Below are positions 1 to 64,000 of a DNA stretch of 64,000 nt, one piece after another; position 1 is the first letter of the stretch, and each line of letters begins with the position of its first letter. Location of the stretch: positions 2,046,001 through 2,110,000 of the forward strand of contig NZ_CP067112.1 of assembly GCF_016615815.1 (NCBI RefSeq), in the 5' to 3' direction. The position numbers and the translations under genes were made by a program. This DNA comes from Luteimonas sp. MC1572. GTDB lineage: Bacteria; Pseudomonadota; Gammaproteobacteria; Xanthomonadales; Xanthomonadaceae. The notes under the pieces were generated by a model, which saw only the letters and a program-made list of their open reading frames with translations, had not been told where the DNA came from and ran no database searches.

Positions 1-10
1 GACCCCGCGG

Positions 11-37
11 CGGAAGGGCACCTGGCGTGCCCTTCCG
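11..37 (-). terminator. Perfect hairpin just past the TPR lipoprotein gene
   Basis: A 10-bp perfect stem (CGGAAGGGCA at 11-20 with TGCCCTTCCG at 28-37) and a 7-nt loop begin 5 nt past the stop codon of the minus-strand gene ending at 43. No T-tract follows on either strand, so it may be a processing or 3'-protecting hairpin rather than a classical intrinsic terminator. The window edge hides what lies beyond. Confidence 0.4.
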
Positions 38-42
38 CACCA

Positions 43-1743
43 TCACATCCGCGACGCTGTCAGCTCGATATCCGCGTTCTGCCAGGCCGCCGCGAACCGG
101 CGCCTGGCATCCGCCGCCTCGCGGGTCTTGCGCTGCGCGTCCAGGCTCTTGGCCAGGCCGAACAGCGACCAGCCATTGCCCGGATTGCGGCGCAGCTCTT
201 CGCGATAGACCTTTTCGGCGTCCGCCGCGCGCCCCGCGTCGAGCAGCACTGCGCCCAGGGTGTGGCGCACCGGCGCATGCCAGCCGGGTGGTTCGTCATA
301 GGGAATGCCGTCTTCGATCTTCACGGCTTCGCGCAGCGCCGCTACCGACGCAACATGGTCACCACGCGCGGCGGCGATTTCGGCGCTGAGCACGCGCTCG
401 GCGATTCGCGCCGAGTGCGCCAGCGGATAGCGGTCCCACACCATCAAGGTGTCCATCGCGGGGTCCGCGGCAAGCGGTCGCAACGCAGCGAGGTGGCGGT
501 CGGCATCGGCCGGTCGCGACTGCCGCACGGCCGCCATGCCTTCCGCGTAGTGCCAGATCGCGGTGACGTAGGGCAGGTCCGGGGCCGGGTTGGGCGCGGC
601 CGCGATCTCGTCCCAGCGCCCGAAGCGCACGCGCTCGAACCACGGCGTCATCCAGTAGTGCTGCAGCCCGGCGAACCCCGGCTGGCGCATCAGCTCCGGC
701 AAGTTGGTGCGTTCGGACGTGTGCCGCGCGGCCTCGCCGGCAAGCTTGCTGCTGCCCTCCATGCTCGCGGCGAACCACAGGAAATGGTGGTTGTGCGGTA
801 CGTAGCCGAGGGGATACACGCCCTGCACGTTGCCGCGGCAGATCGCGAGATACGCGTCATCGGCCTCGATGGCGCGCTTGTTGGCGAGCACGGCGTCGTG
901 CCAGCGGCCGACGCGGGCGTAGATATGCGCGGGCATGTGCACCAGGTGCCCCGAGCCCGGGATCAGTTCGCGCAGGCGGTCGGCGGCCACCACGCCGCGC
1001 TGCGGATCGGCGGACGCCTCCACCGCATGCACGTACAGGTGCAGCGCGCCGGCGTGTTCGGGATCACGCGCGATCACCGACTCCAGCACTCGCACGATCT
1101 CGGCGGTATGGCCCTTGGGCCGCAGCGAGGCGTCGTAGTAGTCCCAGGGCTGCAGGTCCATGAGCGACTCGGCATGCAGGACCGCCGCATCGAGGTCATC
1201 CGGGCGCTGCTTCACCAGCGTGCCGGTTGCCGTGGCATAGGCCTCGTCCAATGGGCGGCGATTCTCCGGCGGTTGCGCGGCGTAGCGTGCCGACAGCGCC
1301 TCGATGAATGCCTGCTCGCGGGCGGTCGCCTTCGGCGCCAATTCACGCGCGCGCTGCAGCCGGCTCCAGGCGTCGGCGTTGTCGGCGGGATCCATGGCGG
1401 CGTTGACGTGCGGGCCGAGCACCAGCGACGCGCCCCACCAGCACATCGCGCACGCCGGGTCGAGTTCGGTGGCCTTGAGGAAGGCGCGTTCGGCGGCGTC
1501 GTGGTTGAAGCCGTAGGTCAGCGCCAGGCCCTGGTCGAACCAGCGCTGCACCTCGGGATGGGTACTGCTGACCGGGAAGCTGTAATCGCCCAGTCCCTCC
1601 AGCAGCACCGCGCCGACCAGGGCCATTTCCGGGGGTGACGACCGCGGCGCGTCCGCCGTGGAGGCGTGCTGGCCGCAGCCGGCACAGGCGAGGGCCAGCG
1701 CCGCTACGGCGCACGACACGGAAACGGGGATTCGACGGTCCAT
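43..1743 (-). CDS. Tetratricopeptide-repeat lipoprotein, function unknown
   Basis: 566-aa protein. The start at 1743 (MDRRIPVSV) is preferred over an upstream in-frame start because GGAGG lies 6 nt before it and because it gives a normal signal peptide: two arginines, a hydrophobic core, then cysteines at 20 and 23 that could be lipidated. The mature part is helical with TPR-like units, for example around residues 85-105 (AERAFLKATELDP) and near the C-terminus around 510-545. Histidine-rich stretches (HLYVHAVEA, HMPAHIYARVGR) lie mid-protein, but no recognised catalytic motif is visible. It stands alone on the minus strand, separated by about 480 bp from pilZ. Proteins of this kind are probably protein-interaction scaffolds in the periplasm or outer membrane; no specific role can be assigned. 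Confidence 0.75.
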   Translation of the reverse strand: MDRRIPVSVSCAVAALALACAGCGQHASTADAPRSSPPEMALVGAVLLEGLGDYSFPVSSTHPEVQRWFDQGLALTYGFNHDAAERAFLKATELDPACAMCWWGASLVLGPHVNAAMDPADNADAWSRLQRARELAPKATAREQAFIEALSARYAAQPPENRRPLDEAYATATGTLVKQRPDDLDAAVLHAESLMDLQPWDYYDASLRPKGHTAEIVRVLESVIARDPEHAGALHLYVHAVEASADPQRGVVAADRLRELIPGSGHLVHMPAHIYARVGRWHDAVLANKRAIEADDAYLAICRGNVQGVYPLGYVPHNHHFLWFAASMEGSSKLAGEAARHTSERTNLPELMRQPGFAGLQHYWMTPWFERVRFGRWDEIAAAPNPAPDLPYVTAIWHYAEGMAAVRQSRPADADRHLAALRPLAADPAMDTLMVWDRYPLAHSARIAERVLSAEIAAARGDHVASVAALREAVKIEDGIPYDEPPGWHAPVRHTLGAVLLDAGRAADAEKVYREELRRNPGNGWSLFGLAKSLDAQRKTREAADARRRFAAAWQNADIELTASRM

Positions 1744-1931
1744 GGGAGGCCTCCGGCAACGGACGACACTCACCGGACAACGCGGTGCCGGATGGCGGGC
1801 GGACAGGCGCGATCGCTCCCGCGGACTGGCCCCTTCGCGCTCTTGTGTGGGGCCCTGGTCAGTGACCGAGAAACGGTTTCGCCACCGGCGTGAAGGGTGA
1901 TCGCTGAGCCGGGGCTCGGAGGGCCCCTGTG

Positions 1932-2023
1932 GTGGCCGGGAGGCCTTCGCGGCTCATGTCCCCCGGATCCGCCTGGCGGCGGATGCCTCCTCCTTTACTT
2001 CCCCGCGAAGGCCTCCCGGCCAC
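1932..2023 (-). repeat. Structured palindromic repeat, copy A
   Basis: Outer arms 1932-1952 and 2003-2023 are a perfect 21-bp inverted repeat (GTGGCCGGGAGG... and its complement). They enclose an inner 7-bp hairpin (ATCCGCC at 1967-1973, GGCGGAT at 1978-1984) flanked by unpaired segments 1953-1966 and 1985-2002. Read on the minus strand these segments are GAAGTAAAGGAGGAGGC and CCGGGGGACATGAG. The same two segments recur in copy B with only one base different, while the stems differ. This suggests a structured RNA or DNA element whose loops matter. The family name is not known to me. Confidence 0.7.
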
Positions 2024-2106
2024 TTCGGGGCGGTGGGCTGGCTGCCAGTACCGGCGGCATGCGCGGGATCGCGGGGCGTGCTTCTCAAACCATGGCGTAG
2101 TGCGGC

Positions 2107-2208
2107 GCACCGGGTGCCAAGGCCTTGAGGGCGAAGTCAAGGAGGAGGCGGTGGCCGCAGGCCATCGCCGGGGGACATGAGCCCCCAAAGGGCCTTGGTA
2201 CCCGGCAC
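2107..2208 (+). repeat. Structured palindromic repeat, copy B (inverted relative to A)
   Basis: Outer arms 2107-2126 and 2189-2208 pair at 16 of 20 positions plus two G-U pairs. The inner hairpin GGTGGCC / GGCCATC (2150-2156 and 2160-2166) forms seven pairs including one G-U. The unpaired segments GAAGTCAAGGAGGAGGC (2133-2149) and CCGGGGGACATGAG (2168-2181) match copy A, whereas both stems have different sequences. The element ends 16 nt beyond the pilZ stop codon, so transcripts of the fab-pilZ run would carry its complement at their 3' end; it may act there as a terminator or stability element. Confidence 0.7.
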
Positions 2209-2224
2209 CCGCCACCCGCGCGCC

Positions 2225-2577
2225 CTACATCGTGTGCGTGGGCTTCTCCGCGGTCAGCGTGCCGGCCAGCAGCGTCTCGATCCTGCCCTTCACGTTCTCG
2301 CCCTCGGCGGTGTCGGCGAACTGCACGCCGATGCCGGCGGTGCGATTGCCCTGCGCGCCCGGCGGCGTCACCCAGACCACCTTGCCGGCGGCCGGCAGGC
2401 GTTCGCTGGATTCCGGGAGGGTCAGCAGCACGAAGACCTCGTCGCCGAGGAAGTACCGCCGCGTGGTGGGCACGAAGATCCCGCCGTGCTTCAGGTACGG
2501 CATGTAGGCCGCATACAGCTGCGCCTTGTCCTTGACCGCGAGGGACAGGATGCCTTGCCGCGCACCACCGGTTGAAC

Positions 2578-2581
<4 letters not shown>
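2225..2581 (-). CDS. pilZ: PilZ domain protein, type IV pilus assembly regulator
   Basis: 118-aa single-domain PilZ protein. It lacks the RxxxR and D/NxSxxG signatures that bind cyclic di-GMP; GGIFVPT occupies the latter position. That is the known pattern of the PilZ founder subfamily (Pseudomonas PilZ, Xanthomonas PilZ), which in Xanthomonas binds the FimX EAL domain and the pilus ATPase PilB instead of the nucleotide. Its start codon overlaps the holB stop (ATGA), and holB-pilZ adjacency is typical of Pseudomonas and Xanthomonas. It is the last gene of the long minus-strand run and is followed 16 nt later by a structured repeat. The partner genes fimX and pilB are not in the window. Confidence 0.88.
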
Positions 2582-5314
<2,733 letters not shown>

Positions 5315-5350
5315 GCGGCGGGACCCGCGGGGATGATTGCAAGCATGGCC

Positions 5351-6727
5351 TCAGGATACCTTGCCGGCCGCATGGCCGGTCAGGCCGAGCGCCTGCAGCA
5401 TGCCGCGCGCCTTGGCGCGGGTTTCGTCGAGTTCATGCACCGGATCCGAATCGGCCACGATGCCGGCGCCGGTGCGGAAGCGCAGCTGCACGCCGGTGAC
5501 TTCGGCGCTGCGGATCAGGATGTTGAGGTCGAGGTCGCCGTCGCGGTTCAACCAGCCCATCGCACCGGTGTAGGCACCGCGGCCGACCCCCTCGAGTTCG
5601 GCGATCACCTGCATGCAGCGCACCTTGGGCGCACCGGTGATGGTGCCGCCGGGGAACACCGCGCGCAGCACGGCGCCGGGCGTCGCATCGGCGCGCAGCC
5701 GGCCGCGCACGTTGCTGACGATGTGGTGCACGTGGGCGTAGCTTTCCACGACCATCAGCTCGTCGACTTCGACGCTGCCCGCCTGGCACACACGCCCGAG
5801 ATCGTTGCGTTCGAGATCCACCAGCATCACGTGCTCGGCGCGTTCCTTGGCATGCCCGACCAGCTCGCGGATGCGGCCGGCGTCGTCATCTCCGGGCAGC
5901 CTTGGACGTGTGCCGGCGATCGGGCGCGTCTCCACCAGGTCACCGCGCACCGAGACCAGGCGCTCGGGCGAGGCGCTGACCACGGCTCCGGCATCGCCCA
6001 GGTCGAACAGGCCGGCGAACGGGGCGGGATTGGCCACGCGCAGGCGCTGGTACAGCGCCGCGGGTTCGAGCGGCGCGTCGAAGCGCACGTCCCAGCCACG
6101 CGACAGGTTGACCTGAAACACGTCACCGGCGCGGATGTAGTCGAGCGCGCGAGCGACGCCGTGCAGATAGGCTTCGCCGGCGTCTTCCTCGCAGGCGACC
6201 ACACCGGGCCAGGCAAGCGGCGGCGGCACGGCGGCAGACAGGGCGTCTGCAACGATGGCCTCGAGCAGCGCCTCGTGTCCGCGCTCGGCCACCGCCACAA
6301 CCTCGCCGCTTGCGCGATCGCGCAGCACCGCCGCGGGACAGCGGCAGGCGACCGCGACCGGCAGCGTGCCTTCCGCGGGGGGCAGCGAAAGCACCGGCTC
6401 AACCTCGGCCGCCAGTTCGTAGCCCAGCAGCAGCGCCCAGCCGCCGCGGAACGGCCACAGCGGCTCCTCGCGCGGCACGCGCAGCGCCTGCCAGTCGGCA
6501 TCCAGCACGTCGAGGAAGCCGGCGCCGGCCACGCGACCGTCTTCGCGCCGACTGTGTCCGTCGCTCCCGAGGGTGATGCGGGCGCCGTCGGCGGCGAGCA
6601 GCATGTCCCAGCGCCCCTGTGCGGTGCCGGACGCGACCGATTCAAGCAGCAGCGGGAAGCGCGCGGGCGTGCGCCGCTGCAGCGCCAGCAGGTCGACGCC
6701 GGATGGCAGGGTACGGGCAATCAGCAT
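5351..6727 (-). CDS. pabB: Aminodeoxychorismate synthase component I (chorismate-binding enzyme)
   Basis: 458 aa. The chorismate-binding domain occupies the C-terminal two thirds, with ETRPIAGTRPR around residues 266-276 and the PGGTITGAPK segment near 355. It should convert chorismate and amide nitrogen to aminodeoxychorismate for p-aminobenzoate and folate. The key position that is lysine in E. coli PabB (PIKGT) is alanine here, as in anthranilate synthase TrpE. The assignment to PabB therefore rests on overall resemblance and on its place between fabF and mltG, where enteric bacteria have pabC. The start at 6727 (MLIARTL) is chosen because the upstream extension is low-complexity and Arg-rich. 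No glutamine amidotransferase partner is seen here. Confidence 0.82.
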   Translation of the reverse strand: MLIARTLPSGVDLLALQRRTPARFPLLLESVASGTAQGRWDMLLAADGARITLGSDGHSRREDGRVAGAGFLDVLDADWQALRVPREEPLWPFRGGWALLLGYELAAEVEPVLSLPPAEGTLPVAVACRCPAAVLRDRASGEVVAVAERGHEALLEAIVADALSAAVPPPLAWPGVVACEEDAGEAYLHGVARALDYIRAGDVFQVNLSRGWDVRFDAPLEPAALYQRLRVANPAPFAGLFDLGDAGAVVSASPERLVSVRGDLVETRPIAGTRPRLPGDDDAGRIRELVGHAKERAEHVMLVDLERNDLGRVCQAGSVEVDELMVVESYAHVHHIVSNVRGRLRADATPGAVLRAVFPGGTITGAPKVRCMQVIAELEGVGRGAYTGAMGWLNRDGDLDLNILIRSAEVTGVQLRFRTGAGIVADSDPVHELDETRAKARGMLQALGLTGHAAGKVS

Positions 6728-6767
6728 GCAGGCAGGCCGGTGCCGCCGCGGACGCGGCGGCGACGCG

Positions 6768-8003
<1,236 letters not shown>

Positions 8004-8113
8004 ATGGACTCCTGGACGGTTGCGCGCGCCGCCAACCGGCGCGCCGAAAACGCCCGAGGCCGCATCAGCGGCCCCGGGTTGTCACGCTGCGGCCGAGGGC
8101 CGCAATGGACGCA

Positions 8114-8353
8114 TCAGGCCTTGACGTGGGCCTTGATGTAATCGATGGCCTGCTGCACCGAAGTGATCTTCTCGGCTTCCTCGTCCGGGATCTCGCACTC
8201 GAACTCTTCTTCGAGGGCCATCACCAGCTCGACGGTGTCGAGGGAGTCGGCTCCGAGGTCGTCGACGAAGGAGGCGCTGGTGCTGACCTCGTCTTCCTTG
8301 ACGCCCAGTTGTTCGACGACGATTTTCTTGACGCGTTCTTCGATGCTGCTCAT
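8114..8353 (-). CDS. acpP: Acyl carrier protein
   Basis: 79 aa, small and very acidic. Ser37 in the invariant [12 protein letters not shown] motif is where holo-ACP synthase attaches phosphopantetheine. The start at 8353 ([10 protein letters not shown]) is the canonical one; a longer in-frame reading upstream is not ACP-like. It lies between fabG and fabF, with spacers of about 115 and 110 nt that leave room for separate expression signals. A weak TACACT element lies about 40 nt upstream without a good -35 box. Confidence 0.97.
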
Positions 8354-8468
8354 GGGTATTCGGCTCCGGTGGAGGCAGTTGCGGTGGATAGTGTAAGGGA
8401 AACGGGTGGGACGTTGCTTGCCGCGCGCGGCCCCCGGATCCCGGGGCCCTGCGCTTGGCCTTTCAGTG

Positions 8469-9212
8469 TCACGGCATGTACATGCCGCCATTGACGTGCA
8501 GGGTTTCGCCGGTGATGTAGCTTGCGCCCGGCCCGGCCAGGAACGCGACGGCGCGGGCAATGTCGTCCGCTTCGCCCAGGCGCCCCAGCGCGATCTGCCC
8601 GACCAGCGCTTCCTTCGAAGCCTCCGGCAGGTCGCGGGTCATGTCGGTGGCGATGAAGCCCGGCGCCACCACGTTCACGGTCACGCCGCGGCTGCCGATT
8701 TCCTTGGCCAGCGACTTGCTGAACGCGATCACGCCCGCCTTGGCGGCGGCGTAGTTGGCCTGGCCGGCATTGCCGGTGACGCCGACGACCGAGGCGATGT
8801 TGATGATGCGGCCACGGCGCGCCTTCATCATCGCGCGCATCACCGCCTTGGACGCGCGATAGACGCTGGTGAGGTTGGTATCGAGGATGGCCTGCCAGTC
8901 CTCGTCCTTCATGCGCATCAGCAGGTTGTCGCGGGTGATGCCGGCGTTGTTGACGAGGATCGAGATCGCGCCGATGTCCTTGGCGATCGCGTCGACCAGC
9001 GCCTCTATTTCGCCCGGCACCGACACGTCCAGCACGCGGCCATGGCCGCCATGCTCCGCCAGGCGCGCGCCGATCGCCTGCGCGCCGGCCTCGCTGGTCG
9101 CGGTGCCGATCACGGTGGCGCCCATCGCAGCCAGTTGGTCGGCGATCGCCGCGCCGATGCCGCGGCTCGCGCCGGTCACCAGCGCGATCTCGCCTTTCAA
9201 TTCCTGTGTCAT
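8469..9212 (-). CDS. fabG: 3-oxoacyl-ACP reductase
   Basis: 247-aa short-chain dehydrogenase that reduces 3-oxoacyl-ACP with NADPH. The GASRGIG nucleotide-binding motif is at residues 14-20, NNAG at 88-91, and the catalytic Ser141, Tyr154 and Lys158 (NYAAAKAG). It sits between fabD and acpP in canonical order. The 128-nt gap from fabD holds a large imperfect inverted repeat (9249-9330). Confidence 0.96.
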
Positions 9213-9248
9213 ATGTCCTTGCCTGTATCAGTCAGAGCGTTTCTTGCG

Positions 9249-9330
9249 ACGGATTGACGCGGATGACTCGGATCGGATCGCGGCACTGCACACCAGTCCG
9301 GCTTGATCCGCGTGATCCGCGTGGATCCGT
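9249..9330 (-). repeat. REP-like inverted repeat inside the fab cluster
   Basis: Arms 9249-9274 and 9305-9330 are 26 nt each and match at 22 positions when one is reverse-complemented, with a 30-nt loop. Each arm is built from about three tandem units of a CGGATnnACG type. On the fabD-to-fabG transcript it would fold into a long hairpin in the spacer. GATCCGCGTGATCCGCGT-type repeats are, from memory, common intergenic elements in Xanthomonadaceae; other copies were not found in this window. Confidence 0.7.
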
Positions 9331-9340
9331 GGCAAAAGAA

Positions 9341-10291
9341 TCAGCTGTTGTTCCATTCCGCCAAGGCGGCGTCGAAGTCGTCCGGCGCACCGAGCGCACG
9401 GGCGTCCAGCGACTTCTCGATGCGCCTGGCCAGCCCGGTAAGGACCTTGCCGGGGCCGCATTCGCCGATGCGCGTGATGCCGCGGCCGGCCAGCGCCTGG
9501 ACGCAGGAGGTCCATTGCACCGGCAGGTACAGCTGGCGCACAAGCGCGTCGCGGATCGCCTGCACGCCGTCGTGCACCTCGGCGTCGACGTTCTGCACGA
9601 CTGGCAACGCCGGGGTATTCCAGGCGAGCCCGGACATGGCTTCGGACAGGCGGTTGGCGGCTTCGCGCATCAACGGCGTGTGCGAAGGCACGCTGACGGC
9701 GAGCTTCACCACTTTGCGCACGCCTTTGGCCGCAAGCAGCTCGAGCGCGCGGTCGACCGCGGCCACATGCCCGCCGATGACGATCTGCCCGGGCGAATTG
9801 AAGTTGGCCGGCACGACCACGCCGGCATCGCCGGAGGCCTCGACGCAGGTGTCCTGCACCAGTGCGTCCTCGGCGCCGATCACGGCCGCCATCGCGCCGG
9901 TGCCGGCCGGCGCCGCGTCCTGCATCAGCTGGCCACGCAGGCGCACGAGCTTCGCGCCGTCGGCCAGCGACAGCGCGCCGGCGGCGACCAGGGCGGCGTA
10001 TTCGCCCAGGCTGTGGCCGGCCAGCAGCGACGGCGCCTCGCCACCCTGCGCCTGCCAGGCGCGCCAGGCGGCGACGCCGGCGGCCAGCAGCGCGGGCTGG
10101 GTGAACTCGGTGCGGTTGAGCTGGTCTTCCGGGCCATCCTGCGACAACGCCCACAGGTCCACGCCGGCGCCCTCGGAAGCTTCGGCGAAGGCGTCACGCA
10201 CCTCGGGATGGCGTGCACCGAGCCCCGACAGCATGCCGAGCGACTGCGAACCCTGGCCGGGGAAGACGAATGCGAGCGTGGAAGCGGTCAA
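9341..10291 (-). CDS. fabD: Malonyl-CoA:ACP transacylase
   Basis: 316 aa if started at the TTG at 10291. That start is preferred because the family N-terminus (TASTLAFVFPGQGSQ) begins right there, an AGGA ribosome-binding site lies 6-9 nt upstream, and the only ATG further up adds unrelated residues. Ser94 in GHSLGEY is the nucleophile and a downstream PSHTPLM histidine completes the pair; FVFPGQGSQ is the oxyanion segment. It transfers malonyl groups to ACP for elongation by FabH and FabF. Hairpins at 10413-10467 separate it from fabH, so it may head a second transcript. Confidence 0.95.
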   Translation of the reverse strand: MTASTLAFVFPGQGSQSLGMLSGLGARHPEVRDAFAEASEGAGVDLWALSQDGPEDQLNRTEFTQPALLAAGVAAWRAWQAQGGEAPSLLAGHSLGEYAALVAAGALSLADGAKLVRLRGQLMQDAAPAGTGAMAAVIGAEDALVQDTCVEASGDAGVVVPANFNSPGQIVIGGHVAAVDRALELLAAKGVRKVVKLAVSVPSHTPLMREAANRLSEAMSGLAWNTPALPVVQNVDAEVHDGVQAIRDALVRQLYLPVQWTSCVQALAGRGITRIGECGPGKVLTGLARRIEKSLDARALGAPDDFDAALAEWNNS

Positions 10292-10412
10292 GCGGGAGTC
10301 CTGTTCAAAAACGGGGCGATGATACGGGCGAACCGCCTCCCCCGTCTGTACCCGTGCGTACTGTCGGGGCCGGATGCGCGTGGCCGGCGGCGTGCAGGAG
10401 CACCAACGCAAA

Positions 10413-10467
10413 GGGCCGCGATCGCTCGCGGCCCCTGCGGTTTACGTGTGGTCGCGGCACCGCGACC
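10413..10467 (-). terminator. Tandem perfect hairpins between fabH and fabD
   Basis: Two stem-loops lie just after the fabH stop: GGTCGCGG/CCGCGACC (10450-10467, 8 bp, 2-nt loop) and GGGCCGCGA/TCGCGGCCC (10413-10434, 9 bp, 4-nt loop). On the minus strand the second is followed by CTTTGCGTTGG, a weak T-rich tail. They could terminate or attenuate transcription from the yceD-rpmF-fabH side. A TATCAT box downstream, about 30 nt before the fabD TTG, may restart transcription. Confidence 0.5.
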
Positions 10468-10474
10468 GGCGCGC

Positions 10475-11485
10475 TCAATAGCGCAGCAGCGCCGAGCCCC
10501 AGGTGAACCCGCCACCGAACGCTTCCAGCAGCACCAGCTGGCCGCGCTGCACCTTGCCCGAGCGCACCGCCTCGTCCAGCGCCAGCGGCACCGACCCCGA
10601 CGACGTGTTGCCGTGCCTGTCGACGGTGACGATCACGCGCTCCATCGGCATGTCCAGGCGCTTGGCCGTGGCTTCGATGATGCGCAGGTTGGCCTGGTGC
10701 GGGATCAGCCAGTCGATGTCATGGCGGTCGACGCCATTGGCCTCGAGCGTCTCCTCGACGATCGCGTCCAGCGCCTTGACCGCGGCCTTGAACACCTCGC
10801 TGCCGGCCATCTGGATGCGCACGCCGGCGTTCTTCTCGTTTTCCTTGAATCCCACCGACACGCCGACCGGGTTCCACAGCAGCTCCTTCTTGCCGCCGTC
10901 GGCGTGCAGGTGGGTGCTGAGGATGCCGGTCTCGGTATCGGCCTTGAGCACGACCGCGCCGGCACCATCGCCGAACAGCACGCATGTGGTGCGCTCGCTC
11001 CAGTCGACCATGCGGGTGAGCGTCTCGGAGCCGATCACCAGCGCCGTCTTCGCGGCGCCCGAGGTGATGAACTTCTCGGCCACGCTGAGGGCGTAGACGA
11101 AGCCCGAACAGGCCGCGTTGACGTCGAACGCCGGGCAGCCGTCGGCGCCGAGGCGGTGCTGCACCAGGCAGGCGGTCGACGGAAAAATGATGTCCGGCGT
11201 GGTGGTGCCGAGGATGATCAGGTCGAGTTCGGAGGCGTCGACGCCAGCGGCTTCGAGCGCACGCACGGCCGCGTGGTAGGCCAGGTCGCCGGTGGTCTCG
11301 CCCTCGGCGGCGACGTGGCGCTGGCGGATGCCGGTGCGGCTGGCGATCCATTCGTCACTGGTGTCGACGAACTTGGCAAGGTCGTCGTTGGTCAGCACCT
11401 TGGCCGGCAGATAGCTGCCGGTGCCCGCGATGCGCGCGTAGATGCGCGGCGCTGGGGCCGTCGCGGGGATTGCGGACTCACTCAT
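10475..11485 (-). CDS. fabH: Beta-ketoacyl-ACP synthase III
   Basis: 336 aa from the ATG at 11485 (MSESAIP), which follows a GAGG at a long spacing. The initiating condensing enzyme joins acyl-CoA to malonyl-ACP. The catalytic triad is visible as Cys126 ([10 protein letters not shown]), His in HQANLRI near 265 and Asn in [11 protein letters not shown] near 295. In Xanthomonas this gene position is linked to branched-chain fatty acids and DSF-type signals, a point from the literature and not visible here. plsX, which usually stands between rpmF and fabH, is missing. Confidence 0.95.
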
Positions 11486-11592
11486 CTGGTGGATCGACCT
11501 CACTGGTTCCGGCGCCGGCAATGCCGGCGGATCGCGCGGCGCTCAGCGCACGCGCGATGGCCATGCCCGCCGCCGCGCGGCGGGCCGGGAGG

Positions 11593-11787
11593 TCAATCTT
11601 CCTCGGCGATCTTGACCTTCGGCTGCACGACCTGGCGACCGCGGTAGAAACCATCCGGGGTGACGTGGTGGCGCAGGTGCGTCTCACCCGACGTCGGGTC
11701 GGTGGACAGCTGCTTGGCGCTCAGCGCGTCATGCGCACGGCGCATGCCACGGCGGGAGGGGGAAACGCGGGACTTCTGTACGGCCAT
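11593..11787 (-). CDS. rpmF: 50S ribosomal protein L32
   Basis: 64 aa. The N-terminus [16 protein letters not shown] is diagnostic for L32 and the C-terminus is acidic. It follows yceD by 27 nt, the conserved yceD-rpmF pair, and precedes fabH by 107 nt. A structural protein of the large ribosomal subunit, it is expressed here together with fatty-acid genes as in many proteobacteria. Confidence 0.97.
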
Positions 11788-11814
11788 GGGTGTGCTCCAA
11801 ACGAAACCGGGTTG

Positions 11815-12333
11815 TCAGTTCTTTTTCAGGTCAGCCAACGCCGCGAACGGGTTGGCGCGTTTTTCTTCATCTTCCGAAACCGGCCAGTCGCGCTCGACGC
11901 TTTCCGAACCGGGTGCCACGGGCACCACCGGCACGGCCAGGATCAGCTCGTCCTCGACCAGCTCCGCGGGCCGCACGATGCCGTCGTCGGCCACCAGCAG
12001 GGCTTCGTAGCCCTCCGGCAGCGCGGCTTCGGCGGCCTCCTCGTCATCCCCGTCCCGCAGCAGGCCAAGACGCTGCACCACCGAGACCGGGAACAGGAAC
12101 CGCTGCAGGGTGCGCTGGCAAAGCAGCGGCAACTCCGCGTCGATCCTCAGCTCCACGAAAGGCACCTGCAGCTCGTCACGATCGAAGCCGAGGCTGAAGG
12201 AGACATCCCCTTCCGCATCGACCAGCGTGTCGCCCAGCCGCGCAAACGCGGACAGCGGCAGGCGGCCAGCGAACTCGCGCCGGGCCGCGACCATGCGCCA
12301 AGCGTCCAATACCTCGGGCACGTCTGCAGACAT
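11815..12333 (-). CDS. yceD: YceD family (DUF177) protein
   Basis: 172 aa, acidic. It contains the family core (LPLLCQRTLQRFLFPV around residues 70-87) and the C-terminal NPFAALADLKK tail. DUF177 proteins are linked to large-subunit rRNA or ribosome metabolism, and the gene is almost always next to rpmF, as here. The start at 12333 lies only 10 nt after the -10 box of an excellent promoter (12344-12372), so the leader is very short. It is the first gene of the yceD-rpmF-fabH unit. Confidence 0.9.
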   Translation of the reverse strand: MSADVPEVLDAWRMVAARREFAGRLPLSAFARLGDTLVDAEGDVSFSLGFDRDELQVPFVELRIDAELPLLCQRTLQRFLFPVSVVQRLGLLRDGDDEEAAEAALPEGYEALLVADDGIVRPAELVEDELILAVPVVPVAPGSESVERDWPVSEDEEKRANPFAALADLKKN

Positions 12334-12343
12334 AAGCCGGAGA

Positions 12344-12372
12344 ATGTTAGGCCTCGCCCCGACACCTGTCAA
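12344..12372 (-). promoter_or_regulatory. Sigma-70 promoter of yceD-rpmF-fabH
   Basis: A perfect TTGACA -35 box (12367-12372) and a TAACAT -10 box (12344-12349) are separated by exactly 17 nt on the minus strand. Transcription should begin about 6-7 nt past the -10, leaving only 3-4 nt before the yceD ATG. This is one of the best promoters in the window. Confidence 0.85.
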
Positions 12373-12467
12373 ACCGCGGATCCCGGCCAACCCCTTGTAC
12401 ACGGGGGCAATTTGCCCGGGCCGTGCCGCAACGGGCAGACTGCTGGCCCGCAACCGAGGGCTCCCGC

Positions 12468-12830
12468 GTGTCTCCGACGCCGCTGCTGATTGTACTCGCG
12501 TCACTGGCCGCGGCCCTGTGGCTGCTGCTGCGCCGGGCCGGCAGCGGCCGGCGGCGCCGCGCCCTGGCCGGGGTCCTCGACGCCGCCGATGCCCTGGAAT
12601 CGCGCCTGCGCACCGCGCGTGCGGAGTTCGAGGCGGTCGCCGGCGATGCCGTCGATCCGGTGCGCGCCGCCCTGCAGGAGATGCTGCGCCAGCGCCTGTG
12701 GCTGCAGCAGCACGGCGAAAGCGCTTCGCTCGCCCAGCTGGCGACGGTGCGTGAATCCATCGATGCCGCACGCACCCGCATCGAGCAGGAGCTGTCGCGG
12801 ATCGAGCGCGCACGCGCGCCGCTGCGCTGA
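12468..12830 (+). CDS. Small membrane-anchored protein, function unknown
   Basis: 120 aa from the GTG at 12468, which has GAGGG 7 nt upstream; an in-frame ATG at 12423 lacks such a site and would place 15 non-hydrophobic residues first. One transmembrane segment near the N-terminus (LLIVLASLAAALWLLLR) is followed by a highly charged, Ala/Arg/Glu-rich helical tail that could form a coiled coil. No family is recognised. Its stop overlaps the maf start (TGATG), so the two are probably co-translated. Confidence 0.65.
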   Translation: MSPTPLLIVLASLAAALWLLLRRAGSGRRRRALAGVLDAADALESRLRTARAEFEAVAGDAVDPVRAALQEMLRQRLWLQQHGESASLAQLATVRESIDAARTRIEQELSRIERARAPLR

Positions 12831-13408
12831 TGCGCATGCCTGCCCTGGTCCTGGCCTCCACCTCTCCTTACCGCCGCGACTTGCTGGCGCGCCTGCGCCT
12901 GCCGTTCGAATGTGCCCGCCCCGAGGTCGACGAGACCCCGCGCCCCGGCGAAGCTCCCGCAGCGCTGGCCATGCGCCTGGCGCAGTCCAAGGCCGCAGCG
13001 GTCGCCACGTCGCATCCCGACGCATGGGTGATCGGCTCCGACCAGGTGGCCGAACTCGACGGCCGGCCGATCGGCAAGGCCGGAGGACGCGACGCCGCGA
13101 TCGCCCAGTTGCTCGCGATGTCGGCGCGCGAGGTCGTCTTCCACACCGCCGTGGCCGTGGCGGGCGGCGACGCAGTACACGCCGAAATCGACACCACGCG
13201 CGTGCGCCTGCGCGCCCTCGACGTCGACGCGATCACGCGCTACGTCGACGCCGAGCAGCCCTGGGACTGCGCCGGAAGTTTCAAGTGCGAGGGCTACGGG
13301 ATCGCGCTCTTCGAGGCCATCCACAGCAGCGACCCGACGGCGCTGGTCGGCCTGCCGCTGATCGCGACCGCGCGCCTGCTGCGCGCGGCCGGCTACGTCC
13401 TACCCTGA
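12830..13408 (+). CDS. Maf/YceF family nucleotide pyrophosphatase
   Basis: 192 aa. It carries the Maf signature SPYRRDLL near the N-terminus, the VDET metal/substrate motif, IGSDQVAEL and SFKCEGYGIALFE. These fit the YceF subgroup, which hydrolyses 7-methyl-GTP and similar modified nucleotides, better than the dTTP/UTP subgroup. In E. coli yceF is divergent from yceD-rpmF, and the same divergent arrangement is seen here, supporting YceF orthology. It acts as house-cleaning of damaged nucleotides in the cytoplasm. Confidence 0.88.
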   Translation: MRMPALVLASTSPYRRDLLARLRLPFECARPEVDETPRPGEAPAALAMRLAQSKAAAVATSHPDAWVIGSDQVAELDGRPIGKAGGRDAAIAQLLAMSAREVVFHTAVAVAGGDAVHAEIDTTRVRLRALDVDAITRYVDAEQPWDCAGSFKCEGYGIALFEAIHSSDPTALVGLPLIATARLLRAAGYVLP

Positions 13409-13446
13409 CCACAGCACCACGGCGGCGCGGCGACGCACACAGGCGC

Positions 13447-15303
13447 TCAGTCGCCGCTTTCCACCACGATGCGCTGCTCCGGCCAGTCCTCGACGCTGCC
13501 GTCCTTGCCGTGCAGGCGCAGGCCAAGCCAACGCACGCCCTGCAGGCCAGCCGGCAGGATGACATCGGCCTGGAAACCGACCGCCGGGTGCGCGGGATCG
13601 GTCGAGATCGCCCAGTAGCCGGCGACATGGGGCCGCTCGAGCCCGTATTGCGCGGTCGCCACCACCTGGCCGTCGAGCGTGACCTCGACGCGGTCGATGC
13701 CCACGCCGTCCTTGAACGCCCAGCCGGCCACGGCGACATGGTCGTCGACACGGGCACCGGCCGCGGGACTGTCGAACCAGGCCATCGCCGGCAGCGTGCA
13801 GCCGCCTTCGGGCATGTCCGGGGCGCGTGGGCCGAGCGCGAACAGCAGGAAGCGGGTGCGGCCGTGGTCGACGCTGACCACGCGCGGCGGCGGCAACGGT
13901 CCGAACCGCCGGCACAGCGCGTGGTAGCGCAGCAGCAGGTGCTTGTATTCGACTTCGTTGGCGGCCACGACCAGCAGCACCGGATCGCCGCCACGGTCGA
14001 CCGCCCCGCTCGCCTCGAGCCCCCACAGCCTGAGCTGGGGCGCACGCCCGTGGTCGCGGTTGACCGGATGCTCGAGCACTTCGATGCGCGGATTGCCGAG
14101 CGCGAACCCAAGCTCGGCACCGACCTTGAAGTTGTCGGCGACGAGGCGCGTGCCCTCCGGCATGGCGGCGCGCTCCTCGCGGACGGCGTGGGCAAGTTCA
14201 TTCCAGCCTGCGAAGTTCGACGGGTACCACTTCAGCGTGGCGGTCTGCGCGCGCAGCGCTGGCATCGACACCACCAGGTAGTAGCCCAGCACCACGACCA
14301 GGCCGCACGCGGCCATCACCCAGGTCGCCGCACGCAGCCATGGCCGCCAGTGCGCCAGCGCCGCAGGCAGTAGCGGCAGCAGCGCGAGCAGGCCCGGCAG
14401 CGGCCAATGGAAGCTGACGCGCTCGGTATCGGCAAAGAACCCAAGCACGAAGAATCCGAGCACCAGCAGCAGCCCGCACAGCGCCAGGAACCGCACCGGC
14501 TCGCTGGCTTCGCGCACGCCGCGCACGCCGGCCAGCAGCAGCGCGACGAACAGCAGCGGCGTGGCCAGCAGCGCCTGGATCGCGATGAACCACAAGCCAT
14601 CCGGATGCCACGACCACGGGTGGCGATCGACCAACTGGAAGCGCAGGCCCGCCTCGGCGTTCTCGAAGTTCCAGGCCAGCAACGGGGTCCATGCCGCGGC
14701 GCCGAACGCGATCGCGATCCACACGCGCGGGTCGCGCAGCACCTGCCTGCCCTGTGGCAGCAGCAGGAGCGCAACGAAACCCACCCCTACCACCGCCGCG
14801 AAGCGGTAGTGGCTAAGCGCGCCGATTGCCAGTCCCAGCGCGAACTGCAGCACCACGCCGTAGCCAACGCCGCGCAGCATGCGCGTGCCCGCATCCAGGC
14901 ACAGCAGCGTCGCCAGCGCCATCGCCGTGTCGGGCAATGCCATCAGCCCAAGGCTGCCGGCCAGCGGCAGCAGCAGCGCGGCAATGCCCGCGACCCAGGC
15001 CTGCGGCTCGCCGAATTCGCGTGCTGCGATACGGACCACCAACCACGGCAACGCGGCGGCAACCAGCAGGAACGGCATGCGCAGCGCCAGCACGCCGTCG
15101 CCGAAGACCATGCTGCCCACCCGGATCATCCACGCCGTGAGCCCCGGCAGGTCCGAGTACGCCCATGCGAGGTGGCGGCTCTCCTGCCAGTAGAAGGCCT
15201 CGTCGACGAACAGCGGCAGGCGCACGGCGATCGCCGCCTTGAGGAGCAGCAGCGCGCACCACAACGCGATGAAGATCACGCGCGCATCGATCGATTTCCG
15301 CAT
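13447..15303 (-). CDS. GT39-type membrane glycosyltransferase with C-terminal Ig-like domain
   Basis: 618 aa. Around ten hydrophobic segments span roughly residues 8-350. The first loop has FVDEAFYWQ (31-39), whose Asp-Glu pair is typical of the ArnT/PMT (GT39) family that uses polyprenyl-phosphate sugars. After a soluble region (about 360-500) a C-terminal segment (about 505-615) has the pattern of an Ig-like beta domain: [33 protein letters not shown]. The acceptor is unknown; lipid A, other glycolipids and proteins are all possible. It converges on maf and is divergent from the moxR unit with 61 bp between starts. Confidence 0.82.
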
Positions 15304-15364
15304 CCGCCAGCGACCTCGTTAGACTCGATGATCCGCCCGGGACCCGGGCACGCCTGCACACCAT

Positions 15365-16303
15365 GTGAGCCACGACATGCTAACCGACGCCCTGCGGCAG
15401 GCCCTGCAAGACGCACAGGCGCAGGTGAATTCCCTGGTGCTGGGCAAGGAGCAGGCGGTGCGCCTTGCGTTCACCGCCCTGCTCGCCGATGGCCACCTGC
15501 TGATCGAGGACCTGCCAGGCCTGGGCAAGACCACGCTGGCACACGCGCTGGCGGCCACGCTGGGCCTCGGATTCCAGCGCGTGCAGTTCACCTCCGACCT
15601 GCTGCCCTCGGACATCGTCGGCGTGTCGGTGTATGACGCGCAGGCGCGCAGCTTCAGCTTCCACCCGGGCCCGGTGTTCACCCAGGTATTGCTGGCCGAC
15701 GAGATCAACCGCGCGCCGCCGCGCACGCAGAGCGCGCTGCTCGAGGCGATGGCGGAGCACCAGGTCACCGTGGATGGCACCACGCATGCGTTGCCGCAGC
15801 CGTTCTTCGTGATCGCCACGCAGAACCCGGTGGACCTTGCCGGCACCTATCCCCTGCCCGACTCGCAGCTCGATCGCTTCCTGCTGCGCCTTGACCTCGG
15901 CTATCCCGACGAAGCCGCCGAGCGCGCGCTGCTTGCCGGTGCCGACCGCCGCGCGCTGATCGGGCAGGCCATGCCGATGCTCGGCGAACACGACGTGCTG
16001 CGGCTGCGCCAGGCCGCGGCCGCCGTGCACGCCAGCGACGCCCTGGTGCGCTACGTGCAGGCGCTGCTGGCGCGCAGCCGCCACCATGCCGGCGTGCGCG
16101 TCGGCCTGTCGCCGCGTGCAGGCATCGCGCTGCTGCGCGCGGCGCGCGCGCATGCACTGCTGCTTGGCCGCGACCATGTCCTGCCCGACGACGTGCAGCG
16201 GCTGTTCGGCGCGGTGGCGGCGCATCGCCTGGTGGGCGATGCCGATGCCGGCGACGACACCACGCTGGCGCAGGCGATCCTGCACGCCGTCGCGGTCGAC
16301 TGA
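15365..16303 (+). CDS. MoxR family AAA+ ATPase
   Basis: 312 aa from a GTG at 15365; an ATG four codons later (15377) with GAG 7 nt upstream is an equally possible start. The Walker A is PGLGKTTLA (51-59), [10 protein letters not shown] is the Walker B, and an [18 protein letters not shown] sensor segment follows. MoxR ATPases act as chaperones that mature or activate partner complexes. It is followed after 2 nt by a DUF58 protein and then a transglutaminase, a conserved trio. Confidence 0.93.
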
Positions 16304-16305
16304 GG

Positions 16306-17289
16306 GTGGCAAGGCGGCGCCTGGCCGGGCTGCGCGCACGCCTCGAGGCGCTGGCGCGGCCGCGTCGCCCCGAATCGTTTCCGGTCACGTTCGACCGCCG
16401 CCGCATCTACGTGCTGCCCACGGCATTCGGTGCGTTCTTTGTCGCCCTGCTGGTGGTGATGCTGCTCGGCGCTCTCAATTACAACAACAACCCGGCGCTG
16501 CTGCTGGCCCTGCTGCTGGCCGGCGCCGGCAATACCAGCCTGCTGGTCGCGCACCTGCAGCTGTCGGGCCTGCGCATCGTCGCCGTGGAAGCCGAGCCGG
16601 TACCCGCGGGCACGCCGCTGCTGTTGCGCGTGCACGCGCGCGCCGAACCGGGGCGCACGCGACGCGGCCTGCGCGTCGAGGCCGGTGACGCGCAAGCCGT
16701 GCTGTCCCTGCGCGGCGGCGCCGGCGAGGCGCGCCTGGCGCTCCCGACGCAGCGCCGCGGATGGCTGCAACCCGGCCGCCTGCGGATCTCGACCACGCGC
16801 CCACTGGGGCTGGCGCGCGCGTGGGCGTACGCATGGCCCGCGGACGATGTGCTGGTCTATCCGCGGCCGGAAACCGATGACCCGCCACTGCCGCATGGCC
16901 ACGGCGACAACGCCCGGGCGCGCCTGCAGCCCACCGGCGACGATGTCCACCACCTGCGCGCGTACCGCCGCGGTGATGCGCGCCGTGCCATCGCGTGGAA
17001 GCCATCGGCGCGCCGCGACACGCTGCTGGTGCGCGAATACGAACAGCCGCAGGGCGCCGACGTGGTGCTGGACTGGCTGGCGCTGGCCCCTCTGGCCTAC
17101 GAGGACCGCATCGCCCGCCTGGCGCGTTGGGTCGACCAGGCCGAACGCGAAGGCCGACGCTGGCGCCTGCAGTTGGCGCAGCAGCCGGCGATCGGCCCAG
17201 GCCGCGGCGCGGCGCATCGCCATGCCTGCCTGCGCGCGCTCGCGCTGCTGCCGCTGGCAACCGGCGCGGAGCACAACGACCTTGGCTAG
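16306..17289 (+). CDS. DUF58 domain membrane protein
   Basis: 327 aa from a GTG at 16306. Two hydrophobic segments (about residues 42-75) precede a soluble region with the DUF58 hallmark YRRGDARRAIAWKPSARRD near 220-240, followed by LLVREYEQPQG. DUF58 proteins resemble von Willebrand A folds and accompany MoxR ATPases. Its stop lies inside the start region of the next gene (8-nt overlap), so all three genes are probably translated together. Confidence 0.9.
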   Translation: MARRRLAGLRARLEALARPRRPESFPVTFDRRRIYVLPTAFGAFFVALLVVMLLGALNYNNNPALLLALLLAGAGNTSLLVAHLQLSGLRIVAVEAEPVPAGTPLLLRVHARAEPGRTRRGLRVEAGDAQAVLSLRGGAGEARLALPTQRRGWLQPGRLRISTTRPLGLARAWAYAWPADDVLVYPRPETDDPPLPHGHGDNARARLQPTGDDVHHLRAYRRGDARRAIAWKPSARRDTLLVREYEQPQGADVVLDWLALAPLAYEDRIARLARWVDQAEREGRRWRLQLAQQPAIGPGRGAAHRHACLRALALLPLATGAEHNDLG

Positions 17290-19228
17290 GCGTCGACCGT
17301 CCCGCAGCGCGCCGCTCGACGCGCAGGCGCGCGGCTGGTCGCTTGCGGCCGCGGGCGCATGCCTGTTGCCGCTCCTGCTGCAGCTGCCGGGCACGCTCGC
17401 GCTCGGGCTTGCGCTGGCCGGCAGCGTCGCCACCGCCGCTTCGCGGCGTCGTCCGCTGCCGGCCGCGCTGCGCCTGGTGCTGTCGCTGGCGCTGGTGGCG
17501 GTGGTGCTGGCCAATGCGCGCTTCGCATTCGGCCGCGACACCGGCTGCGCACTGCTCGCCGCGATGCTGGCGCTGAAACCGATGGAACTCGCCACGCTGC
17601 GCGATGCACGCAGCCTGCTCGGGTTCGCGCTGTTCGCCCCGTTCGCGACCTTCCTGCTCGACCAGGGACCGCTGTCGCTGGTGCTCGGCCTCGGGGCCGC
17701 GGTGCTGGTGCTGGCCGCACTGCTGCGCCTGTCGGAAATGGAAAGTGGCGAACCCGAGGTGCTGGCCCCGGCACCGCGCCTGGCGCGGGTGCTGCGCCTG
17801 GTGGCGATCGGCCTGCCTCTCGCGCTGGCGGCATTCTGGCTGTTCCCGCGCATGGCCACGCCGCTGTGGGGCGTGCCCGAGCGCGTCATCGCACGCCCCG
17901 GCCTGTCGGACACCATGGCGCCGGGCGAGTGGCTCGACCTCATGAACGACGACAGCGTGGCGCTGCGCGTCGCCTTCGATGGCCCGGCACCGCCGACCTC
18001 GGAGATGTACTGGCGCGGACCGGTGCTGTGGAACTACGACGGCCGCGAATGGACCACCTCGCCGTGGTTCCGCGGCCTGCCGGCGGCACCCGTCACCCAT
18101 GGGCCACGGCGCTACCGCTACGACCTGGAAGTCGAGGCGACGGACCGCCGCCAACTCGTCGCGCTCGAGCTGCCAACCGAAGTGCCGGACGGCGCCCAGG
18201 CGTCGATCGACCACATGCTGCGCACGGAGCGGCCACTGTCGGCCACCACGCGCTGGCGGATGACCTCGGCCGCACCGGTGGCCTTCGAGCCCGACCTGCG
18301 CGGCACCCTGCGCGCCGCCGCGTTGCGCCTGCCGGATGGTTTCAATCCGCGCACCATCGCACTGGCGCGGGACTGGCGCGCACAGGCCGGCAGCGGCAAC
18401 GACGCGGCGATCGTGGAGCGCGCCCTCGCCTGGATCGGTGCCGAATTCGGCTACACGCTGAGCACGCCGCTGCCGGGACGGCACGCGGTGGACGAGTTCC
18501 TGTTCGACCAGAAACAGGGCTTCTGCGAACACTTCAGCTCGGCGTTCGTGGTGCTGATGCGCGCCGCCGGCGTGCCCGCCCGTGTCGTCACCGGCTACGC
18601 CGGCGGCTACCGCAACCCCTTTGGTGGCTACTGGATCGTGCGCCGCTCCGACGCCCATGCCTGGGCCGAAGTCTGGCTGCCCGGGCGCGGCTGGGTGCGC
18701 GTCGACCCGACCGCCGCGGTCGCGCCGGAGCGCATCTACGACACCCTCGCCGACCGCGCCTCGGGAGGCCCCGCCGGGCTGCGGGCGCTGGCACCGATGT
18801 ACGACGTCGGCGACTGGATGCGCCGCGGCTGGAATGACCTCGTGCTTGGCTTCGACGCCGCCCGCCAGCAACGCCTGCTGCGTCCGCTGGGTGGCGGCGA
18901 CCTCGGCAGCAGCCAGCTGGTGGCGCTGTTCGCGCTCATCGGCGGCGCCGCGCTGGCGGCCATGCTGTGGCTGGTCGCGCGTGGCGAACGCGAGCGCGAC
19001 CCCGTGCTGCGCGCCTGGCACCGGCTGGGCGCGCGCTATGCCCGCCTCGGCCTCGGTCGCCGCCCGCACGAGACCGCAGACGCCTGGAGCGCGCGGGTGC
19101 TTGCGCTGCGTCCGCAGTCCACTGCGCTGGTCGCCCTCAGCGCGCGTTTCGCGGAATGGCGGTACGCTCGCGGTCGCGGCGGCGACGCCCGCACGCTGGT
19201 CCACGACCTGCGCGCCCATCGCCCCTGA
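17282..19228 (+). CDS. TgpA-like membrane transglutaminase
   Basis: 648 aa from a TTG at 17282 with GGAG 10 nt upstream; no ATG or GTG allows a full N-terminus without running deep into the DUF58 gene. Several N-terminal transmembrane segments (about residues 15-170) precede a periplasmic transglutaminase core. The catalytic triad is Cys415 (QGFCEHFSS), His459 (SDAHAWAEVW) and Asp475 (VRVDPTAAV). A final transmembrane segment lies near 540-565, followed by a DUF4129-like tail. Pseudomonas TgpA of this type is essential; substrates remain unclear. It ends the moxR-DUF58-tgpA unit. Confidence 0.9.
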   Translation: MARRRPSRSAPLDAQARGWSLAAAGACLLPLLLQLPGTLALGLALAGSVATAASRRRPLPAALRLVLSLALVAVVLANARFAFGRDTGCALLAAMLALKPMELATLRDARSLLGFALFAPFATFLLDQGPLSLVLGLGAAVLVLAALLRLSEMESGEPEVLAPAPRLARVLRLVAIGLPLALAAFWLFPRMATPLWGVPERVIARPGLSDTMAPGEWLDLMNDDSVALRVAFDGPAPPTSEMYWRGPVLWNYDGREWTTSPWFRGLPAAPVTHGPRRYRYDLEVEATDRRQLVALELPTEVPDGAQASIDHMLRTERPLSATTRWRMTSAAPVAFEPDLRGTLRAAALRLPDGFNPRTIALARDWRAQAGSGNDAAIVERALAWIGAEFGYTLSTPLPGRHAVDEFLFDQKQGFCEHFSSAFVVLMRAAGVPARVVTGYAGGYRNPFGGYWIVRRSDAHAWAEVWLPGRGWVRVDPTAAVAPERIYDTLADRASGGPAGLRALAPMYDVGDWMRRGWNDLVLGFDAARQQRLLRPLGGGDLGSSQLVALFALIGGAALAAMLWLVARGERERDPVLRAWHRLGARYARLGLGRRPHETADAWSARVLALRPQSTALVALSARFAEWRYARGRGGDARTLVHDLRAHRP

Positions 19229-19269
19229 CAGGCGCCCTCGTGCAACCCCAAGCAACGCCGGAGATCCGC

Positions 19270-19755
19270 ATGACCATCCGTCCCTTCATCGCCATGGCCG
19301 CCGCGCTGCTGCTTGCGGCCTGCGCGTCGCAGCCACATCCGCTGCAGGGCGAGTTCAACCCGCTCTCGCCGCGCGACGCCGCCGCCGGGGAAGCCACCGG
19401 CGCCGTCGTGCGCTGGGGCGGGCGCATCGTCCAGGTGGAACCACGCCCGGACAGCACCTGCTTTGAAATGGTGTCCGCGCGCCTCGACCACTATGGCCGG
19501 CCGTACTGGGCTGGCGACGACACCGGCGGGCGGTTCATCGCCTGCCGTGCGGGCTTCTACGACCCGGCGGTGTTCGAGCGCAACCGCGACGTCACCTTCA
19601 CCGGGCGCATCAGCGGATACGAAACCCGCAAGATCGGCGGCTACGACTACCGCTTCCCGCAGGTCGCGGCGGACGTCGTCTACCTGTGGCCCAAGCGCGA
19701 CCACATCAACGTGATCACCCGCCCGGCGCCGTGGCCGTGGTGGGGCTACTGGTAA
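19270..19755 (+). CDS. Slp family outer-membrane lipoprotein
   Basis: 161 aa. The signal peptide ends in a lipobox (LLLAACAS, Cys at about 18). The mature part follows the Slp pattern: GAVVRWGGRIVQVEPRPDSTCFEMV, then DDTGGRFIAC and YDPAVFERNRDVTFTGRISG, ending in a Trp-rich tail. Slp proteins are small starvation-induced outer-membrane lipoproteins. It follows the transglutaminase after 41 nt and converges on hinT. Confidence 0.85.
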   Translation: MTIRPFIAMAAALLLAACASQPHPLQGEFNPLSPRDAAAGEATGAVVRWGGRIVQVEPRPDSTCFEMVSARLDHYGRPYWAGDDTGGRFIACRAGFYDPAVFERNRDVTFTGRISGYETRKIGGYDYRFPQVAADVVYLWPKRDHINVITRPAPWPWWGYW

Positions 19756-19782
19756 GCGCCCGGCGCGGGCGGGCAGGCGCGC

Positions 19783-20130
19783 TCAGAGCGTCGTGCCGAA
19801 GCGCCCGAGCGGCGCACCGGCCAGCAGGTGCAGGTGCAGCTGGAACACCGTCTGCCCGCCGTCGCCGTTGCAGTTGATCACGATCCGGTAGCCGTCTTCG
19901 GCAAAGCCCTCGCGGCGCGCGTAGTCCGCCGCGGCCAGCGCCAGCCGGCCCACGAGTTCCGGCTGTTCGCGCGGCAGGTCGTTGAGCGTGGCCACGTCGA
20001 CCTTGGGCACGAACAGCACGTGCACCGGCGCCTGCGGCGCGATGTCGCGGAACGCGAGCAGGTGCTCGTCCTCGTAGACGATGTCCGCGGGAATCTCGCG
20101 GTTGATGATCTTGTGGAAGATGGTGGACAT
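19783..20130 (-). CDS. Histidine triad nucleotide-binding protein with altered triad
   Basis: 115 aa, the size of Hint phosphoramidases that hydrolyse AMP-lysine-type bonds. The fold markers are clear: IFHKIINREIPADIVYED, a APVHVLFVPK strand and INCNGDGGQTVF. The triad, however, reads QLHLHLL: Gln97 replaces the first His, while His99 (the expected nucleophile) and His101 remain. The usual C-terminal WPPG is also absent (ends PLGRFGTTL). It may be less active or have shifted specificity. It lies downstream of recR in the same orientation. Confidence 0.88.
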   Translation of the reverse strand: MSTIFHKIINREIPADIVYEDEHLLAFRDIAPQAPVHVLFVPKVDVATLNDLPREQPELVGRLALAAADYARREGFAEDGYRIVINCNGDGGQTVFQLHLHLLAGAPLGRFGTTL

Positions 20131-20193
20131 GGCGCGGGCCCCGGATGCCGGATGGATGCGGGCATCGTAGCCCGAAGCCCGCGGACGCTCCGC

Positions 20194-20790
20194 TCAGCCG
20201 GCTTCGCTGCGCGACCCGAACGCGTGCGACAGCGTGCCGCGGTCCACGTATTCCAGCTCGCCGCCCAAGGGCAGCCCGTGCGCAAGCCGGCTCGGGCGCA
20301 CGCCGTGCTGGCGCGCCAGCTGCGCCAGGTAGTGCGCGGTGGCCTCGCCCTCCACCGTCGGGTTGGTGGCGATGATCAGTTCCTGCACCTCGCCTTCGGC
20401 GAGACGCGCGGCGAGCTGCTCCAGGCCGAGTTCGCGCGGGCCGATGCCGTCGAGCGGGCTCAGCCGGCCCTGCAGCACGAAATACAGGCCGCGGTAGCCG
20501 GTGGCCTGTTCGATCGCCAGCCGGTCGGCCGGCGACTCCACCGCGCACAGCAGCTGGACGTCGCGCGCGGCGCTGGAGCAGGTCGTGCACAGCGGCTGTT
20601 CGCTGAAGTCGCGGCAGCGCGTGCAGTGACCGATGCGTTCCACCGCATCGGCGAGCACCGCGGCGAGGCGGCGCCCGCCGTCGCGCCCGCGCTCGAGCAC
20701 GTGGTAGGCCATGCGCTGGGCGGTCTTCGGGCCCACGCCGGGCAGCACGCGGAACGCCTCGACCAACTGTTCGAGCAGCGGTGCACTCAT
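20194..20790 (-). CDS. recR: Recombination mediator protein RecR
   Basis: 198 aa. A helix-hairpin-helix ([15 protein letters not shown], 16-30), a four-cysteine zinc finger (Cys56, 59, 68, 71) and a Toprim domain ([16 protein letters not shown]) occur in order. With RecF and RecO it helps load RecA onto gapped DNA. It is the third gene of dnaX-ybaB-recR, a conserved trio, 34 nt after ybaB. Confidence 0.96.
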
Positions 20791-20824
20791 CGGCGGCAGG
20801 CGCGTATCAGGAGGTCGCGCGTGG

Positions 20825-21145
20825 TCAGAACGGCATCTTCATGCCGGGCGGCAGCGCCATGCCCGCGGTGGCCGCGCCCATGCGCGACTGCGATTCGGCG
20901 TCGACCTTGTTGCTGGCATCGTTGAACGCCGCGGCGATCAGGTCTTCGGCCATCTCCGGATCCGACAGCACGCTGGGATCGATGCGCACCTTGCGGCACT
21001 CCTTGCGGCCGGTCAGGGTGACTTCCACCATGCCGCCGCCGGCGCTGCCGGTGACTTCGACATTGGCGAGTTCTTCCTGCGCCTTCTGCAGGTTCTCCTG
21101 CATCTTCTGCGCCTGCTGCATCAGCTGGGCGATGTTTCCACGCAT
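20825..21145 (-). CDS. ybaB: YbaB/EbfC family nucleoid-associated protein
   Basis: 106 aa. Typical features are the N-terminal helix with [28 protein letters not shown] and the central strand [19 protein letters not shown]. It forms dimers that bind DNA and influence nucleoid structure. It starts 1 nt after the dnaX stop, so its translation probably depends on dnaX. Confidence 0.94.
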
Positions 21146-21146
21146 G

Positions 21147-22949
21147 TCAGTGCTCCTGGTCTTCTAGGGGGCGGATCGAATCGGGGACGAGCCGCGCGCC
21201 GTGTTGCGACATCAGCCGCTGCACGTCGGGGTCGTTGAGAAACGTGCTCTCGGCAGCGCCCTGGCGCTCGTCGCGCACGCGCTCGTTGCGCGCGTGCAGG
21301 GTTTCGCCGGCCGCGGTACTGGTGGCCGATTCGAAACGGATCTCCGGGGCGCTGCCCCAGCGTGCGCCAAGAGCGTCGGCGAGCTGCTGCACCAGGAACG
21401 GCGCGCGCAGGTGTTCGTCGGCCGCGGGCAGCGACAGGCGCAGCACGCCCTGCTCATGGCCGACGAAGGCCGAGCTGGCTGCGAGTTCGCGCACCGGCCC
21501 GCGCAACCCGAGGCTGGCGACGAGATCCGGCCACTGGTCGTGGTCGATGGCGGGCGCCGGCGCTGAACGGGCGGGTGCGGGTGCGGGTGCAGGTGCGGGT
21601 GCGGCTGTGACGGCAGCCGTCGCGATCGGAACCGGCGCGGCGTGCGCCGCCGGAGCCGCCGGCGCCGCAGATGCGGCAGGCGATCCGCTACGCGCGACCG
21701 GCGGCGGCAGTTCGCGTGCGGACGCAGTCATCGGGGGCGATGTACCCGGCGATGCCGGTGCTGCAGCCCCGAGCGCGGCGCGCGCAGCTGCCGCGGCCGA
21801 GACGCCGCTGGCACGCCCACCGGCGGCCTCGCTCCCCGATGCCGCTGCCCCGCCCTCGCCGGGCCGGAACGCCAGCATGCGCAGCAGGCTCATCTCGAAG
21901 CCCGCGCGGGTACTCGGCGCCATGCCGATGTCGCGCCGGCCCGAAACCGCCATCTGGTACCAGAGCTGCACCAGCTCCGGGCGCAGCGCGGCCGCCAGCG
22001 CCTCGACGTCGATGCCTTCGCCGTCGACCTCGCTGCCCGGCACCAGCTGCCGCACCTGGATGCGGTGCAGCGCCGCCGCGAGCGCCTCGAGCACGCTGGC
22101 CCAGTCCGGCGAATAACCTGCCAGCACTTCGATTTCCGCCATCAGCGCGGCGCCGTCGCTCGCGGCCAGCGCCGCGAGCAGCGTCGCCACGCGGGTGCGG
22201 TCGACCGTGCCGAGCATCGTCGCCACCGCGTCGTCGGTGAGGCTGCCGCGGCCTTCGCCGGCGCCGGTGTAGGCGATCGCCTGGTCGAGCAGCGACAGGC
22301 CGTCGCGCAGGCTGCCGTCGGCCGCGCGCGCCAGCTGGCGCACCGCGCCGGGCTCGGCGGCGATGCCCTCGGCGCCCAGGATCTTGTCGATCTGGCCACC
22401 GATCTGCGCTTCGTCCAGGCGCTTCAGGTTGAACTGCAGGCAGCGCGACAGCACCGTCACCAGCAGCTTCTGCGGATCGGTGGTGGCGAACAGGAACTTG
22501 ACGTGTTCCGGCGGCTCTTCGAGCGTCTTCAGCAGGGCGTTGAACGCCTGCTTGGTGAGCATGTGCACCTCGTCGATCAGGTACACCTTGTAGCGCCCCC
22601 GCGACGGCATGTACTGCGCGTTCTCGATCAGGTCGCGGACGTTGTCGACGCCGGTGTTGGAAGCGGCGTCGATCTCCAGCAGGTCGATGTAGCGGCCGGC
22701 GTCGATCGCCTGGCAGGTCTCGCACTGCCCGCAGGGATCGCTGGACGCGCCGTGTTCGCAGTTCAGGCTCTTGGCGAAGATCCGCGCGATGGTGGTCTTG
22801 CCCACCCCGCGCGTGCCCGTGAACAGGAACGCGTGGTGGACGCGGCCGGAATCGAGCGCGTTGGTGAGCGCACGGACCACGTGCTCCTGGCCGACGAGCT
22901 CGGCGAACCGCTTCGGGCGCCACTTGCGGGCGAGGACGAGGTAGGACAT
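21147..22949 (-). CDS. dnaX: DNA polymerase III subunits tau/gamma
   Basis: 600 aa. An AAA+ clamp-loader motor: Walker A GTRGVGKT (45-52), zinc cysteines 64, 73, 76, 79, Walker B LIDEVHML and the SRC motif LSRCLQF. A long Ala/Pro-rich linker (about 385-480) joins a C-terminal tau domain, which in E. coli contacts DnaB and the polymerase. The linker DNA includes a run of GGTGCG-type hexamers (21571-21606). No A-rich slippery site for a gamma product was found. The start at 22949 lies 6 nt after a CAGAAT box, suggesting an almost leaderless mRNA. Confidence 0.95.
21571..21606. repeat. Hexanucleotide repeat inside dnaX
   Basis: About six tandem, slightly imperfect copies of a GGGTGC-type hexamer encode the alternating Ala-Pro run of the dnaX linker. 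Because the unit is two codons long, copy-number changes keep the frame and only alter linker length. Confidence 0.6.
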
Positions 22950-23010
22950 GCCGCCATTCTGCCACGCGCATCCGGCGCGGCCGCCGAGCCGGGCGCGCGA
23001 GCGGTTTTCC

Positions 23011-23039
23011 TTGTCCGCGCGCGGGCTGGCGGCTAGACT
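23011..23039 (+). promoter_or_regulatory. Promoter for tRNA-Ser(GGA) and probably ffs
   Basis: TTGTCC (23011-23016) and TAGACT (23034-23039) are 17 nt apart on the plus strand. The predicted start near 23046 lies about 47 nt before the tRNA 5' end. It faces away from dnaX. Confidence 0.7.
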
Positions 23040-23092
23040 TGCCGCCCCCGAGCCCCCATTCCATGGACAGGCGTGAAGCGCGGGCCAGGTGC

Positions 23093-23185
23093 GGAGAGGT
23101 GTCCGAGTGGTTGAAGGAGCACGCCTGGAAAGTGTGTAAGCGTCTAAACCGCGCTTCGGGGGTTCGAATCCCCCTCTCTCCGCCA
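23093..23185 (+). tRNA. tRNA-Ser (anticodon GGA)
   Basis: 93 nt class II tRNA with a long variable arm. The acceptor GGAGAGG pairs with the 3' strand (one G-U), the anticodon loop reads CTGGAAA, the T loop is GGTTCGAATCC, and CCA is encoded (23183-23185). It closely resembles E. coli tRNA-Ser GGA. Confidence 0.96.
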
Positions 23186-23230
23186 GTTCTACCCGCGTGC
23201 CGGGCATCGCACGCGGTCGCAGGTTTCCGT

Positions 23231-23338
23231 GGTGGCCCCGTCGGCCCCTCGCGACGCTAGGTCGAAAACCCCGCCAGGGCCGGAAGGCAGCAACGGTATC
23301 GATCGACGCGGGCGCCGAGGTCAGCCGGCGGGGTTGCC
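23231..23338 (+). ncRNA. ffs: 4.5S RNA of the signal recognition particle
   Basis: About 108 nt. The SRP core GCCAGGGCCGGAAGGCAGCA (23273 onward) contains the GGAA tetraloop and the symmetric-loop segments that bind Ffh. The ends GGTGGCCCCGTCGGC and GCCGGCGGGGTTGCC pair over 15 bp, giving the expected long hairpin. It lies 45 nt after tRNA-Ser, with an 8-bp hairpin between them (23193-23216), and may share its promoter. The 3' end stops only 4 nt from the moaE stop codon on the other strand. Confidence 0.92.
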
Positions 23339-23342
23339 TCCT

Positions 23343-23771
23343 TCAGGACCCCGGATGCAGCCAGCCGGCATCGCCGTCGGCGTAGCGTTCGTGCTTCCAG
23401 ATCGGCACCCGTGCCTTGACCTCGTCGATGACGAACCGGCAGGCGTCGAATGCCGCGTCGCGGTGCGCCGCAGCCACGCCCACCCAGACCGCCAGTTCGC
23501 CGATCGCCAGTTCGCCGACGCGGTGCACGCAGCACGCGCCAGTGATGGCGAAGCGAACTTCTGCTTCTTCAAGAATGCGCTCGCCTTCGGTTTCGGCGAG
23601 GGCGCGATAGCACTCGTAGCGCAGGCCGGCAACCGCGCGGCCGCCGTGGTGGTTGCGTACCCAACCTTCGAAGCTGGCGAACGCGCCGGCATGTGGGTCC
23701 AGCAGTGCGTCGCGCAGCGGCGCGACCGCGAACGGCGCGTCGGCGATCGCGAACCGCGCGCCGCCGCTCAT
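23343..23771 (-). CDS. moaE: Molybdopterin synthase catalytic subunit
   Basis: 142 aa. MoaE markers include FASFEGWVRNHHGG, LRYECYRALAE, GERILEEAEVRF and the IWKHERYADGDAGW segment that carries active-site lysine and arginine. It converts cyclic pyranopterin monophosphate to molybdopterin using sulphur from MoaD. Its ATG at 23771 overlaps the moaD stop (ATGA), so the heterotetramer subunits are translated together. The 3' end nearly touches ffs coming from the opposite strand. Confidence 0.94.
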   Translation of the reverse strand: MSGGARFAIADAPFAVAPLRDALLDPHAGAFASFEGWVRNHHGGRAVAGLRYECYRALAETEGERILEEAEVRFAITGACCVHRVGELAIGELAVWVGVAAAHRDAAFDACRFVIDEVKARVPIWKHERYADGDAGWLHPGS

Positions 23772-24010
23772 CCGCCGGACACCGGCGGGATGAAGGCGAC
23801 CTCGCTGCCCGCGACCGGGGCGTCGTCCCAGCGCGCGAACGCGCCGTCCACCGCCACCCGCAGGCGATCGACCGGCAGCGCGAAGCCGTGCCGCGCCTGC
23901 GCCTCGGCATACAGTGCGCGCAGGTCCGCGGCTGGGCTCTCCACGTCTTCGCGACCGACGCCCGCGGCATCGCGCAGGCTGGCGAAATAGAGCAGCGTCA
24001 CGCGAGCCAT
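23768..24010 (-). CDS. moaD: Molybdopterin synthase sulphur carrier subunit
   Basis: 80 aa with a ubiquitin-like fold pattern (VTLLYFASLRDAAG start, VAFIPPVSGG end). The C-terminal Gly-Gly is the site of thiocarboxylation by MoeB-type enzymes. It is sandwiched by 1-nt and 4-nt overlaps between moaC and moaE. Confidence 0.94.
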   Translation of the reverse strand: MARVTLLYFASLRDAAGVGREDVESPAADLRALYAEAQARHGFALPVDRLRVAVDGAFARWDDAPVAGSEVAFIPPVSGG

Positions 24011-24516
24011 CAGCGCGCGTCCGGAGCCGTGCCTCGGCCGACGTCACGGCGCCCGCCGCGCTTGCCGAGCAGGCGCGCGGGACCGATCACGATCGCGTGC
24101 GACAGCGCCTTGCACATGTCGTAAACCGTCAGCGCGGCGATGGCGGCGCCGGTCAGCGCCTCCATCTCGACGCCGGTGCGGTGCACCGTCTTCACCGCGC
24201 ATTCGATCGCAAGCTCGCGCTCGCCATGCCAATCGATGGTGATGCGGATGCCATCGATCGGCAGCGGGTGGCAGAACGGGATCAGCTCGTGGGTGCGCTT
24301 GACCGCCATGGTGCCGGCGATGATCGCCGTGTCGACGATGCCGCCCTTGGCGCTGCGCAGCCCGTCGGCGCGCAGCTGTGCCGCCACCGCCACCGGAAAG
24401 CGCACGCGGCAGCCGGCGATCGCCTCGCGCGCCGTGGCCACCTTGGCCGAGACATCCACCATGCCCGGGCGGCCTTCGGCGTCGATGTGGGTGAGGCCCC
24501 TGGCGCTGCGCGTCAT
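24010..24516 (-). CDS. moaC: Cyclic pyranopterin monophosphate synthase
   Basis: 168 aa from the ATG at 24516, one nt after the moaA stop. Family motifs are [44 protein letters not shown] and [21 protein letters not shown]. It completes the rearrangement of the GTP-derived intermediate made by MoaA. Its stop overlaps the moaD start (TGATG). Confidence 0.95.
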
Positions 24517-24517
24517 C

Positions 24518-25552
24518 TCAGCCCCCGATGAGGAACATTTCAACGTGACGCCGCGTGGCGGCCGGACTGCCACGCAGCTCGCTGTAGCGGTCCGCGCGCC
24601 GTGCCCAGAGGCCGCCAACATGTCCGGCAAGCGCGGTCTCGCCACCGGCAAGCAGCGGACGCAGCGCGTCCCCGTCCGCGGCGAACAGGCAGGTGTAGAG
24701 ACGGCCATCGGCGGACACCCGCGCGCGGTGGCAGTCGCCGCAGAACGGCGCGCTGATCGCGCTGACGAAGCCGATCTCGCCCGCGCCATCCGCCCAGGCA
24801 TGGCGCACCGCGACTTCGCCGCGGTACTGCGCATCCAGCGCCCGCAGCGGCCAGCGCGCGTGCAGCCGCGCATGCAGCTCGGCGGAAGGCACCACGCGCG
24901 CGGGCTGCCAGTCGTTGCAGGTGCCGACATCCATGTACTCGATGAAGCGCAACACGTGCGGCGTGCCGCGGAAGCGCGCGGCCAGCGCCTCCACTTCGCC
25001 ATCGTTGACCCCGCGCTGCACGACGCAGTTGAGCTTCAGGCTGCCGAAGCCGGCCGCCTCCGCCGCGGCGATGCCGTCAAGCACATCGGCGACCTCACCG
25101 CGGCCGCCGCTCAGCGCGCGGAACAGCGTCGGGTCGAGCGCGTCGAGGCTGACCGTGATCCGCTGCAGCCCGGCCGCGCGCAGCGCGTGCGCGTGCCGCG
25201 CCAGCAGGGAGCCGTTGGTGGTCAACGCCAGGTCGTCGATGCCGGGCACCTGCGCCAGGCGCGCCACCAGCGAAGGCAGGTCCCGGCGCAGCAGCGGCTC
25301 GCCGCCGGTGATGCGCAGTTTGTGCACGCCGAGCCGCGCGAAGCCGCGCACCAGCGTTTCGATCTCGTCGAACGACATCCGCGATGCGGCGTCGAGCCCG
25401 TGGTCGTCGGCAATGCGGTCGGCCGGCATGCAGTAGCCGCAGCGGAAGTTGCAGGCGTCGATCACCGACAGGCGCAGTTCGCGCAGCGGCCGGCCAAGGC
25501 GATCGGCCGGCATCGCCGGAGACAGGGCGTGCGGCTGCAGCAGGGCGCTCAT
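24518..25552 (-). CDS. moaA: GTP 3',8-cyclase (radical SAM)
   Basis: 344 aa. The N-terminal radical-SAM cluster is Cys34, 38, 41 (CNFRCGYC). The second cluster, near residues 271-288 ([18 protein letters not shown]), binds the substrate [14 protein letters not shown] is present, and the C-terminal Gly-Gly needed for catalysis is intact (FLIGG). It performs the first step of molybdenum cofactor synthesis. The start overlaps the stop of the upstream MBL gene (ATGA). Confidence 0.95.
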
Positions 25553-26307
25553 GGCGACAGTGCCGGATGCGGCCGCGGATCAGCCAATGCCAGCAATTCA
25601 CCCGGGCGTGCGACGCGATGGCCGCGGGCGCGCATGGCGTCGCCATCGGCCTCGCTGGCGTAGTGGTAGAGCACGCAGCGCGCGAGCAGCTCACGCGGAT
25701 ACTCGCGCTCGAGGTCGGCGATGCCGCTGTGCGAAGGGTTGCCATGCAGGCCGCAGTCATGGGCGACCAGTTCGCCCTCGCCGGCCATGGCAGCGAGCAC
25801 TTCCGGGATCGGCCGCGTGTCGCCACTCCACGCCAGGCTGCCGCGCAGGCGCAGCCCGTAGGCGCTGCGCGGCCAGTGGTGGCGCACCTCGAACGTCTCC
25901 AGGCGCACGCCGTCATGCCAGAACGCATCGCCGACCGGCACCACGCGGAACGCATCCCAGAAGTTCGCGCCACCTTCGGCCAGCGCGTTGGGGTATTCGG
26001 CGATGCGCCGGTGCAGCAGCGGCAGCACGTCGACCGGCACATACACCGGCGTGCGCCCGCGCCGCGCGGGATCGAAATAGTTGGCCACGAACAGCCGCTC
26101 GAAGCCCGCCACGTGATCCAGGTGCACATGGGTCACGAACAGCGCCGGCGGCGGCGCGCCGTAGTGCGCCAGGTAGGCGGTCAGCCCTTCAGCGCCGCAG
26201 TCGATCGCGAGCCACGGCGCGCCGTCGCGCTCCAGCGTGGCCATCGGCGAACCGAGCGCCACCGCCGACGCGTTGCCGACGCCCTGGAAGCGCAGCGACC
26301 AGGCCAT
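25549..26307 (-). CDS. Metallo-beta-lactamase-fold hydrolase
   Basis: 252 aa. The metal-binding motif THVHLDHVAG (about residues 60-69) is clear, with further ligands in SGDTR, VAHDCG and a C-terminal YHYA. It resembles RNase Z/PhnP-type hydrolases, but the substrate is unknown. It is locked between kdkA (TGATG overlap) and moaA (ATGA overlap), so it is very probably co-expressed with molybdenum cofactor genes; whether it works with either neighbour cannot be told from sequence. Confidence 0.85.
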   Translation of the reverse strand: MAWSLRFQGVGNASAVALGSPMATLERDGAPWLAIDCGAEGLTAYLAHYGAPPPALFVTHVHLDHVAGFERLFVANYFDPARRGRTPVYVPVDVLPLLHRRIAEYPNALAEGGANFWDAFRVVPVGDAFWHDGVRLETFEVRHHWPRSAYGLRLRGSLAWSGDTRPIPEVLAAMAGEGELVAHDCGLHGNPSHSGIADLEREYPRELLARCVLYHYASEADGDAMRARGHRVARPGELLALADPRPHPALSP

Positions 26308-27068
26308 CAGATGCCCCGTGCCCAGCGCTTGTCGTAGACGGCGCGCAGTCGGGCGAAATCGGCGCGCACCGCCTCTTCGCTGCGCTCGCCGCGCAGCTTG
26401 AGCAGCGAGCGCTCCAGCCGCGCCAGGTTGCGCGTGCGCCAGGCGGTCGCCGGGATGGTCATGCGCGAACGGTCGAGGTCGATCAGCCAGCCCCGCCCCG
26501 CCTCGTCGAACAGGATGTTGTGCGCGTTGAGGTCGGCATGGTCGAGGCCTTCGCGATGGAAACGCGCGATCAGCTCGCCGGTCGCCTCCCAGGGCGCTTC
26601 GCCCTGCTCCTGCGCCGCCAGCGCCGCCAGCGAACGCACGCCCACCAGGCGCGCCATCAGGATGGACGCGCGGTACCAGATGCCTTCGCGCAGGTACGAC
26701 GCCGCAATCGGCTCCGGCACCGGCAAGCCGCGCCGGCGCAGCTCCCGCAACAGCCGGAACTCGGCGAAGCTGCGCACGCGGTCGACGCCACGCCAGAGGT
26801 GGCGATCACGGCTGACCGCCGCCGCCAGGCCTCCACGCAGGTAGTGGCGCAATACGCAGGGTCCGTGGCTGGCGCCTTCGATGAACCACGCGCCGCCGCG
26901 ACCGCTGCCCGACACCGGCGTGGCGCGCGCGCCCCAGGCTTCAGGGTCGAACCAGCGCGGGTCGGCTTGCCGCAGCTGCGTCTGGTCGAACAGAATCGAC
27001 CCGACGCCACGTTCCCGGGGTCCGGCGCGGAACGGCGTCAGGCTCTCGGTGGCATCGAAAATGGCCAT
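26307..27068 (-). CDS. kdkA: 3-deoxy-D-manno-octulosonate (KDO) kinase
   Basis: 253 aa. A kinase-like fold with the catalytic loop [12 protein letters not shown] (about 178-190) and the metal motif LIDLDRSR; the N-terminal part has [23 protein letters not shown]. KdkA phosphorylates a KDO residue of the LPS inner core in organisms such as Haemophilus and Xanthomonas. The ATG at 27068 is used; a TTG just before it is unlikely. A TAGACT box ends 6 nt upstream, so the mRNA may be leaderless. It faces away from a heptosyltransferase-like gene only 18 bp off. Confidence 0.9.
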
Positions 27069-27074
27069 CAACCG

Positions 27075-27090
27075 AGTCTAACAAGCTTGT
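27075..27090. promoter_or_regulatory. Shared divergent start region with palindrome, kdkA / GT9
   Basis: On the minus strand TAGACT (27075-27080) lies 6 nt before the kdkA ATG. It abuts a perfect palindrome ACAAGCTTGT (27081-27090) that contains the TTG start of the GT9 gene. There is no room for two separate promoters between the genes, so promoter elements must reach into coding DNA. The palindrome could be an operator; this is an inference. Confidence 0.45.
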
Positions 27091-28163
27091 CAGCCCCCAC
27101 GCCTGCATCGCCCCGCTCGATCTGCCTGCTGCGCCTGTCCGCGCTGGGCGACGTGACCCACGTGCTGCCGCTGGTCCACACCCTGCAGGCTGCGGATCCG
27201 GAGGTCGCCATCACCTGGATCATCGGCAAGGGCGAGCAGCGCCTGCTCGAGGGCCTGCCGGGCGTCGAGTTCATCGTCTACGACAAGAAGACCGGCGTCG
27301 GCGGAATGCGCGCCCTGCGCCGCGAGCTTGCCGGGCGCCGCTTCGACGCGCTGCTCCTGATGCAGCTCGCATTGCGCGCCAACCTGTTGTCCACCTGCGT
27401 GCGGGCGCGTCGCCGGGTCGGCTACGACCGCGCCCGCTCGAAGGAGCTGCACGGCCTGTTCGTCAACGAGCGCATCCGGGGCGACGCCGGCCCGCACGTG
27501 CTCGACGTGCTCGGCAGCTTCAGCGAGCCCCTTGGCGTGGCCCGCGACAAGGTTGAATGGCGGCTGCCGGTACCCGATGACGCGCACGCTTGGGCCGAGG
27601 CGCAGTGGCCGCGTGACGGGGTGCCGACGCTGGTCATCTCGCCCTGCTCCAGCCACGCGCGCCGCAACTGGCGCGCCGAGCGCTACGCGGCCGTCGCCGA
27701 CCATGCCGCGGAGCGCGGCTGGCGGATCGTGCTCTGTGGTGGTCGCAGCGCCCTCGAACGCGACACCGGCGACGCCATCCTCGCCGCGATGCGTGCGCCC
27801 GCGCTGGACCTGATCGGCAAGGACACGCTGAAGCAGCTGCCCGCACTGCTGGCCCGCGCCGACCTGGTCATGACGCCGGACTCCGGCCCCATGCACATCG
27901 CCAACGCCATGGGCGCGAAGGTGCTCGGCCTGCACGCCGCCACCGATCCGCGGCGGAGCGGCCCCTACTCCGACATCCGTTATTGCGTCGACCGCTACGA
28001 CGACGCGGCGCGGAGATACCTGGGTAAGCCCGCCGCGGAACTGGCCTGGGGGACCAAGATCGAGGCCGACGGCGTCATGGACCTGGTCACGGTGGACGAT
28101 GCCATCGACGCATTCGAGCGCTGCCGCGCCACCATGGGTCAGCCGGCCACGCCCGGGCCGTAA
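27087..28163 (+). CDS. Glycosyltransferase family 9, heptosyltransferase I-like
   Basis: 358 aa from a TTG at 27087. The conserved N-terminus ICLLRLSALGDVTHVLPLV begins 12 residues later and no ATG or GTG lies close. The C-terminal half has the GT9 pattern: PCSSHARRNWRAERYAAVAD, IVLCGGRSALE and LVMTPDSGPMHIANAMG. It probably adds heptose to the LPS inner core, fitting its divergent pairing with kdkA. Its 3' end overlaps the convergent DUF6165 gene by 25 bp. Confidence 0.85.
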   Translation: MSAPTPASPRSICLLRLSALGDVTHVLPLVHTLQAADPEVAITWIIGKGEQRLLEGLPGVEFIVYDKKTGVGGMRALRRELAGRRFDALLLMQLALRANLLSTCVRARRRVGYDRARSKELHGLFVNERIRGDAGPHVLDVLGSFSEPLGVARDKVEWRLPVPDDAHAWAEAQWPRDGVPTLVISPCSSHARRNWRAERYAAVADHAAERGWRIVLCGGRSALERDTGDAILAAMRAPALDLIGKDTLKQLPALLARADLVMTPDSGPMHIANAMGAKVLGLHAATDPRRSGPYSDIRYCVDRYDDAARRYLGKPAAELAWGTKIEADGVMDLVTVDDAIDAFERCRATMGQPATPGP

Positions 28164-28546
28164 TCCTCGTACGACTTTTCCTCGACATAGCTCGAACCGA
28201 GCGCGAGGTTGATGTCCTTCTTGATCCGCGCGCGCACGTCGTTCTGGACGTAGACGCTGCGCGCCAGGCCGATGAACTCCTCGTCGAAGGCCTGGGCCTT
28301 CTCCTTGAGCCGGATGTCGTCCTCGATCACCCAAAGGCGCTCGTTGACCGCCTTGAGTTCGGCGCGCAGGCGGACGATGTCGCCACCGGCGGCGGGATGC
28401 GCCATCCAGGTCTTCTCCAGCGCCGACAGCTCGTTGCGCACATTGGCCAGCTTGGCCGGATCGGTCATGCGTTCGGACTTGATCTGCAGGATGGCGATCT
28501 TGTCGAGCAGCTCGCCGAACGACACGGGGACGGAAATTTCGGACAT
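28139..28546 (-). CDS. DUF6165 family protein
   Basis: 135 aa. The N-terminal pattern PVSFGELLDKIAILQIKSERM is the family signature; the rest is charged and helical (VRLRAELKAVNERLWVIEDDIRLKEKAQAF). No catalytic motif or membrane segment is visible. From memory, DUF6165 genes often lie near LPS or polysaccharide genes, and here it overlaps the end of a heptosyltransferase-like gene on the opposite strand. Function unknown. Confidence 0.8.
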   Translation of the reverse strand: MSEISVPVSFGELLDKIAILQIKSERMTDPAKLANVRNELSALEKTWMAHPAAGGDIVRLRAELKAVNERLWVIEDDIRLKEKAQAFDEEFIGLARSVYVQNDVRARIKKDINLALGSSYVEEKSYEDYGPGVAG

Positions 28547-28593
28547 GGGTCTCTGGCTACGGACGTCAGGGGCGGCCAGTGTACGCGTTCGTC

Positions 28594-28622
28594 TTGTGGC
28601 CCCCGCCGGCGACCCGTATCAT
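28594..28622 (+). promoter_or_regulatory. Promoter of tRNA-Ser(CGA)
   Basis: TTGTGG (28594-28599) and TATCAT (28617-28622) are 17 nt apart on the plus strand. The predicted start near 28629 is about 24 nt before the tRNA. Confidence 0.7.
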
Positions 28623-28652
28623 TGCGCCCCCGGCCCTCGCGGTCGGGCACCC

Positions 28653-28743
28653 GGAGAGGTGGCAGAGCGGTTGAATGTACCTGACTCGAAATCAGGCAGG
28701 CGTTTATAGCGCCTCGGGGGTTCGAATCCCCCCCTCTCCGCCA
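28653..28743 (+). tRNA. tRNA-Ser (anticodon CGA)
   Basis: 91 nt class II tRNA. The acceptor GGAGAGG pairs with CCTCTCC, the anticodon arm is CCTGACTCGAAATCAGG with anticodon CGA, a long variable arm is present, the T loop is GTTCGAATCC, and CCA is encoded at 28741-28743. Confidence 0.96.
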
Positions 28744-28784
28744 GATACGCAAAGGCCCCCGCAAGGGGGTTTTTGCGTATCTGG
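28741..28784 (+). terminator. Extended bidirectional terminator that includes the tRNA CCA end
   Basis: Arms CCAGATACGCAAAGGCCCCC (28741-28760) and 28765-28784 pair over 20 positions (18 Watson-Crick plus two G-U) with a GCAA tetraloop. The core CCCCC-GCAA-GGGGG followed by TTTTT is a standard intrinsic terminator, but the arm continues back to the tRNA's own CCA. The mature 3' end is therefore sequestered in the primary transcript. Confidence 0.8.
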
Positions 28785-28970
28785 CGCAGGCGGAGTACTC
28801 GAGTCAAGCCTCGTTCCGCAAGTGGCTGTTCGCGCATGAAGTTCCGCTCACCACCCTATGCCATCATCCTTCCATCCCTCATCCCATCCCGACCGCATGC
28901 CCGCTGACCTGTTGCGCGCGCCGACGCCGTTCTTCCTGACAGCAACCCCGGGAGCCGAATCGGCCCGCGC

Positions 28971-29675
28971 ATGATTGAATTCGGCCACCTCACCCATGTC
29001 GGCTTGCGGCGCGAGCTGAATGAAGACACGTACTACGGCGACAGCGAGCTCGGGCTCTGGCTGGTCGCCGACGGCATGGGTGGCCACGAGTACGGCGAGG
29101 TCGCCAGCGCGCTCGCCCGCGAGGCGATCGTGCGCGAGACCCGCCAGGGGACGCCGCTGCCGCAGGCGATCCGCATCGCCGATGAGGAGATCATCAGCGC
29201 CTCGCGCAAGCGCCAGGACGCACTTCCGATGGGCACCACGGTGGTCGCGGCGCGCATCACCGGCAATCGCTTCGAGGTCGCGTGGGTCGGGGACAGCCGC
29301 GTCTACGTCTGGCACGAAGGCAAGCTGGCGCAGCTCTCGCAGGACCACAGCTATGTGCAGGAGCTGATCAGCCAGGGCGCGATCAGCATCGACCAGGCGC
29401 GCAGCCATCCGCACCGCAATGTGGTGACCCAGGCGCTGGGCGTGACCGACCCTCAGGCGCTCAACGTCGAGACTATGTCGGGCGAACTCTCGCCGGGGAT
29501 GCAGCTGCTGCTGTGCAGCGACGGCCTCACCGAGGAGGTCGACGACAACGGCATCGCCCGGGTGCTCGCGCATACCGAGTGCAGCGCCCAGGAATGCGTG
29601 GACGGCCTGGTGGCCGCGGCGCTCGACGGCGGCGGCTCGGACAACGTCACCGTGGTGCTGGTGCGCCGGCACTGA
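28971..29675 (+). CDS. PP2C-type protein serine/threonine phosphatase
   Basis: 234 aa, single-domain Stp1-like enzyme. Metal and core motifs are in order: NEDTYY (N-terminal Asp), VADGMGGHEYGEVAS, MGTTVVAARI, WVGDSRVYVWH, QDHSYVQELI, LLCSDGLTEEVDD and the final GGGSDNVTVVLV. It removes phosphate from Ser/Thr in signalling proteins; no Ser/Thr kinase gene is nearby. It converges on dnaQ with 14 bp between stop codons. Confidence 0.93.
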   Translation: MIEFGHLTHVGLRRELNEDTYYGDSELGLWLVADGMGGHEYGEVASALAREAIVRETRQGTPLPQAIRIADEEIISASRKRQDALPMGTTVVAARITGNRFEVAWVGDSRVYVWHEGKLAQLSQDHSYVQELISQGAISIDQARSHPHRNVVTQALGVTDPQALNVETMSGELSPGMQLLLCSDGLTEEVDDNGIARVLAHTECSAQECVDGLVAAALDGGGSDNVTVVLVRRH

Positions 29676-29689
29676 CCCGGCGGCGGCCC

Positions 29690-30421
29690 TCAGGCCGTCT
29701 CGTGTTCCGCCACCGCATCCACGACATCCCACACGCTGTGCCCGGCACGCTTGCGGATGGTCGCCAGCCGCGCCTCGTGCGCGGCGGTGTCCGACATGTC
29801 GACGAGCACCCGCGGCCGCGGCGCATCGCTTGCCGCCGGCGGCCTGCGCACGATCGTCGCCTGCTCCTGGCCGGAGTCCGGCCCCGCCAGGCCGAGCTCG
29901 GTCTGGCCGGCGGTCATCGCCAGATAGGCGTCGGCCAGCAGTTGCGCGTCGAGGAGCGCGCCGTGCACCTGGCGATGCGAATTGTCGACGCCGAGGCGCT
30001 TGCACAGCGCATCGAGTGAGTTGCGCTGGCCCGGGAAGCGCTGGCGCGCCATCTCCAGCGAATCCAGCACCGACGCACGGTCGCGGATGCGGCCATAGCC
30101 GTCGCCGAGCAGCGACAGCTCGTGGTCGAGGAAGCCAAGGTCGAACGCGGCGTTGTGGATCACCAGTTCGGCGCCATCGATGAACGCCAGGAACTCGTCG
30201 GCGATCGCGGCGAACTTCGGCTTGTCGGCCAGGAAGTCGAGGGTCAGCCCGGTGACTTCCTGCGCTCCGGGCTCGAACTCGCGCTCGGGGTGGATGTACT
30301 GCTGCCAGGTACGGCCCGTGGGCCGGCGCTCGATGAGCTCGACGCAGCCGATCTCGACGACGCGGTTGCCCTTGCGCCATTCCAGGCCGGTGGTTTCGGT
30401 ATCGAGGACGATCTGGCGCAT
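29690..30421 (-). CDS. dnaQ: DNA polymerase III subunit epsilon (proofreading exonuclease)
   Basis: 243 aa. DEDDh exonuclease motifs: ExoI DTETTGLEW (7-15), ExoII HNAAFDLGFLDHEL (about 92-105), ExoIII HGALLDAQLLADAYL. The C-terminal tail (about 175-243) would contact the alpha subunit. It follows rnhA after 37 nt; the dnaQ-rnhA-yafS / gloB arrangement is the same as in E. coli. Confidence 0.95.
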   Translation of the reverse strand: MRQIVLDTETTGLEWRKGNRVVEIGCVELIERRPTGRTWQQYIHPEREFEPGAQEVTGLTLDFLADKPKFAAIADEFLAFIDGAELVIHNAAFDLGFLDHELSLLGDGYGRIRDRASVLDSLEMARQRFPGQRNSLDALCKRLGVDNSHRQVHGALLDAQLLADAYLAMTAGQTELGLAGPDSGQEQATIVRRPPAASDAPRPRVLVDMSDTAAHEARLATIRKRAGHSVWDVVDAVAEHETA

Positions 30422-30458
30422 GGCTTCCTTGGGGCGTGGGGGCGGGCGTGCGCGCGGC

Positions 30459-30911
30459 TCAGCGCAGCGCGGCTGCGGCCTTGAACTTCACCGCTTCATC
30501 GCGGGCCAGCACGTCGACGCGCTCGTTGTCGGGATCGCCGGAATGTCCCTTCACCCAACGCCAGTCGATGCTGTGGCGATGGGTAGCCGCATGCAGGCGC
30601 TCCCACAGGTCGCGGTTTTTCACCGGATCGCCGCCGGAGGTCTTCCAGCCGCGGCGCACCCAGTTCTTCATCCATTCGGTGATGCCCTGGCGCACGTATT
30701 GCGAGTCGGTATGCAGGGTGACGTTGCAGGCCTCGGTCAGCGTTTCCAGCGCCACGATCGCCGCCATCAGCTCCATGCGGTTGTTGGTGGTCAGGGCCTC
30801 GCCGCCGGCCACGACGCGCTCGCGCGCGCCGTAGCGCAGCAGGGCCGCCCAGCCACCCGGCCCGGGATTGCCGAGGCAGGCCCCGTCGGTATGCACTTCA
30901 ATCGACTTCAT
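30459..30911 (-). CDS. rnhA: Ribonuclease HI
   Basis: 150 aa. The acidic active-site residues are in [40 protein letters not shown] and the [10 protein letters not shown] segment, and [10 protein letters not shown] carries the flexible histidine. It degrades RNA in RNA-DNA hybrids. Its ATG overlaps the stop of the methyltransferase gene (ATGA). Confidence 0.96.
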
Positions 30912-31561
30912 GCCGCCGTGGCTCCCTGCGGCATCGCCAGCGCGCGCGACTGGCGGACCGGCGTCAGCGGTGTGGCGCGCTTTTCCGCGCGCACGAGATA
31001 AGCGGCACGGAATCCCGCGCCGCTCTGCTGGCGCAGGTCATCCGTGGCCCGCCAGCGCGGCCCGATCCCCTCGGACACGGTGTCCGGCTGCAGGCCGGCG
31101 GCGCGCAGCCGGCGGCGCCAGACCAGCGGCTCCGATGCGCGCAGTCCATGGCCGTGCCAATGCCAGCGGTATGGCGACAACGGGTTGAGCAGGAACAGCA
31201 AGAGCCGGCCACCAGGTACCAGGATGCGGGCAGCCTCCTCGAGCAAGGCGCGGCCGCCCGCGTCGGAGGTCGCCACGTGCTGCACCACCACCGTTCCGAA
31301 GGCTTCACTGGGTAGCGGCAGGGGCAGCCGGCAGCTGACCTCGCCGTGCCACCCGTCGCCGCACGGCGCCAGCGCCAGCCCGCGCCGGCCTGTCGGGCGC
31401 AGCGGCGGCAGCGGCGCAAGCCACAGCCAAGGCTGCGCCGGGCGCTCGGCGAGCGCGCGTTCGACGGCGGATTGTTCGCTGTTCAGCAGGGCGCGGCCCG
31501 GCGTGCTTGCGAACCACTGGAGGGCGGGAGCGGGTTGACCGGTCCGGAGAGGCAGGGGCAT
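30908..31561 (-). CDS. YafS-like class I SAM-dependent methyltransferase
   Basis: 217 aa from the ATG at 31561 (MPLPLRTG); an ATG three codons earlier (31570) overlaps a TAGAAT -10-like box and is therefore less likely. The domain is recognisable from [35 protein letters not shown] (post-motif region) and the preceding VVV strand. The usual glycine-rich motif I is weak: the N-terminal half reads [10 protein letters not shown]. The position between rnhA and divergent gloB is that of E. coli yafS. The substrate is unknown. Confidence 0.82.
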
Positions 31562-31603
31562 GGTCGCCATTCTAGACGCCCCGCCCGACCAGGTCCCCGA
31601 CCG

Positions 31604-32371
31604 ATGCAGCCCATTGCCCTGCCCGCCTTCTCCGACAACTACATCTGGCTGCTGCCGGGCGACGCCGGTGCGGGCGCGCTGGTGGTCGACCCTGGCGAGG
31701 CCGGCCCGGTCTTCGCCGCGGCCGATGCCGGACTGCAGCCTTCCGTGGTGTTGCTGACCCACCACCACGACGACCACGTCGGCGGCATGCCGGAGCTGTT
31801 GCGGCGCTGGCCGGGCCTGGCCGTGTATGCGCCGGCCGACGAGCGCATCCCTTTCGCCTGTTCGCGGGTTGGTGGCGGCGACCGGGTCGAGGCCGGCGGG
31901 TTCGGCTTCGACGTGATCGCCGTCCCCGGCCATACCGTGAGCCACATCGCATTCCACGGCCAGGGCCTCTTGTTTTGCGGCGACACCCTCTTCAGTCTCG
32001 GCTGCGGCCGCATGTTCGAGGGGTCGCCGGAGCAGATGCTCGGGTCGCTCGATCGGCTGGCCGCGCTGCCCGGCGACAGCCTGATGTGCTGCGGCCACGA
32101 ATACACGCAGTCGAATGCCGCCTTCGCGCTGGCGGTCGACCCCGACAATCCGGCGCTCGCGCGCCGCAGCGATGAGGTGACCGCCATGCGCCACGCCGGC
32201 CAGCCCACCCTTCCCGTCACGCTCGCCAGCGAGCGCGCCTGCAACCCGTTCCTGCGCATCGATGCGCCCGCCATCCGCGCCGCCGTCGCGGCCCGCGAGG
32301 GTCGGGAGGATCTCGACCGGGTCGCGACCTTCGCCGCGCTGCGGCGCTGGAAGGACGGTTTTCGCGCATGA
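31604..32371 (+). CDS. gloB: Hydroxyacylglutathione hydrolase (glyoxalase II)
   Basis: 255 aa. The binuclear metal site is formed by LTHHHDDHVGG (51-61), VPGHTVSHIAF, LFCGDTLFSLGCGRMFEG and CCGHEYTQSN. The C-terminal substrate helix NPFLRIDAPAI is present. It hydrolyses S-lactoylglutathione to D-lactate and glutathione, detoxifying methylglyoxal. The start at 31604 lies 42 nt from the divergent methyltransferase start, and its stop overlaps the mltD start (ATGA). Confidence 0.95.
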   Translation: MQPIALPAFSDNYIWLLPGDAGAGALVVDPGEAGPVFAAADAGLQPSVVLLTHHHDDHVGGMPELLRRWPGLAVYAPADERIPFACSRVGGGDRVEAGGFGFDVIAVPGHTVSHIAFHGQGLLFCGDTLFSLGCGRMFEGSPEQMLGSLDRLAALPGDSLMCCGHEYTQSNAAFALAVDPDNPALARRSDEVTAMRHAGQPTLPVTLASERACNPFLRIDAPAIRAAVAAREGREDLDRVATFAALRRWKDGFRA

Positions 32372-33330
32372 CGCGCCCACCAGGACGTGCGGCGACGCTG
32401 CTGGTCGCCGTACTGCTGGCAGCCGCGCTGCCCGCCGCGGCGCAATCGCCACCCGCGGGAACGCCTGCGGCGCCCACCGTGCAGCTGGCGGTGCCGGCAA
32501 CCGGAACGCCCGACGCGCGCACCGGCGTGGACATCTACGAGGAGTTTGTCGGCGGCCTGGCGCAGCCGGCCTGCGAAGACGCCAGCCCGCGCTGGGAGTC
32601 GCACTTCGCGCACGTGCCGGCGCAGCTGGCGGCCGCCGACAGCGAGGTGCTGCCACTGTTCGCGTACGTCGTGGATGCGCTGCGCCAGGCGCACCTGCCT
32701 ACCGAATACGCGCTCATCCCGTTCGTCGAGAGCGGCTACCGGCCCGGCGCGCGCAGCGCCAGCGGCCCCGCGGGCCTGTGGCAGTTCATCGCGCTCACCG
32801 CGCGCAACCACAAGATCCCGATGCGTCCCGGCTTCGACGGCCGCCTGTCGCCGATCGAGGCGACCCGCGCCGCGGTGCGTTACCTGAAGACCCTGCACGG
32901 CATGTTCGCGGGCGACTGGCGGCTTGCGGTCATGGCGTTCAACGCGGGCGAGTACCGCGTGCTGGGCGCGCTGAAGCGCCACGACATGCGCGCCGCCGAC
33001 GCCCGGCCCGAAGCGCTGGCAAGCCTGTCCGGCATCACCCGCGCCTACGTGGTGAAGCTGCACGCACTGTCGTGCCTGATGGTGGAAGCCGGCCGCGAGC
33101 GCGACTTCCGCGAAGCGCTGGACCGACCGGTGGCGCGGCTGGTCGCGATCGAATTGCCTGCCGACGCCGCCAGCCTGGATGCGTTCGCCGCGCGTGAGGG
33201 CCTGGACGCCGCGCGCCTCAAGCGCCTGAATCCGGCCGTTGCACCGCAGGGTACGGCGCGTGCCGGCGGCATGCACGTACTGGTCCCAGCCGCGGCCGCG
33301 ACCGCAGCCCGGGGGGCCGTGGCAAACTAG
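32368..33330 (+). CDS. mltD: MltD-like membrane-bound lytic murein transglycosylase, short form
   Basis: 320 aa. A signal peptide ending near AAAQS is followed by an SLT domain: IPFVESGYRPGARSASGPAGLWQFI holds the catalytic Glu (about residue 117) and LAVMAFNAGEYRVLGAL closes the domain. A single LysM-like segment is at the C-terminus (DAFAAREGLDAARLKRLNP). E. coli MltD has two LysM repeats and is longer, so this is a reduced version. In both organisms it neighbours gloB. No lipobox cysteine is apparent. Confidence 0.85.
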   Translation: MTRPPGRAATLLVAVLLAAALPAAAQSPPAGTPAAPTVQLAVPATGTPDARTGVDIYEEFVGGLAQPACEDASPRWESHFAHVPAQLAAADSEVLPLFAYVVDALRQAHLPTEYALIPFVESGYRPGARSASGPAGLWQFIALTARNHKIPMRPGFDGRLSPIEATRAAVRYLKTLHGMFAGDWRLAVMAFNAGEYRVLGALKRHDMRAADARPEALASLSGITRAYVVKLHALSCLMVEAGRERDFREALDRPVARLVAIELPADAASLDAFAAREGLDAARLKRLNPAVAPQGTARAGGMHVLVPAAAATAARGAVAN

Positions 33331-33363
33331 GCGCTTCCGCACAACATCGGGTCCAACCACACC

Positions 33364-34170
33364 ATGGGATTCCTGCAGGGCAAGCGCGCACTCATCACCG
33401 GCATCGCCAGCCAGCGCTCCATCGCCAACGGCATCGCCGAGGCCATGCACCGCGAGGGCGCCGAGCTCGCCTTCACCTACCAGAATGAAAAGCTCAAGTC
33501 GCGCGTCGAAGACGTCGCCGGCCGGCTGGGTGGCGGCCCCGTGTATCCGCTCGACGTGGCCGACGATGCCCAGATCGAAGCGTTGTTCACCGCGCTTGGC
33601 CAGCATTGGGACGGCCTGGACATCCTGGTCCACGCGATCGCGTTCGCGCCGCGCGAGGCGATCACCGGCCAGTTCCTCGACGGCTTGACCCGCGAGAACT
33701 TCGCGTCGGCCCACGACATTTCGGCGTATTCGCTGGCCGCGCTGGCCAAGGCCGCGCGTCCGATGATGCAGGGCCGCAAGGGCGCCGTGCTGACGCTGAG
33801 CTACCTGGGCGCGGTGCGCACCCTGCCGAGCTACAACGTCATGGGCGTGGCCAAGGCCAGCCTGGAGGCCACGGTGCGCTACCTCGCGCTGAACCTCGGG
33901 CCGGAAGGCACCCGCGTCAACGCGATCTCGGCCGGGCCGATCAAGACCCTGGCGGCGGCGGGCATCGGCGGGTTCCGCAAGATCCTCGGCCATGTCGAGG
34001 AGTACACCCCGCTGCGCCGCAGCGTGACCATCGAAGACGTCGGCAACGTCGCCGCGTTCATGTGCTCGGACCTGGCCGCGGGCGTGACCGGTGAGGTGAC
34101 CTATGTCGACGCGGGCTACAACATCGTCGGCATGACCGGGCTTGGCAACGAGACGCCGTCCGCCGACTGA
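33364..34170 (+). CDS. fabI: Enoyl-ACP reductase (NADH)
   Basis: 268 aa. FabI markers are [19 protein letters not shown], Tyr147 and the catalytic Tyr157 with Lys164 (YNVMGVAKA), and the substrate loop [13 protein letters not shown]. It performs the last reduction of each fatty-acid cycle and is the triclosan target in other species. It stands apart from the fab cluster, behind mltD with 33 nt spacing, and is followed by a strong bidirectional terminator. Confidence 0.95.
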
Positions 34171-34192
34171 TCGCGGCAACGACGTCGCCCAC

Positions 34193-34223
34193 GAAAAAGC
34201 CCGGCCTTGAGCCGGGCTTTTTC
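34193..34223. terminator. Bidirectional terminator between fabI and ppiD
   Basis: GAAAAAGCCCGGC (34193-34205) and GCCGGGCTTTTTC (34211-34223) form a 13-bp perfect stem with a 5-nt loop. A-runs on one side and T-runs on the other make it work for both converging genes. Confidence 0.88.
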
Positions 34224-34250
34224 ATGTCTGGCCGGAGTGCCAGGCGCGTG

Positions 34251-36230
34251 CTACAGGCGTGCCTCGACGATGCTGACGTTCATCCGCCGGCGCAGCGCAC
34301 GCAGCATGGCCTCGGCATCTTCCTGGCCGGCCATCTGCGCGAACTGGCTGGCCAGCATCGCGCGTTCCTGCGCACTCGCGTCCTGCGGATTGCCAGGCGT
34401 GACCTTGTCGACGGTGAACAGCACGATGCTGCCGTCGTCCTGCACGAGCTTGCCGGCCGAGATCTTGCCTTCGGCAGGCTCGGCGGCCGCGAAATATGCG
34501 TCGTTGGCCTCAGGAGACGGAATCGGCATGCCGCGCCGCGCGCCGGGCACGCTGGCGTACTGCCAGCCGGCGGCCTCGGCGATGGCCGCGAGCGACTCGC
34601 CGCCCGCGATGCGCGCGATATCGGCGTCGGCCTTGGCGATCGCCGCGGCGCGGCCGCGATCGGCGCGGATCGCCGCCACGACCTGATCGCGGACGTCGGC
34701 CAGCGGCAGCTCGCGTTCGGGCTGGTGCGCGGTCACGCGGATGAGCACGCTGTGCGATGGACCGATTTCGATCGGGTCGCTGACCGTGCCGTCCTGCACC
34801 AGCGCATCGGAGAACGCGGCGCGCTGCACGGCGGGATTGGCGGCGATGCCCTGGGCGTTGCCGCGGGTGAACGGGCCCAGCTTCTGCACCGGCAGGTTCG
34901 CCTCGCGCGCGGTCGGCGCCAGTGAGCCCGGGTTGCGATAGACCTGGTCCACCAGGCGGCCGATCAGGTCGTTGAACGCGCGCTCGCCGTCGGTTGCCGA
35001 CTGGGCGGCGGCAAGCTCATCGCGCACGGCTTCGAACGGCACCGACTTGCCGGCGCTGATTTCGCGCAGCTGCAGCACGTGCCAGCCGAAGTCGGTCTGC
35101 ACCGGTGCGCTCACCTGGCCGGGCTGCAGCGCGTACAGCGCGGTATCGAACGCCTCGCCCATGGTGTTGCGCTCGATCCAGCCGAGATCGCCACCCTGCG
35201 CCTTGGAGCCTTCGTCGTCGGACTCCGCGCGCGCGACGGCGGCGAAATCCGCACCTGCCGCCTGGACCTTGGCGGCAATGGCTTCGGCACGCGCCTTGGC
35301 GGCAGCCTGCGCGGCGGCATCGGCGCCCTCGGGCACGCGCACCAGGATGTGCGAGGCCAGGCGTTGTTCGGCCTCCACGAAGCGCCCCTTCTCCTGCTCA
35401 TAGCGCGCGCGCAGCGTCGCGTCATCGGGCGCGGCAGGCGGCGGCAGCGCGCTGCCGTCGACTTCGACATATTCGATGGACACCGACTCGGCCGCACGGA
35501 AATCACCGCGATGGCTGTCGTACCAGGCCTGGATGTCGGCCGCGCTGATGGCACCGGCATCGGGCAGCGGCGCGGGCACCACGGCGAAGCTCACGTCGCG
35601 CTGCTCGCCCAGCAGCACCATGGTGCGGTCGAGCTGCGCCTTGGTGACGAACGCCGACCCCGCGACCTGGCGCGGCAGCAGCAGCATCTGCAGGTCGGCG
35701 CGGATCTGGTCGTCGTACTGGCGCGGCGTGCGTGCCGGCACCCGCGACTGCAGCACCAGCTGGTAGCGCTGCGGGTCGAAGCGGCCGTCGACCTGGAAGT
35801 CCGGGATCGACTGGATCACCTCGGCGACCTGCGCGTTGCCGACCTCGATGCCGGCATTGCGCGCCGCAAGGCGCAGCACGGCCTGGTCGACGAGGCCGTC
35901 GAGTACGCGCAGCTTGTTGTCCATCGCCTCGAAGGCACGGCCGTCGAACGCATCGCCCTGCTGCTCGCGCGCCTGCTGGCGGCTGCGCTCGAACTCGCTC
36001 CGGAAGGACTCCGGCGAGACCTCCTCGGACGACCAGAACAGCTTGCGGACCGGCCATACGTCGGGCGCCGAAGGCCACCACGAGGGTGGCGCCTGCACCT
36101 TGGCGGCGTAGTTCGCGGAATTCTGGAACAGGTACTGCTCCATGCCGAAGAACGCGAACGGCACCGCCAGCAGGATGACGATGGCGACGGCGATCCAGCC
36201 GGAGGTCTTGTCTCGAAGGGCTTGCAGCAT
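34251..36230 (-). CDS. ppiD: PpiD-like periplasmic folding chaperone (SurA_N/parvulin)
   Basis: 659 aa from the ATG at 36230 (MLQALRDKTSGW). One N-terminal membrane anchor (about residues 12-32) is followed by a SurA_N-type helical domain, a parvulin domain around 265-365 (SHILVRVPEG, GGDLGWIERNTMGEAFDTALYALQPGQ, GWHVLQLREI) and a long C-terminal helical region with a second weak PpiC-like segment. It acts at the periplasmic face of the inner membrane on newly secreted proteins. It follows hupB and two tRNAs, the lon-hupB-ppiD order of enteric bacteria. Confidence 0.92.
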   Translation of the reverse strand: MLQALRDKTSGWIAVAIVILLAVPFAFFGMEQYLFQNSANYAAKVQAPPSWWPSAPDVWPVRKLFWSSEEVSPESFRSEFERSRQQAREQQGDAFDGRAFEAMDNKLRVLDGLVDQAVLRLAARNAGIEVGNAQVAEVIQSIPDFQVDGRFDPQRYQLVLQSRVPARTPRQYDDQIRADLQMLLLPRQVAGSAFVTKAQLDRTMVLLGEQRDVSFAVVPAPLPDAGAISAADIQAWYDSHRGDFRAAESVSIEYVEVDGSALPPPAAPDDATLRARYEQEKGRFVEAEQRLASHILVRVPEGADAAAQAAAKARAEAIAAKVQAAGADFAAVARAESDDEGSKAQGGDLGWIERNTMGEAFDTALYALQPGQVSAPVQTDFGWHVLQLREISAGKSVPFEAVRDELAAAQSATDGERAFNDLIGRLVDQVYRNPGSLAPTAREANLPVQKLGPFTRGNAQGIAANPAVQRAAFSDALVQDGTVSDPIEIGPSHSVLIRVTAHQPERELPLADVRDQVVAAIRADRGRAAAIAKADADIARIAGGESLAAIAEAAGWQYASVPGARRGMPIPSPEANDAYFAAAEPAEGKISAGKLVQDDGSIVLFTVDKVTPGNPQDASAQERAMLASQFAQMAGQEDAEAMLRALRRRMNVSIVEARL

Positions 36231-36310
36231 GTGTCGGCACGCGGGAATGACGTAGCCGCGCAGTCTAGCGCATGGCCGGCCGATGCGCTCCGTATCCGCG
36301 GCCACGGACC

Positions 36311-36343
36311 GCAAAAGAAGAAGGCGCCCTTTCGGGCGCCTTC
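36311..36343 (-). terminator. Intrinsic terminator after tRNA-Asp
   Basis: A 10-bp stem GAAGGCGCCC/GGGCGCCTTC (36320-36343) with a 4-nt loop is followed on the minus strand by TTCTTTTGC. It ends the hupB-tRNA-Val-tRNA-Asp unit before ppiD. Confidence 0.85.
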
Positions 36344-36352
36344 GGGTGTAAC

Positions 36353-36429
36353 TGGCGGAGTGGACGGGACTCGAACCCGCGACCTCCGGCGTGACAGGCC
36401 AGCATTCTAACCAACTGAACTACCACTCC
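36353..36429 (-). tRNA. tRNA-Asp (anticodon GTC)
   Basis: 77 nt. Acceptor GGAGTGG/CCACTCC, D arm TAGTTCAGTTGG, anticodon loop CCTGTCACG, T arm CGGGTTCGAGTCCCG and encoded CCA. Very close to E. coli tRNA-Asp. Confidence 0.97.
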
Positions 36430-36461
36430 GCTTTTTTGAACCTTGTACGAGCATCAGACCT

Positions 36462-36536
36462 TGGTGGGTGCTGAGGGGATCGAACCCCCGACCCTCTCCG
36501 TGTAAAGGAGACGCTCTACCGCTGAGCTAAGCACCC
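36462..36536 (-). tRNA. tRNA-Val (anticodon TAC)
   Basis: 75 nt. Acceptor GGGTGCT/AGCACCC, anticodon arm CTCCTTTACACGGAG, T arm with GGTTCGATCC and encoded CCA. It starts 11 nt after the hupB stop codon, so it is probably cut from a hupB-containing transcript. Confidence 0.96.
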
Positions 36537-36547
36537 AAGCGGGTCGC

Positions 36548-36820
36548 TTAGTTTACGGCATCCTTCAGCGCCTTGCCAGCCTTGAAGACCGGATTTTTTG
36601 CGGCGGCGATCGCGATCTCCTCACCGGTGCGCGGATTGCGACCGGTGCGGGCGGCGCGCTCGCGGACCTGGAAGGTGCCGAAGCCGATCAGGGCAACAGT
36701 GTCGCCCTTCGACAGCGCCTTGCCCACCGACGACAGCACGGCGTCGACGGCGCGTGCGGCATCGGCCTTGGACAGGTTGGCCTCGTCGGCGACAGCCTGG
36801 ACCAGATCGTTCTTGTTCAT
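36548..36820 (-). CDS. hupB: DNA-binding protein HU-beta
   Basis: 90 aa, canonical HU length. The start [12 protein letters not shown] at 36820 and the arm region [24 protein letters not shown], including the RNPRTG tip that inserts into the DNA minor groove, are typical. It is a dimeric nucleoid protein that bends DNA. It lies downstream of lon and has its own strong promoter at 36940-36968. Confidence 0.97.
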
Positions 36821-36939
36821 GTGTTCGTTGCTCCCTGCGCGGCCCGGAAGCCGCTCGAATGAGGTGGCGGGCATGTTGGCGGCGAGCCGCTCGCATGTCC
36901 GTGGTCGCGTGCGATGGTGGTCGCGATGCGCAGCGCGAC

Positions 36940-36968
36940 TTTATACCAGCGCGATTTTAGGTGCGCAA
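36940..36968 (-). promoter_or_regulatory. Sigma-70 promoter of hupB
   Basis: TTGCGC (36963-36968) and TATAAA (36940-36945) are 17 nt apart on the minus strand, in an A/T-rich patch that stands out from its surroundings. Transcription would start near 36933 and give a leader of about 110 nt. Confidence 0.82.
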
Positions 36969-37025
36969 GAAAAACCCGCTTCCCTGCACCGTTTCTGCTT
37001 CTTCAGGGGCCGATCGGCGTCCCGC

Positions 37026-39452
<2,427 letters not shown>

Positions 39453-39497
39453 CGCTACTCCTGGAGGACGCGCGGCCTGGTGGCCGCATGGCCCTGT

Positions 39498-39526
39498 TTA
39501 TGGGGTTCGGCGCGAACGGATGCAAG
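39498..39526 (-). promoter_or_regulatory. Sigma-32-like (heat-shock) promoter of lon
   Basis: On the minus strand CTTGCAT (39520-39526) is followed after 14 nt by CCCCATAA (39498-39505), close to the RpoH consensus CTTGAAA and CCCCATnT. The predicted leader is about 40 nt. The rest of the 245-nt clpX-lon spacer holds a GC-rich, imperfect GGCAGGC/GCCTGCC hairpin just after clpX that may slow read-through. Confidence 0.68.
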
Positions 39527-39697
39527 CGCCGCGGAGGGCGTGGCGCGAGGGCACGGCCGGGGGCACCCGCCGGCCCGGGGGGCCGGGAAAACGGGGCAGG
39601 ACTTCTGGCGCACGCCAATCCCGGGCGGCTGGCCCGGACCTCTCAACTGAACGGACAGGCAGGCGGTTCGGCCTGCCGGCCGGGCCTGCGGCCTGCC

Positions 39698-40987
<1,290 letters not shown>

Positions 40988-41022
40988 GCTCTCGTCAATC
41001 TGTGCTGCGATGGTCGGTTTCG

Positions 41023-41050
41023 AGAATAGCACCCGCGCCCGGGGCCGCAA
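41023..41050 (-). promoter_or_regulatory. Promoter candidate for clpX
   Basis: TTGCGG (41045-41050) and TATTCT (41023-41028) are 16 nt apart on the minus strand within the clpP-clpX spacer. This would let clpX be expressed apart from clpP. Confidence 0.6.
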
Positions 41051-41112
41051 ACGCACCGGACGGGGGGTCCGCGGCCGGTCGGCCGCGGCGCTGGCTGGGC
41101 TTTCGGGCCCGG

Positions 41113-41739
41113 TCAGGCAGGCTGGATGGAGTCTTCCGGGCGGCGCTCGAGGACTTCATCGACCAGCCCGTAGTCACGGGCGGCCGCGGCGCTCTTGAAG
41201 TTGTCGCGCTCGGTGTCGTGGGCGACCGTTTCCAGCGACTGGCCGGTATGGCGGGCCAGGATCTCGTTCAGGCGCTGCTTCATCGACAGGATCTCACGGG
41301 CGTGGATCTCGATGTCCGTGGCCTGGCCCTGGAAGCCGCCCAGCGGCTGATGGATCATCACTCGCGAGTTCGGCAGCGCGTAGCGCTTGCCGGCGGCGCC
41401 GGACGCCAGCAGCAGCGCCCCCATGCTGGCCGCCTGGCCAACGCAGATGGTGCTCACGTCGGGCTTGATGAACTGCATGGTGTCGTAGATCGCCATGCCC
41501 GCCGTGACGATGCCGCCCGGCGAGTTGATGTACAGGTTGATGTCCTTCTCGGGGTTCTCCGCCTCGAGGAACAGCATCTGCGCCACGATCACGTTGGCGA
41601 CGTGGTCGTCGATGCCGCCGACCAGGAAGATCACCCGCTCCTTCAGCAGGCGCGAGTAGATGTCGTACGCGCGCTCGCCGCGGCTGGTCTGTTCGACCAC
41701 CATCGGAACGAGGTTGAGGGCCTTGGTCTGCATGCTCAT
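41113..41739 (-). CDS. clpP: ATP-dependent Clp protease proteolytic subunit
   Basis: 208 aa. The catalytic triad Ser105 ([10 protein letters not shown]), His130 ([10 protein letters not shown]) and Asp179 (TERDNFKSA) is intact. It forms the tetradecameric barrel that works with ClpX. It begins 25 nt after tig, giving the standard tig-clpP-clpX order. Confidence 0.97.
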
Positions 41740-41764
41740 GGGGATTCCTGTGCGGCGGACGCGG

Positions 41765-43060
41765 TCACGCCTGCGGCGCGATCGCTTCCTGGAAGGTCAG
41801 CTGCTGGTCGGTGTGCCTGGCGCGCTCGGCGATCCAGTCGATCACCTGCTCCTCCATCACCCGGTTCTGCAGTCCCGACATAAGCTGGGGATCCTTCCGG
41901 TACAAGTCAATGACCTGCTGCGGCTCTTCGTAGGTCGAGGCGATCAGGCGCAGGCTCTCGTCCACGCGCTTGCGATCAAGGAGCAGCTGGTGGCCGCGGG
42001 CGACCTCGCCGACCAGCAGGCCGACCAGCACGCGCTTGCGCGCCGGCTCCATGAACCCGAGGTGTGCATCGGCCGGGATGTTGACCTGGCGACCCTGGCG
42101 GCGCGCCTGTTCGGCGACCTGCGCGGCCAGCGCGCGCGCCTCCTGCTCTACCAGCTTCGGGGGCAGTTCGACGTGTGCAAACGCGTCGACCAGCTGCTCG
42201 CCGACCGCGCGGCGCAGGCGGTTCATCAGCGCGTTCTTCAGCTCGCGATCGAGATTGGTGCGGATGTCGGCGCGGAACTGTTCCATCTCGCCGCTTTTCA
42301 CGCCAAAGCTCTTGATGAACGCGGCATCCACCTCCGGCAACACCGGCTCGGAAACCTGTTCGGCGTGCAGGTGGACCTCGGCGGTCTTGCCGGCAAGCTG
42401 CGGCACGCGCCAGTCGGCCGGGAAGCTGACGTCGACGGCCTTGTCGTCGCCCTTGGCCATGCCGACAAGTGCGTTCTCGATGTCGGCGAACATCGCGCCC
42501 GACCCGATCACCGCCACGCCGCGCTCGACGCCTTCGGCCGGAAGGCGCTCGTCGCCGATCTGCGACCAGGTCTCGATGTCCACCGCGTCGCCGGCCTGGG
42601 CGCCACGGGTGACCGCGGACCAGCTGCGGCGCTGCTGGCGGAGGTTTTCGATCATGCGGTCGATGTCGGCCTCGGTGACTTCGGCCACGTGGCGCACCAC
42701 CTCCAGCTTGGCAACGTCGATCTCGCCGAAATCAGGTACCACCTCGAAGGTCGCGACGTAGGCCAGGCTGTCGTCGCCGCGCTCGATGCGCGGCTGGCCG
42801 GCGATGCGCAGCGCGTTGTCGCGCACGGCGTTGTCGAAGCCTTCGCGCAGCAGGCCGTCCACGACCTCGTTGCGGACCTGCTCGCCGAAGCGCTGCTCGA
42901 TCACCTTCGCCGGCACCTTGCCCGGGCGGAAGCCCTTGATGCGCGCGGTGCGCCCGATCTCGCGCAGGCGGCTGCCCACCTGGCCCTCCAGGCGGTCCGC
43001 CGGGAGGCTGAAGGTCATCTTGCGCTCGAGGTTGCCGACCGACTCGACTGAAACTTGCAT
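41765..43060 (-). CDS. tig: Trigger factor
   Basis: 431 aa from the ATG at 43060 (MQVSVES), which has a GGAG site. The N-terminal ribosome-docking region contains [17 protein letters not shown], the middle has an FKBP-type prolyl isomerase domain (about 150-245) and the C-terminus is a long helical chaperone domain. It binds nascent chains at the ribosome exit tunnel. Confidence 0.96.
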
Positions 43061-43215
43061 ACCCACTCCTGCCACCGCGGACGCCGCCACGGATTATGTT
43101 GTTGGTGTAGCCGGCGGGCGGGCACGAGGCCTTGTCCGGGCGGCGGAACGAAACATTTTGGCGGATTCCGGCCGCTGCCGCCAGCACCGCGGTTGCAGGC
43201 CCGCCGGGGGCCGGG

Positions 43216-43300
43216 TGGTGCGAAAGGCGGGACTCGAACCCGCACGCCGTGAGGCACTGGTACCTAAAACCAGGGCGTCTACCAATTCCGCCACTTTCGC
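43216..43300 (-). tRNA. tRNA-Leu (anticodon TAG)
   Basis: 85 nt class II tRNA. Acceptor GCGAAAG/CTTTCGC, anticodon loop TTTAGGT, a variable arm of usual length, T arm GCGGGTTCGAGTCCCGC and encoded CCA. It lies between the tRNA-Lys terminator and tig. Confidence 0.95.
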
Positions 43301-43329
43301 CTGGACCCGCCGCCACCTCTGCACCGGGC

Positions 43330-43356
43330 AAAAAAAACGCCCGGCAGTGCCGGGCG
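43330..43356 (-). terminator. Intrinsic terminator between tRNA-Lys and tRNA-Leu
   Basis: The stem CGCCCGGC/GCCGGGCG (43338-43356) is followed on the minus strand by eight T residues. It lies about 10 nt after the tRNA-Lys 3' end. Confidence 0.9.
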
Positions 43357-43365
43357 CCTTCGGAT

Positions 43366-43441
43366 TGGTGGGCCGTCAAGGATTCGAACCTTGGACCTAT
43401 TGATTAAGAGTCAACTGCTCTACCAACTGAGCTAACGGCCC
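43366..43441 (-). tRNA. tRNA-Lys (anticodon CTT)
   Basis: 76 nt. Acceptor GGGCCGT/ACGGCCC, anticodon arm TTGACTCTTAATCAA, T arm AAGGTTCGAATCCTT, encoded CCA. The CTT anticodon suits AAG, the favoured lysine codon in this GC-rich DNA. Confidence 0.96.
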
Positions 43442-43503
43442 GAACGCGAAATTTTACCGCAAGGCCCGGCCGCCTGACAACCACGACCGCGTACCCGGAA
43501 CAT

Positions 43504-43581
<78 letters not shown>

Positions 43582-43703
43582 ATTGAAAACCGTTGCCACA
43601 TGCGAGCCCGGGCGTTGACACCGGACCGGCACCGCCAGCGGGCGCGCATTGTAGCGCGGACAACGGGGGATGTGTCACGCCCACCGCAAACGCCTGGTCG
43701 AAT

Positions 43704-43780
43704 TGGCGCGCCCGGCAGGACTCGAACCTGCAACCACCGGCTTAGAAGGCCGGTGCTCTATCCGGTTGAGCTACGGGCGC
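43704..43780 (-). tRNA. tRNA-Arg (anticodon TCT)
   Basis: 77 nt. Acceptor GCGCCCG, anticodon arm CGGCCTTCTAAGCCG, T arm GCAGGTTCGAGTCCTGC, encoded CCA. It reads AGA/AGG, rare arginine codons in this DNA. Confidence 0.96.
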
Positions 43781-43827
43781 GGGCGTAGGACGTGTACGGA
43801 GGCGGGCCGTGGGCCGGCGCCGACCGG

Positions 43828-43904
43828 TGGTCGGGGTAGAGGGATTCGAACCCCCGACATCCTGCTCCCAAAGCAGGCGCGCTACCAGACTGCGCTATAC
43901 CCCG
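43828..43904 (-). tRNA. tRNA-Pro (anticodon TGG)
   Basis: 77 nt. Acceptor CGGGGTA/TACCCCG, anticodon arm CTGCTTTGGGAGCAG, T arm GGGGGTTCGAATCCCTC, encoded CCA. It is the first gene of the minus-strand tRNA cluster. Confidence 0.96.
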
Positions 43905-43942
43905 CCGAGTGCGGACCCGCCGGCATGCCGGAACGGGCGTCC

Positions 43943-43971
43943 ATTGTCGGGAGCACCCCATGCAGTGTCAA
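43943..43971 (-). promoter_or_regulatory. Promoter of the Pro-Arg-His-Lys tRNA cluster
   Basis: A perfect TTGACA (43966-43971) and GACAAT (43943-43948) are 17 nt apart on the minus strand. The start near 43936 is about 32 nt before tRNA-Pro. Confidence 0.85.
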
Positions 43972-44075
43972 CGCAGGTCCTTGCCGGCCTGTCCGACGGC
44001 CGCCACATTCCTTGTGATCGCAGGCCCCGTGTATCCTCGCGGCAGCCAAATCCATCTGATCCGGGGGATCAACAC

Positions 44076-44837
44076 ATGCGCAGCGGAAATCCCGTCCTCT
44101 CCGACTCCACGTTCCTCGACCTGGGCAGCGGCACCGTCGTGACCCGCGACGGCGGCACCATGACCCTGAACGGCACGGTCAACAAGACTGCGTTCCTGCT
44201 GTTGCTGACCGTGCTCACCGCGGCCTTCGCCTGGAGCCAGGCGTTCAGCGCACCGGGCGAACTCGCTCCCGGCTTCTCGATGTACGTGTGGGGCGGCGCC
44301 ATCGGCGGCTTCGTGATCGCACTGGTCACGACCTTCAAGAAGGAATGGTCGCCAGTGACTGCGCCGCTGTACGCGCTGGTCGAGGGCTTCTTCCTGGGCG
44401 CGATCTCGGCGATGTTCAACCACATGTACGAAGGCATCGTGATGCAGGCCGTGCTGCTGACCTTCGGCACGCTGTTCGCGCTGCTGTTCGCCTACCGCTC
44501 GGGGCTGATCAAGGCCACCGAGAACTTCAAGCTGGGCGTGGTCGCGGCCACCGGCGGCATCGCGCTGGTGTACCTGGCCAGCATCGTGCTGCGCATGTTC
44601 GGCATCAACATGCCGTTCATCCATGACAGCGGGCTGATCGGCATCGGCTTCAGCCTGTTCGTGATCGTGATCGCGGCGCTGAACCTGGTGCTCGACTTCG
44701 ACTTCATCGAGACCGGTGTCGAGAAGGGCGCCCCGAAGTACATGGAGTGGTACGGCGCGTTCGGCCTGATGGTCACCCTGGTGTGGCTGTACATCGAGTT
44801 CCTGCGCCTGCTGTCGAAGCTGCAGTCGCGCAACTGA
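44076..44837 (+). CDS. Bax inhibitor-1/YccA family membrane protein
   Basis: 253 aa from the ATG at 44076, preceded by GGGGGA. About seven hydrophobic segments occupy residues 35-245 after a polar N-terminus. The C-terminal motif LNLVLDFDFIETGVEKGAPKYMEWYGAFGL is typical of the YvqP-like bacterial branch of the family. Relatives are putative ion (calcium) leak channels or FtsH regulators; the role here is unknown. It converges on the antiporter gene with a terminator between. Confidence 0.88.
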   Translation: MRSGNPVLSDSTFLDLGSGTVVTRDGGTMTLNGTVNKTAFLLLLTVLTAAFAWSQAFSAPGELAPGFSMYVWGGAIGGFVIALVTTFKKEWSPVTAPLYALVEGFFLGAISAMFNHMYEGIVMQAVLLTFGTLFALLFAYRSGLIKATENFKLGVVAATGGIALVYLASIVLRMFGINMPFIHDSGLIGIGFSLFVIVIAALNLVLDFDFIETGVEKGAPKYMEWYGAFGLMVTLVWLYIEFLRLLSKLQSRN

Positions 44838-44857
44838 TCCGCGTTTGCGGGCGGTAG

Positions 44858-44889
44858 AAAAAGGGGCGCCCGAGGGCGCCCTTTCTTTT
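44858..44889. terminator. Terminator between the Bax-inhibitor and antiporter genes
   Basis: AAAAAGGGGCGCC and GGCGCCCTTTCTTTTTT form a GC-rich hairpin with A- and T-runs on either side, suited to both converging genes. Confidence 0.82.
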
Positions 44890-44894
44890 TTGCC

Positions 44895-46229
44895 TCAGGC
44901 GCCTTCGGCGGGCGCGGCGACAGGCGCCCTGCCAGGGGTGCGCGACGGCCAGGCCATGAAGCCGATCGCGACCAGGCCGAGGATCCAGCAGTAATACACC
45001 GATCCACTGAGCGCGAGCGGCGACACCGAGGCCAGTGAGGCGGCGAGCAGGATCTGCGCGCCATATGGCAGCAGCCCCTGCGGCACGCAGGCGAAGATGT
45101 CGAGCACGCTGGCCGCGCGCCGCGGGCTGATGCCATGGCGGGCGGCGATGTCCTTTGCCACGCCGCCGCTCACCAGGATCGCCACCGTGTTGTTGGCGGT
45201 GAAGACGTCGGCAGTGCTCGACAGCGCCGCGATGCTGAACTCGCCCGTGCGCCGCCCGCGATGGCCCCGCGCGAAACGCGCGATCACCTGCGCCAGCCAC
45301 TCCAGCCCACCGGTGGCCTTCATCAGTGCACCGAGGCCACCGATGAGCAGCGACAGCAGCAGGATCTCGACCATGCTTTCGAACCCGATCCAGACGTCGC
45401 CGGCGAACTGCACCAGGTCGTAGTCGTTGCCGAAGGCCAACCCGAACCCCGCCGACAGCACCAGGCCGATCCCCAGCACCACCAGCACGTCCAGGCCCAG
45501 CAGCGCCAGCACCAGCACCAGCGCGTAGGGCAACGCCAGCCAGGGCGAAGCGGAGACATCGGAGGTGACCGGTGCCGAATCGCCCAGGAATGCCAGCAGC
45601 ACCATCGTCGCCAGCGCCGCCGGCAGCGCGATCCTGAAGTTCTCGCGGAACTTGTCGCGCATCTCGGCGTCCTGGCTGCGCGTCGCGGCGATGGTGGTAT
45701 CGGAGATGACCGAGAGGTTGTCGCCGAACATCGCCCCGCCCAGCACCGCGCCCAGCACCAGCGTGCGGTCGAGGCCGGAGGCGTCGGCCACGCCCAGCGC
45801 GATCGGCACGACGGCTGCGATCGTGCCCATCGACGTGCCGATCGCCAGCGAAATCAGCGACGCCAGCACGAACAGGCCCGGCAGGATCAGCCCCGGCGGC
45901 AGCGCGCCGATGCCGAGCGCGACCACGGCATCGACCGCGCCGATCGCCTTGGACACGTATGCGAACGCGCCCGCAAGCAGGAAGATCAGGCACATCATCA
46001 TGATGTTGGGATCGCCCATGCCGCGCAGCAGGATCTCGCCCGCGGGCAGGCGCCGGCGATGCGCCAGCCACGCGCCGAGCGCCAGCGCAGGCAGGATCGC
46101 GACCGGGGCGCGCAGCTGGTAGAAGCCCATCTCTTCACCCTGCGCTGTGAAATACAGGCCCGCGCCGAAGAACAGCGCCAGGAACAGCAGCAGCGGGGTC
46201 AGCGCGACAGCGCTGGGGCGGACTTCCAT
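44895..46229 (-). CDS. NhaC family Na+/H+ antiporter
   Basis: 444 aa from the ATG at 46229. About eleven hydrophobic segments. Conserved segments are GTSMGTIAAVVPIALGVA, GGAMFGDNLSVISDTTIAATRSQ (a polar, probably ion-binding stretch) and STADVFTANNTVAILVSG. The family exchanges sodium for protons, and some members exchange malate/lactate or amino acids. It lies alone, 135 nt after the isocitrate dehydrogenase gene start region ends. Confidence 0.88.
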   Translation of the reverse strand: MEVRPSAVALTPLLLFLALFFGAGLYFTAQGEEMGFYQLRAPVAILPALALGAWLAHRRRLPAGEILLRGMGDPNIMMMCLIFLLAGAFAYVSKAIGAVDAVVALGIGALPPGLILPGLFVLASLISLAIGTSMGTIAAVVPIALGVADASGLDRTLVLGAVLGGAMFGDNLSVISDTTIAATRSQDAEMRDKFRENFRIALPAALATMVLLAFLGDSAPVTSDVSASPWLALPYALVLVLALLGLDVLVVLGIGLVLSAGFGLAFGNDYDLVQFAGDVWIGFESMVEILLLSLLIGGLGALMKATGGLEWLAQVIARFARGHRGRRTGEFSIAALSSTADVFTANNTVAILVSGGVAKDIAARHGISPRRAASVLDIFACVPQGLLPYGAQILLAASLASVSPLALSGSVYYCWILGLVAIGFMAWPSRTPGRAPVAAPAEGA

Positions 46230-46364
46230 CGCTCTATCCGGATAAAAGGATTCGTGATTGTGGGGCGTCGGCTCCCGACTGTCGACGCGCGCCGGCGCGT
46301 TGACGGTGTTCCACAAACGAAACGGGCGCCGAAGCGCCCGTCCGTACTGCATTAGCGCGCCCGC

Positions 46365-47375
46365 TCAGGCCGCGCGGCTGGCGATCGCCTTGGCGAACGC
46401 CATGGTGTTGCCCTCGCCGCCCAGGTCCGGGGTCAGCGAATCACGGGCCGCGAGCGTGGCCACGATGGCCTCGCGCAGGCGGGTCGCCTTGTCGGGCATG
46501 CCGAGGTGGTCGAGCATCTGCGCCGCGCCCAGCAGCAGCGCGCAGGGGTTGGCGATGCCCTTGCCGGCGATATCCGGTGCCGAGCCGTGGACCGCCTCGA
46601 AGATCGCGGCGTCCGCGCCGATGTTGGCGCCCGGCGCCAGGCCGAGACCGCCGACCAGGCCGGCACAGAGGTCGGAGATGATGTCGCCGAACAGGTTGGT
46701 GGTCACGATCAGGTCGAACTGCTCGGGGCGCATCACCAGCTGCATGCAGGTGTTGTCCACGATCATCTCGTTGCACTCGATGTCGGGGTACTGCGCGGCC
46801 ACTTCGCGGGCGACGTTCAGGAACAGGCCCGAGGTGGACTTCAGGATGTTCGCCTTGTGCACCACGGTGACCTTCTTGCGGCCGGTACGGCGTGCCAGCT
46901 CGAACGCGTAGCGCACGATGCGCTCCGAACCCTTGCGGGTGGTGCGCGTGATCGACGTGGCGCTGGAACCGTCGGCGGCCGTTTCCTGGCCCTCGGCGCT
47001 GTACGCACCCTCGGTGTTTTCGCGCACCGTGATCAGGTCGACGCCTTCGGCGAAGCGCGACCGCGTGTTCGGGAACGACGTCGCGGGACGCACGTTGGCG
47101 TACAGGTCGAAGCGGCGGCGGAGCTCTACGTTGATCGACGAGAAGCCACCGCCGACCGGCGTGGTCAGCGGGCTCTTGAGCGCCACGCGGTTCTTGCCGA
47201 TGGAGTCGATCGTCGCCTGCGGCAGCAGCTCGCCGTGCTTTTCCAGCGCGACCAGGCCGGCATCGGCCTCTTCGTAGACCAGCCCGAGGTTCATGGCCTC
47301 GAGTACGAGCAGGGTGGCGTCCATGATTTCCGGGCCGATACCGTCGCCGCGGATCACCGTGATGGTGTGGGTCAT
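46365..47375 (-). CDS. NAD-type isocitrate dehydrogenase (isocitrate/isopropylmalate family)
   Basis: 336 aa. The fold and motifs are of the beta-decarboxylating dehydrogenases: IRGDGIGPEIMDA, substrate loop SPLTTPVGGGFSSINVELRRRFDLYANVRP, TVRENTEGAYS, VTVVHKANILKSTSGLF and EAVHGSAPDIAGKGIANP. The SSINVELRR loop favours isocitrate over isopropylmalate, and the short length fits the NAD-linked dimeric type described in Xanthomonas. It makes 2-oxoglutarate in the TCA cycle. Cofactor preference is inferred, not proven. Confidence 0.85.
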   Translation of the reverse strand: MTHTITVIRGDGIGPEIMDATLLVLEAMNLGLVYEEADAGLVALEKHGELLPQATIDSIGKNRVALKSPLTTPVGGGFSSINVELRRRFDLYANVRPATSFPNTRSRFAEGVDLITVRENTEGAYSAEGQETAADGSSATSITRTTRKGSERIVRYAFELARRTGRKKVTVVHKANILKSTSGLFLNVAREVAAQYPDIECNEMIVDNTCMQLVMRPEQFDLIVTTNLFGDIISDLCAGLVGGLGLAPGANIGADAAIFEAVHGSAPDIAGKGIANPCALLLGAAQMLDHLGMPDKATRLREAIVATLAARDSLTPDLGGEGNTMAFAKAIASRAA

Positions 47376-47509
47376 TTGATTGGGTCCATGCAGAATGACG
47401 CCGGGCGGGGGGCACGTGGCGTCGAGAGGCTTGAATCAGCAGCCAATTATGCCGCAAGCCGCCCTCGGGCGTCCCCTCCGCGGGCCGGACGCTGAAGTCC
47501 GGCAACGCC

Positions 47510-47902
47510 TCAGTCGTGCGCGTGCGGCCCGGCGACGGCCTCGCCGGCCTCCAGGCGATCGAGGAAATCGACCGCGCGACGCATGTGCGGGATCACGATG
47601 CTGCCGCCCACCACCAGGCCGACGGAGAACGCCTCGAACATCTCGTCGCGCCCGACCCCCGCCTCGCGGCACTGCGCCACGTGGTAGCTGATGCAGTCGT
47701 CGCAGCGCAGTACCAGCGACGCCACCAGACCGAGCAGCTCCTTGGTCTTCACATCGAGCGCGCCCGCCTGGTAGGTCTGGGTGTCCAGCGCGAAGAAGCG
47801 GCGCACCACCTGGTTGGGTTCGGCCAGGATGCGTTCGTTCATGCGCTGCCGGAAGGCGGTGAACTCGCGCAGTCGGTCGTCCTCCCCGGACCCGGCGCTC
47901 AT
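47510..47902 (-). CDS. Carboxymuconolactone decarboxylase/AhpD-like protein
   Basis: 130 aa. The redox-type motif LRCDDCISYHVAQCREAG (Cys-x-x-Cys, about residues 67-70, with a following His) is that of AhpD-like peroxidase partners rather than of true decarboxylases. TKELLGLVASL and FEAFSVGLVVGGSIVIPHMRRAV complete the family pattern. Its start overlaps the glutaredoxin stop (ATGA), so a thiol-redox role is plausible. Confidence 0.85.
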   Translation of the reverse strand: MSAGSGEDDRLREFTAFRQRMNERILAEPNQVVRRFFALDTQTYQAGALDVKTKELLGLVASLVLRCDDCISYHVAQCREAGVGRDEMFEAFSVGLVVGGSIVIPHMRRAVDFLDRLEAGEAVAGPHAHD

Positions 47903-48177
47903 GCGCCCTTCCCCGCCAGCAGTGGCTCCAGGCCGCCGGCGCGATGCAGCGCCATCAGGTCGTCGTAGCCCCCCACGTGGACATCGCCCACGAAGATTTG
48001 CGGGACCGAGGTGCGTCGCGCCAGCGCGACCATCTTTTCGCGCTCGGCGGGATCGGTGTCGATGCGCACCTCTTTCCACTCCAGGCCCTTGCTGCGCAGG
48101 AAATTCTTGGCGGCCACGCAGTAGCCGCAGATGGCACTGGTGTACAGGGTGATCTCGGGGGCGATGGGCTCGTTCAA
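47899..48177 (-). CDS. grxC: Glutaredoxin (GrxC type)
   Basis: 92 aa from a TTG at 48177, which has GGAG 6 nt upstream; no ATG is available near the family N-terminus (EITLYTSAICGYC). The active site is Cys17-Gly-Tyr-Cys20 instead of the common CPYC. TSVPQIFVGDVHVGGYDDL holds the cis-Pro and glutathione-binding GG. It reduces disulphides with glutathione. Confidence 0.92.
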   Translation of the reverse strand: MNEPIAPEITLYTSAICGYCVAAKNFLRSKGLEWKEVRIDTDPAEREKMVALARRTSVPQIFVGDVHVGGYDDLMALHRAGGLEPLLAGKGA

Positions 48178-48383
48178 TGTGGTCTCCTGCAACTTGTGCG
48201 GCGTGGTGCGGTCGATTGTGGGGGCAAGCGGCGACTTTTCCAGCCTGTGCAAACCGGGCGCATCGCAAACCGGCGCAGGCTGGGAGGATGGATTAACGTC
48301 GGATTCACGCCCCGCAGGCGACGGCCGACCATGCTGTCCGCTGCCGTCGTCGCCCCGCCCCACCACACCGAGCCCACGAACCG

Positions 48384-49967
48384 ATGCGCCTGCTGCCCGC
48401 CACCACCGCCGTCCTGGTCCTCGCATTCGCAGCCGGCTCCACGCCCGCGCAGGAGCAGCGCCTGCCCGACATCGGCTCGTCCGCCGCCACCCTGCTCGGC
48501 CCGGCGCAACAGGAGGAGTACGGCAAGATGCTGCTGGCGCAGCTGCGCCACTACGGCTACATCCTCGACGACCCGCTGGTGGACAGCTGGCTGCGCGGCC
48601 TCGGCAACCGGCTGTCCGCGTCCAGCGACAGGCCGACGCAGGACTTCACCTTTTTCATGATGAAGGACCGGTCGGTCAACGCCTTCGCCACCCTCGGCGG
48701 CTATATCGGCACCAACGCCGGCCTGGTACTGACTGCCGGCAGCGAGGACGAGGTCGCGGGCGTCCTTGCCCATGAGGTCGCCCACGTCACCCAGTCGCAT
48801 GTATTGCGTGGCGTCGAACGTGCGCAGCGCGACAGCGTGCCGATGCTGCTGGCCATGCTGGGCGCGATCGCGGTGGCCAGCCAGTCCAGTGGCAACTCGT
48901 CGGGGGATGCTGCAATGGCGGCGATCGCAGGCGCGCAGGGTTTGGCTTTGCAGCGCCAGATCGACTACACGCGGTCCAACGAGTCCGAAGCCGACCGTCT
49001 GGGCATGCGCACCCTGTCGCGCAGCGGCTACGACACGACCGCGATGGCCAGGATGTTCGAGCGCATGCAGGCCCTGTCGCGCACCAACCAGGGCGGTGAA
49101 CGCGAGCGCATGCCCGACTACCTGCGCACCCACCCGGTCACGACCACGCGCATCAGCGAAGCGCGCCAGCTCGCCGAACAGTACGCGGCCTCCCCCGGCA
49201 CCCAGGCCCTGGCAACGCGCGGCCTTGCCGGCGACAACCCACTGCTTCCGCACGGGCTGCGGATCGGCCCCTCCCCGGCCACGGCCGGAGACGGCCGCTT
49301 CGCGTGGGCACGCGAGCGGCTGCGCGTGCTGAGCGCGGACACGCCGCCGGCGGCAATTGCCGAATACCAGCGGCTGGCTCGCGCGGGAGCCCTGGACGAC
49401 GCACAGCGCTACGGGCTCGGCGTGGCCCAGCTCCTCGCCGGCGATGGCGCAGCGGCCGCCAGGGAGTTCGAAGCCCTGCTGCCCGCGCACGGCAGCGACA
49501 CCTGGCTTGCCATCGGCTTGGCCCAGGCGGACGCGCGTCGTGGCCGCCACGCCGCCGCCGATGCGCGTTTCGAAACCCTGGTCCAGCGCATGCCCCGCAA
49601 CCGCGCGGTGGTGCTTGCCTATGCGGAGACACTGGGCGAACGCAACAATGCCGAAGCCGGGCGTCGCGCCCAGGACATCCTGCGGCCGCTGCTCGGCAGT
49701 TCGAGCGAGGACCCGGTGTTCCAGCGCACCTTCGCGCGCGCCAGCGAGATCGCCGGCGACCCGGTCCGCGCCGGCGAGGCCTGGGCCGAATCGTCCTTCC
49801 TCAATGGCCGCGCCGAGGCGGCCCTGATGCAGCTCAATACGCTGCGCCGCCGCGAGGACCTCGACTATTACGCACGCGCGCGCATCGACGCGCGCATCGC
49901 CGCCATCACCCCGACCGTGCTCGAGCTGCAGCGCCAGGGCATCCGCGACCCCGACCTGCGCCGCTGA
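48384..49967 (+). CDS. bepA: BepA-like M48 metalloprotease with TPR tail
   Basis: 527 aa. A signal peptide (cleaved near TPAQEQ) precedes an M48 domain: HEVAH at 130-134 binds zinc with Glu202 in NESEADRLGM; NAFATLGGYIGTNAGL is the conserved N-terminal strand. The C-terminal half is TPR-like (for example FEALLPAHGSDTWLAIGLAQADA). BepA promotes or degrades LptD and Bam substrates in the periplasm. It precedes phoB in the same direction after about 97 nt. Confidence 0.92.
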   Translation: MRLLPATTAVLVLAFAAGSTPAQEQRLPDIGSSAATLLGPAQQEEYGKMLLAQLRHYGYILDDPLVDSWLRGLGNRLSASSDRPTQDFTFFMMKDRSVNAFATLGGYIGTNAGLVLTAGSEDEVAGVLAHEVAHVTQSHVLRGVERAQRDSVPMLLAMLGAIAVASQSSGNSSGDAAMAAIAGAQGLALQRQIDYTRSNESEADRLGMRTLSRSGYDTTAMARMFERMQALSRTNQGGERERMPDYLRTHPVTTTRISEARQLAEQYAASPGTQALATRGLAGDNPLLPHGLRIGPSPATAGDGRFAWARERLRVLSADTPPAAIAEYQRLARAGALDDAQRYGLGVAQLLAGDGAAAAREFEALLPAHGSDTWLAIGLAQADARRGRHAAADARFETLVQRMPRNRAVVLAYAETLGERNNAEAGRRAQDILRPLLGSSSEDPVFQRTFARASEIAGDPVRAGEAWAESSFLNGRAEAALMQLNTLRRREDLDYYARARIDARIAAITPTVLELQRQGIRDPDLRR

Positions 49968-50009
49968 GGCGCTGGATGCGACGGATGTGCACCGGCCTGT
50001 GTAACCAAA

Positions 50010-50027
50010 CCGTCACCAAACCGTCGT
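50010..50027 (+). promoter_or_regulatory. Pho-box-like direct repeat upstream of phoB
   Basis: CCGTCAC (50010-50016), CAAA (50017-50020) and CCGTCGT (50021-50027) match the 7-4-7 layout of PhoB sites (CTGTCAT and CTGTCAY). It lies 37 nt before the phoB start, consistent with autoregulation by phosphate starvation. Confidence 0.7.
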
Positions 50028-50064
50028 CTAATGCCTGCGTCCCCCTTCCGCGAGCCGTGAACGC

Positions 50065-50754
50065 GTGCAAAAGCGCATCCTCATCGTCGACGACGAGCCG
50101 GCAATCCGCGACATGGTCGCCTTTGCGCTCCGCAAGGGCGACTACGACCCGGTCCATGCCGGTGACGCCCGCCAGGCGCAGGAAGCGATCGCGGACCGCG
50201 TGCCCGACCTGATCCTGCTCGACTGGATGCTGCCCGGCACCAGCGGCATCGAGCTGGCACGGCGCTGGCGGCGCGAGCCGCTGACGCGCGACGTGCCGAT
50301 CATCATGCTGACCGCCCGCGGTGAGGAAAACGACCGCGTCGGCGGCCTGGAAGCCGGCGTCGACGACTACGTGGTCAAGCCGTTTTCCTCGCGCGAGCTG
50401 CTGGCACGGATCCGCGCGGTCATGCGCCGCTCGCGCGAAGACGACGAGGACGGCAGCGTCCACGTCGGCGGGCTGCGCATCGACGGCGCCGCCCACCGCG
50501 TGTTCGCCGGCGCCGAACCGGTCTCGATCGGGCCTACCGAATACCGGCTGCTGCATTTCTTCATGACCCATCCAGACCGCGTGTACTCGCGCTCGCAGCT
50601 GCTCGACCACGTCTGGGGCGGCAGTGTCTATGTCGAGGAGCGCACGGTCGACGTGCATATCCGTCGCCTGCGCAAGACGCTGGAGCCTGTCAGCCTCGAT
50701 GCGATGGTGCAGACGGTGCGCGGCGCGGGTTACCGATTCTCCGCCTCCGTCTAG
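50065..50754 (+). CDS. phoB: Phosphate regulon response regulator PhoB
   Basis: 229 aa from a GTG. The receiver domain has acidic pocket Asp9-Asp10, phosphoacceptor Asp53 (LLDWMLPG), Thr in IMLTARGE and Lys in [11 protein letters not shown] winged-helix DNA-binding domain follows ([51 protein letters not shown]). It activates phosphate-uptake genes when phosphorylated by PhoR. Its TAG stop is part of the TAGACT box before phoR. Confidence 0.95.
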
Positions 50755-50757
50755 ACT
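50752..50757 (+). promoter_or_regulatory. -10-like TAGACT box 6 nt before phoR
   Basis: TAGACT overlaps the phoB stop codon and ends 6 nt before the phoR ATG. A TTACCG lies 16 nt upstream. If used, the phoR mRNA would be leaderless. The same box-to-ATG spacing occurs at kdkA, dxs and dnaX. Confidence 0.45.
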
Positions 50758-50763
50758 GGCGGC

Positions 50764-52113
50764 ATGCCGCCCACCGCAAATTCCGCCTGGCTGCGTACCG
50801 TCGCCACCCTGGCCACGGTGCTCGCGGGCGCGCTTGTCGTGGGCTTGGCGCTCGGCAAGCCGTGGCCGGCACTCGCGCTGGCGGCGCTCGCGCTGCTGGC
50901 CGGCCATGTGCTGCGCCTGCGCCGACTTCTGGCGCGCGTCGATACCCGCCAGCGCATGCCGCCTCCGGGCCATGGCCGCGGCGCGTGGAGCGAGGTCGAG
51001 CGCCTGCTGCACCGCAAGCGGCAGGATGCACGCGCCCGCGACCGCCGCCTGGTCGAGATGCTGCGCGCCTACCGCACCGTCGCCTCGGTGCTTCCCGACG
51101 CGCTGGTGATCGTCGACCGCAACAGCCAGCGGCTGCTGTGGTCGAACACCGCCGCGGGTGCCCTGCTCGGCCTCGACTACCCGCGCGACCAGGGCGCGAG
51201 CATCAGCGAGCGGCTGCAGCCGCTGCCGATGGCACGCTGGCTCAGCGCCGGCCGGCACGCCGAGCCGATGTTCGACGTCGCCTCGCCCGTCGATGCCAGC
51301 CTGCGCCTGAGCCTGCGCCTGATCCCCTACTCCGATTCGCTGTGGCTGCTGGTCGCCCGCGACGTCGGCAAGATGGTCCGCCTGGAGCAGATGCGCCGCG
51401 ATTTCGTGGCCAATGTCTCGCACGAGCTGCGCACGCCGCTGACCGTGGTGCACGGCTACCTGGACATGTTCGACCCGGAGGACAATCCGGAGTGGGCACC
51501 GATGCTGGCGGAGATGCAGCGCCAGTCGCAGCGCATGACCCAGCTGGTCGAGGACCTGCTGACCCTGTCGCGGCTGGAAGCGCAGGAGGCGCTGCCGGAC
51601 GAGCCGGTGTCGATGGCATCCATGCTGGCCACGTTGCGGCGCGAGGCCGAAGCGCTCAGCCAGGGCCGGCACGTGGTCACGGTCGCCGACCATGCCGGTG
51701 TCGACCTGGCGGGCTCCACTCGCGAGCTGCACAGTGCGTTCTCGAACCTCGTGGCCAACGCGATCCGCTACACGCCGAGCGGCGGCGAGATCTCGATCGA
51801 ATTCACGCGCAGCCCGGATGGCGGCGCGGACCTCGCGGTGCGCGACAGCGGTTACGGCATCCCTGCCGACCACCTCCCGCGCCTCACCGAACGCTTCTAT
51901 CGCGTGTCCACCAGCCGCACCCGCGAGACCGGTGGCACCGGGCTGGGGCTCGCGATCGCCAAGCACGTGCTGCAGCTGCACCAGGCCCGCCTCGGGATCG
52001 AGAGCGAGGTCGGGCGTGGCAGCACGTTCACCTGCCACTTCGTCGCGGCGCGCATCGTAGAGCGCGACGACGACCACCACGGAGCACAGCGCGCCCATGA
52101 GCACGCCCCGTAA
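50764..52113 (+). CDS. phoR: Phosphate regulon sensor histidine kinase PhoR
   Basis: 449 aa. Two N-terminal transmembrane segments with almost no periplasmic loop (about 8-55), a PAS-like region (about 100-205), the H-box NVSHELRTPLTVVHGYLD with His220, and ATPase boxes (NLVANAIRYTPSGG, DSGYGIPADHLPRLTERFYR, GGTGLGLAIAKHV). The lack of a periplasmic sensor fits control through the Pst/PhoU complex. A His-rich tail ends inside ppk. Confidence 0.94.
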   Translation: MPPTANSAWLRTVATLATVLAGALVVGLALGKPWPALALAALALLAGHVLRLRRLLARVDTRQRMPPPGHGRGAWSEVERLLHRKRQDARARDRRLVEMLRAYRTVASVLPDALVIVDRNSQRLLWSNTAAGALLGLDYPRDQGASISERLQPLPMARWLSAGRHAEPMFDVASPVDASLRLSLRLIPYSDSLWLLVARDVGKMVRLEQMRRDFVANVSHELRTPLTVVHGYLDMFDPEDNPEWAPMLAEMQRQSQRMTQLVEDLLTLSRLEAQEALPDEPVSMASMLATLRREAEALSQGRHVVTVADHAGVDLAGSTRELHSAFSNLVANAIRYTPSGGEISIEFTRSPDGGADLAVRDSGYGIPADHLPRLTERFYRVSTSRTRETGGTGLGLAIAKHVLQLHQARLGIESEVGRGSTFTCHFVAARIVERDDDHHGAQRAHEHAP

Positions 52114-54271
52114 GACGCCCAAGCGGCGCGCCAGCGCGCCCCGGTCGAACAAGCTGGCAACCTCGATGCAGGCGCCGGCGTCCGCTGCCGTCGCCGCCAC
52201 GACCGAGCAGCCAGAGTCCGACCCGCTGCGCGATCCCGCCCTGTACCTCAACCGCGAGCTGTCGCAGCTGGATTTCAACTTCCGGGTGCTCGCCCAGGCC
52301 CAGGATGCTTCGATGCCGCTGCTCGAACGCCTGCGCTTCCTGTGCATTTCCTGCACCAACCTCGACGAGTTCTTCGAGATCCGCGCCGCCACCGTGCGCC
52401 ATGCGCAGGACTTCGACATGCCGCTGCCGGTCGATGGCCTGGCCCCGGCCGCCGTGCTCAAGCGCATCCACGAACGCACCGCGGACCTGGTCGAGGCGCA
52501 ATACCAGTGCTGGAACGAGGTCCTCCGCCCGGCGCTGTCCGACGCCGGCGTGCGCGTGCTGTCGCGAGATACCTGGAACGCGCGCCAGAAGCGCTGGCTG
52601 CGCGCCTATTTCCGCGAAGAGATCCTGCCGGTGCTGTCGCCGCTCGGACTCGATCCGTCGCATCCGTTCCCCAAGATCCTCAACAAGTCGCTGAACCTGG
52701 TGGTGGTGCTGAAGGGCAAGGATGCATTCGGGCGCAGCGGGCACCTGGCGATCGTCCGCGCGCCGCGCTCGCTGCCGCGGATCATCCGCCTGCCCGAACG
52801 CGTGTCGGGCGGCGAGCACGACTTCGTGTTCCTGTCGGCGATGCTGTCGGAGTTCGTGGACGACCTGTTCCCGGGCATGACGGTGAAGGGCGCGTACCAG
52901 TTCCGCGTCACCCGCAACTCGGAGCTGATCGTCGACGAGGACGAGATCGAGAACCTGGCGCTGGCGCTGCGCGACGAACTGGTCGGCCGTGGCTACCTGC
53001 GCGCGATGCGCCTGGAGATCGCATCCGATTGCCCGAAGCCGATCGTCGAGGGGCTGCTGCGCAACTTCGACCTGCCCGACAACGCGGTGTACCGGATCAA
53101 CGGACCGGTCAACCTCAACCGCGTGATCCAGGTCTACAACGAGGTGGACCGCCCTGAACTGAAGTTCCCGGCCTTCCAGCCCCGGCAATTGTCGGGCATC
53201 GACACGATGTTCGAGCGCATCGCCGCCGGCGACGTGCTCCTGCACCACCCGTTCGACGCCTTCACGCCGGTGCTGGAACTTCTCAAGCAGGCGTCGAGTG
53301 ACCCCGGCGTGCTCGCCATCAAGCAGACGCTGTACCGCACCGGCAAGGACTCGGCGATCGTCGAGCACCTGGTGCAGGCGGCGCGCAACGGCAAGGACGT
53401 CACCGTGGTGGTCGAGCTGCGCGCGCGCTTCGACGAGGAGGCCAACCTCGGCCTCGCCGACCGCCTGCAGGACGCCGGCGTGCAGGTGGTGTACGGGGTG
53501 GTGGGCTACAAGACCCACGCCAAGATGCTGCTGGTGGTACGCCGCGAGGGCAAGCGCATGCGCCGCTACGTGCACATGGGCACCGGCAATTACCACAGCG
53601 GCACCGCGCGTGCCTACACCGACATCGGGCTGCTCACCGCCGATCCCGGAATCGGCAGCGACGTGCACCAGATCTTCCAGCAGATCTCCGGCCTGGCGCC
53701 GGCGATCCGGCTCAAGCGCCTGCTGCAATCGCCTTTCACCCTGCATGCCGGCGTGATGGCGCGCATCGAGCGGGAAGCGGAGCTCGCACAAGCCGGGCGC
53801 CCGGGCCGCATCATCGCCAAGATGAACGCCTTGAACGAGCCGCAGGTGGTGCGTGCCCTGTATGCCGCCTCTCAAGCCGGCGTGCAGATCGACCTGATCG
53901 TGCGCGGTGCCTGCACGCTGCGCCCGGGGATCCCGGGGGTCTCCGACAACATCCGCGTGCGCTCCATTGTCGGCCGCTTCCTCGAGCACAGCCGCGTGTA
54001 CTGGTTCGGGAACGACGGCCAGCCTGAGACCTTCTGCGCCAGCGCCGACTGGCTGGAGCGCAACCTGCTGCGGCGCGTGGAAACCTGCTTCCCGATCATC
54101 GACCCGGTGATCGCCGAACGCGTGCGCCAGGAAACGCTCGACAACTACCTGGCCGACAACACCAGCGCCTGGGAGCTGCAGGACGACGGCAGCTACCACC
54201 AGCTCGCGCCCGCCGAAGGCGAACCGCCGCATTCCGCGCAGGCGGCGCTGATGGCCGGGACCGGCGGATGA
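52097..54271 (+). CDS. ppk1: Polyphosphate kinase 1
   Basis: 724 aa. The N-terminal domain has YLNRELSQLDFNFRVLAQA; the catalytic domains contain the autophosphorylated His474 (GYKTHAKMLLVVRR) and HMGTGNYHSGTARAYTDIGLLTAD. It builds long-chain polyphosphate from ATP reversibly. It overlaps the end of phoR by 17 bp and ppx by 4 bp, so phosphate sensing and polyphosphate metabolism are probably one transcript. Confidence 0.96.
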   Translation: MSTPRKTPKRRASAPRSNKLATSMQAPASAAVAATTEQPESDPLRDPALYLNRELSQLDFNFRVLAQAQDASMPLLERLRFLCISCTNLDEFFEIRAATVRHAQDFDMPLPVDGLAPAAVLKRIHERTADLVEAQYQCWNEVLRPALSDAGVRVLSRDTWNARQKRWLRAYFREEILPVLSPLGLDPSHPFPKILNKSLNLVVVLKGKDAFGRSGHLAIVRAPRSLPRIIRLPERVSGGEHDFVFLSAMLSEFVDDLFPGMTVKGAYQFRVTRNSELIVDEDEIENLALALRDELVGRGYLRAMRLEIASDCPKPIVEGLLRNFDLPDNAVYRINGPVNLNRVIQVYNEVDRPELKFPAFQPRQLSGIDTMFERIAAGDVLLHHPFDAFTPVLELLKQASSDPGVLAIKQTLYRTGKDSAIVEHLVQAARNGKDVTVVVELRARFDEEANLGLADRLQDAGVQVVYGVVGYKTHAKMLLVVRREGKRMRRYVHMGTGNYHSGTARAYTDIGLLTADPGIGSDVHQIFQQISGLAPAIRLKRLLQSPFTLHAGVMARIEREAELAQAGRPGRIIAKMNALNEPQVVRALYAASQAGVQIDLIVRGACTLRPGIPGVSDNIRVRSIVGRFLEHSRVYWFGNDGQPETFCASADWLERNLLRRVETCFPIIDPVIAERVRQETLDNYLADNTSAWELQDDGSYHQLAPAEGEPPHSAQAALMAGTGG

Positions 54272-55803
54272 ACGACGCCCGCCTCCAGGCGACAGCCTCG
54301 CAGTCGCAGCCGCTGGTCGACGGCGACATGCTGGCCGCGATCGACCTCGGCTCCAACAGCTATCACATGGTCGTTGCGCGCTACACGCTGGGCCAGCTGC
54401 GCATCGTCGACCGCCTGCGCGAGACGGTGCGCATGGCCGAAGGCCTCGATGCCAAGGGCGGGCTGGTGGTCGAGGTGCGCCAGCGCGCGCTGCAGTGCCT
54501 GGCGCGTTTCGGCCAGCGTATCCGCGACATCCCGCCGCACCGCGTGCGCGCCATCGCCACCAATACCGTGCGCCGGCTCGCCGCGCCGCAGGCGTTCCTG
54601 ATGCCGGCCGAGACCGCGCTCGGCCACGCGATCGAAGTCGTGTCCGGTCGCGAGGAGGCACGCCTGGTGTACCTCGGCGTCGCGCATGCGCAACCGCCGA
54701 AAAACGACCAGCGCCGGCTGGTGATCGACGTCGGCGGTGGTTCGACCGAATGCATCATCGGCCGCGGCTTCGCCACCATTGAACGCGAGAGCGTGCAGGT
54801 CGGGTCCATCGCGACCACCCGCCGCTTTTTCGCCAACGGCCGGCTGTCGCGGCGCAAATGGCGCGATGCGCTGATCGAGGTGTCCGCCGAGTTCCAGCAG
54901 TTCGCGAGCGCCTACCGCAGCCTCGGCTGGCACGAAGCGATCGGCACCTCGGGCACCAACAAGGCGATCGGCGAAATCTGCGCGACCATGAAGCTCACCA
55001 AGGGTGCGATCACCGCCGAGGCCCTCGCCACCGTGCGCGAGCGGCTGCTGCGCGCGGAGCACATCGACGACATCGACCTGCCGTCACTGTCGGCGGACCG
55101 CCGTCCCATCATCGCCGGCGGACTGCTCGCCCTGGAGGCTGCGTTCGACACGCTCGGGCTGCAACGGATGATGGTCAGCAAGGCCGCGCTGCGCGAAGGC
55201 GTGCTGCACGACATGCTGGGGCGCGCCGGCGATGCCGATCCGCGCGAGGCGTCGATCGCGGCGCTGGTGCTGCGCTACGGCATCGACCAGGCCCAGGGTG
55301 CCCGCGTCGCGGCCACCGCGCTGGCGCTGTTCGACCAGGTCGCGGCGGCGTGGTCGCTGTCGCCCGACGACCGCCTGATGTTGAACTGGGCCGCCCAGCT
55401 GCATGAGCTCGGGCTCTCCATCGCGCACAGCCAGTACCAGGTGCACGGCGCCTACGTGGTCGAGTACTCCGACATCGCCGGTTTCTCGCGCCAGGAGCAG
55501 CAGTTCCTTGCCGCGCTGGTGCGTACGCACCGGCGCAAGGTTCCGAAGTCCGCCTTCGAGGCGCTGCCCGACCGCCTGCTGCCGGAGGCGCGCCGCCTGG
55601 CGATCCTGCTGCGGGTGGCGGTCCTGCTGCACCGCGGCCACGAGGAAGCCGACATCCCCGACCTGCGCGTCGTGGCAGAAGGCAACATGCTGTCGCTGCA
55701 GCTCCCGCCGCGCTGGCTCGGCGAACGTCCGCTGCTGCAGGCGGACCTGGACGGCGAGCCGGGCGAGATCGGCGCCCTCGGGATCGTGTTCCGGCTGGGC
55801 TGA
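54268..55803 (+). CDS. ppx: Exopolyphosphatase (Ppx/GppA family)
   Basis: 511 aa. The N-terminal actin-like ATPase fold shows AAIDLGSNSYHMVVAR and VIDVGGGSTECIIGRG, typical of Ppx/GppA; a C-terminal HD-like helical part (about 315-500) follows. It releases phosphate from polyphosphate ends; a pppGpp-hydrolysing activity is possible in this family. Start and ppk stop overlap as ATGA, so synthesis and breakdown enzymes are made together, as in E. coli. Confidence 0.93.
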   Translation: MNDARLQATASQSQPLVDGDMLAAIDLGSNSYHMVVARYTLGQLRIVDRLRETVRMAEGLDAKGGLVVEVRQRALQCLARFGQRIRDIPPHRVRAIATNTVRRLAAPQAFLMPAETALGHAIEVVSGREEARLVYLGVAHAQPPKNDQRRLVIDVGGGSTECIIGRGFATIERESVQVGSIATTRRFFANGRLSRRKWRDALIEVSAEFQQFASAYRSLGWHEAIGTSGTNKAIGEICATMKLTKGAITAEALATVRERLLRAEHIDDIDLPSLSADRRPIIAGGLLALEAAFDTLGLQRMMVSKAALREGVLHDMLGRAGDADPREASIAALVLRYGIDQAQGARVAATALALFDQVAAAWSLSPDDRLMLNWAAQLHELGLSIAHSQYQVHGAYVVEYSDIAGFSRQEQQFLAALVRTHRRKVPKSAFEALPDRLLPEARRLAILLRVAVLLHRGHEEADIPDLRVVAEGNMLSLQLPPRWLGERPLLQADLDGEPGEIGALGIVFRLG

Positions 55804-55833
55804 CGCCCGGCGCGCCCTGGTCTGGCGCGCCGG

Positions 55834-56466
55834 TCAACCCTTCGCGCGGGCCGAATAGATGCGCACTTCGGTCCTGCCGTCCGGCTTGGGCACGAATACC
55901 ATCTGCGTCTGCGACAGCACGCTGCCGCCGGCGGCGGTGATGTAGAACAGACCCCAGTCCTGCGCATCGCCCATCCGGTCGAAGCTGCCCACGATGCGGC
56001 AGCTGTCCTTCTTGCAGGCGATGTCGACGTTGGTTGGCGTCAGGCCGGTCCCGGCCATGGTTTCACCGGAGATGGTCTTCACCAGGAGGCTTTCGGTCTT
56101 CGGGCCGGTCACCGGATCGGCGACGTCGCGCGCGAACTGCGCCTCGAGTTCGCGCAGTTGGCGATCACGGTCCGCCGCCGCCTCTTCCGGCGATTGCGTG
56201 CGTCCCAATGCGCTGCCCTGGTCGCCATCGGCGCCGTCCAGCCGCGCGCCCGGCACGCGTTGCGCCGCGCGGCGCGGTGCCCGTTCCGCACCACCGGTTT
56301 CAAGCGCGGCCATGCGCTCGGTGAGCTGGGCGATCGCGTCGTCGTCGGGCCTGCCGCGGTCTTTCTGGCCCCACACCAGGTTGGCCACCAGCGCGACCAC
56401 CGCGATCGCGGCGATCGTCCACGGCAGGCGCTCCCTGAAACCCTTCTTGCTCGGCTCGACGCTCAT
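55834..56466 (-). CDS. Single-pass membrane protein of unknown function
   Basis: 210 aa. A basic N-terminus (EPSKKGFRERLP), one transmembrane segment (about 15-33) and then a charged linker with a probable coiled coil (DDAIAQLTERMAALE and RDRQLRELEAQFARDV) are followed by a compact C-terminal domain of about 90 residues (ETMAGTGLTPTNVDIACKKDSCRIVGSFD, ending VRIYSARAKG). Two cysteines six residues apart (CKKDSC) may form a disulphide, placing the domain in the periplasm. No family is recognised. It is divergent from a lipoprotein gene, 158 bp apart. Confidence 0.75.
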   Translation of the reverse strand: MSVEPSKKGFRERLPWTIAAIAVVALVANLVWGQKDRGRPDDDAIAQLTERMAALETGGAERAPRRAAQRVPGARLDGADGDQGSALGRTQSPEEAAADRDRQLRELEAQFARDVADPVTGPKTESLLVKTISGETMAGTGLTPTNVDIACKKDSCRIVGSFDRMGDAQDWGLFYITAAGGSVLSQTQMVFVPKPDGRTEVRIYSARAKG

Positions 56467-56624
56467 TGCTGCTCCTGTGATCCAGGGCCGTCATGGCCGT
56501 GGCATGCCGCCCACTTTAAACGCAAGACGGCGATGGTTCCCGCCAACCGAGGCGTGCCGCGCGCACCATCCGCGACCGTATCGCCCCGATGCTATGCTCA
56601 CGGCACCCAACACAGGAGCAGGGA

Positions 56625-57101
56625 ATGGTGCATCGCGTCCTCGTGACACTGGCACTGGCGTGCGTCCTGCTGACGGCCTGCTCGGGCGGGCCCGTGCGCA
56701 GGGTGTCCGAGCCCGCCGCCAGCATCCAGCAGCTCACCGTGGCAGCCGATGGCAACTGGTCGCTCGACCTGCGGCTGCAGAATTACAGCAGCGTCCCGAT
56801 GCGCTTCGACACCGTCACCCTCGACGTCCGCATCGGCGACCAGGCCGCTGGCCAACTGCTCCACCAACCGGCGCTCACCATCGGGCCGGAGTCAGCCGAT
56901 GTGGTCACCATCAAGATGCGTCCCGACGCCGGCGCGCGGATGTTCCTCGCCGACGCCCTGGCCTCGCGCCGTGGCGTTGACTACGCGTTGGAGGGCAGCA
57001 TCGATGCCGCCCCGGCCGATCGCGGTTCATCCCGCAGCTACAGGATTCTCCGCAAGAGCGCGCTGAGCCCGATGCCCGGCCTGCCCGGCGTGCTGCGCTG
57101 A
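56625..57101 (+). CDS. LEA14-like (WHy domain) lipoprotein
   Basis: 158 aa from the ATG at 56625 behind GGAGCAGGG. The lipobox LLTACSGG places the lipidated cysteine near residue 18. The following region (LTVAADGNWSLDLRLQNYSSVPMRFDTVTLDVRIG) has the pattern of LEA_2/WHy beta domains, which act in desiccation or stress resistance in other systems. Its function here is unknown. It lies 55 nt before an acyl-CoA dehydrogenase gene in the same direction. Confidence 0.78.
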   Translation: MVHRVLVTLALACVLLTACSGGPVRRVSEPAASIQQLTVAADGNWSLDLRLQNYSSVPMRFDTVTLDVRIGDQAAGQLLHQPALTIGPESADVVTIKMRPDAGARMFLADALASRRGVDYALEGSIDAAPADRGSSRSYRILRKSALSPMPGLPGVLR

Positions 57102-57156
57102 CCATCCGCGCCCCGCACCACGCACTCCACCCAGAACCAGGACACCGCGCGACACC

Positions 57157-58947
57157 ATGAGCAACTACCAGGCCCCGATCGACGACGTCCGTTTCGTGCT
57201 CAACGACGTGTTCAACGCGCAGGCGCTGTTCGCGCGCCTCGGATTCCACGACGCCAGCGCCGATGTGGTGGATGCGGTGCTCGAGGAAGCCGCGCGCTTC
57301 ACCGGCAGCGTGCTCGCGCCGCTCAACGCGGTCGGCGACCAGCAGGGCTGCCACCACGACCCGACGACGGGCGATGTCACCACGCCGGACGGCTTCAAGG
57401 CCGCGTATGCGCAGTTCATCGACGCCGGCTGGCCCGGCCTGACCGCCGACCCGGCCTTCGGCGGACAGGGCATGCCGCACATGCTGGGGCTGTCGGTCAA
57501 CGAAATGATCAACGCCGCCAACCTCGCCTGGGGCAATTTCCCGCTGCTGTCGCACGGCGCGGTGATGGCGCTCGAGCGGCACGGCGAGGACTGGCAGCGC
57601 GAGGTGTTCCTGAAGCCGCTGGTCGAGGGCAGCTGGACCGGCACCATGTGCCTCACCGAGCCGCACTGCGGCACCGACCTTGGCCTGCTGCGCACGCGCG
57701 CGGAGCCCACCGCTGACGGCGCCTATGCCATCCACGGCACGAAGATCTTCATCACCGCCGGCGAGCACGACTTCACCGACAACATCGTGCACCTGGTGCT
57801 GGCGCGGCTGCCGGACGCGCCGCCCGGCCCCAAGGGCATCTCGCTGTTCGTGGCGCCCAAGCTCAAGGTCGGCCGCGACGGCAGCATCGGCGAACGCAAC
57901 GCGCTGCGCTGCGGGTCGATCGAGCACAAGATGGGCATCAAGGGCTCGGCCACCTGCGTCATGAACTTCGACGGCGCCGAGGCTTATCTGGTCGGCGAAA
58001 AGCACGGCGGCCTCAAGGCCATGTTCACGATGATGAACTCCGCGCGCATCGGCGTGGGCCTGCAGGGCCTGGGGCTGTCGGAACGCGCGTACCAGAACGC
58101 ACTGCGCTACGCCCGCGAACGCCTGCAGTCGCGCTCGCTGTCCGGGGCGAAGTTCCCCGACAAGCCCGCCGACCCGATCATCGTCCACCCCGACGTGCGG
58201 CGCATGCTGCTGTCAATCAAGTCGCTGGTGGAAGGCAGCCGCATGCTCGCGCTGCAGGCGGCCAGCCTGCTCGACATCGCCTCGCACTCCAGCGATCCCG
58301 ACGAGCGCGCGCGCGCCGAGACCCTGGTCGGCTTCCTCACGCCGATCTCCAAGGCCTGCCAGACCGAATGGGGCATCGAGAACACCTACAACGCGCTGCA
58401 GTGCTTCGGCGGCCACGGCTACATCGTCGAACACGGCATGGAGCAACTGGCGCGCGACGCGCGCATCACCACCCTGTACGAGGGCACCACCGGCATCCAG
58501 GCGATGGACCTGATCGGGCGCAAGACCGCGTCCTCGCAGGGCGCCGGCCTGAAGCTGTTCCTGGCGGAAGTGGAAGCGTTCTGCGCCGCCCATGCCGACG
58601 ATGCGGACCTCGGGGCCGATGTCGCCATCCTGCGCGCCAAGGCAGCGGAGTGGAGCGTGCTGACGAGGAACGTGCTGCAGCGCGCTGCCGCCAATCCGGA
58701 AGAGCTCGGCGCGGCCAGCCACGACTACCTGTTCTATTCCGGCTACGTGGTGCTGGCCTACTGGTGGCTGCGCGCCAGCGCCGCCGCGCGCGACTCGTCG
58801 CGTACCCAGGCGTTCAAGGACGCCAAGCGCGAGACCGCCCGCTTCTACTTCGCGCGCATCCTGCCGCGCACCCTTGCGCACGCCGAGGCGATGGCCTCCG
58901 GCGCCGCATCGCTGATGACGCTCGACGCCGACGCGTTCGACGCCTGA
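57157..58947 (+). CDS. Acyl-CoA dehydrogenase, long form
   Basis: 596 aa. Domains in order: an N-terminal extension (YQAPIDDVRFVLNDVF), N-terminal helical domain, FAD-binding middle domain (CLTEPHCGTDLGLLRTRAEP), C-terminal helical domain with the putative catalytic Glu in TLYEGTTGIQAMDLIGRK (about residue 443), and an extra C-terminal domain of about 120 residues. This is the layout of the DmdC/FadE-like branch of beta-oxidation enzymes. The natural chain length is unknown. It is monocistronic or shares a message with the upstream lipoprotein. Confidence 0.92.
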   Translation: MSNYQAPIDDVRFVLNDVFNAQALFARLGFHDASADVVDAVLEEAARFTGSVLAPLNAVGDQQGCHHDPTTGDVTTPDGFKAAYAQFIDAGWPGLTADPAFGGQGMPHMLGLSVNEMINAANLAWGNFPLLSHGAVMALERHGEDWQREVFLKPLVEGSWTGTMCLTEPHCGTDLGLLRTRAEPTADGAYAIHGTKIFITAGEHDFTDNIVHLVLARLPDAPPGPKGISLFVAPKLKVGRDGSIGERNALRCGSIEHKMGIKGSATCVMNFDGAEAYLVGEKHGGLKAMFTMMNSARIGVGLQGLGLSERAYQNALRYARERLQSRSLSGAKFPDKPADPIIVHPDVRRMLLSIKSLVEGSRMLALQAASLLDIASHSSDPDERARAETLVGFLTPISKACQTEWGIENTYNALQCFGGHGYIVEHGMEQLARDARITTLYEGTTGIQAMDLIGRKTASSQGAGLKLFLAEVEAFCAAHADDADLGADVAILRAKAAEWSVLTRNVLQRAAANPEELGAASHDYLFYSGYVVLAYWWLRASAAARDSSRTQAFKDAKRETARFYFARILPRTLAHAEAMASGAASLMTLDADAFDA

Positions 58948-59028
58948 CCGGCGTCTGCCGCCCCGCCGCCGGCCAGCTCCGGCGGCGCTACACAAGCGGT
59001 AACGGGGAGCGTATAAGCTGTTGTTCCC

Positions 59029-59685
59029 ATGGAACCCGACAGAGCGAATCTTCGCCTCGTCCGCGGCATGGGCCCCGCCCCGCCGGCCGCCGTCGGCCCG
59101 CCGGAAGGCGCCGGCCGACATGCGCTTGATCGCGTGCGCCTGCTGTCCCTCGATGCCCACGGCCGCGCGCTCGACTGGATGAGCTGGCAGGACGCAACCT
59201 GCCTGTACGTCCGCGGCGCCGTGGCCTGGACGCTCGGTGATCCCTGTCTTGCGGTGCGCGGCGGCACCTGCCGCGCCACCGGTCTGCGCAGCCTGGTGCA
59301 ACTTCATCCGATCGTCGCCGCGCGCAGCCAGGCACGCTCGCGCGCGCTCAATCCGACCCCGGCGCTGACCAACACCGCGCTGTTCGCACGCGACCAGCAC
59401 CTGTGCCTGTACTGCGGGCGCGACGTCGCGCACCGCCACCTGACCCGCGACCACGTGCATCCGCTTTCGCAGGGGGGCGAGGACGCCTGGGAAAACGTGG
59501 TCACCGCCTGTTTCCACTGCAATTCGCGCAAGGGCGGGCGCACGCCGCAGCAGGCGTCCATGCCGCTGCTCGCGGTGCCGTACCGGCCAAGCTGGATCGA
59601 GCACCTGATCCTCTCGAACCGCAACATCCTCGCCGACCAGATGGCGTTCCTGAAGAGCCAGTTGCCGAAACAACCTCGCCACTGA
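59029..59685 (+). CDS. HNH endonuclease-like protein
   Basis: 218 aa. The C-terminal HNH module has zinc cysteines 126, 129, 161 and 164 (CLYCG and CFHCN) and the active-site pattern LTRDHVHPLSQGGEDAWENVV with Asp141-His142 and Asn156. The N-terminal 115 residues are not recognised (LLSLDAHGRALDWMSWQDA). Such proteins are widespread in bacteria; their targets are usually unknown. A TATAAG box lies 11 nt before the start. No methylase or other restriction gene is nearby, so a restriction role is unsupported. Confidence 0.85.
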   Translation: MEPDRANLRLVRGMGPAPPAAVGPPEGAGRHALDRVRLLSLDAHGRALDWMSWQDATCLYVRGAVAWTLGDPCLAVRGGTCRATGLRSLVQLHPIVAARSQARSRALNPTPALTNTALFARDQHLCLYCGRDVAHRHLTRDHVHPLSQGGEDAWENVVTACFHCNSRKGGRTPQQASMPLLAVPYRPSWIEHLILSNRNILADQMAFLKSQLPKQPRH

Positions 59686-59842
59686 CCCGCATTCGGGCGC
59701 GCAACGCCGCGCAAGCGCGACCACGGTCACCAAACATCCGCGCCAGGTGACGCACAGCAGCCGCAACTGCCGCAGCGCGCGCGTTGACGCAGCTGGCACG
59801 CTCCCGGACACTCGCCGCTCATTGTTTCCGGAGTGTTCACCC

Positions 59843-60991
59843 ATGTCGCTGACCCTCGGCCTGACCGGCATGGACCCGGCCACGGAAACCGCGCTCAAGG
59901 CCGCGTTCGATGATGGCAACGCACGCCTCGGCGGCGCGTGGCGCCTCGTCCCTGAAGCAGATGCCGACCACGTCGTGGTCGACATGGACAGCATGTACGG
60001 GCCGATGAGCTGGCTGCGCCTGCATGCCGCCGGACGCCACGTGATCGGACTGACGTCCGCGCCGCGCACCCAGACCGAGTTCCGGCTTGGTCGACCATTC
60101 GATGGCGCCCAGGTCGCGCAGCTGCTCGCCGATGTCGCGCGCAGCGTAGGTGTCGACCTCGCTGCCGCGCCGGCGGCAACCGCTGCGACCACTGTCGAAG
60201 ACGCGCCCACCACGACCAGCGCTGCCGAGGGCGACTCCCCCGCCGCAACGGTCGTGGTGAAAACTGCCGTTCCCGTTGCGGCAGCCGCGGAGGTCGCCGA
60301 GCCGGATCCAGTCGCCGAACTGCGAGATGGTCCCGCAAGCACCGCCTCGCCCGGCGCCGCAGCCACCAGCGTCGAGGAAGTCGCGGAAGCCGCGGAAGCC
60401 GTCGAAATCGCTGCACCTGTACCGGACGACTTCGCCGCATGGCTGCGTCCCGGTGCGCTGTCCGGCCGCGTGTGCTTCCGCAGCGCCTCCGGCCCGACCC
60501 TGTTCATCGATGCCGACAACGACAGCTGGCACGGTCCGACGCCGTTGAATCCGCTCGCCGGCTATTTCCAGGGCGCGCTCGAAGCGTCGGACTTCGCCCC
60601 GGTCGACGCCGCCACCTGGGCGCGCGAGACCGCCGGTGCCGGCGCACAGCAGCCGCTGGCACGCCTTCGCTGGCTGGGTGGACTGCTTGCCGGTGGTGGT
60701 GCGCTGCTGCCCGGCCATGACCCTGCTGGCCGCTATGCGCTGACCAAGTGGCCGCAGACCGAGCGCGAGTATCCGCGTCACTTCCGCATCGCCACCGCGA
60801 TGATGAAGGGGCCCGCGACCGTCGCCGAGATCGCGGAAGCCAGCGGCATCCCTGGCGCCGACGTCGCCGACTTCATCAATGCCAACCTGGCCACCGGCTA
60901 CGCCGAGGCCGTGGCGGAGGCACCGCCGGTCATCGAAGAGCCGGAGAAGGCACGCTCGGGGGGCCTGCTGGGCCGCCTGCGCAATCGCTGA
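59843..60991 (+). CDS. Uncharacterised three-part protein, possible regulator
   Basis: 382 aa from the ATG at 59843 (MSLTLGLTGMD). The N-terminal 110 residues look like a degenerate receiver or alpha/beta domain (HVVVDMDSMYG, HVIGLTS). A low-complexity Ala/Thr/Val/Glu linker follows (about 112-200). The C-terminal part contains PTLFIDADNDSWHGPTPLNPL and YFQGAL and ends with a probable winged-helix segment (about 320-355: MMKGPATVAEIAEASGI) and a Leu/Arg-rich tail (GLLGRLRNR). I do not recognise the family. It lies between the HNH gene and dxs, all plus strand. Confidence 0.72.
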   Translation: MSLTLGLTGMDPATETALKAAFDDGNARLGGAWRLVPEADADHVVVDMDSMYGPMSWLRLHAAGRHVIGLTSAPRTQTEFRLGRPFDGAQVAQLLADVARSVGVDLAAAPAATAATTVEDAPTTTSAAEGDSPAATVVVKTAVPVAAAAEVAEPDPVAELRDGPASTASPGAAATSVEEVAEAAEAVEIAAPVPDDFAAWLRPGALSGRVCFRSASGPTLFIDADNDSWHGPTPLNPLAGYFQGALEASDFAPVDAATWARETAGAGAQQPLARLRWLGGLLAGGGALLPGHDPAGRYALTKWPQTEREYPRHFRIATAMMKGPATVAEIAEASGIPGADVADFINANLATGYAEAVAEAPPVIEEPEKARSGGLLGRLRNR

Positions 60992-61048
60992 ACACGGGGC
61001 CGGGATGCGGCTGCGGCGGCCACCACGCCCCGCGGCTCCCGGCCGTCT

Positions 61049-61054
61049 TACAAT
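61049..61054 (+). promoter_or_regulatory. -10 box TACAAT immediately before dxs
   Basis: TACAAT ends 6 nt before the ATG at 61061 and directly abuts an earlier in-frame ATG at 61055. The spacing implies transcription starting at or next to the 61061 ATG. No good -35 box is seen. Confidence 0.55.
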
Positions 61055-61060
61055 ATGCGG

Positions 61061-62974
61061 ATGATCGACTCCACCCGCCATCCGCGCCTCGCGCGCATCG
61101 ACAACCCTGCGCGCCTGCGCGAATTCGACGAGGCCGAGCTGCCCGCGATCGCGGACGAGCTGCGCGCCTACCTCATTGAATCAGTCGGCAAGAGCGGCGG
61201 CCACTTCGGCGCCGGCCTTGGCGTGGTCGAACTGACCACCGCCCTGCACTACCTCTACGACACCCCGCGCGACCGCATCGTCTGGGACGTCGGCCACCAG
61301 GCCTATCCGCACAAGATCCTGACCGGCCGCCGCGACAGCATCCACACCGTTAAGCAGAAGGACGGCGTGGCGCCGTTCCCCAAGCGCGAGGAGAGCGAGT
61401 ACGACACCTTCGGCGTCGGCCACTCCTCGACCAGCATCTCGGCCGCGCTGGGCATGGCGATCGCGTCCGCGCGCGCCGGCGACGAGCGCAAGGTGGTCGC
61501 GGTGATCGGCGATGGCGCGATGACCGCGGGCATGGCCTACGAGGCGCTCAACCACGCCGGCGGCATGGACCCCGAGCCCAACCTGCTGGTGGTGCTCAAC
61601 GACAACCGCATGTCGATCAGCGAGAACGTCGGCGGACTGACCAAGATGCTCGGCCGCGCCACCGGCAGCCAGACGCTCAACGCGCTGCGCGAGGGCGGCA
61701 AGAAGCTGCTCGGCGACAAGCGCGGCGCGCCGGCGAAGTTCGTGCGCCGCTGGGAAGAACACTGGAAGGGCATGTTCGTTCCGTCCACGCTGTTCGAGGA
61801 GATGGGCTTCCATTACACCGGCCCGATCGATGGCAACGACATCAAGGCGCTGGTCTCGGCGCTGAAGGTGGTGCGCGGCCTGAAGGGCCCGCAGCTGCTG
61901 CACGTCATCACCACCAAGGGCAAGGGCTACGAGCGCGCCGAGGGTGACCAGATCGGCTATCACGCGGTGTCGCCGTTCGATCCCGACCAGGGCCTGGTGT
62001 CCAAGCCCGGCGCGGTCAAGAAGCCCACGTATACCGACATCTTCGGCGACTGGCTGTGCGACATGGCGGCGGCCGACGACACGTTGATGGCGATCACCCC
62101 CGCCATGCGCGAAGGCTCCGGCCTGGTGCGTTTCAGCAAGGAATATCCGGCGCGCTACTTCGATGTCGCCATCGCCGAGCAGCACGCGGTCACGTTGGCG
62201 GCCGGCATGGCCTGCGAAGGCGCGAAGCCGGTCGTCGCGATCTACTCGACGTTCCTGCAGCGCGGCTATGACCAGCTGGTGCACGACGTCGCCGTGCAGG
62301 ACCTCGACGTGCTGTTCGCGATCGACCGTGGCGGCGTGGTCGGCCCCGATGGCGCCACCCACGCCGGCAACCTCGACCTGAGCTACCTGCGCTGCGTGCC
62401 CAACATGGTGGTGATGGCGCCCGCCGACGAACACGAGTGCCGGCAGATGCTGTCCACAGGCTTCCGCCATCGCGGCCCCGCGGCGGTGCGCTATCCGCGC
62501 GGCAGCGGGCCCGGCGTCGCCGCCGGCAGCGATCTCGACACGCTGCCGATCGGCAAGGCCGAGCTCCGCCGCACCGGCACGCGCGTCGCCCTGCTCGCGT
62601 TCGGCGCCACGGTGCCGGCGGCCGAAGCGATCGCCGCCGAACTCGATCTCACCGTGGTCAACATGCGCTTCATCAAGCCGCTCGACCGCGAGCTGATGCT
62701 GCAGCTGGCGGCGAGCCACGAAGGCTTTGTCACCATCGAAGACAACGTGGTCATGGGCGGCGCGGGCTCCGCGGTCTCCGAGCTGCTGGCGGCCGAAAAC
62801 GTGCTGCTGCCGGTCCTGCACCTCGGCCTGCCCGATGCCTTCCAGCACCACGCCAGCCGCGAGGACCTGCTGGCCGAGGCCGGAATCGATGCCGCCGGCA
62901 TCCGCGCCGCTGTCCTTTCGCGCTGGCCGCAGGTCGCGCTGCCCGCGTCTGCGGCGCGCACCGCCGCGGGCTGA
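61061..62974 (+). CDS. dxs: 1-deoxy-D-xylulose-5-phosphate synthase
   Basis: 637 aa from the ATG at 61061 (MIDSTRHP); an ATG two codons earlier is possible but lies against the -10 box. Thiamine-diphosphate motifs [18 protein letters not shown] and [10 protein letters not shown] are present, with the catalytic Glu in [14 protein letters not shown] near 371. The transketolase C-terminal domain ends the protein. It makes DXP from pyruvate and glyceraldehyde 3-phosphate, the first step of the MEP isoprenoid pathway. It converges on the TraB/GumN gene, 15 bp away. Confidence 0.96.
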
Positions 62975-62989
62975 CCGCCGCGGCGGGAC

Positions 62990-64000
62990 TCAGGGCGCCT
63001 GGACGTCGTAGCCGCGTGCGCGCAGCTGCGCCAGCAGGCCGTCATCCGCCATGAGTTGCGACATCGGCAGCACGGCGAAGCTCACCGCGTTGTCGGCCAG
63101 CGCCTTGTCGACGTTGGCCAGCCACGCAGCGTCGGCGCGCGCGCGCAGGTCGTCGAATCCCAGCCGCCGGGCGATCGCGCTGGTCGTCAACGCCTCCGCG
63201 CACGACCTGTAATGGTCCTCGTAGGGGAGCGCGCGGAGCGCTTCGAGGTCGCCGTCGGCCCAGGCATTGGCGCGCGCGCGCATGTTGTCGAGGTCGGTTT
63301 CGATGCGTGCCATGGTGCCCGCGAAGCACTCGCGGTCGGCGAGGTCGCTGTCGTTGAGTTCCTTCAACGCGGCCTTGGGGTCCTCCAGCGTGAGGACGAC
63401 CTTGCTTTCGACCAGCGGCACTCCGGCATCCTTCGCCGCCTTGCGCACCACCGGCGCGACCACGCCGGTCATGCGCAAGCCGGACTTCTTCAATGCCGCT
63501 TCGTAGAGCTCCTGCGCCGCCACCAGCGGCCGCCGCTTCTCCACGCCGCGGTCATGGCCCATGTAGCGCGCCTTGAGCACCTCCCACCGGGCATACAGGT
63601 CCGCCGAAACCACTTCGCGCAGCGGCCGCTTGGCCGGGTTGTTGCGTGCGCGCAGCATCGCCGGCACCAGGGCCAGGCCCCGGAACATCCCGATGTCGGA
63701 ATTCACGGCCACGTAAGGCGCCTCGATGACCGCCTGCGAGCGCGCGATGACCGCCTCGACGGCGGCCGAATTCCAGTCCATGCGCCGCGGCAGGGGCGAC
63801 ACCGTGCCGAGGATGTGGAGCACGTGATCAGCCTTGGTCACCTTCCACATGCCGGGACCGGGCCGCGTGCCCGATACCACCATTGCCTCGAGGTCGCGGA
63901 TGTCGGGGGCCCCGGTGGTGGGCGCGGCAGGTTGCGCTGCGGCAGGGATACCCATGACCGCCAGGCAGAGCCCGAGGGCCACGGCGAGCGCGGCGCTGCA
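62990..64000 (-). CDS. TraB/GumN family protein, 5' end possibly outside the window
   Basis: At least 330 aa. The signature WKVTKADHVLHILGTVSPLP (about 45-65 from a GTG at 63982) and the later ECFAGTMARIETDLDNM and AVLPMSQLM segments fit TraB/GumN (ChaN-like) proteins. A hydrophobic signal region ends at GIPAAAQ; the frame stays open to the window edge with no positively charged start, so the true start probably lies beyond 64000. In Xanthomonas gumN is the last gene of the xanthan cluster, but no gum genes are near. Function unknown. Confidence 0.8.
   Translation of the reverse strand, partial: CSAALAVALGLCLAVMGIPAAAQPAAPTTGAPDIRDLEAMVVSGTRPGPGMWKVTKADHVLHILGTVSPLPRRMDWNSAAVEAVIARSQAVIEAPYVAVNSDIGMFRGLALVPAMLRARNNPAKRPLREVVSADLYARWEVLKARYMGHDRGVEKRRPLVAAQELYEAALKKSGLRMTGVVAPVVRKAAKDAGVPLVESKVVLTLEDPKAALKELNDSDLADRECFAGTMARIETDLDNMRARANAWADGDLEALRALPYEDHYRSCAEALTTSAIARRLGFDDLRARADAAWLANVDKALADNAVSFAVLPMSQLMADDGLLAQLRARGYDVQAP

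Follow-up and report, generated by a model that had tools for sequence, protein, structure and literature searches.

A composite hairpin element in Luteimonas

The window analysed here is a stretch of 64,000 nucleotides from the genome of Luteimonas sp. MC1572 (contig NZ_CP067112.1, positions 2,046,001 to 2,110,000). Towards its left end, between two genes encoded on the minus strand, lie two hairpins in opposite orientation separated by a spacer. The genes and the parts of the element are as follows.

43 to 1773, minus strand: gene with tetratricopeptide-type (TPR) repeats, its 5' end towards the element; the domain matches are weak, all below the Pfam cut-offs
About 1921 to 2211, no strand: composite element of about 290 bp made up of hairpin 1 (minus), spacer and hairpin 2 (plus); the outer limits are approximate, the surrounding intergenic DNA having diverged
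1925 to 2030, minus strand: hairpin 1 (type 1), inverted repeat of 28 nt at 89%, fold z -6.8
1925 to 1952 and 2003 to 2030, minus strand: outer arms of hairpin 1
1985 to 2001, minus strand: 5' conserved strand of hairpin 1, GAAGTAAAGGAGGAGGC, exact motif match
1967 to 1984, minus strand: inner hairpin of hairpin 1
1953 to 1966, minus strand: 3' conserved strand of hairpin 1, CCGGGGGACATGAG
2031 to 2106, no strand: spacer separating hairpins 1 and 2, 76 bp
2107 to 2208, plus strand: hairpin 2 (type 2), fold z -6.7
2133 to 2149, plus strand: 5' conserved strand of hairpin 2, GAAGTCAAGGAGGAGGC, exact motif match
2150 to 2167, plus strand: inner hairpin of hairpin 2
2168 to 2181, plus strand: 3' conserved strand of hairpin 2, CCGGGGGACATGAG
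2225 to 2581, minus strand: gene for a PilZ domain protein (PF07238, E 1.3e-10), its 3' end towards the element

Along the motif-bearing strand each hairpin reads outer stem, GAAGTNAAGGAGGAGG, inner stem, CCGGGGGACATGAG and the return of the outer stem. The outer stem is 21 bp in the covariance model and up to about 28 bp in the window; the inner stem is 8 bp. A preliminary description of this DNA had placed inverted repeat copies at 1932-2023 (minus) and 2107-2208 (plus), and these positions were recovered by covariance model R1, which matches at 1931-2023 on the minus strand (E 5.2e-22) and 2111-2205 on the plus strand (E 5.5e-19). The loop motifs are exact in both: GAAGTNAAGGAGGAGGC at 1985-2001 (minus) and 2133-2149 (plus), and GGGGGACATGAG at 1953-1964 (minus) and 2170-2181 (plus). 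Judged within the window only, the significance of the motif is modest, at least two matches being found in 5 of 100 shuffles with one mismatch and in 2 of 100 with three mismatches. Both hairpins fold better on the motif-bearing strand than 200 of 200 shuffled sequences (z -6.7 and -6.8). Their opposite strands likewise fold well (z -5.6 and -8.0), so fold energy does not separate the strands. Elsewhere in the window, an Rfam match to the sX4 small RNA (28642-28774) overlaps a tRNA match on the same strand (28653-28740), and the sX4 family may derive from a tRNA-containing transcript.

Copies are arranged as outward-facing doublets

To the core pattern, the window's own genome (G000, a single contig of 3.02 Mb) returned 37 copies against none for the reversed control, and 41 against none with a looser pattern. 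The 3' loop has 44 exact copies in this genome; with one mismatch allowed there are 51, against 5 for the reversed control. Most of the copies are paired, with a minus copy on the left and a plus copy on the right. All 17 complete units, aligned end to end, run type 1, spacer, type 2 with the hairpins facing outward. These units occur in either chromosomal orientation, are 79-93% identical (median 85%) and differ in spacer length. The two copies in the window, correctly placed in the preliminary description, are therefore not independent and form the halves of one composite. Other sites in the genome have a single hairpin or a degraded partner, and the units L012 and L014 bear the inner hairpin of the opposite type.

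The outward arrangement is shared by 87 of the 91 two-hairpin opposite-strand clusters in other genomes. In other genomes, 87 spacers span 39-259 bp with a peak near 60. Spacer sequence is weakly conserved, though the hexamer CGGTGG is present in 25 of the 87 where 6 were expected. Single hairpins are frequent (58 of 155 clusters), and in another genome of the same genus (G312) 12 of 20 stretches have one hairpin only, several with a variant loop. With lone hairpins this common, the unit that moves may be something other than the doublet. Same-strand neighbours are rare (6 of 155 clusters).

Locus L068 of G213 has three consecutive same-strand hairpins at positions 957-1572, spaced at about 261 bp; this direct array recalls the description of the repeat BRE, discussed below. 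Short tandem repeats are also expanded within or beside the element, among them CCACAG units and GCGCCACGCCCA-type units (the L019 spacer and the L016 right flank in the Luteimonas genome).

Distribution among bacterial genomes

The exact core is found in 10 of 247 genomes of the window's family, from 3 of 54 genera. The preliminary description had called for a search of related genomes for further copies, and model R1 yielded them in 89 of 395 genomes and 7 of 54 genera of the family. Some genomes of a genus match while others do not. Across the class, R1 matched 4 of 369 genomes, three of them from the window's family. A second model, R2, was applied to the family of genome G500 and matched 114 of 250 genomes, representing 76 of 141 genera; across the order of that family it matched 14 of 300 genomes and 8 of 135 genera. 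At most 10-17 candidates were scored per genome, so that the true number of copies in a genome may be higher than counted and weak copies escape the search.

Among the matches listed for the exact core in named records (80 of at least 120 stretches) are Luteimonas, Stenotrophomonas, Lysobacter, Pseudoxanthomonas and Thermomonas. The same matches include Rhodoferax, Hydrogenophaga, Variovorax, Rubrivivax, Rhizobacter, Aquabacterium and Sulfurisoma, and from the genera among them the family of G500 appears Comamonadaceae-like. Matches are mostly 80-100 nt long with a GC content of 0.55-0.79. Contigs titled Bacillus subtilis SK7B5 (L170, L207, L217) also carry the element and are probably mislabelled or from a mixed assembly.

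No Rfam family matched the element above its gathering cut-off in the window or in 13 further loci; one match far below the cut-off was due to chance. No viral contig carried the exact core, no phage matched a betaproteobacterial unit, and no plasmid matched the window unit. The betaproteobacterial unit did match three Variovorax replicons of about 1.2 Mb.

Stems covary around a nearly fixed internal loop

The 21-bp outer and 8-bp inner stems vary in sequence yet pair around a nearly fixed, purine-rich internal loop. In 26 hairpins from three genera, 95.0% of stem cells pair, against 66.4% in shuffled alignments and at most 44.8% in slid ones. In this set 214 cells are changed on both sides (65.5 in shuffles), and two-sided changes are seen in 24 of the 29 pairs (shuffled mean 19.1). 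These hairpins were picked by their exact loops, which biases the set towards fixed loops and not towards pairing, and their structure was drawn by eye. In a larger set of 130 distinct hairpins from 80 loci, taken from named records, the paired share of cells is 90.7%, where shuffles give 54.8% and slid alignments at most 42.1%, and 1170 cells are changed on both sides against 347; the alignment was fitted to a covariance model and so leans towards the structure of that model. All 29 pairs show two-sided change in the larger set, a weak count as 11 of 500 shuffles equal it. The proposal that the arms differ and still pair is thus borne out. So is the related proposal of selection on an RNA or DNA structure with conserved loops, given this covariation and the many further, mostly intergenic copies. 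In two of the 21 outer pairs, those adjoining the loop, most cells (79 of 127 and 80 of 128) depart from standard pairing, G.A and A.G making up the bulk of them.

Changes within pairs can also be followed between close relatives. Genome G366 has 12 sites in common with G000, and in the hairpins with exact loops in both genomes 357 outer pairs were compared. One side is changed in 18 of these and both sides in 8, where about 0.8 two-sided changes are expected if the sides are independent. A G.T pair in one of the genomes is involved in 11 of the 18 one-sided changes. Seven of the eight two-sided changes are between Watson-Crick pairs, for example TA/GC and GC/CG.

The loop search pattern fits 246 of 263 distinct hairpins. 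Within the loop, the left triplet and right pentamer are linked: AGT/ACATG occurs 147 times, AAT/ACATT 53, AGT/ACATT 19 and GGT/ACACG 12. An A to G change on the left accompanied by T to C on the right is compensatory, and the loop is partly structured. The GA/GAG form of the loop would allow two G.A pairs and the GA/TTC form standard pairs. What is left unpaired is a purine tract, NAAGGAGGA opposite GGGGG, which would fit a G-quadruplex or a protein-bound loop as candidates.

Strand asymmetry of the stems

If the element acted as a duplex cruciform, or if its palindromes were maintained by strand-blind repair, G.T and A.C mismatches would be equally frequent. They are not, which argues that it is one strand whose folding counts. 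On the strand with the loop, G.T outnumbers A.C among the mismatched cells by 40 to 6 in alignment A1, which was not fitted to a model, and by 121 to 15 in A2 and 248 to 29 in A3; as covariance models favour G.U, alignments A2-A4 lean towards G.T. Three rows of A2 read a hairpin on the opposite strand, and A1 is without such rows. Counted by hairpin, 104 in A3 have more G.T, one has more A.C and 26 are ties; in A4 the numbers are 45, 0 and 11. The G.T excess is distributed over most stem columns. In A3, G.A and A.G together outnumber C.T and T.C by 231 to 12, two columns supplying much of the difference. These counts indicate that what is conserved is the folding of the loop-bearing strand, whether it acts as RNA or as single-stranded DNA. 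The loop-bearing strands of a unit are opposite strands, and so no single RNA contains both.

Gene context and the possibility of an RNA

Units are mostly intergenic and lie towards the 3' ends of genes, with divergent gaps avoided. In G000, both neighbouring genes are within 500 bp for 22 of the 25 clusters, and of these 14 are in convergent, 8 in tandem and none in divergent gaps. Elsewhere 43 of 63 clusters have such neighbours: 29 tandem, 13 convergent and one divergent. As background, the loci of the latter set have 72 tandem, 31 convergent and 28 divergent gaps of 100-800 bp (n=131). A larger overlapping set of 92 clusters has 52 tandem, 35 convergent and 5 divergent, with 38 more clusters too far from a gene. 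Overlap with a called reading frame was seen for none of the 25 clusters in G000 and 5 of the 63 elsewhere. Genes were called with a home-made codon-usage caller, which found four of the five confirmed genes in the window and missed 2578-3624. By eye, several copies adjoin terminator-like hairpins.

One alternative explanation of the element is a functional RNA. Within transcripts the hairpin would then stabilise 3'-UTRs, be processed into a small RNA or act as a sponge that takes up an RNA-binding protein. The near absence of divergent gaps (0/22 in G000 and 1/43 elsewhere against 28/131 in the background; 5/92 in the larger set) is in keeping with this, and the tolerance of G.T by strand together with frequent G.A pairs is RNA-like. 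The loop sequence UCAAGGAGGA also fits the CsrA/RsmA consensus. A transcribed hairpin should, however, be kept better in the sense direction, and it is not. Between genes of the same direction, 43 sense hairpins have a mean of 24.9 pairs of 29 and 42 antisense hairpins 25.0, with loop scores of 1.42 and 1.76. Comparing the two hairpins within each of 33 units, the sense one is better paired in 14 and the antisense in 12, and the better loop is sense in 6 and antisense in 14. As sense hairpins are not better kept than antisense, host transcripts do not seem to be what counts. Matches are also patchy within one genus. None of 87 trimmed spacers has a TATAAT-like box with at most one mismatch, and outward transcription of small RNAs from the spacer was rejected for lack of this -10-like box. 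If BRE belongs to the same family, the 80-nt transcript of one BRE copy seen on Northern blots, according to the available text of that report, would speak for an RNA (PMC3110155). On balance the sequence comparisons moderately favour recognition as single-stranded DNA, and we regard a functional RNA as unlikely.

The preliminary description had also suggested that a purine-rich sequence could bind ribosomes. This idea is not supported. Downstream of the ATG the arms vary freely, with the result that no peptide is conserved, and between genes of the same direction the sense hairpin shows no better preservation than the antisense one.

Units come and go between close species

At the window site, the pilZ side was matched in all 12 relatives searched. 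Compared by eye, four of them (G366, G320, G304 and G355) match the sequence on both sides, with a short gap where the element would be. A search of 16 loci from the 12 relatives, accepting E values up to 1, detected no hairpin. Nine further junctions were compared between G000 and G366. In three (L040, L061, L010) element-like remnants are retained in G366, which look like loss of the element there. Three others (L019, L022, L023) have no remnant recognisable by eye, and in L011, L016 and L020 other sequence is present. At L023 alone, a short T-rich repeat flanks the element in G000 and is single in G366, possibly a target duplication or else a deletion between repeats. Among the comparisons of G000 with G366, no insertion event was caught in the act. 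For three sites of G000 (L018 in part, L063 and L064) the matching place lies outside the G366 stretches compared. Units come and go between close species.

A second kind of repeat was seen in G366 (L266 upstream of pilZ, L317 and L321), built of TTCGCGCC-type units in tandem, in many cases with an A-rich stretch after them. It occupies intergenic places where G000 has the hairpin element, and it looks like a separate dispersed repeat favouring the same gaps.

Dead repeats could also keep complementary stems through template-switch repair of imperfect palindromes or through conversion of one copy by another, the fold itself being free of selection. Seven of the eight two-sided changes are Watson-Crick swaps, each needing more than one point mutation, which suggests templated change. 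Hairpin losses occur, and L012 and L014 carry the inner hairpin of the other type. Strand-blind repair nevertheless predicts as many A.C as G.T mismatches where the observed ratio is 6.7-8.6 to 1, and near-fixed loop strands beside diverging stems, like the paired changes within the loop, are not explained by it. There is in our judgement little chance that the repeats are dead in this sense.

For some BIMEs, binding of gyrase, IHF or DNA polymerase I is reported. The hairpins could similarly form a chromosomal protein-binding site with a host role, their dispersal being incidental; the broad distribution, repeated architecture and positions towards gene 3' ends are those such a site might have. 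Its presence is patchy within the genus and the family, with sites differing in whether they are occupied, and the conserved fold is that of one strand and not of duplex DNA. A host binding site is for these reasons very improbable.

A candidate mobile repeat, probably read as a folded strand

The reading that we prefer, with a probability of roughly 0.55, is that the element is a non-autonomous, dispersed mobile DNA repeat resembling a REPIN or BIME doublet and read as a folded single strand by an enzyme acting in trans. Such an enzyme would recognise the loop-bearing strand in its single-stranded state, to which the lagging-strand template, for instance, would give access. It would read the loop and the shape rather than the stem sequence, and would copy or move the unit. 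The stems would remain paired because only well-folded copies get used. More tentatively, these may be very widespread selfish doublets (one Burkholderiales-type family has them in 76 of 141 sampled genera, the window's family in 7 of 54), copied by an enzyme that reads a folded single strand by its purine-rich internal loop and ignores stem sequence. They would then represent a mobile system guided by structure and separate from RAYT/REP, IS200/IS605 and integrons, a possibility that we find rather doubtful.

Candidates for the mover were sought among known transposases and neighbouring genes. The Y1 transposase domain PF01797 has no match in G000, G312 or G366, all rich in hairpins, though 18 of 25 genomes do match. 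No hairpin lies within 1.5 kb of any of 24 PF01797-matched loci. A RAYT or Y1 transposase was rejected as the mover on this lack of linkage and its absence from the copy-rich genome; a transposase outside PF01797 could fill the role. A mover gene linked in cis was likewise rejected for the loci covered: when the open reading frames of 80 of at least 120 stretches were clustered, no transposase-like cluster was found among five members examined. The largest cluster spans 16 loci, and two of its members read as ABC ATPases. Lastly, an autonomous copy with an internal gene was considered for two hairpins of G000 that lie 2.4 kb apart (C1:2374885 and 2377294, L061) and rejected, with only ordinary-looking frames between them. 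One of the two is a type-1 hairpin on its own, the other a type-2 hairpin that is truncated, and the frames look like NAD synthetase and small antitoxin-like proteins.

A gene resembling extradiol dioxygenases recurs in 5 of the 80 loci (L172, L192, L194, L199, L203), at most 260 bp from the hairpin in four of them. This is perhaps one inherited site.

The attC sites of integrons have the core box GTTRRRY, which is absent from the conserved strands of the element. With its copies dispersed rather than in cassette arrays, we give almost no credence to a folded recombination site of the attC type, for all that attC sites, in the available text (PMC8266576) and in general background, follow a like logic of variable stems, conserved unpaired bases and a strand-specific fold.

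Comparison with known systems

A family without an Rfam match in the stretches searched reaches dozens of copies in at least one genome and about half of the sampled genera of one large family. Its near-fixed loop and free stems make it a clean natural experiment on recognition by shape, and it raises the question of which protein binds the folded strand. With the covariance models, annotation of the element can be extended to many genomes.

The nearest functional parallel to the mobile repeat proposed here is with REPINs and BIMEs, which the available texts describe as inverted REP doublets, one folded strand of which is read by a RAYT (TnpA-REP) transposase supplied in trans (PMC3116915, PMC2817692, PMC8266576). 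As in those accounts, the element is extragenic and dispersed, forms inverted doublets with a preferred spacing, shows compensatory changes and has a spacer less conserved than the repeats. The strand bias of its mismatches would also fit the reading of one strand only, a property of REPs, while fold energies favour neither strand. Unlike REPINs, it has a unit of about 290 bp with two hairpins of about 93 nt, where the same texts give REPs as 20-40 bp. It also differs from REPs as described there in having a conserved internal loop and no GT(A/G)G head, in the lack of a RAYT beside it in the tested loci, and in reaching 44 copies in a genome without PF01797. In the listed copies, no conserved columns corresponding to a GTAG or GT(A/G)G head were seen by eye beside the stems. 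Without the REP head tag and with no linked RAYT gene, the element would work like a REPIN and is not classed as a REP.

The GTAG- and CGTC-tagged palindromes are likewise high-copy, palindromic and mostly between genes; in the available description they are 20-40 bp with a terminal tetranucleotide, whereas the element is untagged and has a conserved internal loop of 30 nt (PMC3733652). With attC sites and the end hairpins of IS200/IS605 it would share the reading of folded single-stranded DNA by shape and unpaired bases, as far as these are covered in the text cited (PMC8266576) and in general background. Unlike either, the element has no attC core, no linked transposase or integrase was found for it, and it is arranged in inverted fashion.

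No description of this structure was found in the literature searched, and BRE was the only close candidate. BRE was reported by Hot et al. in 2011 from Bordetella, Polaromonas, Delftia, Rhodoferax, Acidovorax, Verminephrobacter and Azoarcus (PMC3110155). The available text of that report gives BRE a length of 75-91 bp, sometimes 40-60 bp, and a mean GC of 69% in Bordetella, describes direct tandem arrays (VNTR) besides the 80-nt transcript from one copy, and suspects mobility (PMC3110155). In that text BRE is about 90 bp long with about 69% GC, mostly intergenic, variable between genomes and present in Comamonadaceae, Rhodocyclaceae and Bordetella (PMC3110155). In these features it resembles the element, whose matches in Rhodoferax, Hydrogenophaga, Variovorax and others fall in genomes of Comamonadaceae type. 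The short forms of BRE are about the size of the conserved core of the hairpin, about 48 nt (PMC3110155). Inverted pairs, stem covariation, a strand effect and gammaproteobacterial copies do not figure in the available text on BRE, and its direct arrays are unlike the usual arrangement of the element (PMC3110155). Compared by description only, from this partial account, BRE and the hairpin element have about an even chance of being one family (PMC3110155). The claim of an undescribed element is uncertain, since this 2011 report, on the text available, may concern the same thing (PMC3110155). If the two are the same, the structure with its covariation and strand effect, the inverted arrangement as doublets and the occurrence in Gammaproteobacteria are new, and the BRE report would gain a fold, a second hairpin as partner and a broader set of hosts.
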